Source: Phycisphaerae bacterium (GTDB lineage Bacteria > Planctomycetota > Phycisphaerae > Phycisphaerales > Phycisphaeraceae). Taken from it: 36,773 nucleotides of DNA. The position numbers and the translations under genes are program-made. Shown here one piece after another: positions 1-36,773 of the stretch. The notes beneath the pieces were generated by a model. It was not told the DNA's origin and did no database searches. It saw only the letters and a list, made by a program, of their open reading frames with translations. The DNA is taken from assembly GCA_002688155.1 (NCBI GenBank), contig NZCH01000114.1, positions 1-36,773 of the forward strand. The letters run 5' to 3'. How positions within the stretch are numbered: position 1 is the first letter of the stretch; each line of letters starts with the position of its first letter.

Positions 1-68
1 AGATAACCGCTGCTTGTGGCTTGGCTTTGCAACTTTTCGATCTTCTGACTTTCCGGCTCGAAAATCCG

Positions 69-602
69 TTATGTCAATGGCACTGCGGCATCAGGGTCAT
101 CCCATTCACCGAATTCTTTACGCAAGGGGGTGGTCGGATCGACCTGAATCTGTGGGCCGGTGTCGGTTTCGATGATTTCGACGGCCCAGCGCTCGAGCGC
201 GCGCTCCGCCTTGCCACCAGGCAGGTTGGCGCCGTCGGTGGTGAAACTCGACTCGTGACACGGGCACTCGAACTGCCATGTGTCCTCTTTAAATTTCACG
301 CCACAACCCGAGTGGGTGCAAAGGTCTGCCAGCGCGTAAAGCTCGGTGCCGTCGCTGATCAGCCAGACGCGTTTGCTTTCGTTGAGTTGTGTGTACACGT
401 TGGCGGTGGCGTACTGATCCGGCGGACCGACGGTGAACGGCTCGGTGGGCGGGTCGGGGTTCTTCTCGCGTTTTTCGCCGTTGTTATCGCCGGTGCTCAT
501 GTCATCAGCCATCGGCACATCGGGTTGCTTGCCGCACCCGAGCACCGTCAGCGTGATCGCGCCGGTGGAGGTAATCGTGAATTGTCGGCGGGTAAGCGAC
601 AT
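69..602 (-). CDS. Rieske (2Fe-2S) domain protein with N-terminal Tat/lipoprotein-like signal
   Basis: Motifs CTHSGC and CPCHESSF (Rieske CxH...CxxH); N-terminus MSLTRRQFTITSTGAITLTVLGCG looks like a twin-arginine/lipobox signal. Confidence 0.9.
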   Translation of the reverse strand: MSLTRRQFTITSTGAITLTVLGCGKQPDVPMADDMSTGDNNGEKREKNPDPPTEPFTVGPPDQYATANVYTQLNESKRVWLISDGTELYALADLCTHSGCGVKFKEDTWQFECPCHESSFTTDGANLPGGKAERALERWAVEIIETDTGPQIQVDPTTPLRKEFGEWDDPDAAVPLT

Positions 603-619
603 TCGGTGTGATCCAACGC

Positions 620-649
620 CGCTTGCGGCTTAGTGCTAAGCCGCAAGCG
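620..649. repeat. Perfect palindrome CGCTTGCGGCTTAG-tg-CTAAGCCGCAAGCG (14-bp arms), REP-like or terminator
   Basis: Direct reading; lies between two minus-strand genes; one arm recurs at 35843-35856. Confidence 0.85.
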
Positions 650-653
650 CAGA

Positions 654-2030
654 TTAAACCGACATAACCTGCTGCGTGTGTTCGTAAACTTCTTCGCACT
701 TGCGCGCCGCATCGTCCCAGGTCAGGCGGCGCGACTCGAAGTCCGCGTGCTCGCGCAGCGTGTTGGACAGCGGCGGGTGGCGCAGTACGGCGATGATCTT
801 GTTGGCGATGTCGTGCGTGTCCCAGAAGTCGACCTTCAGCGCATGCGTGAGCACTTCCGCCACACCCGACGTCTTGGAGATGATCACCGGCACGTCGTGC
901 CGAATCGCCTCCAGCGGCGCGATCCCGAACGGCTCGGAAACCGACGGCATGACATATACATCCGCCATCTCGAACACGCGCTGCACGTCCTTGCCTCGCA
1001 GGAACCCGGTAAACAGCACCTTTTGACCGATGCCAGCTGCGGCCGCCATCTGAATGATGTCGCCGATCTTGTCGCCCGAGCCTGCCATGACGAACTTGAC
1101 GTTCTGATATTTCTCGAGCACCTTCTTGGCGGCGCCAATGAAGTACTCCGGTCCCTTCTGCATCGTGATGCGGCCAAGAAACAGCACGATCTTGTCACCT
1201 CGCGCGATGCCCGTGCGTGGTTGGCCGTTGGCGCCGTCATTTTCGACACCGTTGTAAACCACGTCGATCTTTTCGGGATCGACGCCGTACCGGTGTTCAA
1301 TGATTGAGCGCGTCAGGTAGGAGACGCAAATGACGCGCATGGCCCCGTGCATGCCGCGGCGTTCGATGTCGTATACAGGCTGAAAGACGTTTTCCCCGGA
1401 CCGATCGAACTCCGTCGCGTGCACATGCACGACCAGCGGTTTGCCGGTCACGGCAGCGACGGCCATCCCTGCGGGATAAGTCAGCCAGTCGTGTGCGTGG
1501 ATGACGTCAAACTGTTCGCTACGTGCCAGGTCGACGCACAGACCTGCGTATCGCGTCGCGTCGGCGAGCAGGTCGCCGTGATAGTGCCCCGTCGGCACGT
1601 CGGGCACGATCGCGCCCAGCCGCCGCGTTCGAGCCAGTTCTTCCGCACTGGCAGGTGCGTCGAATTCCTCGCCAATTCCCGACGGGTACGGGCTGACGAT
1701 TCGCGACGGCACGGACCGAAACGTGACGTTGGCGAACTCCGGGCGATCCTTGTACAGTCCGGCGACGCGCGTCGCCAACTCGTCGGTCAGCTGATGACCA
1801 CCGCCGTTGCCATTGCCATTGCCGTTGCCTGCGGACGCGTCATCGCGGTACAGGTTCGACGGCGATAACAATCGCACATGCGACGAATGGTTCGGGTCGA
1901 TCGCGTGAGGCAGGACGAAGATGACACCCACGTCGCGCCGGCTCAGCGCCTTGGTCAGGCCGTAGCACGCGGTGCCCAGGCCGCCGGAGATACTGGGCGG
2001 GAACTCCCACCCGAGCATGAATACGCGCAT
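654..2030 (-). CDS. GT4-family glycosyltransferase / glycogen synthase-like protein
   Basis: N-terminal MLGWEFPPSISGGLGTACYGL, DVIHAHDWLTYPAG, LFLGRITMQKGPEYFIGA, MPSVSEPFGIAPLEAI. Confidence 0.88.
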   Translation of the reverse strand: MRVFMLGWEFPPSISGGLGTACYGLTKALSRRDVGVIFVLPHAIDPNHSSHVRLLSPSNLYRDDASAGNGNGNGNGGGHQLTDELATRVAGLYKDRPEFANVTFRSVPSRIVSPYPSGIGEEFDAPASAEELARTRRLGAIVPDVPTGHYHGDLLADATRYAGLCVDLARSEQFDVIHAHDWLTYPAGMAVAAVTGKPLVVHVHATEFDRSGENVFQPVYDIERRGMHGAMRVICVSYLTRSIIEHRYGVDPEKIDVVYNGVENDGANGQPRTGIARGDKIVLFLGRITMQKGPEYFIGAAKKVLEKYQNVKFVMAGSGDKIGDIIQMAAAAGIGQKVLFTGFLRGKDVQRVFEMADVYVMPSVSEPFGIAPLEAIRHDVPVIISKTSGVAEVLTHALKVDFWDTHDIANKIIAVLRHPPLSNTLREHADFESRRLTWDDAARKCEEVYEHTQQVMSV

Positions 2031-2116
2031 GTCAACACCTGCGGGGTTGTGGTGTCACCTGATGCCTGGCAATGACGGTACCCATCACTGGTGGACCGGG
2101 ACCGCCGGTCGCGTCT

Positions 2117-2596
2117 TTACGATTCGTCCTGACCGGCACGCAAATCGCCCAGCTGGTTGAACGCTGCCTCATAGGCTAACAGAACCTTACTGACCCGATT
2201 AATCATCGGTTCTTCATTGAGTTTCTCACCATTGGGCAAGAACACGGGAGATCGGAATAAGTACTGTTTTTCATTGTCGCGGAAATGTTCGACAGGCAGG
2301 CGGCCGTCGAATCCCTGATCAATCAGCTCATCTTCGAGTAATTCCTGAATGTCGTCGCCCTGGTACATCAGGGCCGCCTCGATCGATTCATTCAGCCAGC
2401 GATCGGACGTGAGCAGGCCAACCCATACCAAGTCGTGTGGTTCGGGCACTTCGGCAAAATACGATGCGTCTCTGCCGTTGGATCGCGCCCGGCACATAAG
2501 GGCATCATCGCCGCGCCGAACCTTGTCAAACACGTCCGCGGCGCGCACCTGGTCCGCAACTTCCTCAAACATTGCCTGACATGGCTCGCAGATCAT
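2117..2596 (-). CDS. Conserved hypothetical protein (MICEPC... N-terminus)
   Basis: 159-aa ORF with plausible acidic composition and compact genomic fit; no family recognised. Confidence 0.6.
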   Translation of the reverse strand: MICEPCQAMFEEVADQVRAADVFDKVRRGDDALMCRARSNGRDASYFAEVPEPHDLVWVGLLTSDRWLNESIEAALMYQGDDIQELLEDELIDQGFDGRLPVEHFRDNEKQYLFRSPVFLPNGEKLNEEPMINRVSKVLLAYEAAFNQLGDLRAGQDES

Positions 2597-2684
2597 CGGC
2601 GCAGCTCCGCATTGAAGGGTTATTCTAACATCGATCCACGGCTACGCGATGGCGCTCAGATGCTTCTTACGGTTGACCATGCCA

Positions 2685-2703
2685 GGGGAAATGCAATTTC
2701 CCC
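2685..2703. repeat. Perfect hairpin GGGGAAAT-gca-ATTTCCCC (possible terminator)
   Basis: Direct reading; 8-bp arms, 3-nt loop, in an intergenic region. Confidence 0.6.
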
Positions 2704-2853
2704 TCCGGCGCCGGCGCCACCGCCGGGCATAGAACAGCATCATCGCCCCAGCCACAAACCCGCGTCTATATGGGTCAATCCCCGATTGACTTGAGAAGTA
2801 AAGGGCGTCGACACGCCCCAATCCCCCGTCTTTGGACTTTCCGACTCTCTTAC

Positions 2854-3080
2854 CTAGTCCCTGGCTCCAGCCCTTATTAAACGCCACGCCGCAAATCCCA
2901 GCAGCGCCGCCAGCGGCAGCGTGGTCACCCAGGCGGGCATGGCCTTGCCGATCATCCGCCAGTGTGCCTTGCAGTTGACCACCCCGATGCCGACCCCGAT
3001 GATCGTCACCGCCTGTCATTCGCGCCATTCGCAAACACCAACAACACCGCAAACACGGCGATTGCCAAAGTGATCCACAT
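2854..3080 (-). pseudogene. Internally deleted remnant of a PiT-family inorganic phosphate transporter
   Basis: Minus-strand translation from ATG 3080 gives MWITLAIAVFAVLLVFANGANDRR* (PiT N-terminal FANGAND motif). The next frame gives VTIIGVGIGVVNCKAHWRMIGKAMPAWVTTLPLAALLGFAAWRLI..* (PiT-like C-terminus). The middle of the protein is absent. Confidence 0.6.
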
Positions 3081-3150
3081 GAGGCGATGTCTCCCAATCG
3101 GGCGTTGTGTGCCGCCGATGCTTATCGCGGACGTGTCATCCGGCGCCCGA

Positions 3151-4155
3151 TCACACCACCACTGGCTTGAGCCACGGCATCATCGCGCGCAACTCCTTGC
3201 CGACCTGTTCGACGGGGTGGTTGTGGTCGGCTTCACGCTGCTTCTTGAACCACTCGAAGCCCTTCGCATAATCGCCGCGGAACGCCTCGGCATATTTGCC
3301 GTCTTGAATGTCTGCGAGTACTTGCTGCATGCGTTTCTTCGCTTCCGCGTCGATGATTTTCGGGCCGGTGTAGTAGTCACCGAATTCGGCGGTGTTGCTG
3401 ATTGAGTAGCGCATGTAGTTCAGCCCGCCGCGGACGATCAGGTTGATGATCAGTTGCAGTTCGTGGCAGACTTCAAAGTACGCCAGTTCCGGCGGGTAAC
3501 CCGCCTCGGTGAGGACCTCAAAGCCGGTCTTTATGAGTTCACTCAGCCCGCCGCACAGCACCGTTTGTTCGCCGAACAGGTCAGTCTCGCATTCGTCTTT
3601 GAATGTGGTGCGCAGCACGCCCGCGCGTCCACCACCCACACCGATCGCCCACGCCATCGCCACGTCAAACCCTTGGCCTGACGCGTCCTGCTCCACCGCG
3701 AGCAAACACGGTACGCCGCCGCCTCGCTCAAACTCGCTGCGCACGGTATGACCCGGGCCCTTGGGTGCAACCATGATCACGTCCACGTTGTCCGGCGGTG
3801 TGATGGTCTTGAAATGGATGTTGAACCCGTGCGTCGCGCCCATCGCCGCGCCGGGCTTGAGGTTCGGGCCGATCGCGTCGGCGTACACGCTGGGTTGCAC
3901 TTCGTCCGGCAACGTGATGAGGATCAGGTCCGCCTGCGCGACGGCATCGCCCACGGGCATCGGGTCGAACCCGTGCTCTATCGCCAGCTTTCCATTTGCC
4001 GACTCGCGCCGGTTCGATACGATTACACTCACGCCTGAGTCGCGCAGGTTCTGTGCGTGTGCGTGACCCTGCGACCCATAACCGATCACGGCCACAGTCT
4101 TGCCCTGCAGTGCGTTGATCGACCCGTCTTTGTCGTAAAGTGTTTCAATGGCCAT
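3151..4155 (-). CDS. ilvC: Ketol-acid reductoisomerase
   Basis: MAIETLYDKDGSINALQGKTVAVIGYGSQGHAHAQNLRDSGVSV, VMVAPKGPGH-like motif, CHELQLIINLI; start reset to 4155 with upstream AAGGAG. Confidence 0.96.
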   Translation of the reverse strand: MAIETLYDKDGSINALQGKTVAVIGYGSQGHAHAQNLRDSGVSVIVSNRRESANGKLAIEHGFDPMPVGDAVAQADLILITLPDEVQPSVYADAIGPNLKPGAAMGATHGFNIHFKTITPPDNVDVIMVAPKGPGHTVRSEFERGGGVPCLLAVEQDASGQGFDVAMAWAIGVGGGRAGVLRTTFKDECETDLFGEQTVLCGGLSELIKTGFEVLTEAGYPPELAYFEVCHELQLIINLIVRGGLNYMRYSISNTAEFGDYYTGPKIIDAEAKKRMQQVLADIQDGKYAEAFRGDYAKGFEWFKKQREADHNHPVEQVGKELRAMMPWLKPVVV

Positions 4156-4375
4156 GGGGGCGGCTCCTTCTTTGTAGGTAAGACCAAGGATAAGACGGGC
4201 CACTGTAGCATGGCGGCGGCGGGGTTGAAACCGTGAACCGTGCATCACGAACAGGCACGCAGGTACTAACGATACGGCGCCCTGATCGTCACCATGAACC
4301 GGCACGTCCACGCGTGGGTCGTGTCGGATTGCAGATGATGGTTCAAATCGATCACGGCCACCCTCGTTTATAGTC

Positions 4376-4442
4376 CCGCTTACGGCTTCGCACGAAATCA
4401 AACCACAAACACACACGGAACCAATTGCGAAGCCGCAAGCGG
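4376..4442. repeat. Long inverted repeat CCGCTTACGGCTTCGCA ... TGCGAAGCCGCAAGCGG (one mismatch, ~33-nt spacer)
   Basis: Direct reading; related to the 620-649 palindrome. Confidence 0.75.
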
Positions 4443-4526
4443 CCATGGAACGACTGCTAATTCAGCTGCGGCGCTTGCACCGCGGCTCACCGCATGTGCG
4501 TGGCTGAATTCGGATCTTGCGTCATC

Positions 4527-4892
4527 TTAACTCACTGCCGATCCCGAGTTGACCTCGTGATCCGGGTGCAAGAGCACGATCTGTGTTTCGCCGTCATCGG
4601 TCTCATGGCTGGCGGCGAGCAGCATGCCCTGCGACGTTTCGCCGCGGAGTTTGCGTGGTTCAAGGTTGGCGACGATGACGATCTGCCGGTTGACGAGTGC
4701 TTCGGGTTCGTAATGCCCGCGGACGCCAGCGCAAATCTGACGCGCTTGGCCGGCGACGTCCAGCTCCAGGACGAGCAGGCGATCTGCATTCGGGTGCAGG
4801 CGTGCGGCCGTTATCGTCGCAACGCGAAGATCCAACCTGGTGAAATCGTCGAACGCAATCGTGGGTTTGTCGGTATCCGTCTGCTCGGCCAT
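4527..4892 (-). CDS. tRNA-binding (OB-fold) protein, MetG beta-subunit / C-terminal-like
   Basis: FDDFTRLDLRVATITAARLHPNADRLLVLELDVAGQARQICAGV...VNRQIVIVANLEPRKLRGETSQGMLLAA; start reset to MAEQTD at 4892. Confidence 0.88.
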   Translation of the reverse strand: MAEQTDTDKPTIAFDDFTRLDLRVATITAARLHPNADRLLVLELDVAGQARQICAGVRGHYEPEALVNRQIVIVANLEPRKLRGETSQGMLLAASHETDDGETQIVLLHPDHEVNSGSAVS

Positions 4893-4925
4893 CGTGTGTT
4901 TCCTTCGCCGGCCATGTTGGTTTAA

Positions 4926-7900
4926 ATGGCAAGATACCCGATAATGTTGCCCGGCGTGGTAGGGAGGCGAGAAATCTGCGTGGCGCAAGAGCGAACACAT
5001 CCTGACCGCACGCGTCATCTCCGCCATCGGGGCAAATGGCTATTGCTGTTCGCGGCCGTGGGGGTGCTCATCGCCGTGTTGGCGTTTCGATATCTGACGC
5101 AGCCGCAGCAGCTGGCACGGTTCGTTGCGCAGCAGCTGGCCGAGGCGCTGGGCGCGGACGTAAACATCCGATCAGCGGCCCTGCACCTGCGGTGGCGCGA
5201 ACAGTCAATGGTGCTTGAAGACGTCCGGATTGACTTGCTGGACGCGCCGGATGACACAACGCGACTTGCCACCGTCACGCACATCCACGCCCGGCTCGAT
5301 CTGTGGGCACTGGTTACCGGCGGACCGGGCGTGCGCACCGTCCTGCTGAATCAGCCTGAGGTGTTCGTCATCGAGAACCTGGACACCGGCAGGTACAACT
5401 ATCAGTACCTGATCGAATCCGAGCCAGATGAACCGCCCGGTGATCACAGAGCGATGCCCAATGTGTTCGTCGTAGAGGGGGCGGTTCATTTTTCTCAGGT
5501 TGAATGGGCGGAATCACGCACACTCGCGAGTGTGCCATTTTCCGGCAGCTTTACCGCCGATCCACAGGACGCCGACCTGTACCATTTTTTGCTTCGGCAA
5601 GCCGCGACGGTCCACGGTGACGGACCGCGGCTAATCGGGAACCTGCGCGTCGATGCGGGCACCGGCGGGGGCACGTCGTTCGATGCCGAACTGGAGAACT
5701 TTGAGTTCGACTCGCCTCAGCAGTACATGATGCCGACCCGGTATCGCAAGTGGTGGGCACAATTCAACCCGTCCGGCACGGTGCCGACCGTGCACGTCGG
5801 CTACGACGCCAGGCGGGGCCGGTTCGCAAGGTTTGTCATTGACGGTGGCGAGATCACGCTGCCCATTGGTGACGAGTCACTGCACCACCCGCGCATGACC
5901 GATGTGGCCGGTGAGGTCGCACTCACGGGCGATACCATCGCCCTCAATAATGTGAGTGGCCGGTTGGGGGGATTGGCCTATACGTTAAGCGGAACAATTA
6001 CCGACTTGGGTGAAGGCCCCGTCGGACCACAACTGCTCGCCATCGCGCCGTTCGACATGACCGTAAAAGTCGGCCCGTTCGCGCTAACTGAGCAGCTTCG
6101 TGAGCTGCCGTATGCACCGGACCTGCTCGAGCGCGCTTTCGATCAGTTCGCTCCGCGTGGCATGTGCGAGGCGCGGATGCGCATCTGGCGCAAGTACGAA
6201 TCCGGCCAACTGCGCTATTTTCACGACGGTGACATCTACCTGACCAATGCTAATTTGACGTATCACAAGTTCCCCTATCCGCTGCAGGACGTCACCGGGC
6301 ACCTGCACGTCAACCAGGAAAAAGTGGACATCAAGTCGATCACCGGCCAAGGGCAATCAGGCACTCAGGTCACCATCACGGGCACACGCATGCTGCCGCG
6401 CAGTACGGGCGCGATCGACGTGTTCATCACCGCGGGAAACGGGCCGATCGATGACGCACTGATGCAAGCAATACCCGAGCACTATCGCCGCGGCGTGCAA
6501 TTGTTTTTGGATGTGCCCGCGCATGCGAGCCTGATCGACGCCGGCCTGATCCGCAGCGCCAATACGCCCGGCGATCAGGATGTGCCCGGGTTTGACCTGG
6601 GCGGGCGCAGCAAAATGAACGTGCGCGTCACACGCCCGCACGGTATCGGTAAGCGGTACACCACCGCGATCGACCTGTTCCCCGAAGACGTAAACCTGGT
6701 TTTTAAATATTGGCCCTACCCGGTTAAGGCGGTGGGCGGGACGATCCGCGTGCGCCTGCCGCACATCACGCTGGAGGACGTGCAACTGCAAGGCCCGACC
6801 GGCGCAATCGGATGGATATCTGGCGCTGTTGGCCCGCCACCGGAAGGGGAACAAGGCATCGACGTCGACCTGAACGTCACTGCACCGATCCTTCCGCTGG
6901 ACAATCTGCTGCTTGCGATAATCCCCAAACCGCGCGATCAATGGCCGCGGCAAATAAACCTGGCTGGCACGGCATCCGCCAATGCGCACGTTTTTCGCAA
7001 CGATGAGGGTAACGTCGATTTTCGCGTCACTACACTGCCCGTCACCGCATCGTACGCGCCATTCGGTGGCGGGTATCGCATCGACATCGAGGACGGTCAA
7101 GTCCGGATTAGCCCCGGACGTGTCGAGATCGACGAGGTTTCCGGCTCGTACGGACCAACAACATTGATTGTGGCGGGGCAAACGTCCTGGGTCGACGGGA
7201 AACAGCTGTTGCACATCGAACTGGCGGCACGGGACATGAGGTTTGAAGATCCGTTCCTCGATTTGCTGCCGCCGCAGATGACCGGTGGGCAGCGGGCGCT
7301 TGATCTGTATGGCAAGATGCAACCGCGCGGCGCATTCGATGCAAACGTGCGAATCAACATCGGTTCCGACGAGACAGTCGACTTTGACGTAGAAATTCGA
7401 CCAGAGACAATCGCGTTTACGCATCGCGGTGGGGAAGTCATGTTGAATGACGTAAGCGGCGCGGTGTTCATCGACCCTCTTCAGGTCCAAGCCGAATCGT
7501 TGGCCGGCAGCTTCAGTCAAGCCGCCAACGGACGCATTGAACTGTCCGGATTCACGATGCTCGAATATCCCGGCCACAGCCAATGGTCGATCTCCGCGCA
7601 CAGTGATCAGATTTGTCCCGTGACACGACTGATCCTGCCAACGAACGTCTTGGCACTGCTGGACCGGCTCAAGATTACGACTGGATACGACCTGCGCGAC
7701 TGCACGTACGTCACCAGGCCCGATGGACAGTTGCACTTTACCGGCAATGTTCGGCTTGAGAACGCTTCGGCGGACATCGGCCTGAACATTACCGAACTGG
7801 TTGGCGATCTGCGCATCAACCTTGAGCAGAGCACGGGCGATACGTCGCCACGCATGGAACTGCACCTGAATGCCAATCGATTGCGCGTCCAGAAACGGCT

Positions 7901-8711
7901 GATCAGTCCGCTCGACGTCGATATCCGAAGCGTTAACGACGAGCAAACACTTGTCGTAAGCGCCCTGTCGGGCGTCTGCTACGGGGGCACGTTTAAAGGG
8001 GGCGCAACCATTCAACTCGGTTCGCCCGCACAGTACGACGTGCAACTGACACTTGATAACGCCCAGTTCGGTTCGTTTGTCAATCCGATCCCTGCTGGTA
8101 CGAATCCGGATGACCCTGACAATCATGATGCCGCCGTCAACGGTCAAGGCTTTCTCACCGGCGCCATTCGACTGTCTGGCATTGAGACCGTTGACGGCCA
8201 GCCGCCGCAACGCAAAGGCGCCGGGGCCGTGATCGTACGTGAGGCGACGCTGTACCAGGTTCCGCTTGTGCTCTCATTGTTGCACCTGTTCAACCTCACG
8301 CTCCCGAACGCTGCCGCGTTCGATCGCATCGACACGACGTTTGATGTCGTCAACGACCGGATCACGTTCGACCAGTTTCAGATTGAGGCTCCCAGCCTGG
8401 CGCTCGTCGGCAACGGCGCAATGCAATGGTCCACACGCGAAGTGGACCTGCTTTTTTACAGCAAGATCCCGGGCGCATTGAACCTGGGACCGGTAACCGA
8501 CATATTTAACCTGCTCAAGGACGAACTTCTGGCCGTCCAGGTCACGGGCACCATCGACGATCCCAGAGCGGCACTGAGCATCCGCACGATCGCGCGCGTC
8601 GCCGACACGTGGGGCTTTCTGTTTGGCCCGCAGGATGAAAAAACGCTGGACGAACTCGACGCGCCAGCCCAACAATCCGACAAGCGGCCGCACGTCGTGG
8701 CACAGCCTTGA
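4926..8711 (+). CDS. Giant AsmA-like / DUF3971-type envelope protein with one N-terminal TM helix
   Basis: 1261 aa; N-terminal GKWLLLFAAVGVLIAVLAF then beta-rich repetitive sequence; C-terminal ATLYQVPLVLSLLHLFNLTLPNAAAFDRIDTTFDVVNDRITFDQFQIEAPSLALVGNGAMQ...LDLLFYSK-type AsmA_2-like end; exact start uncertain. Confidence 0.75.
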   Translation: MARYPIMLPGVVGRREICVAQERTHPDRTRHLRHRGKWLLLFAAVGVLIAVLAFRYLTQPQQLARFVAQQLAEALGADVNIRSAALHLRWREQSMVLEDVRIDLLDAPDDTTRLATVTHIHARLDLWALVTGGPGVRTVLLNQPEVFVIENLDTGRYNYQYLIESEPDEPPGDHRAMPNVFVVEGAVHFSQVEWAESRTLASVPFSGSFTADPQDADLYHFLLRQAATVHGDGPRLIGNLRVDAGTGGGTSFDAELENFEFDSPQQYMMPTRYRKWWAQFNPSGTVPTVHVGYDARRGRFARFVIDGGEITLPIGDESLHHPRMTDVAGEVALTGDTIALNNVSGRLGGLAYTLSGTITDLGEGPVGPQLLAIAPFDMTVKVGPFALTEQLRELPYAPDLLERAFDQFAPRGMCEARMRIWRKYESGQLRYFHDGDIYLTNANLTYHKFPYPLQDVTGHLHVNQEKVDIKSITGQGQSGTQVTITGTRMLPRSTGAIDVFITAGNGPIDDALMQAIPEHYRRGVQLFLDVPAHASLIDAGLIRSANTPGDQDVPGFDLGGRSKMNVRVTRPHGIGKRYTTAIDLFPEDVNLVFKYWPYPVKAVGGTIRVRLPHITLEDVQLQGPTGAIGWISGAVGPPPEGEQGIDVDLNVTAPILPLDNLLLAIIPKPRDQWPRQINLAGTASANAHVFRNDEGNVDFRVTTLPVTASYAPFGGGYRIDIEDGQVRISPGRVEIDEVSGSYGPTTLIVAGQTSWVDGKQLLHIELAARDMRFEDPFLDLLPPQMTGGQRALDLYGKMQPRGAFDANVRINIGSDETVDFDVEIRPETIAFTHRGGEVMLNDVSGAVFIDPLQVQAESLAGSFSQAANGRIELSGFTMLEYPGHSQWSISAHSDQICPVTRLILPTNVLALLDRLKITTGYDLRDCTYVTRPDGQLHFTGNVRLENASADIGLNITELVGDLRINLEQSTGDTSPRMELHLNANRLRVQKRLISPLDVDIRSVNDEQTLVVSALSGVCYGGTFKGGATIQLGSPAQYDVQLTLDNAQFGSFVNPIPAGTNPDDPDNHDAAVNGQGFLTGAIRLSGIETVDGQPPQRKGAGAVIVREATLYQVPLVLSLLHLFNLTLPNAAAFDRIDTTFDVVNDRITFDQFQIEAPSLALVGNGAMQWSTREVDLLFYSKIPGALNLGPVTDIFNLLKDELLAVQVTGTIDDPRAALSIRTIARVADTWGFLFGPQDEKTLDELDAPAQQSDKRPHVVAQP

Positions 8712-8824
8712 CGCAAAGCGCGAATGTCAAATGCAACCCCGCGACCGGATTAAAAAGGTGTTGTCCGCAGTAAAAAGGCCCCGCCACAAGTTCGCTGCGC
8801 TCGCAGCAGCGGGCCTGGGCGGAT

Positions 8825-9610
8825 TCAGCGCATGAGCGCACGCCAATCAATGCTGCGCATCGCGTCGAGTATCGGCGATGCAAGTCGCCCCTCGTGCGGC
8901 ACAACGTCGCCTGGTGCACACGCCGGTGTGGTCGCAAGCACCGGCACGCCGGTCATCCGCGTCATCCAGATTGCGTTGCTCGCAACGGACGGATCATCAA
9001 CAACAACCGCGCCGGCCGATTCGTATGCGTTGACCACAAGCCCCGCCATGTCGCACCCGACCTGTCGCAGCAATCGCACCGTCATTGCCGTGTGATTAAG
9101 CGTACCCAATCCCGCCCGCGTGACGACCACGACCGGGTATGCGAGCGCCGCAATCAAATCAAGCGTCGTGAGTGACGGGTTGGCCGGATCGATGGGTACG
9201 CACAATCCGCCAATCCCTTCGACCAGCAAAACATCGCCGGCGTTATCAAGCGCCCGCAGCGCGCCGGCCAGCGCGTCGAAGTCGATCGTTTGTCCCGCCG
9301 ACTCCGCCGCCGGCGCGGGCGCCAGAGGTGCCGACCAGCGCAACGGACTGATCATCTTGAGCGGCTGCTCGCACCCCGCGAAGTGCGCCAGCGCCTCAAC
9401 GTCTTCGCTGACCAGCACATCGCCCTCCAATCGGCATCCACTGGCAAACGGCTTGCAAACGCTCACGCGCAAGTCAGCATGACGCTGCCGAAGACACCGC
9501 GCGATCGCACAAGTGACCACCGTCTTACCGACGCCGGTATCCGTGCCGGTGATAAACAGTCCGGGCTTGGTCAGTCCAAGGGGTGGGTCGAACATGGGGC
9601 GCTCAATCAA
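8825..9610 (-). CDS. bioD: ATP-dependent dethiobiotin synthetase
   Basis: GLFITGTDTGVGKTVVTCAIA (P-loop), VCKPFASGC, LLVEGIGGLCVPID; start 9610 (ATGA overlap with upstream gene) or 9595. Confidence 0.93.
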   Translation of the reverse strand: MIERPMFDPPLGLTKPGLFITGTDTGVGKTVVTCAIARCLRQRHADLRVSVCKPFASGCRLEGDVLVSEDVEALAHFAGCEQPLKMISPLRWSAPLAPAPAAESAGQTIDFDALAGALRALDNAGDVLLVEGIGGLCVPIDPANPSLTTLDLIAALAYPVVVVTRAGLGTLNHTAMTVRLLRQVGCDMAGLVVNAYESAGAVVVDDPSVASNAIWMTRMTGVPVLATTPACAPGDVVPHEGRLASPILDAMRSIDWRALMR

Positions 9611-11088
9611 TCGGAGTTGATCTGCCGGCGCATGATCTTTCCCGTGGGGTTGCGCGGCAGGGCGTCTATCACCCGAATTTCACGCGGAACTTTGAACTGC
9701 GCCAGCGATTCGCGGCACCAGTTGCGCATCTCGGCCGCGTCGAACGCCGCCCCGTCAACCAGTTCGACAAACGCGATTGGAACTTCGCCTCGCATCCCGT
9801 CGTTCTTGCCAATCACCGCCGAGTCCTGAATCGCGTCATGCCGGTTGAGAACCTCCTCAATCTCGCGTGGAAACACGTTCTCGCCGCCAATGATCAGCAT
9901 CTCCTTCTTGCGCCCCGTGATGAAAAGGAAGCCTTCGTCGTCCTGCCTGCCGATGTCGCCCGTACGAAAGAAGCGCTTGCCATTGATATTCGTAAATACG
10001 GCCTGAGTCTGCTCGGGCAGTTTGTAGTAACCCTTCATGATATTCGGCCCGGTGATCAGAATCTCGCCCTCTGCGTCAGCTGGCAGAACCTGATCGTGGT
10101 CATCGACGATGATGATACCCACGCCCGGAATCGCTTTGCCAACGGAGTGCCGCTTCGATGCCCATGGTGTCGACCAGTTACTGATCGGCGCCGTTTCCGT
10201 CAGGCCGTAACCTTCGCGAATGGTCACGCCAAACCGGTTGCGAAACGTCTCGAACGTATCCTGTGGGAGCGGCTCACCTCCGGAAATTGCAAAGCGAATC
10301 GACGCGAAGTCTTCCGCCGATGCCTTCTTGACCGACAGCAACGCACCGTACATCGACGGCACGGCCATTACGATTTGGGGCTGGTGTTTGCGGATCAGGC
10401 GCACAATCTTGCGCGGCACAAATCGTGCCGAGTAGATCGCCGTGGCACCGACGCGCATCGGCAGCAGCGTCAGTGGTGTGAGCCCGAAGCTGTGAAACTG
10501 TGGCAGCACCCCCAGAAATGTGTCGGCGCCACTGAATCGGGCATACTCTACGGCCGCTTCGACGTTTGACTCGAGATTGCGATACGTGAGCATCACACCC
10601 TTGGGACGACCCGACGTGCCGGACGTATAAAGGATCACGGCAACATCCTCGCCTGCCGGTCTCGGCGGCCAGCGCAGTGGCGGCCAGCCGGAAAAGTCGA
10701 CCTCCTCCAACTTCAGCACACGCACGTTATCGGGTACCGCATGGGGCCGTGCGTCCTTGAGGAATTCCAGCATCGGCCCTGCGGAAATGATCGTCTCGAT
10801 GCCCGCGTCCTCGATCACGTAACGCAACTCATCGGCCGACAGCAGGTAGTTCAGCGGCACGGCAACCCGGCCCGCCAGCCACGTGCCCAATAGCAACATT
10901 GGAAACGCGCCGCTGGTGGGAAGCAGCAACCCGACGCGCGGGCAATCGGTAACCTGATCGATTTGCTCAGCGATAAACATCGCGCCGCCGGCGATCTGGC
11001 CGTACGTGTACCGACGATTATCGTCGATCGCCGCGATGCGTTTGTGATGTCGAATGGCGGAGAATAAGAGTTTGCCTGGCAGGCTCAT
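9607..11088 (-). CDS. Acyl-CoA synthetase / AMP-dependent ligase
   Basis: LYTSGTSGRPKGVMLTYRN, REGYGLTETAP, FRTGDIGRQDDEGFLFITGRKKEMLIIGGENVFPREIEEVL, PRNPTGKIMRR. Confidence 0.95.
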   Translation of the reverse strand: MSLPGKLLFSAIRHHKRIAAIDDNRRYTYGQIAGGAMFIAEQIDQVTDCPRVGLLLPTSGAFPMLLLGTWLAGRVAVPLNYLLSADELRYVIEDAGIETIISAGPMLEFLKDARPHAVPDNVRVLKLEEVDFSGWPPLRWPPRPAGEDVAVILYTSGTSGRPKGVMLTYRNLESNVEAAVEYARFSGADTFLGVLPQFHSFGLTPLTLLPMRVGATAIYSARFVPRKIVRLIRKHQPQIVMAVPSMYGALLSVKKASAEDFASIRFAISGGEPLPQDTFETFRNRFGVTIREGYGLTETAPISNWSTPWASKRHSVGKAIPGVGIIIVDDHDQVLPADAEGEILITGPNIMKGYYKLPEQTQAVFTNINGKRFFRTGDIGRQDDEGFLFITGRKKEMLIIGGENVFPREIEEVLNRHDAIQDSAVIGKNDGMRGEVPIAFVELVDGAAFDAAEMRNWCRESLAQFKVPREIRVIDALPRNPTGKIMRRQINSD

Positions 11089-11203
11089 TATTAGGGTCTC
11101 GAATTACGAATCGTCGATGCATTACACTACGCGACGACGCGATCCGCAAGTGATCATTGCGACCTGGTATCACGTAAATCACAGTGGCAATGGAGTGCCT
11201 TGC

Positions 11204-11971
11204 ATGACACATCAGCGCTGGAAGCGGGCCTTTCTTCTGACTGTGGGCTTACTGCTTACCCTGATCACGACCGGATGCACAACGACCAGTTCAATGCTGG
11301 CGGCGTGTTCATCGTATGACGCGGGTGACTATCGCCGAGCGTATGAACAGGCGACCGTATCGGGTGCACCGGGCCCTGAGGCCGCGTATCTGGCGGGTTT
11401 AAGCGCCTATCAACTGGGTCGCCACGATGACGCGCGGCGCTGGCTGATGACTGCCCGGCGCGCCGGTGATGCAGACATCGCGGCCAGATCACAGGCACAA
11501 CTCGGCCTGCTCGCAGCGCAACAGGACCATTTCGTCCGTGCCGCGCGCGAATTTCTCACCGCCACGCGCGGGCTGACCGGACAGAACCGCGCCAACGCCT
11601 TCTTTTTCGCCGCTATCGCGCAGCAGAAACTCGGCAGATGGTCGCAGGCGAGTACGAATTTGTACCTGGCGCGCAGCACGAGCACGAATGCCGTGTTTCG
11701 CGAAAAAGTTGACGCTCAGCTTGCCGTCACGGGCTGGACGATTCAGGTGGGCGCCTATGCCAGCGACGTCAACGCCGCCCGCGTGGCGCATGACATGGCA
11801 CGCCATTCGCATCACATGCGCCTTGGCCCGGCGCGAAAGGTCCGCACGACCGACCACGCAGGCCGATCAATCACACTTGTGCAGGTTGGCCGATTCGTGC
11901 TTTATGACCAGGCAGCACGAGCCCGTCACACGCTCGGCGAGCAGCGCGCGATCATTGTCGCAACACAATAA
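11204..11971 (+). CDS. Lipoprotein with TPR-like region and C-terminal SPOR domain
   Basis: MTHQRWKRAFLLTVGLLLTLITTGC lipobox; C-terminal WTIQVGAYASDVNAARVAHDM...LVQVGRFVLYDQAARARHTL SPOR-like. Confidence 0.78.
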   Translation: MTHQRWKRAFLLTVGLLLTLITTGCTTTSSMLAACSSYDAGDYRRAYEQATVSGAPGPEAAYLAGLSAYQLGRHDDARRWLMTARRAGDADIAARSQAQLGLLAAQQDHFVRAAREFLTATRGLTGQNRANAFFFAAIAQQKLGRWSQASTNLYLARSTSTNAVFREKVDAQLAVTGWTIQVGAYASDVNAARVAHDMARHSHHMRLGPARKVRTTDHAGRSITLVQVGRFVLYDQAARARHTLGEQRAIIVATQ

Positions 11972-12044
11972 TGCGATTGCCGATTAGCGATCGTCGATCA
12001 CCGATGTGACGTGCGCCCTGGGAGGCGGGCCGCTGTTTGCAACG

Positions 12045-13487
12045 TCAATCCTCGGTCGGTTCGCCCTCTTGACTTTCTTTCTCCACCGTGCCCGCTGTGA
12101 ACGCGATTTCGTTGCCGACGGGCATGACGTCTTCGAACAGGGTCTTGCGTGGCTGCTTGTCGCGGTGAACAAACGCCCAGAAAACAATCCCCACGCAAGC
12201 AGCGACGATGCCCATGCCGATGAGCGTCAGCACGCCCTGCGTGATCGCCTGAATCAGCGGCACTCTGCCCTGCAGGTGGCCGATGTTCAGGTCTCCGACA
12301 ACGTTCTTTGGCGCTTGTGGTACGACCAACAGCCACACGCATACACCAATCAACGTCATCAGCGACATCGGCAGCAGTACCTTCACGCACGTGTGCAACA
12401 CCTGGTCAATACGAATGCGTGGCAATGTCCACCTCAGCCACATCTGCACAAAGATCACGACCGACGCTTTGGCGATGAGCCAAAACGCGCAGTAGAGGTT
12501 GACCACGACCAGGCCAACCGCTGACACACCCATCGCATCTGCCTTGCCGGACCACGTGTCGGCGGCAGCGATCGTGCCGCTGAAGTACGCCTCACCCGCG
12601 ACGATCGGGTCAAAACCGGCGAACGCATATACCGGATCAACCAACCCCAGCGGACTGTTCCACCCACCCATAAACAGCACCGCCTGAATCACGCCGACGA
12701 TGAACATCGCACCGTACTCGGCCGAGAAGAAATACATCCAGCGGAAACCGCTGTACTCGGTATGGAAGCCGGCGACCAGTTCGCTTTCCGATTCGGGCAG
12801 GTCAAACGGCGCGCGTTTGTTCGACGCCAGCGACGCAACGAAGTAAATCAAAAACGACGCGAACACGAACGGATTATGAAAGACATACCAGTCCCATATC
12901 CCGCCGCCCTGCAGGTAATTGAGTTCGACGGTGTGCAGCGTGCCCGACACGAGCAGCGCACAAATGATTGAAATGCCAAGCGGGACCTCGTAGCTGACCA
13001 TCTGGCATGCTTCGCGCATCGCACCGTAGACCGCCCACTTGCTGTTGGACCCCCAGCCGGCGAGGATCGTGCCCATCACCTCGACGCTCAGCACCGCGAG
13101 CAGGTATAGCACGCCGATCGTCAGCCCCGTCTCAAAGCACCACTGCGGCCCCAGCGGCACAACGATAAACGCCGCAAACACTGGCGCAAACGCCAGGTAC
13201 GGAGCCAGGCGAAACATGAACTGGTCTGCGCCCGCCGGGATCAGGTCTTCCTTAGTCAGCAGTTTGACCCCGTCGGCGATCGTCTGAAGAAGCCCGTGAG
13301 GCCCAACGTGCAGAGGCCCGACCCGGCTTTGCATGTGACCGGCCACCTTGCGCTCGACCCAAACCGCAATGATCGCGATCACGTTCACCGCCGGCAGCAC
13401 GATCGTCGCGGCGATGGCCAATTTTATAATCACCACGATCCACATCGTGTGCGGCTGTGAAATCAAACTGGCGTAGTGCTCAAGCAC
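12045..13487 (-). CDS. nuoH: NADH-quinone oxidoreductase subunit H (complex I)
   Basis: IIAVWVERKVAGHMQSRVGPLHVGPHGLLQTIADGVKLLTKED, NKRAPFDLPESESELVAGFHTEYSGFRWMYFFSAEY. Confidence 0.96.
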   Translation of the reverse strand: MLEHYASLISQPHTMWIVVIIKLAIAATIVLPAVNVIAIIAVWVERKVAGHMQSRVGPLHVGPHGLLQTIADGVKLLTKEDLIPAGADQFMFRLAPYLAFAPVFAAFIVVPLGPQWCFETGLTIGVLYLLAVLSVEVMGTILAGWGSNSKWAVYGAMREACQMVSYEVPLGISIICALLVSGTLHTVELNYLQGGGIWDWYVFHNPFVFASFLIYFVASLASNKRAPFDLPESESELVAGFHTEYSGFRWMYFFSAEYGAMFIVGVIQAVLFMGGWNSPLGLVDPVYAFAGFDPIVAGEAYFSGTIAAADTWSGKADAMGVSAVGLVVVNLYCAFWLIAKASVVIFVQMWLRWTLPRIRIDQVLHTCVKVLLPMSLMTLIGVCVWLLVVPQAPKNVVGDLNIGHLQGRVPLIQAITQGVLTLIGMGIVAACVGIVFWAFVHRDKQPRKTLFEDVMPVGNEIAFTAGTVEKESQEGEPTED

Positions 13488-13769
13488 GCAGGGATCCTCG
13501 GATCAGCGGGAATGAATAGCGGGATTGTACGGGTGTCGGGCGGCCGGGGGCAAGTGGATTGCCAATCTTCATTTTCCAATTTCCGATTGCTTCGAGAACA
13601 ATCTCATAATTCAACTCGGAAATCGGACTCCCATTCACTCCGGATCGACCGGGTTGTGATGAAGCACGAACACGGTTTGACCACCGTCCGGCTAGACGTC
13701 GCGGGTGTGTGCGGGCACGGCATGGCTGGTTGTGGTCGGGTCAGCACCGCCATGGCGCACTTGCCCGTC

Positions 13770-14065
13770 GATGCGATATTTGAAAACTCTTCGTTCAATG
13801 CGCGTGCGAAGTCGCTCTGGCCGAGCGTGTTAAAGTGCTTGTGCATCAGGTCGCGCAGCTTCTTAGCCAGTTTACCGGCGGACGCGCCGTGGCTGGATAC
13901 GTCCGTGAGCACGAACCGTGACAGCATGCCCTCGCCGCACAGTGACGCGTAATAAATGTCACCGCCCTACCCGCTGCCTTTGAAAGGCTGACTGAACACC
14001 CACACATCGACACCAGGCACGGCAATCGTACTGTCAATCGACTGATTGCCGCCCCAGACTTTCAT
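13770..14065 (-). pseudogene. Remnant of a SpoIIE/PP2C-type serine phosphatase
   Basis: From ATG 14065: MKVWGGNQSIDSTIAVPGVDVWVFSQPFKGSG*GGDIYYASLCGEGMLSRFVLTDVSSHGASAGKLAKKLRDLMHKHFNTLGQSDFARALNEEFSNIASTGKCAMAVLT, with an in-frame TAG at 13967-13969 and loss of homology afterwards. Confidence 0.65.
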
Positions 14066-14165
14066 GCGTTGCAAGGCATGTGACCTGATTGAGCTCCGAT
14101 TGCCTATTTTCAAATGCTGATTTGGACGTGACGTTACACACTGCCAAATCGAAAATCGGAACTCC

Positions 14166-14582
14166 CTAATGCGGCACCTCCTTCACCGCGTTGCGGTTCC
14201 ACGCGGGGATCTGAACGACGATTGGGCCGTCGCCTTCGATGATGCACTGACAACTCAGCCTGCTGTTGTGCTGCAGACCCGGCGCTTCCTCGACGCGGTC
14301 TTCCTCGTCCTCCTGCGGTTCGGACAGGCTGCCCTGGCCTTCGTTGATGTACGCATGACACGTCGAACACGCGCAGACGCCACCGCACGCGTGTTCGATG
14401 TTGATGTCCGCGTCCAGTGCGATCTCGAGCAGATTCTGACCCCTGCTGCCCATGAGCGTGTACTGGGCCTTGTCGGAATCGGTGAGTGATTCGGGGTCTT
14501 CGAGGATATACGTCACCGGCACCGTCGGCGGGGCGATTTCCCTTTGATCGTGTTTCATGTGCATGACGGTGCAATTGTACAC
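14166..14582 (-). CDS. 2Fe-2S ferredoxin, ISC/adrenodoxin type
   Basis: EHACGGVCACSTCHAYI...LSCQCII cluster ligands; true start may be downstream of 14582. Confidence 0.93.
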   Translation of the reverse strand: MYNCTVMHMKHDQREIAPPTVPVTYILEDPESLTDSDKAQYTLMGSRGQNLLEIALDADINIEHACGGVCACSTCHAYINEGQGSLSEPQEDEEDRVEEAPGLQHNSRLSCQCIIEGDGPIVVQIPAWNRNAVKEVPH

Positions 14583-14605
14583 CCTGCCATTGCGAAGCGC
14601 CGGTG

Positions 14606-15619
14606 CTACTGTCCCAACGTCGTCGGGTCCGGCCGGTAGATCTGCGTTTCGAGCGCCCAGATCTTGTCGGTAAAGGTCGACTCGGTTGCGCTGCGCTGTG
14701 CAAATCGCTCACGGTCAGCAGCGGCGATCACCATCTGAAGTTTTGCGTCCATATCGTCCAGATGGCTCACGGCGACGGCTTCGGGTGTCGCAGGAACCTT
14801 CAGTGCGCCGAACTCAGGCTTGCCGTGATGCGAAAGGATGATGTGGTGCAGAACCCGCAACACGGGCTCGGCCACGGATGTGCCGGCCTCTGCGACCGCT
14901 CTCGCTTTGGCCTCCAGCATGATGGCGCCGCGTCCGATGTGGCCGACCAGCCGGCCGTCTTCGCTGTAGGAAAACCCCGTCGTCCATGACAACTCGACGC
15001 ACTTGCCCAGGTCGTGGATGAACAGCCCCATGACCACCAGGTCGCGATTGAGCTGCGGGTACAGCGGGCAGAACACGTCCGCGAGGCGCATCAGTTGCAA
15101 CGTGTGTTCAAGCAGCCCGCCGATGTACGCATGGTGTAACACCATCGCGGCCGGCGCTTGCCTGAAAAGGTGCATCAGAGCTTCGTCGTCGAGATACGCC
15201 TGCGCCAACGCCTTGATCGCCGGGTGGTCAAGCGCGCCCAGCCGCTGCGTCAACGCGGCGAACATCTCGCCGATGTCGAATTGCGTGCACGGCAGCAAGT
15301 CGGCCAGTTCCTCAGGATTCGGCTGGGTCGGGCGGATGTCCTCGATGATGATCTGCATCTGCCCCTGATAAGGCTGCGTTTGGCCGGACACCCACACGAA
15401 CCCGTCGGTGGGCAACTTCTCGAACAACTCCTCGGTGGCGTTCCACATCCGCCCCGCGGTTTGGCCGGACTTGTCACTCAGCAGGCATTTGAGAAACGGC
15501 TTGCCGCCTCGCGTCTGACCCAACTGGCAGTTGTTCATCGTCAGCACCGTGTCAATGAACTGGTTCGGCAACAAGTCTTTGATGTACTTGCGCTCGGGTG
15601 CTGTGGTTTGTTGTGCCAT
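14606..15619 (-). CDS. YhaM-like 3'-5' exoribonuclease (OB-fold + HD domain)
   Basis: FLKCLLSDKSGQTAGRMWNA OB-fold; HHAYIGGLLEHTLQLMRLA and LFIHDLGKCVEL HD motifs. Confidence 0.9.
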   Translation of the reverse strand: MAQQTTAPERKYIKDLLPNQFIDTVLTMNNCQLGQTRGGKPFLKCLLSDKSGQTAGRMWNATEELFEKLPTDGFVWVSGQTQPYQGQMQIIIEDIRPTQPNPEELADLLPCTQFDIGEMFAALTQRLGALDHPAIKALAQAYLDDEALMHLFRQAPAAMVLHHAYIGGLLEHTLQLMRLADVFCPLYPQLNRDLVVMGLFIHDLGKCVELSWTTGFSYSEDGRLVGHIGRGAIMLEAKARAVAEAGTSVAEPVLRVLHHIILSHHGKPEFGALKVPATPEAVAVSHLDDMDAKLQMVIAAADRERFAQRSATESTFTDKIWALETQIYRPDPTTLGQ

Positions 15620-15699
15620 GGTGGGAGCATGCTAGCGTATTCGACCGTGTTGGGCCGTGGGCGCGGGAAAGCAGACTCCAGCCGCTACAATCGTTCGCG

Positions 15700-16719
15700 A
15701 TGAATCCGCGCGAACGTGAACTGGTAGACGACCTGTCATGCCCCGACGGGGGTGTGATCGAGGTGCTCTCCAACATCAAGGGCGATCTTCTGCTGCTGGG
15801 CGCCGGCGGCAAGACAGGGCATGGTCTGGCGCTGATGGCCAAACGCGCGCTCGAGCAGGCTGGCAGCACACATAAGGCCATCGCCGTCTCACGCTTCTCG
15901 TCGCCCGGATCGCGTGACATATTCGAGGCCGACGGCATTGACACGATTGCGTGCGACCTCATCGATGACGCTGCCGTGCGCGACCTGCCCGACGCGTCGG
16001 ACATCGTGTACCTGGCTGGTCAAAAATTCGGCACCGCCGGTAACGCCGGGACGACCTGGTTGCTCAATTGCTACCTGCCCGGTGTGGTGGCGCAGCGCTG
16101 GCCGGACGCGAGGTTTGCCGTGTACTCCAGCGGCAACGTGTACCCGTTCAGCAACGCAGCCACGAACGGCCCGCGCGAAGGCGATCCTGTCGACCCCGTC
16201 GGCGAATACGCGCAGTCCGTGCTCGGACGTGAACGCGTCTTCGGGTATTTCAGCGAGGCAAATCAGACGCCGATGGTCATGATTCGCCTCAACTACGCGA
16301 ACGAGACGCGATACGGCGTTCTGGTCGATCTGGGACAGAAGATCCTCGCGGGCGAGCCGATCGACGTCACGCAAGGTTACGTCAACCTCATCTGGCAAGG
16401 CGACTCAAACCTCGTAACGTTCAGATGCCTGTCGATGGCGTCCTGCCCGCCGGCGATCCTGAACCTCGCGGGGCCTGACGTACTGGCGGTGCGCGACTTG
16501 GCGACAAAACTGGCGGCGACACTGGGCAGGAACGCGTGTTTTGTCGGCGAAGAATCAGACGCCGCGCTGATCAGCGACGGCAGTGCGTGCTGGGAGCGTT
16601 TTGGCGGACCCGGTGTCGGCGTCGATGAAATGATTGAACGCATCGCCGACTGGCTGATGGCCGGCGGACCCACGCTGAATAAGCCCACGCACTTTGAAGT
16701 GCGCGACGGAAAGTTTTGA
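15700..16719 (+). CDS. NAD-dependent epimerase/dehydratase-like SDR protein
   Basis: LLLLGAGGKTGHGLALMAKRAL Rossmann region, VYLAGQKFGTAG, VYSSGNVYPF; start reset to MNPRERE at 15700. Confidence 0.85.
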   Translation: MNPRERELVDDLSCPDGGVIEVLSNIKGDLLLLGAGGKTGHGLALMAKRALEQAGSTHKAIAVSRFSSPGSRDIFEADGIDTIACDLIDDAAVRDLPDASDIVYLAGQKFGTAGNAGTTWLLNCYLPGVVAQRWPDARFAVYSSGNVYPFSNAATNGPREGDPVDPVGEYAQSVLGRERVFGYFSEANQTPMVMIRLNYANETRYGVLVDLGQKILAGEPIDVTQGYVNLIWQGDSNLVTFRCLSMASCPPAILNLAGPDVLAVRDLATKLAATLGRNACFVGEESDAALISDGSACWERFGGPGVGVDEMIERIADWLMAGGPTLNKPTHFEVRDGKF

Positions 16720-16818
16720 CGACTGATGGTTTTCGATTTGGTCTGAGCAACCAACTCGGTGCTGGACCGCACGCAAATCGAAAATCTGCATTCGCAACTC
16801 GGAAATACAAGGAGCGTG

Positions 16819-17934
16819 ATGCCTGCGCAATCACCCATGCCATCCGCCGACGCGCTCGATGCAATCCGCAAAGGCATCGTCATCCCCGCACATCCGCTGG
16901 CGCTCGATGCGCAGCGCCGGCTGGACGAGCGTCGACAGCGGGCATTGACACGTTACTATCTCGCCGCCGGCGCCGGGGGCGTCGCGGTCGGAGTGCATTC
17001 GACACAGTTTGAGATTCGTAAGTCTGAGTTCGCGCTGCTCGAGCCGGTGCTGGCGCTCGCGCATGAGGAGGTAACACGCTTCGAAGAACGGTCGAGTAAG
17101 ACAATCGTAAAAGTCGCGGGCGTGTGCGGCGATACCAGGCAGGCGGTCGCCGAAGCGGAGTTGGCGGCGGACATCGGGTACGACGCGGGCCTGCTGAGCC
17201 TCGCGGCGCTCACAGATGCGACTGTTGACCAGCTGATCGACCATAGCCGGGCCGTATCGCGTGTGATCCCGATTTTCGGCTTCTACCTGCAACCCGCGGT
17301 GGGCGGGCGACTGCTTGGCGCGGATTTCTGGCGGCGGTTCGCGCAGATCGAAACCGTCGTGGCGATTAAGATAGCGCCGTTTAATCGGTTCCAGACGATC
17401 GATGTGGTGCGTGCCGTCGCGGAGGCCGGACGGGCACTTGCGCCCGGTAATCACAAAGCTTCTTCGCCGTCCGACGACGGCATCGCGCTGTACACAGGCA
17501 ACGATGACAACATCGTCGCCGACCTGCTGGGAGACTGGACGTTCAACGTGGGGGCAAGACCGATCACGCAGCGCATCGTCGGCGGCTTGCTCGGCCACTG
17601 GGCGTACTGGACGCGCCCGGCCGTACAAATCCTTGAACGCTGCCACGCGGCGAACGCCCGTGACACAATGCCCAGTGAACTGCACCTGCTGAACCGCCAG
17701 GTCACGGATATGAACGCCGCCGTCTTCGACCCGTCGCACAACTACGCCGGCTGCATCCCGGGCCTGCACGAAGTGTTGCGCCGCGTCGGCCTGCTCGAAG
17801 GCACGTGGTGTCTGAATCCGGATGATACGCTCAGCCCGGGCCAGGCGGCCGAAATCAGCCGCGTGTGTGACGCATACCCGCATCTGGTAGACGACGCGTT
17901 TGTGCGCGAACATGTTGATGAATGGATGATGTGA
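16819..17934 (+). CDS. Dihydrodipicolinate synthase (DapA)-family aldolase
   Basis: RYYLAAGAGGVAVGVHSTQFEIR, YDAGLLSLAAL, VAIKIAPFNRFQTIDVVRAV, IALYTGNDDNIV; GGAG RBS before 16819. Confidence 0.85.
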   Translation: MPAQSPMPSADALDAIRKGIVIPAHPLALDAQRRLDERRQRALTRYYLAAGAGGVAVGVHSTQFEIRKSEFALLEPVLALAHEEVTRFEERSSKTIVKVAGVCGDTRQAVAEAELAADIGYDAGLLSLAALTDATVDQLIDHSRAVSRVIPIFGFYLQPAVGGRLLGADFWRRFAQIETVVAIKIAPFNRFQTIDVVRAVAEAGRALAPGNHKASSPSDDGIALYTGNDDNIVADLLGDWTFNVGARPITQRIVGGLLGHWAYWTRPAVQILERCHAANARDTMPSELHLLNRQVTDMNAAVFDPSHNYAGCIPGLHEVLRRVGLLEGTWCLNPDDTLSPGQAAEISRVCDAYPHLVDDAFVREHVDEWMM

Positions 17935-17983
17935 GTTGGCGGGCAGGCAGCACATACAGCGACAGGTGTGACTGTTATTTGCG

Positions 17984-18241
17984 CTATTGCGGAATCTTAT
18001 CCGCGTAACGCTGTTTGAACGCGTCCAGGCTTTCGACCCCATCGGGAAGAGCCGCCTCTTCGATCAGCAGTATCGGTATTCCCTCGCGAATCGGATACCG
18101 AAGCCCGCCCACCTCGCCAACCAACTCGCCTCCCTCCTGCCGCAACGGCGAACGCGTCAGTGGGCAGACGAGGATTTCAAGCAGCTCGAAATCAAGGGAA
18201 CCAGTGATTTGCGATTTGCGATTCTCGATTTGCTCAGTCAT
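17984..18241 (-). CDS. Trm112 family protein
   Basis: LLEILVCPLTRSPLRQEGGELVGEVGGLRYPIREGIPILL; start at MTEQIENRKSQ (18241). Confidence 0.92.
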   Translation of the reverse strand: MTEQIENRKSQITGSLDFELLEILVCPLTRSPLRQEGGELVGEVGGLRYPIREGIPILLIEEAALPDGVESLDAFKQRYADKIPQ

Positions 18242-18313
18242 TCGATGTTGCCCGAGACAGGGAACAGTGACATTCGATACTCTCATGCGGCCAAAGAAAA
18301 TCCAAACCGGCAA

Positions 18314-19693
18314 TCACTGCTTCTCTGGCTGGTTCACACGTTCAACGTCCGCGCCCAATTTCTGCAGTGACAGTTCCATTTTCTCATAGCCGCGGTCAAC
18401 GTGGTAGATGCGGCTGACGGTTGTGGTGCCGCGTGCAGCGAGGCCGGCAAGGATCAGGCCTGCTGAAGCGCGCAGGTCAGACGCCATCACTTGCGCGCCG
18501 ATCAGTTCGCGCACGCCTGAGACGAGCACTGTCGGGCCGTTGCGCACAAGGTTGGCGCCCATGCGCAGCAGTTCCGCGACGTGCAGGAAGCGATCAGGAA
18601 ATATTTTTTCGGTAATCATCGAGTTGCCGTCTGCCAGGCACAACAGCGCCATGATCTGCGCCTGCAGGTCGGTCGGAAATCCCGGGTGAGGCTGGGTGAA
18701 GATCTGTGTCGGTTCAAGGCGACGGGTTGACGCGACGCGGACCGTCTGCCGCATGCGGTCGTCGTCGAGCGTGCCCTGATTGTTCTTTTTTCGTGTGCCG
18801 CGCTTCCTGGTTGGCGACGGGCCGGCGCCTGATGCGGGTTTCACGGGTTCAATCTCGACACCCGTGTACTCGAAGCGGTCGAGCACTGCGGTAAGCGCAT
18901 CGGTTGGAAAGTTTTCGATGGTGATCTGCCCGTTGGTGATGGCGGCGGCGGCGACGTAAGTGCCGGCTTCGATCCGATCGGGAATCACTTTATGTTTGGC
19001 TCCGTGCAGCTGGTCGACACCTTCGATGATCACGCGCGGCGTACCAGCGCCGGTGACGTTCGCGCCCATCGCGCTCAGAAGGTTTGCCATGTCCTCGACC
19101 TCCGGTTCGCACGCGGCCGACTCGATGATTGTTCTGCCCTTCGCCAGCGCCGCTGCGCTCATCACGTTGATCGTACCCAGCACGGTCGAACCGAACGGCC
19201 CGCCCAGAAACACGCGCGCCCCGGTCAGTCGGCCAGATTCAGGCAACTCGGCGACGATGTAGCCGCTGTCCAGATGCACCTTCGCACCCAAGGCGCGCAA
19301 CCCGCGCATGTGCAGGTCGACCGGTCGGTCACCGATATTGCACCCGCCGGGCATCGACACCTGCGCCTTGCCACGACGCGCAAGTAACGGACCGAGCACG
19401 CACACACTCGCGCGCATTTTGCGGACAATGTCGTACCGCGCTTTGCATTTCGAGTCGTCCGTGCTGTGAACGGTGACCGAACTGGCGGCCGGGTCATGCT
19501 CGACCTCGCAGCCGAGCTCGTCCAGCAGCTTCGTCATGTTGCGGATGTCTTCAAGATCGGGCACATCCGACAATTTGACGGGTTGATCGGTCAGCAGTGC
19601 GGCCGCCAACTGAGGTAGCGCCGCGTTCTTGGCGCCGTGCACGCGAACCGTCCCACGCAAGCGCTTCCCGCCGTTTATAACAAATGCGTCCAT
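18314..19693 (-). CDS. murA: UDP-N-acetylglucosamine 1-carboxyvinyltransferase
   Basis: GTVRVHGAKNAALPQLAAALLT, ASVCVLGPLLAR..AQVSMPGGCNIGDRPVDLH, HPGFPTDLQAQIMAL, DLRASAGLILAGL. Confidence 0.97.
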   Translation of the reverse strand: MDAFVINGGKRLRGTVRVHGAKNAALPQLAAALLTDQPVKLSDVPDLEDIRNMTKLLDELGCEVEHDPAASSVTVHSTDDSKCKARYDIVRKMRASVCVLGPLLARRGKAQVSMPGGCNIGDRPVDLHMRGLRALGAKVHLDSGYIVAELPESGRLTGARVFLGGPFGSTVLGTINVMSAAALAKGRTIIESAACEPEVEDMANLLSAMGANVTGAGTPRVIIEGVDQLHGAKHKVIPDRIEAGTYVAAAAITNGQITIENFPTDALTAVLDRFEYTGVEIEPVKPASGAGPSPTRKRGTRKKNNQGTLDDDRMRQTVRVASTRRLEPTQIFTQPHPGFPTDLQAQIMALLCLADGNSMITEKIFPDRFLHVAELLRMGANLVRNGPTVLVSGVRELIGAQVMASDLRASAGLILAGLAARGTTTVSRIYHVDRGYEKMELSLQKLGADVERVNQPEKQ

Positions 19694-19784
19694 TTCGTCA
19701 GATGATACTTGTTGTCACCGCGGACCGCCCGGCTACAAATTTGGTACAAAGCGCCTGTGCTGAACGAGTCGAAAGCCAGACGTA

Positions 19785-19813
19785 GCGGCTCAGTCGCAAG
19801 CGACCGGGCTGAA
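19785..19813. repeat. Partial palindrome containing GTCGCAAGCGACCGGG
   Basis: 16-nt exact match to the reverse complement of the palindrome at 24637-24658. Confidence 0.7.
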
Positions 19814-19915
19814 AAGCCTCCTGGCACCCTGTTTTGGCGCATACCTTGCAGCGCGGTTTTCTGCTTTTTGGCTTTCGGCTTCAACCTATTGCCCATTTAA
19901 CCCTCCACCGAACCA

Positions 19916-20431
19916 ATGAACATCGAATCGCTTGTACGTGACGTGCCCGACTTCCCGACACCGGGGATTTCCTTCAAGGACATCACGCCCCTGCTGAGCA
20001 ATCCCGCCGGGCTGGCGAGGGCGATCGAACAGATGGCCAACCCGTACCGAGGCAAGGGCATCGAACTGGTCTGCGGAGCCGAGAGCCGTGGATTCATCTT
20101 CGGTACGGCGGTCGCGCAGGTGCTCTCAGCCGGGTTCGTACCCATCCGTAAACCAAACAAACTGCCCGGTGAAACGCACACAATTGATTACGGGCTCGAG
20201 TATGGCTCGGACACGCTGGAAATTCACGTCGACGCGATTCGTCCCGCGCAGCGCGTGCTCGTCGTCGACGACCTGCTCGCGACCGGCGGAACACTCAAAG
20301 CCTGCTGCGACCTGATCGAACGTCTCGGCGGGCACATCGCCGGTGTCTCAGTCCTGATCGAACTGGTCGAACTCCAAGGGCGCAACCAGATTAAACCGTA
20401 CGATAATGTTCGCTCCGTGATACGAATATGA
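19916..20431 (+). CDS. apt: Adenine phosphoribosyltransferase
   Basis: VRDVPDFPTPGISFKDITPLL, AESRGFIFGTAVA, RVLVVDDLLATGGTLKA. Confidence 0.97.
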   Translation: MNIESLVRDVPDFPTPGISFKDITPLLSNPAGLARAIEQMANPYRGKGIELVCGAESRGFIFGTAVAQVLSAGFVPIRKPNKLPGETHTIDYGLEYGSDTLEIHVDAIRPAQRVLVVDDLLATGGTLKACCDLIERLGGHIAGVSVLIELVELQGRNQIKPYDNVRSVIRI

Positions 20432-20576
20432 ACATCGGGAAGTCACGAATCAGCGGTTGAAGGTCTCAAACCGGATATTGACGCCTCTCGCGTCACAGAC
20501 GCAACATTCGCCTTTGGACTTTCTGCCAAAAGACTTTCCCGCGTTCTGATTTCTGATTTTTTCGACTCGGTATCTC

Positions 20577-21359
20577 ATGCCCGACGAAGCCATTGAGAAT
20601 GACAAGCCGGTTCTTGTCACGCCGTCGTACTGGCGTGATGCGCAGCTCCCGCTGCAATCGCTTATTTTTCTGCTGCCGTTGCTGGCGCTTTACGAGTTGG
20701 GCACGATCGTTTACGCGACGGACGAGGTGACGGGCGTGCGGCGCTTTATTTACGCAAGGTCATTGCTGGCGGACCTATTCGAGTATTTCGGCGTGCAGGC
20801 GTACTACCTGCCAGGTCTGATCGCCGTCGTGGGGCTGATGGGCTGGCATCTGACACGGCGGGACCGCTGGTTCATTCGGCCGACACTGTACGTGGGCATG
20901 CTTGTTGAATCGGTGCTGTGGGGCGGGTGCCTGTTCGTGCTGGTTCTGGTGGTCATCCGCCAGCCGCTGGGCCAGTTCGCGCTCATGGCGGGGGGCGCTC
21001 ACAACGCGCCCTGGCAGCAGATGCTCGTGTTCAGCGTCGGCGCCGGCATCTACGAGGAACTTCTGTTTCGCCTGCTGGGCATCATGGTCCTGCACATGAT
21101 TTTCGTTGACCTGCTGCCGCTCAAGGACCACTGGGGCGCGGCGCTGGCGGTGGTCGGGTCGGCGGTGGCGTTTGCGCTGTACCACTTCTCCGACCAGAAC
21201 CCGTTCGACTGGAACAAGTGCCTGCTGTATACCGGCGCGGGACTGTACTTCGCGTTCGTATATGTACTGCGCGGGTTCGGCGTGGTCGCGGCAACGCATG
21301 CGATGTACGACATCATTGTGGTCGTCACGCAGCTGATGAGCAGTAGCAGGGGCAGTTAA
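20577..21359 (+). CDS. CPBP family intramembrane glutamic endopeptidase
   Basis: Multi-TM; GAGIYEELLFRLLGI (EExxxR) and GVVAATHAMYDI motifs. Confidence 0.88.
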   Translation: MPDEAIENDKPVLVTPSYWRDAQLPLQSLIFLLPLLALYELGTIVYATDEVTGVRRFIYARSLLADLFEYFGVQAYYLPGLIAVVGLMGWHLTRRDRWFIRPTLYVGMLVESVLWGGCLFVLVLVVIRQPLGQFALMAGGAHNAPWQQMLVFSVGAGIYEELLFRLLGIMVLHMIFVDLLPLKDHWGAALAVVGSAVAFALYHFSDQNPFDWNKCLLYTGAGLYFAFVYVLRGFGVVAATHAMYDIIVVVTQLMSSSRGS

Positions 21360-21378
21360 CTGCACTCGCAGCGCGCGA

Positions 21379-21876
21379 TTACGCTTGAATTGCGCACCAT
21401 GCGAACAACGCCAGCCATTCGCCGCGCTGCGTTGCAATGAGTTCGTCCGGCTCATCGCCCGACATGCGCGCCGCTTCGACCTGATCGATCAGTGCGTGCC
21501 CGTCATATCCGCCTGGACAATCGATATGCTGCATCGCGGGATGCGCGCCGACCTTGCGAAACCAGTGGTGGCTGTTGGAAAAATCACCTTCGCGCCGGTG
21601 CATGATGCCATGCCAGAATGACCCGGTCGCATTATCTATTCCCTGGCTGATCTTGTGGCTCTTGTCGAGCTCGTCGACGTACAGCCATAATGCAGCCGCG
21701 AGCGGCAGATTCGATACGATCGCCGGCCGTCGCACCTGGTCGTCGACCAGTTGGTACGCATCGCCTCCCACCGCTGCACTGACAACGAGCTTCGACATCG
21801 CCTGTTCCATCGACAGCTTTTGAGTCAATTCGTTCAGTACCGCTGCAACGTCGTCGGGTAAATCCGCAGTTGGCAT
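21379..21876 (-). CDS. Conserved hypothetical protein
   Basis: 165 aa from [10 protein letters not shown] at 21876; [27 protein letters not shown] looks like a conserved core. Confidence 0.75.
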
Positions 21877-21988
21877 TGTTGGGCAACTCCCTATACTTCT
21901 TGGCCTGATTGCTCGCGATCGGCAGTCGTGCCGACTTGCAACGAACCGTGTGCAACACCGAATTGTATCGAGAAAAGGACATACATCC

Positions 21989-22606
21989 ATGGCGGAACAA
22001 AAGGCGACGAACATCACCTGGCATGACGGCGACGTGACTTGCGCCGAACGGCACAGCAACCTCGGACAGAAAGGAGCAACGCTTTGGATGACCGGCCTGT
22101 CCGCCAGTGGGAAGTCGACCGTGGCCGTCGCGCTCGAAAAAGTCCTGCTCGATCGCGGCAAGCATGCCTATCGCCTCGACGGCGATAACGTTCGCCACGG
22201 ACTGAACAAGAACCTTGGATTCTCCGCTGAGGATCGGGCGGAGAACATTCGCCGAATCGGTGAAGTCGCGAAACTCTTTACCGAGGCGGGGATGATCACG
22301 ATCACCAGTTTCATCAGCCCGTACCGCACCGACCGCGACCTGGTTCGCGCGCTTCACGACGACGCGGATCTGCCGTTCATCGAGGTGTACGTCGACTGCT
22401 CGCTCAAGGTCGCCGAAGAGCGCGATCCAAAGGGTCTTTATAAGAAAGCACGAGCCGGTGAAATCAAAGGGTTCACCGGCATCGATGATCCGTACGAAGC
22501 ACCGACATCGGCTGAGGTCCATCTGCACAGCGACACAATGAGCGTGGCGGAGCAGGTGGCTGCACTCTTGGATGCACTGGAACAGCGGTCTATTTTGTCT
22601 GCCTGA
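21989..22606 (+). CDS. cysC: Adenylyl-sulfate kinase
   Basis: [65 protein letters not shown]. Confidence 0.97.
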
Positions 22607-22622
22607 ACTCCGGCGGCGTGCG

Positions 22623-22907
22623 TCAGATCATCTTCGGCAACTCGCGGTCTACTTCGGGGAAGTACCGGCGAATCAGCGAGCAGTCGAACTTCGCAAGAAT
22701 GCTCGATGCCGGCTCACGGTCGAGCAGAAACTCAAACGCCGCACGCACGACTTTCTCAGGAGCGACCCGCCCGTGCGACCACAGGTCGTAGTCCGACCAG
22801 CTCAGCGTTACGACGTACGCATGTCGGCGACCGGCGTCGTGGATGAACACCTCGTACGACCACTTGTTTTCACCGTCCGTTTCCGTACTTATTTCAATGT
22901 CCCGCAT
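22623..22907 (-). CDS. Conserved hypothetical protein
   Basis: 94 aa; YEVFIHDAGRRHAYVVTLSWSDYDLWSHGRVAPEKVVRAAFEFLLDREPASSIL reads as a real compact domain. Confidence 0.75.
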   Translation of the reverse strand: MRDIEISTETDGENKWSYEVFIHDAGRRHAYVVTLSWSDYDLWSHGRVAPEKVVRAAFEFLLDREPASSILAKFDCSLIRRYFPEVDRELPKMI

Positions 22908-23046
22908 ACATGCAGAATAACAGAGGATCGCCGATTAGCGATTTCCTGTTTCTGAATCGAAGTAGTCACGGGCACCGGATCGTGAAGCAAGTGATCCAAT
23001 CTCGCAGCATATTGAAAATTGGAAACCGAATATCGACAATCGCATA

Positions 23047-23976
23047 TCAAAGGAATTGCCATGCATCGTAGTAGCCGTTCAGGTGATAGTGCAGGTACAC
23101 CGTGTACGCCCACAGGCACGCGTTGGTGACGCCGTGCGTCCAGATGACAGGCCCCAGGCCTTTCTTCCTCGTCGCCACCACGACCAGACAGTAAGCGATA
23201 CCGCACACGATCGTGCCGGGCCAATCGCGCATGATGTGGCTGATCGGACACCACAAGAGCGTCGTGAAAACCATGCCCCACAGCGTCACCTGGCCGAACG
23301 GCACACGCTCGAATTCGGTCTTAAAGATGCCTTCGTCCTCATCCGCCGCGTCGCCCAGCTTGGTCTGCATCAGCCATTCGCCGATGACCGGCACATCAAG
23401 TATCCACTGCACGAATCCGAGCAGCGACTTACGCGGCCGGGACATCGAACGCAAAAGCATCGACCGGAAGAACAACTCTTCGAACATCGGCACGATGATC
23501 GACATGCCAAGCAGGCGCAGGATCATCGCGGTCCAGCCCAAAGCGCCGTCACCGAGCCCGCCCTTGCCGTCGACCATCGGCGCCAAGAACAGGAACAGGT
23601 CGCCCTTCTGCGGCTTCGTGGACGGGAACTGATCCATCATCACCGTGCCCAGCGCTATCCACGCGACCGCGCAGATTACGCCCACGGGAATCGCCAGCCA
23701 GTGAAACGACAGCGTGAGTTCAGGCAATAGCTTTCGACACCGCCAGAGCAGATACACCACGTAGCCGCACTGCACCACGTAAAGGATCGGGTATGTCCAC
23801 GCCTGCCAATCACGTGCGAGCCCGACCGTCATCAGGAACGTGACATATATAAAGAACGGCAGAAACCGCGGGTACCACGGATGCGACGCCATGATCGCAT
23901 CGAGCTGCGCGAGTCGGCCGGCCTTCTTCGCGTTTGGCGTGTTGGCTTCGGATTGGGGCTTATCTTCCAAAATCAT
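23047..23976 (-). CDS. CPBP family intramembrane protease
   Basis: Multi-TM; MFEELFFRSMLLRSMSR (EExxxR), LWCPISHI, WTHGVTNACLW. Confidence 0.85.
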   Translation of the reverse strand: MILEDKPQSEANTPNAKKAGRLAQLDAIMASHPWYPRFLPFFIYVTFLMTVGLARDWQAWTYPILYVVQCGYVVYLLWRCRKLLPELTLSFHWLAIPVGVICAVAWIALGTVMMDQFPSTKPQKGDLFLFLAPMVDGKGGLGDGALGWTAMILRLLGMSIIVPMFEELFFRSMLLRSMSRPRKSLLGFVQWILDVPVIGEWLMQTKLGDAADEDEGIFKTEFERVPFGQVTLWGMVFTTLLWCPISHIMRDWPGTIVCGIAYCLVVVATRKKGLGPVIWTHGVTNACLWAYTVYLHYHLNGYYDAWQFL

Positions 23977-24098
23977 ATAACGGTGGGCGGGAAAGTCTCA
24001 GTGATTCGACGCGCCGACCGATTAAACCAGCACGTGACCGCGACCACCGGCCACGGCTTTACAATCAGTATCGGCATCGCCTCACGGATGGTTTACCC

Positions 24099-24623
24099 AT
24101 GAAAATTCTGTCGCCCCACCCCGCGGCACTACCGATTGATGAGTTGCTCAAACAGTGCCAAGTCACCACCGGCCGGACATCAGGCCCGGGCGGACAGCAT
24201 CGAAACAAGGTCGAAACGGCCGTCACCATCGAGCACACACCCACCGACATCAACGGTAGCGCTGGCGAACGGCGCAGTCAGGCGCATAACAGGGCCATGG
24301 CCTTGTTTCGCCTGCGGGTCAACCTGGCAGTGCAGGTGCGGTGCACTGTTGTGATGCCGTATCAACCCACCGACCTGTGGCGGTCGCGATGCAACAAGGC
24401 AGGGCGCGTACGCGTCGGCCCCGAGCACGATGACTTGCCCGCGATGCTCGCCGAAGCGATCGACGTGATCGCCGCATGCGAATACGACGTGAAGGCCGCC
24501 GCGGAACAACTCGCCTGCACGCCTACACAGTTGATTAAACTGATCGTGCGCAAGCATACCGCGATCGGCATCATCAACAACGCGAGAATGGAGCGCGGCA
24601 TGCATCCGCTTCGCCGCGTATGA
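24099..24623 (+). CDS. Peptide chain release factor-like protein (GGQ domain)
   Basis: RTSGPGGQHRNKVETAVTIEHTPT...ERRSQAHNRAMALFRLR; lacks the RF1/RF2 codon-recognition domains. Confidence 0.87.
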   Translation: MKILSPHPAALPIDELLKQCQVTTGRTSGPGGQHRNKVETAVTIEHTPTDINGSAGERRSQAHNRAMALFRLRVNLAVQVRCTVVMPYQPTDLWRSRCNKAGRVRVGPEHDDLPAMLAEAIDVIAACEYDVKAAAEQLACTPTQLIKLIVRKHTAIGIINNARMERGMHPLRRV

Positions 24624-24636
24624 CGCGAACCTTGTA

Positions 24637-24658
24637 ACCCGGTCGCTTGCGACCGGGT
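24637..24658. repeat. Perfect palindrome ACCCGGTCGC-tt-GCGACCGGGT
   Basis: Direct reading; immediately downstream of the GGQ protein gene; related copy at 19785-19813. Confidence 0.85.
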
Positions 24659-24734
24659 GGGACTCATCGCAGACAATCCGGCCAGAACGAAATTGCACAC
24701 ACGTATCAACGGTATATTTCGATACTCTCCCTCG

Positions 24735-25634
24735 ATGTATCCACTGCTGTTCATTGGGATCACGATCCTCTGGGGCACGAGTTTCCTGCTGATGAAAAAG
24801 ACGTTGCTGGTGTTTGAGCCGGTGACGGTGGCTGCGGTTCGCATGGTGTTCGGGTCAGTGACGCTCTCGATTCTCTGGTATTGGCGCGGGACGCGCTGGC
24901 CGTTTACGGCGCGCGATTGGCCGCGGCTTGTGCTCATGGCCCTCGTCGCCTACATCGTGCCGTTTGTCGTGCAGCCAACGGTGATTCAACTGGTGGAACG
25001 ATACGCCAATCATGGCAGCGCGTTTGGCGCGATGATGGTCTCGTTCGTGCCACTGCTGACAATCATCGTTTCGTTACCGATGCTTGGCATACGACCCAGC
25101 GCGCGACAACTGCTCGGCGTGTTGGGCGGGATGGTGTGCATCGGTTGGCTTTACCGCAATGAAGTGTCAATGAACGTGCCGTGGTGGTGCCTGGCGCTCG
25201 GTTCGATTACGCCACTTTGCTACGCGCTTGGCAACACCTACATCAAGCGTCGCTGGTCTGACAAGCCGGTCACGGTGATGATCGCGACGTTTCTGGCAAT
25301 CAGCGCCCTGCCCACCACGCCGTATGCCCTGGCGGTCGAAGAGATCACAATCAACGAATCATTCATCATGGCGTGTGTGTGCCTGGTGACGCTGGGCGTG
25401 GTGAACACAGGCCTGTCGAGTTACATGTTTTTCAAGATAGTGCAGGATCGCGGACCTCTTTACGCGGGGATGACGGCGTACACGATCCCGTGCACGGCGA
25501 TTGTGCTCGCGTGGCTGGACGGCGAGGTGATCCGCGTCGGCCAGTTGGTGCCGATCGCGGGCGTGCTGGCGATGGTGGCGCTGGTACAGGCGCCGGTGCT
25601 GAAAACGCAAGCGGGCAGACCTCATGCGCGGTAA
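24735..25634 (+). CDS. EamA/DMT superfamily transporter
   Basis: MYPLLFIGITILWGTSFLLMKKTL, ten-TM pattern, PLCYALGNTYIKRRW; start reset to 24735. Confidence 0.9.
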   Translation: MYPLLFIGITILWGTSFLLMKKTLLVFEPVTVAAVRMVFGSVTLSILWYWRGTRWPFTARDWPRLVLMALVAYIVPFVVQPTVIQLVERYANHGSAFGAMMVSFVPLLTIIVSLPMLGIRPSARQLLGVLGGMVCIGWLYRNEVSMNVPWWCLALGSITPLCYALGNTYIKRRWSDKPVTVMIATFLAISALPTTPYALAVEEITINESFIMACVCLVTLGVVNTGLSSYMFFKIVQDRGPLYAGMTAYTIPCTAIVLAWLDGEVIRVGQLVPIAGVLAMVALVQAPVLKTQAGRPHAR

Positions 25635-25664
25635 ATTATCGCCGACTCGAGAGCCCAACTGCGC

Positions 25665-26954
25665 ATGTCCGACACGACTGCCACCCAATTCGATTCGGCC
25701 GCGCTGCTTCGCGTACTGAGCATCGTCCGCCGGCTCGCTGAGCCGTTTGAGCTCAACGAAGTCCTCACCGCGATCATTGATTCGGGCAGGGAACTCTTCC
25801 ACGCCGATCGAGGCAGCGTGTTCCTGTACGACGACACCACGCGCGAACTTTACTCAACGGTCGCAACCGGCGTCACTGAAATCCGCTTCTCGATCGATCA
25901 GGGTTTGGCTGGCGAATCGGCGCGAGAACGCAATATTGTCAACGTACCTGTTTGCTACGCCGATCCGCGGTTCAATCAGGAGATCGACCTCAAGACCGGC
26001 TACCGCACGAACTCTCTGATTACGATTCCGCTGATAGGGCTCGAAGACGAACTCGTTGGTGTGATGCAGTTGCTGAATCCTTCGAAGGGCCGGTTCGACG
26101 AAGCGGACGAGCAGTTGGCGGCGCTGCTTGCCAGCCAGGCGGCGGTGGCGATCCAGCGCGCGCGCCTGCTCGAAGAGCGCCTGGTGAAGATGCGGTTGCA
26201 GCGCGATCTGTCGCTGGCGCGCACGATCCAGCGCGGCGTGCTTCCAAAGCAGTTGCCCTCAGCCGACGGCTATGACATGGCTGCGATGAGCCGGCCCACG
26301 GACGAAACGGGTGGCGATATTTATGACGTAGTCGACCTGAAGGACGCCGTGGCGTCATACGGCACGGCGAAGATGATGCTCCTGCTTGCGGACGCAACGG
26401 GTCACGGCATCGGGTCGGCGCTTTCGGTCACGCCGATGCGCGCCATGCTGCGCATCGGTTTGCGATTGTCGGCAGACATCGACCAGCTGTTCACGCACAT
26501 CAACCGGCAACTGTGCAGCGACTTGGCGGACAACCGATTCATCACGGCGTTTCTGGGGATTCTCGACACGGATGCGCATCGCGTGGACTACTACGCCGCG
26601 GGCCAGGGGCCACTGCTGCATTTTCACGCGAGCGACCAGTCATGTGAGTGGATCGGCGCGACAACGATTCCGCTGGGCATCCTTGAGGAACCGCCGGTCG
26701 CCGACCGGCAGACGATCTATCTGGCGCCCAGCGACATGCTCGTGCTGCTGACGGACGGGTTTTACGAATACCAAAACGCCGCAGGCAAGCAATTGGGCGA
26801 AACGCGCATCGGCGAAGTGGTCGCGCATCATCACCGCGAGCCGGCGCAGGCAACACTCGATGCGCTGCTCGAATGCGTCAGAGAGTATGCACACGGTGCG
26901 CCGCAATTGGACGACCTTACCGCACTGATCATCAAACGCCATGGCGGTGCGTGA
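25665..26954 (+). CDS. GAF-domain SpoIIE/RsbU-type protein phosphatase
   Basis: GAF region (RELFHADRGSVFLYD..GLAGESARE); ARTIQRGVLP linker; ETGGDIYDVV, LLADATGHGIGSAL, LLTDGFYEYQN. Confidence 0.93.
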   Translation: MSDTTATQFDSAALLRVLSIVRRLAEPFELNEVLTAIIDSGRELFHADRGSVFLYDDTTRELYSTVATGVTEIRFSIDQGLAGESARERNIVNVPVCYADPRFNQEIDLKTGYRTNSLITIPLIGLEDELVGVMQLLNPSKGRFDEADEQLAALLASQAAVAIQRARLLEERLVKMRLQRDLSLARTIQRGVLPKQLPSADGYDMAAMSRPTDETGGDIYDVVDLKDAVASYGTAKMMLLLADATGHGIGSALSVTPMRAMLRIGLRLSADIDQLFTHINRQLCSDLADNRFITAFLGILDTDAHRVDYYAAGQGPLLHFHASDQSCEWIGATTIPLGILEEPPVADRQTIYLAPSDMLVLLTDGFYEYQNAAGKQLGETRIGEVVAHHHREPAQATLDALLECVREYAHGAPQLDDLTALIIKRHGGA

Positions 26955-27505
26955 TGCCGCGTGTGTTCATTGCCGTGAGCGCACCGGGAAACGATGCGAT
27001 CGAAGGAGTTGTCGCGACACTGTCCGGCATGGGCCGGGCGGTCAAGGCCGTCGCACTGAACAACCTGCATCTTACCCTTCGGTTCATCGGGCAGGTTGAA
27101 GAGGGCCAGATGGAGCCGATCGCATCGGCGGTGCATGATGTCGTCGCGGACCACCGGCACGCTGAATTACCGTTGATTGGACTGGGCGCTTTTCCGAATC
27201 GTCAACGCCCGCAGACAGTTTGGATCGGCATTCGAGGACAAGAGCCGCTTGCGAGTATGGTGCAGGACATCGAGCTTGCGCTGATCGACGTCGGCATCGA
27301 GCCGGATGAGCGGCCGTTTCATGCGCACCTGACGGTGGCGCGTGTGAAAACGCGCCCCCCTGCCGAGCTCTTTGAACTACTTGAACAGCGTCAACGCGCC
27401 GCATTCGGTACGCTCGACGTGTTGTCCGTTGACGTCATGCTCAGCACGCTCACGCCGCAAGGTCCGGTCTACACGGTCGCGCATCGCGCCGCACTGCGCG
27501 TGTGA
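26954..27505 (+). CDS. thpR: RNA 2',3'-cyclic phosphodiesterase (2H family)
   Basis: MPRVFIAVSAP; HLTLRFIG and HAHLTVARV (two HxTx motifs); TGATG overlap with upstream gene. Confidence 0.93.
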   Translation: MPRVFIAVSAPGNDAIEGVVATLSGMGRAVKAVALNNLHLTLRFIGQVEEGQMEPIASAVHDVVADHRHAELPLIGLGAFPNRQRPQTVWIGIRGQEPLASMVQDIELALIDVGIEPDERPFHAHLTVARVKTRPPAELFELLEQRQRAAFGTLDVLSVDVMLSTLTPQGPVYTVAHRAALRV

Positions 27506-27593
27506 ACATCCTTCTTCACGTGCGTATGAAAATATCGGTCATATAATCGATGTATATTCATTAGTCATTTCGGGTACGAATAAGAGCCGCCCC

Positions 27594-29570
27594 ATGACAT
27601 CACCGCCGGCAAGACAACGCTGTGGGTTCTGTACCGCGCTGGTGTTGTGCATGTCGGCGGTGACTGGTGCGACTTTTGCGCAGTCGCCACAGCTCCGTTG
27701 GTGGCGCGACCTTAAAGGTGACGATGCACTTGTGGTGCGCGGCTACATCGTCGACCTGGAAATGTATGGCGGGTTCGGGGGGCATAGCGCCTATAAGCGC
27801 CAACAGCGATACGAACCCAACGACCGAGCGGTGGGGCATCCGTTTCACGACCCGGCGTGGCAGCGACAATTGATTAACCGGCTGGCGAGCCTGCGGCTCA
27901 ATACGCTGGTGCTGCGTCACCCACATCCGTTTCCACTGTTTGTGGACACCAGCGAGTTCGATCCGCACGCGCGCTGGCTGTCGCCCGAACAACTCGTGCG
28001 CAAGCGTGAAGCGCTGACGGCGCTGCTCGCACTGGCTGCCGAGCAACACATTGAGGTGCTGCTGCACACGCAGAATATTGTGCTGCCACGCGCATACGCA
28101 GCCGCGAAAGGCATTCCGCCGCAGGGTCACGATAGTGCCGAGGCACGCGCGTACACTCAGTGGTGTCTCACACGGATGTTTCAGACGTATCCGCAGTTCG
28201 CGGGATTGATCACGCGTGCTGGACCGACACCTCGGGGTTGTGACGCGTTCGTCGAGCACGCTGTGATCGGCGCACTGGATCGGCTTGGTCATCAGCCGCG
28301 GCTTATGCTGGAGTCAGCCGGCCTGTCACACGACCAGGCGCGCCGCCTGTCGCGCCGGTACTCTGGGCGATGCCTCCTGCTCACGGACTGGCCGGGCCAC
28401 ATGATGACCGCGCAGGCGTTGCTGCCGGTCGTGAACGCGCAAATGCTGCCGTCGCTGCCGATCGGGTCGATCAGCGCGGCCGGCGCGGCCGCGCGCGTCA
28501 CGATGAACGCCAATCCACAATGGATCCGCGCGATGCTGACGCGAAACAGCGTCAAACATCGCGTGCAAGCACTGCTGATTGAAGCCGGCGACGCGCCTAT
28601 GCGCTGGCTGGAGGTCGCGGCACTGGCGCGCGCGGCGTATGCGCCAAGTGAACAGGCGCCCCTGGACGTGTATGAAGAGATGCTGGACGATCGGTTCGGC
28701 AGCCGGCGGTTGTCCGTGCCGCTTCTGGCGGGCATCAAGGCAGCGAGCCTCATCCAACCGACACTGCTGCAACTGGCCTACACCGATGCGCCGGAGTTTT
28801 CGATTCAAGCGGGTATGCCGCTTGTGCAAATGCTCGCGATGCCCAGCATTTCTTCTCACGACCCGCACACGCCGGTCGGTAAACCGGCCGTCTTGGCGGG
28901 GATCGATGCACGTCCGGTGGCTCCGATTATGCAATGGGCGATAGCGCAGGACCAGCAGGCCGACGAGGACACCCGCATGGCGCGCTGGATATCGCGCCGC
29001 CAGCGCCTCGGGTTCTTTCCCCGACCCATGGGCGGGCCGTATAAAACGCCGGCCGACGTCGTTGAAGAGTTACTCAACCTGCACCGACAACTGAAGTTCT
29101 GCCTACCGAGTTTGTCGGACGAGCACATTCGCGCGGTGCTGAATCAGCGGGAACTGATCGTGCTCATTCGTCTGCTGCACGCGAACAATCATCTGGCGCA
29201 GCATCTGGCACAAAAGACGCGCGCCGCAATGTACTGGGCGCGTTTCGTTCAGTCGCACGATGACAAGTACGCGAATCAGTGCGTCGTGGCCCTGGAAGCA
29301 TCGATCAAACAATGGCGTGAATACGCGCGGCATACCGAGGCCATCTATGAGCGAGGCCTGACACTGACACTGGCACTTGCACCGGGCCGGGGGCCGTGGT
29401 CAAAAGCCGACCTGGCCGGCCATTTCGTCAAACGCAAGGCACGCATGTCTGACATGCTGGTCCTGTGGCAACGCGAACTCGAGGTGGTCCGCGACGAACT
29501 GGATAAGGCGACGTCCGGCATTGCTGCCGTCCCACGTCTGCCGACTCTGCAGGACCTGGGCGTGCAATAA
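27594..29570 (+). CDS. Secreted protein of unknown function, possible TIM-barrel (glycoside-hydrolase-like)
   Basis: Signal peptide CGFCTALVLCMSAVTGATFA; WQRQLINRLASLRLNTLVLRHPHPFP...HIEVLLHTQNIVLP barrel-like segments; family not firmly recognised. Confidence 0.65.
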   Translation: MTSPPARQRCGFCTALVLCMSAVTGATFAQSPQLRWWRDLKGDDALVVRGYIVDLEMYGGFGGHSAYKRQQRYEPNDRAVGHPFHDPAWQRQLINRLASLRLNTLVLRHPHPFPLFVDTSEFDPHARWLSPEQLVRKREALTALLALAAEQHIEVLLHTQNIVLPRAYAAAKGIPPQGHDSAEARAYTQWCLTRMFQTYPQFAGLITRAGPTPRGCDAFVEHAVIGALDRLGHQPRLMLESAGLSHDQARRLSRRYSGRCLLLTDWPGHMMTAQALLPVVNAQMLPSLPIGSISAAGAAARVTMNANPQWIRAMLTRNSVKHRVQALLIEAGDAPMRWLEVAALARAAYAPSEQAPLDVYEEMLDDRFGSRRLSVPLLAGIKAASLIQPTLLQLAYTDAPEFSIQAGMPLVQMLAMPSISSHDPHTPVGKPAVLAGIDARPVAPIMQWAIAQDQQADEDTRMARWISRRQRLGFFPRPMGGPYKTPADVVEELLNLHRQLKFCLPSLSDEHIRAVLNQRELIVLIRLLHANNHLAQHLAQKTRAAMYWARFVQSHDDKYANQCVVALEASIKQWREYARHTEAIYERGLTLTLALAPGRGPWSKADLAGHFVKRKARMSDMLVLWQRELEVVRDELDKATSGIAAVPRLPTLQDLGVQ

Positions 29571-29774
29571 GCCCTCGGCGGTAGTTATCAGTCGTTGCCC
29601 GGAATCTGTGCCGTCTGTTCGTTTTATGCGGACAGAACACGACGCACGATCGCGCCGCAGACGTTCATTGCTTATCGCCATCTGCTCGGCCGTCGATAGC
29701 CGATTCATGATCGTGCGCCGCACCGTGCGCGCTCGGTCCGCGATCGCATCATACGTATTGGGGTGGACGAAAGA

Positions 29775-30830
29775 ATGGATCTGGACACAATTCTCGTGAC
29801 GGCGGTGGAGCTGGGTGCATCGGACATTCACCTGGTCGCCGGCCATCCACCGGTAGCGCGCATACACACCGTGATGGCCCCGATGGATTACCCGATCATC
29901 ACACCCGAAAGCGCCAATCGTATGCTCGCAAAGATGGCCAGCGAAACGCACATGCCGATCTTCGACAAGATCGGCGACGTGGATTTTTCATACGAAGTGC
30001 CGGGCGTGAGCCGCTTCCGTGTCAACGCGCACCGGCAACGACAATCAATCGGCATCTCACTGCGTGTGATCAAGGAAAAGATCCCGGCGTTCGAGTCGCT
30101 GAATCTGCCCGAGGTTATTCAGCGGCTGACGTATCTGCCGCGCGGACTGGTACTCGTTACCGGCGATACCGGGTCGGGCAAGTCCACGACCCTCGCATCA
30201 ATGATCAATGCGATGAATGCGCGCTACCATAAGCACATCATCACGCTCGAAGACCCCGTCGAGTACCTGTTCGAGAGCAACAAGTGCCTTCTCGAACAGC
30301 GCGAGTTGGGCGAAGACGTCCCCAGCTTTGCATCGGGGCTGCGGCACGTGTTGCGTCAGGACCCGGACATCATTCTGGTCGGCGAGATGCGTGACCTGGA
30401 GACGACGGCCGCCGCTATCACTGCGGCAGAGACCGGGCACCTGGTCTTGTCCACACTGCACACGGTCAACGCGTCACAGACAGTCGAGCGCATCATCGAC
30501 ATGTACCCCGCCGACCAGCAGAACCAGATTCGATCCATGCTGGCGAACACGCTGCAGGCGGTGGTCAGCCAGACGCTGTTCAAACGAACAGACAAAAAAG
30601 GCATGGTGCCCGCCATCGAGGTGATGCTGTGCACGCCCGCGGTGCGCAACTTGATTCGCGAGGATCGGGCGTTTGAGATTCCCAACGTGATCGACACGAA
30701 CCGCGCCCTGGGAATGGCAAGCCTGGACACGTCTATTTCGGAGTTGTATTTCAACGGCATGATCGGCCGCGAGGACGCTGTGGCGCAGGCCGTGTTCCCG
30801 GACAAGCTTGAACGTATGCTCGCGGCGTAA
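29775..30830 (+). CDS. pilT: Type IV pilus twitching motility ATPase PilT
   Basis: ASDIHLVAGHPP, GLVLVTGDTGSGKSTTLASMI, ITLEDPVEYLF, RQDPDIILVGEMRDLET; alternative start 29763. Confidence 0.95.
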   Translation: MDLDTILVTAVELGASDIHLVAGHPPVARIHTVMAPMDYPIITPESANRMLAKMASETHMPIFDKIGDVDFSYEVPGVSRFRVNAHRQRQSIGISLRVIKEKIPAFESLNLPEVIQRLTYLPRGLVLVTGDTGSGKSTTLASMINAMNARYHKHIITLEDPVEYLFESNKCLLEQRELGEDVPSFASGLRHVLRQDPDIILVGEMRDLETTAAAITAAETGHLVLSTLHTVNASQTVERIIDMYPADQQNQIRSMLANTLQAVVSQTLFKRTDKKGMVPAIEVMLCTPAVRNLIREDRAFEIPNVIDTNRALGMASLDTSISELYFNGMIGREDAVAQAVFPDKLERMLAA

Positions 30831-30911
30831 CCCGGGAAAAGTCAATTGGCGTCGGCATTGGCCGGGCGTCACGCAACCAGCGACAGCAGTGCATGCGACC
30901 GAAGGAACGTA

Positions 30912-32135
30912 ATGCCTCACTATCGTTACGAAGTCAAGACGACCGACGGCAAGTCATCCGTAGGTGTGCTGGCGGCCACCAACGCCATAGCTGCGGCGCA
31001 GACACTGCGCTCGCAGGGTCAGCGGGTCCTGAACCTCACGACCGTGGACGGCGCGGACACGTCCATCGGTGATAAACTCAAATCACTCAACCAGACCAGC
31101 GGCCCGTCGCAACGCGACATCCTCAACTTCACCACGCAACTGGCGGTGATGATCCGCGCCGGGATCTCGTTGCGCGCCGCGATCGAAGGCATCGCCGACC
31201 AGACAGAAGCCCCCAAGTTCAAGAACCTGCTGTTGCAGATCAAGCAGGACGTCGAATCGGGAAAACAGTTCAGCGAGGCGCTGGCCAAGCACCCCAAACA
31301 CTTTAACCCGCTGTATGTCAACATGGTGCGCGCGTCCGAGATGTCAGGCAGCTTTTCTCAGATGCTCGACCGGATCGCCGCATCCCTGGCGCATCAGATC
31401 GAAACGCGTAACATGGTCATCGGCGCGATGATTTACCCGGGCGTGATCGCGACCATGGCGATCAGCGTCACGATTTTCCTGCTCGTGTTCGTCCTGCCCA
31501 AATTTGCGATGGTATTTCGCGGCAAGGAGGCGGCGCTGCCCTGGCCCACAATATTCCTCATGCGGCTAAGCGCGTTCATGGTCGACTGGTGGTGGGCGGT
31601 CTCATTCGCATTGGTGGGCCTGGTCGTTGCAATCGTGTTTTTTGTCAAGACCGAGGCAGGCGGCACCTGGTTTGACAAGGTGAAGTTGAAGGTGCCGATT
31701 TTCAGCAAGATGTTCCGCGCGCTGTATATCAGCCGGTCCATGCACACGATGGGCGAGCTGGTTAATGCCGGCGTGCCCATGCTCGATACGATCAGAATCA
31801 CCGGTGATATCAGCGGCAACCGGCTGTTTCTACGACTGTGGGTGGCGGTCCACAATTCCGTCAAACAGGGCAAGAAGATCGCCCAGCCGCTGCAACGCAC
31901 CGTCCTGCTGCCCAAGTCCGTCGTACAGATGATTTCCGCGGGCGAAGAGTCCGGTAAACTAGGCGAAGTACTCGATGAAATCAGCGATTTCTACTCCAAG
32001 CAGTTGCGAGAAACCATCAAAACCGTCACCTCCATGATCGAGCCGATCATGATCATCCTCATGGGTTCGATCGTCGGCTTCATCGCCATGGCAATCATCT
32101 TGCCGATCTTCAAGCTGTCGACACTGGTGAAGTGA
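30912..32135 (+). CDS. Type II secretion/type IV pilus inner-membrane platform protein (PilC/GspF)
   Basis: FTTQLAVMIRAGISLRAAIEGIA, GEESGKLGEVLDEISDFY, IEPIMIILMGSIVGFIAMAIILPIF. Confidence 0.95.
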   Translation: MPHYRYEVKTTDGKSSVGVLAATNAIAAAQTLRSQGQRVLNLTTVDGADTSIGDKLKSLNQTSGPSQRDILNFTTQLAVMIRAGISLRAAIEGIADQTEAPKFKNLLLQIKQDVESGKQFSEALAKHPKHFNPLYVNMVRASEMSGSFSQMLDRIAASLAHQIETRNMVIGAMIYPGVIATMAISVTIFLLVFVLPKFAMVFRGKEAALPWPTIFLMRLSAFMVDWWWAVSFALVGLVVAIVFFVKTEAGGTWFDKVKLKVPIFSKMFRALYISRSMHTMGELVNAGVPMLDTIRITGDISGNRLFLRLWVAVHNSVKQGKKIAQPLQRTVLLPKSVVQMISAGEESGKLGEVLDEISDFYSKQLRETIKTVTSMIEPIMIILMGSIVGFIAMAIILPIFKLSTLVK

Positions 32136-32321
32136 TTGCCTATTTTTGATTGAAGTCCCGCATGGACGATCGGTGGGGTTATACCGGTCAGTGAATCCTT
32201 GCGGCGTGTGTCGTCACCTATTTCAAAGAAAAGACCTGCTTGTCTCGGCGTTTGAATTGTACGATTACCGACGTGAACAAAATGCGCCGTTGTGGCGCCG
32301 GTAAATCAAACGGTCAGCGGC

Positions 32322-32909
32322 ATGACTCAGGTACTTAACCGACAACAGGCAATCGGTATTCGCCGGCAGCCGCCCCGACGCAGCGCCGGTTTCACGTTGA
32401 TTGAAGCCGCGCTCGCGACCGTGATCGTCGGCACGGGCGTGCTGGCGATCGTCTCGGCGCAGCAGGCATACCACAAGAAAAACGACTGGGCACAGCGTAG
32501 CAGCACGGGATTTTTCCTGGCCAATGAACTGCGCGAGATGACGCTGACCCTGCCGATGCACGACCCGCTGACGGCGGACACGACCGTCGGTCCGGAAGCC
32601 AACGAGGACAACGTCCGGGCATTCGACGACCTGGATGACTTCGCGGGTGTCGTCAGCGCCGGCAAGGGCGCGGGCCTGGCGTTCAACCCGCCGATCAACG
32701 CGCTGCGACAGCAGATCGACGGGTTGCCCGGATGGCAACAGACCATCGTGGTCGACAGCATCCTTGCGGACAACATCAGCTCAACGTTTGTCCAGCCGCT
32801 GGGCACGACCGATCTGATGCGCGCCACCGTCACCGTGACTTACCAGCCACCCGGTGCACAACAAGCAACCACAATCAACAGACTCGTGTGGGTGGTCGGC
32901 GAGGACTGA
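32322..32909 (+). CDS. Prepilin-type minor pilin (PilV/GspI-like)
   Basis: RSAGFTLIEAALATVIVGTGVLAIVSAQQAY prepilin N-methylation motif and helix. Confidence 0.88.
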   Translation: MTQVLNRQQAIGIRRQPPRRSAGFTLIEAALATVIVGTGVLAIVSAQQAYHKKNDWAQRSSTGFFLANELREMTLTLPMHDPLTADTTVGPEANEDNVRAFDDLDDFAGVVSAGKGAGLAFNPPINALRQQIDGLPGWQQTIVVDSILADNISSTFVQPLGTTDLMRATVTVTYQPPGAQQATTINRLVWVVGED

Positions 32910-32980
32910 TCACAGAAGTACGGCCGCACCGAAGGGGTGCCCGCCGGAAAATCAAAAATAACCCCGTACCCACATACCCA

Positions 32981-35212
32981 ATGCGGACATCGCCCCAACA
33001 CCTTAAACCCGAAGCTCAACGGCCGACACCGAGCGCTAAAAACCATGGCGCCGTGTCGGTCATGGCGATGATGTACTTGGTGATCTTTTCATCGCTGGCC
33101 ACCGCGATGGCGATCGTCGCGCAGGGCAACCTTGCGACGGCGGACTCGCACCAGCGTATCAACCGTGCACTGTCCGGCGCTGAGACCGGCATGCGGTTCC
33201 TTATCTACCGGATCAATCAGATCACGCCGGTCGTAACGACCACAGACGGGTTGATCGACGAGACCAACGCGCCGGACCTCTGGGAAGAAACGCGCGACGC
33301 ACTGCTCGCGTCGATGGAACTCGAGCCACACAATCTCGCTGAGCCGGTGGTTATCAACGGCATATTACAACTCGGGCCGATCGCGCTGGGTCCCAACGAC
33401 CCGCAGTTCACCGCGACGCTCACACCGCATCCACTTGCAGGCGAGGACTATGACAGCGGCTACTACCAGCGGCCTCCATTTAGCAATTTGGCCCCGCCCG
33501 TTTCCGCGGCCGAGCCGCTCGGCACCACCTGGGTGCGCGTGCGCGTGATCAGCAGTGACGGCGCGGGCGGCAACGAGATCACGCGCTCGATTCAGATGGA
33601 CTTTCATATAGACAAGAAGATTCGCTTCGCGATCCTGTCGCGCAGCCGCGTGATGATCGGCCAGAATGTGCTCATCGACGGACCCATCGGCAGCCGATTC
33701 ACCGAAACGAACCTGACCAACGGGCATCCGATTCAAATGGTCAGCGACTTTGTCGGGCTCGATGCGGCCCTCAATGCCGCGCTCGATGCGTTTGTCACGG
33801 ACGTGGTGAACCTCGACCAGAATGGTGATAACCGGCTCAACCTCGCTGACGCAAATGAAATCGACGGCATCATCAATCCCGAGCAGTTTGACACTGACGG
33901 TGACGGGTACATCGACGGTTACGACTTTTTCCTGGACCATTATGACGCAAACGCGGACGGTCAGCTCACAAGCATCGAGCTGGACACCAGCGGCAATATT
34001 CACACCGCCCAGCTATTTGAGTTGATTGACACATTCGGCGACTCGAGCCGGGCCGGGTACAACGACGGCGTGATCGACGAGAAGGATGACTACGCAAAGA
34101 TTCACGGCCATGTCAAACTACTCGCGGACCTGCAGGGCTGGCTTGACGGCGCCGCGGGCGGAACGTACCAAGACTACTTGCAGGGGTCGATCAACTCCGA
34201 TGACGGTGAGAATCCGTTGACGTTTCAGACATCCGATTCGTCGGTCCCCGGCCTGGAGGCCTCCGACTTCGATACGTCGTCGTTCGCAGCAACCGCCAGC
34301 GGTGACTTCGTCACACAGGCAGCGGCTAACGCGGCGCTGTACGACTCGGACGATCCCACGTCGCCTCAGTTGCTGGGCAACACGTCGCTCGAGGCGGTGC
34401 CGTTCGGGTCGATGCACCCGTATGACTACTACGACCGACCGATTTACGAAAACATGACGTTCACCAACGTCACCATCCCGCGTGGCAACAACGGGCTGTT
34501 CATCAACTGTCGGTTCATCGGTGTGACATTCATCGACACAACCGAGGACACCGCCCATGACAACTTCAACTTCGCGGGCACACAGGAATCCGACGGGTCG
34601 CAGAAGTACCCCGGCCTGGCAGCAATCGTCGACGCCAATCTGCTCAGCGACACGAAACCGGTCGCGAACAACCTCCGTTTTCATAGTTGCACGTTTGAGG
34701 GTGCTGTTGTCAGCGGCGTGCCTTCCACGTTCGCGCAGGCGCGCAACAAACTGAACTTCACCGGCACGACGCGCTGGGAGATCAACGAATCGACCAACTT
34801 GTCGAACGACGAAAAGGAGATGTACGAGCGCAGCACGCTGCTGTCGCCGCACTTTTCGGTTGAGATGGGCACGTTCACCGACCCGACGGACGCGGCCGAG
34901 ACGCTCGAACTCAACGGGGCAATCGTGGTGGGGCTGCTGGACGCGCGCGGACAGATCAAGATCACGGGAACCATCCTGTCGACCTTTGCGCCGACCAGCA
35001 ACGTGCCTCCGGTGCTGGGCCAGACCAGCTCGCAGTTCAACACGACGCTGGGCTACTTCCCATCGACGGACGGCGACCTCGAGGCGGAGTTGCCCGCCAA
35101 TGGTGTGGGCGTGATCCACGTGACCTACGACCCGATCATCCCGCTGCCCGATGGCATTCTCGGACCGATCGAGGTCGTGCCCGTCTACGCGACATATTTT
35201 GAAGGTGGCTGA
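32981..35212 (+). CDS. Large PilX-like pilus assembly protein with EF-hand/dockerin-like calcium-binding loops
   Basis: N-terminal AVSVMAMMYLVIFSSLATAMAIVAQGNLATADSHQRINRALSGAETGMRFLIY; loops DQNGDNRLNLAD, DTDGDGYIDGYD, DANADGQLTSIE. Confidence 0.75.
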   Translation: MRTSPQHLKPEAQRPTPSAKNHGAVSVMAMMYLVIFSSLATAMAIVAQGNLATADSHQRINRALSGAETGMRFLIYRINQITPVVTTTDGLIDETNAPDLWEETRDALLASMELEPHNLAEPVVINGILQLGPIALGPNDPQFTATLTPHPLAGEDYDSGYYQRPPFSNLAPPVSAAEPLGTTWVRVRVISSDGAGGNEITRSIQMDFHIDKKIRFAILSRSRVMIGQNVLIDGPIGSRFTETNLTNGHPIQMVSDFVGLDAALNAALDAFVTDVVNLDQNGDNRLNLADANEIDGIINPEQFDTDGDGYIDGYDFFLDHYDANADGQLTSIELDTSGNIHTAQLFELIDTFGDSSRAGYNDGVIDEKDDYAKIHGHVKLLADLQGWLDGAAGGTYQDYLQGSINSDDGENPLTFQTSDSSVPGLEASDFDTSSFAATASGDFVTQAAANAALYDSDDPTSPQLLGNTSLEAVPFGSMHPYDYYDRPIYENMTFTNVTIPRGNNGLFINCRFIGVTFIDTTEDTAHDNFNFAGTQESDGSQKYPGLAAIVDANLLSDTKPVANNLRFHSCTFEGAVVSGVPSTFAQARNKLNFTGTTRWEINESTNLSNDEKEMYERSTLLSPHFSVEMGTFTDPTDAAETLELNGAIVVGLLDARGQIKITGTILSTFAPTSNVPPVLGQTSSQFNTTLGYFPSTDGDLEAELPANGVGVIHVTYDPIIPLPDGILGPIEVVPVYATYFEGG

Positions 35213-35838
35213 TGCAGGATCGAACGCGACACAAAGACAGTGATCGACTGCGACGCACGTACCGCCGGCGCGGCGTGAGTCTTGTCGAATTGATGGCGGC
35301 GCTGGTGATCAGCGCTCTATTGCTCACGGCGACGATGGTCGCAACGGACGCGAGTTTCAAGGCCTATGCCATTGCCACAGAAGAGGCGAGCGCGCAGATC
35401 TCGGGCCGAATGGTGATGACGCGGATGCTCACGCTCGTGCGCACAAGCACCGCGCACGGGCCGCTGCTGCCCGACGCGACCGTCGAACCGCCAGCAACGC
35501 TAATCGGCAACACGATCACCAGCCCATACATCGAGCTGATTGATCAGGACGGCAACCTCGTACGCGTCGAATATCGTACGAACGACCTGGAACTGTGGTC
35601 CCTGTTCACGCCTGCGGACGGCGGGGCACAGCAGGAGCAGCCGATCATCGGCGGCGTCACCGCCGCGGTGTTTACACTCGAACGTCGGTTGACAGACGAC
35701 AATATCTTCGTCCTCGACCGCGCCACATTCGACCTGACTGTGCAGCCGTCGATCGACGCAACGCTTCCTGTAGAAAGCGAGCAGGTCACGTCTGTCCGAC
35801 TCATCGCATCCACTATGCCGCGCCGCCTCGAACAGTAA
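35212..35838 (+). CDS. Prepilin-type minor pilin (PilW/GspJ-like)
   Basis: RRRGVSLVELMAALVISALLLTATMVATDA prepilin motif; ATG overlaps upstream TGA. Confidence 0.87.
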   Translation: MQDRTRHKDSDRLRRTYRRRGVSLVELMAALVISALLLTATMVATDASFKAYAIATEEASAQISGRMVMTRMLTLVRTSTAHGPLLPDATVEPPATLIGNTITSPYIELIDQDGNLVRVEYRTNDLELWSLFTPADGGAQQEQPIIGGVTAAVFTLERRLTDDNIFVLDRATFDLTVQPSIDATLPVESEQVTSVRLIASTMPRRLEQ

Positions 35839-35842
35839 CCAC

Positions 35843-35856
35843 CGCTTGCGGCTTAG
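35843..35856. repeat. Half-copy CGCTTGCGGCTTAG of the 620-649 palindrome
   Basis: 14-nt exact match to one arm, directly after the minor pilin stop codon. Confidence 0.75.
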
Positions 35857-36054
35857 CGCATCGCCTGTCTGTATCGATTGCGCGGGCGCCGAACAGCCAA
35901 AAAACTACGAATAAGGTTTCTGAATACGACCAGTGAATCGTAGATTTCAAGCGTCGGGCCAATAATATTCGATCGCGCGGTTCAGGGGACTATGGCTGGT
36001 TAGCGCGGACTCTTAGGGCAAGAAACGTTTGGAGGCGCATCGAAAGGCATTGCG

Positions 36055-36773
36055 ATGCATAACACGAAACCGTTCCTCTTTATGATCACTGCCGGGTTGA
36101 TCCTCGCATCTTCTGCCTCGGCACAAACCATCGACCCGGCCATTATTGAAATGGCGGTGTTCGGTATTGACAAAAACTCCGGCACCATGGCGCGGTACGA
36201 CTTTGACACCGGCCAGACTAAATCCATCGGCACGCTGCGCGATGCAGGCAACAACCCGATGACCGGCGTCAACGCGTCGGCGTACATCCCCGGATTTCAG
36301 AACATCTTTGCATTCTGGACCAACCCGTCGGACGCGCTTAGCTATCTCGTGTATGTCAATAGCGAAACTGCTGACGCGACGGTCGTCGGCCAGAGCCTGG
36401 GCGCCGGTGAGTTTTCCGGTGCGACCTCGGCGCTCGTGCCTGTCGAAGGCAGTACGACCGGCGAAACCAAATGGACGGTCTTCGCGCTGCAGCACGCCGA
36501 GGCGGAAGAGGATGACACCATCCCCTTCGACATTATCGATGACATCCTCGTGCCCAGTAAACCGTACTACGCTAAGGTCACAGTTCTCGGGGCGGCGATC
36601 AGTTACGGTGGATACTACAACATGCCCGTCACCACGAAGTTTCAGATCGGCAGTGTGTCGTACACGCCGTTTGGATCATTCGATAAGGCCGTTAGCGGCA
36701 ACGTGAATGACAATCATAATCCGCGCGAGTACGTGTTTCCCAATCAATACGCAGCCGGAACAGCCGTCACAAC
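36055..36773 (+). CDS. Secreted protein, truncated by the window end
   Basis: Open frame from ATG 36055 to the last base, MHNTKPFLFMITAGLILASSASAQTIDPAIIEMAVFGIDKNSGTMARYDFDTGQ...; clear signal peptide; not in the supplied ORF track because no stop lies in the window. Confidence 0.85.
   Translation, partial: MHNTKPFLFMITAGLILASSASAQTIDPAIIEMAVFGIDKNSGTMARYDFDTGQTKSIGTLRDAGNNPMTGVNASAYIPGFQNIFAFWTNPSDALSYLVYVNSETADATVVGQSLGAGEFSGATSALVPVEGSTTGETKWTVFALQHAEAEEDDTIPFDIIDDILVPSKPYYAKVTVLGAAISYGGYYNMPVTTKFQIGSVSYTPFGSFDKAVSGNVNDNHNPREYVFPNQYAAGTAVT

Follow-up and report, generated by a model that had tools for sequence, protein, structure and literature searches.

Calcium at the tips of type IV filaments is already known from GspK and PilY1, but in neither does it act through an insert of several EF-hands. 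GspK/XcpX, the tip pseudopilin of the type II secretion system (T2SS; 3CI0, 5VTM), binds two to three Ca with a Kd of about 26 uM (PMC6211770); it carries an alpha-helical insert between strands 3 and 4, has no beta-solenoid, and no EF-hand block has been described in it. PilY1 tips depend on Ca as well (PMC8833165). The C-terminal domain of PilY1 has an EF-hand-like Ca loop (DxDxDNxxD), a single one between two strands; PilY1, a tip protein of type IV pili, belongs to another family and is no pilin but a beta-propeller. ComZ of Thermus thermophilus (6qvi), a GspK-like pilin encoded beside other minor pilins, has a beta-solenoid before its last pilin strand, and this large head has been proposed to lie at the pilus tip in a paper that mentions no calcium or metal (PMC6561018); no EF-hand block has been described in it. 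PilX of type IVa pili is recognizable by an RG/xxxxL hydrophobic N-terminus without Glu5, an AETG motif and the gene order pilV-X-W, all of which recur in the protein studied here. Typical PilX proteins are small and are not known to have a solenoid or an EF-hand block.

Here we describe a minor pilin of 743 residues, encoded in a contig of 36,773 nucleotides from a Phycisphaerae bacterium (NZCH01000114.1, analysed as a whole and called the window below), which joins a ComZ/GspK-like tip pilin to a multi-EF-hand insert. The individual parts are known, and we did not find the combination described: a literature search returned nothing joining planctomycetes, PilX and EF-hand, and the relevant papers on EF-hands and minor pilins concern PilY1. 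If our reading is correct, an EF-hand module in a beta-solenoid pilin would add a third use of calcium at type IV filament tips, separate from the other two, and the ComZ-type solenoid tip, structurally known from Thermus, would extend to planctomycetes.

The pilin gene lies in a conserved type IV pilus operon

The gene is part of a cluster in the order pilT, pilC, pilV-like, pilX-like, pilW-like:

29763 to 30830, plus strand: PilT retraction ATPase (TIGR01420, E 1.8e-134, above cut-off)
30846 to 32135, plus strand: PilC/GspF inner-membrane platform protein (T2SSF, E 5.4e-57)
32292 to 32909, plus strand: PilV/GspI-like minor pilin (N_methyl, E 2e-4; TIGR02523 PilV, E 5e-6, below cut-off)
32981 to 35212, plus strand: GspK/PilX/ComZ-like minor pilin, 743 aa, whole gene (orthologs, AlphaFold, Foldseek)
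35212 to 35838, plus strand: PilW/GspJ-like minor pilin (N_methyl, E 3.9e-6; T2SSJ, E 0.055)

The sequence-only reading had placed the protein between two minor pilins, and the N-methylation motif matches on both flanks bear this out. The gene is thus encoded together with a GspI/PilV-like and a GspJ/PilW-like pilin, the counterparts of the GspK partners GspI and GspJ. The five-gene cluster is kept in each of the seven neighbourhoods that we examined, drawn from across the order and from one family outside it (f11), with a second pilV-pilX pair interposed in f11.

Orthologs of the pilin were present in 52 of 61 relatives; the ortholog records that carry names are three Planctomycetota, two of these Phycisphaeraceae. 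The nine relatives without the pilin have no close PilC ortholog, only paralogs at 31-39%, while in nearly all relatives that carry the pilin a PilC ortholog is present at 60-75% (G001 and G021, which depart from this, are incomplete genomes). This co-occurrence indicates that the pilin is part of this pilus system and not of the genomes' other T2SS-like systems.

Two frames flank the cluster. Upstream of pilT, a 732-aa frame at 27372-29570, probably holding a shorter gene, has a DinB_2-like match below cut-off (E 2.1e-4) and otherwise no family. After the operon, a secreted-looking protein at 36055-36773 runs off the contig end; it had no Pfam match and no homolog in seven related neighbourhoods.

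An N-terminus of the PilX/GspK kind

The 743-aa length requires the ATG at 32981, and the same frame stays open further upstream. This ATG stands directly before the conserved N-terminus RRG/AAxxLAMMFLVIF, which in the 48 aligned orthologs follows the pattern RRG/AAxxLAMMFLVIFGSLAAAMAI...AAAETG. Gly at position -1 (G23) is invariant (48/48), and mature position 5 is Leu in 44 of 48 and Met or Ile in the remainder, never Glu. Judged from the alignment, the N-terminus is of the PilX/GspK kind, with Gly at -1 and Glu5 absent. Profile matches point weakly the same way: the GspK model NF037980 matched five of 48 orthologs (best 5e-5) and PilX_N (PF14341) one of 48 (E 0.0097), with no match of either to the window protein itself. 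A PilX-type N-terminus had been proposed from the sequence, correctly; the segment named for it, ETGMRFLIY, is not the hydrophobic one. It comprises residues 68-76, farther down the long helix that also holds the hydrophobic stretch at residues 24-47 (AVSVMAMMYLVIFSSLATAMAIVA); the AETG motif is at 67-70.

A pilin domain with an inserted beta-solenoid resembles ComZ

Searches with the 743-aa protein alone against Pfam, NCBIfam and PDB sequences gave no confident domain, and a profile search of the PDB gave nothing at E 0.1. Because of these weak single-sequence searches we relied on orthologs and on the fold. The AlphaFold model of the whole protein (pLDDT 91, pTM 0.85) runs from a long N-terminal helix through four strands and a long beta-rich region (about 218-726) to a last strand at 731-742:

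33044 to 33232, plus strand: N-terminal pilin helix, residues 22-84 (alignment, AlphaFold model, conservation)
33362 to 33613, plus strand: pilin beta-strands 1-4, residues 128-211 (model secondary structure)
33632 to 33751, plus strand: first beta-solenoid rungs, about residues 218-257, with the motif ILSRSRVMIGQNVLIDGPIGSRF (model and alignment)
33752 to 34114, plus strand: EF-hand block, residues 258-378, with four Ca-loop-like sites (alignment, models, homolog comparison)
34115 to 35158, plus strand: remaining beta-solenoid, about residues 379-726 (model, conservation)
35171 to 35206, plus strand: last pilin beta-strand, residues 731-742 (model)

The position of the last strand means that the solenoid interrupts the pilin sheet just ahead of its final strand. 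ComZ has this same topology, its own solenoid standing between the last pilin strand and the one before it, and was the best Foldseek match (6qvi; E 1.1e-5, prob 0.97, with an overall TM of only 0.18); two ComZ chains were the sole significant PDB fold matches for the whole protein. The likeness is topological, with no detectable sequence similarity, as no ComZ chain appeared among PDB sequence matches to E 10. The PilX-like label given from sequence was right, with ComZ as the closest solved structure. Ten of 48 orthologs matched Pentapeptide_3 in the remaining solenoid. The only cysteines of the protein, C510 (34508-34510; 48/48) and C570 (34688-34690; 46/48), are both in the solenoid and may form a disulphide.

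Four EF-hand-type loops in a solenoid loop

The block carries four Ca-loop-like sites:

33815 to 33859, plus strand: EF1, DQNGDNRLNLAD, D279 x N281 x D283 N R L (alignment, conservation)
33890 to 33925, plus strand: EF2, DTDGDGYIDGYD, residues 304-315 (alignment)
33944 to 33979, plus strand: EF3, DANADGQLTSIE, residues 322-333, with canonical E12 (alignment, conservation)
34028 to 34087, plus strand: EF4, D-TFGDSSRAGYN-DGVIDEKD, that is D350, an 8-residue insertion, then D362 G x I D366 x x D369 (alignment)

The sequence-only reading had reported these Ca loops, and all are in frame where it had put them, three strict and an expanded fourth. They do lie inside a pilus protein, but not directly in its pilin domain: in the model the block is a separate insertion after the first solenoid strands, in a long solenoid loop. 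EF2 and EF3 follow the 12-residue EF-hand pattern (D1, D/N3, D5, G6, hydrophobic 8, D/E12) fully, EF1 follows it except at residue 12, and EF4 is expanded. EF2 is the best-conserved loop (D304 in 48/48; D308 in 46, plus 2 with Asn; D315 in 47/48). EF1 keeps D1, D/N3 and D5 without conservation at position 12, while E293, 14 residues past D279, is acidic in 96%; this acidic residue, in place of the unconserved residue 12, suggests that E293 is the likely outgoing ligand of an extended EF1 loop of about 15 residues. EF3 is moderately conserved, and EF3 and EF4 are less conserved than EF1 and EF2. Most members have the 8-residue EF4 insertion, and one ortholog (L030) has the loop uninterrupted, as DVNGDGVIDSLD. 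Several members of three families (f2, f3 and f5) have an extra canonical EF loop inside this insertion (for example DRNGDGAIDEAD; L035, L040-L043, L047-L049), which gives five loops.

Three strict-pattern loops were observed, where 20,000 shuffled versions of the protein gave 0.003 on average and never more than one, and the other open frames of at least 60 codons in the window held no strict loop. Ligand columns showed 85% majority-residue conservation against 49% in the rest of the block (n = 48, permutation p < 5e-5), with E293 included in the ligand list only after the alignment had been inspected. The Pfam EF motif scored below cut-off in the window protein (E 0.05), and EF-hand_5 matched nine of 48 orthologs (best E 5.4e-7). 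Given this weak single-sequence score, support for EF-hands comes from orthologs, conservation and structure prediction.

Modelled alone with AlphaFold, the block, which is very acidic, reached a pLDDT of 91. The full model has two-residue strands at 286-287, 310-311, 329-330 and 364-365, and some of the flanking helices are very short or shared. Nearly all of the PDB fold matches listed for the block were EF-hand proteins (calcineurin B, calmodulin, troponin C, centrin, lanmodulin), but superposition on them was poor (TM about 0.3; best E 0.019, none below 0.01), so its packing is not calmodulin-like. The distances between successive loop starts are 25, 18 and 28 residues, leaving linkers of 13, 6 and 16 residues. 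Lanmodulin of Hansschlegelia (8fnr/8dq2), among the fold matches of both the whole-protein and the block model, likewise has four EF loops and short linkers, of 12-13 residues compared with about 25 in typical Ca-responsive EF-hand proteins (PMC10232371). It differs in being a free protein with Pro at loop position 2. The pilin loops have no Pro2, and we do not claim lanthanide binding.

A probable structural calcium module and its alternatives

On balance, we think it likely that the EF-hand block is a structural Ca-binding module of a tip minor pilin, one that the head needs in order to fold and to resist force. The 743-aa protein would cap the tip of a retractile type IV pilus as a minor pilin of the GspK/PilX/ComZ class, a position predicted from its fold and size by likeness to GspK and ComZ, and its ligand may be a surface or DNA. 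The pilin domain would anchor it with the PilV- and PilW-like pilins, and the large solenoid head, inserted before the last pilin strand, would project at the pilus end. On a long loop of this head, the compact four-loop module would bind Ca2+, its loops probably pairing as EF1/EF2 and EF3/EF4 through the short beta-strands. In the Ca-poor cytoplasm the module would be unfolded, and the Ca-rich periplasm or outside would load and fold it, so that the loaded module could brace the head against the solenoid and the pilin domain. We propose that, through such bracing, the priming complex would assemble only after export and the tip would withstand pulling forces; the pilus tip would probably be held together by calcium. 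The Ca findings on GspK/XcpX and PilY1 are a precedent for calcium at such tips. Some observations fit less well: EF1 is without a conserved acid at position 12, EF4 has its insertion, EF-hand scores fall below Pfam cut-offs, superpositions are poor, and shorter homologs do without the block.

The block might instead be a switch, in line with the Ca-responsive tip or priming complex suggested from the sequence, reshaped by external Ca so as to turn adhesion, DNA binding or retraction on or off, as Ca sites control pilus function in PilY1 (PMC8833165). The lower conservation of EF3 and EF4 leaves room for weaker, regulatory sites, and the block could supply a Ca function if PilY1 were missing: PF05567 matched neither any of the 61 relatives nor any of 149 genomes of the phylum, in searches in which no positive control responded and which do not establish absence; nor was this beta-propeller matched by Pfam in the 743-aa protein or its orthologs. 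On the other hand, with linkers of 13, 6 and 16 residues and short helices, little remains of the lever-like pair of helices seen in calmodulin-type sensors, and a structural role accounts no less well for these linkers and for the nearly invariant ligands of EF1 and EF2. We regard a switch as unlikely; the very short linkers, the near-invariant ligands and the embedding between solenoid strands together favour a structural module over a sensor. The defined 120-residue block is suited to asking whether tip Ca is structural glue or a switch.

Since the best fold match, ComZ, binds DNA (PMC6561018), the tip could also be a receptor for DNA uptake, with the EF-hand block shaping or modulating the DNA site. 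DNA binding through two lysines is a mark of ComZ-like pilins. ComEC-type competence proteins were found in 54 of the 61 relatives, but such proteins are widespread, no similarity to the ComZ sequence could be detected at the depth searched, and the strong acidity of the block argues against direct DNA contact, which makes this role distinctly improbable. A dockerin-like character had been suggested from the sequence, in which case the loops would hold a cohesin-like partner protein at the tip. The loop motifs do resemble those of dockerins and Dockerin_1 matched three of 48 orthologs (best E 1.3e-4), but the window protein had no match to the model at E up to 1, and its four loops, spaced 25, 18 and 28 residues from start to start, do not correspond to the two F-hand repeats of about 22 residues of type I dockerins (PF00404). 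We rejected that model on profile and spacing and give a docking module very little credence. Least credible of all is an acidic, repeat-rich linker devoid of metal function, with DxDxDG motifs arising from composition; low single-sequence profile scores would suit it, against which stand the shuffle test, the position-specific conservation of ligand columns and a confident fold with EF-type short strands.

Distribution and origin of the block

The block is conserved across the 48 aligned orthologs of Phycisphaerales, and we searched the class Phycisphaerae for further homologs. Outside the order, two families (f9 and f11) have a full-length version in which most members keep EF2 and EF1 is degenerate. 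Other families of the class have homologs of about 540-690 aa without the block, with about 50-120 residues in its place; the motif ILSRSRVMIGQNVLIDGPIGSRF precedes the linker there too. Since these shorter homologs manage without it, the head does not in general depend on the block. A tree built from the shared regions, with midpoint rooting, separated a clade with the block (58 sequences, support 0.986) from one without (11 sequences, support 1.0), a split that one gain in an already long loop, or one loss, explains. A bolder version, which we find doubtful, is that one acquisition of the EF module made a ComZ-like tip pilin into a Ca-gated adhesin or receptor, independent of PilY1, in Phycisphaerae that seemingly lack PilY1. 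Natural homologs from related pilus operons, some with the block and some lacking it, offer a ready comparison. In other Phycisphaerae families the operon holds two or three tandem PilX-like genes (L070, L072, L075, L079, L080, L085, L103), and in one of these genomes (G102, with L103) a second pilV-pilX pair stands ahead of the main pair.
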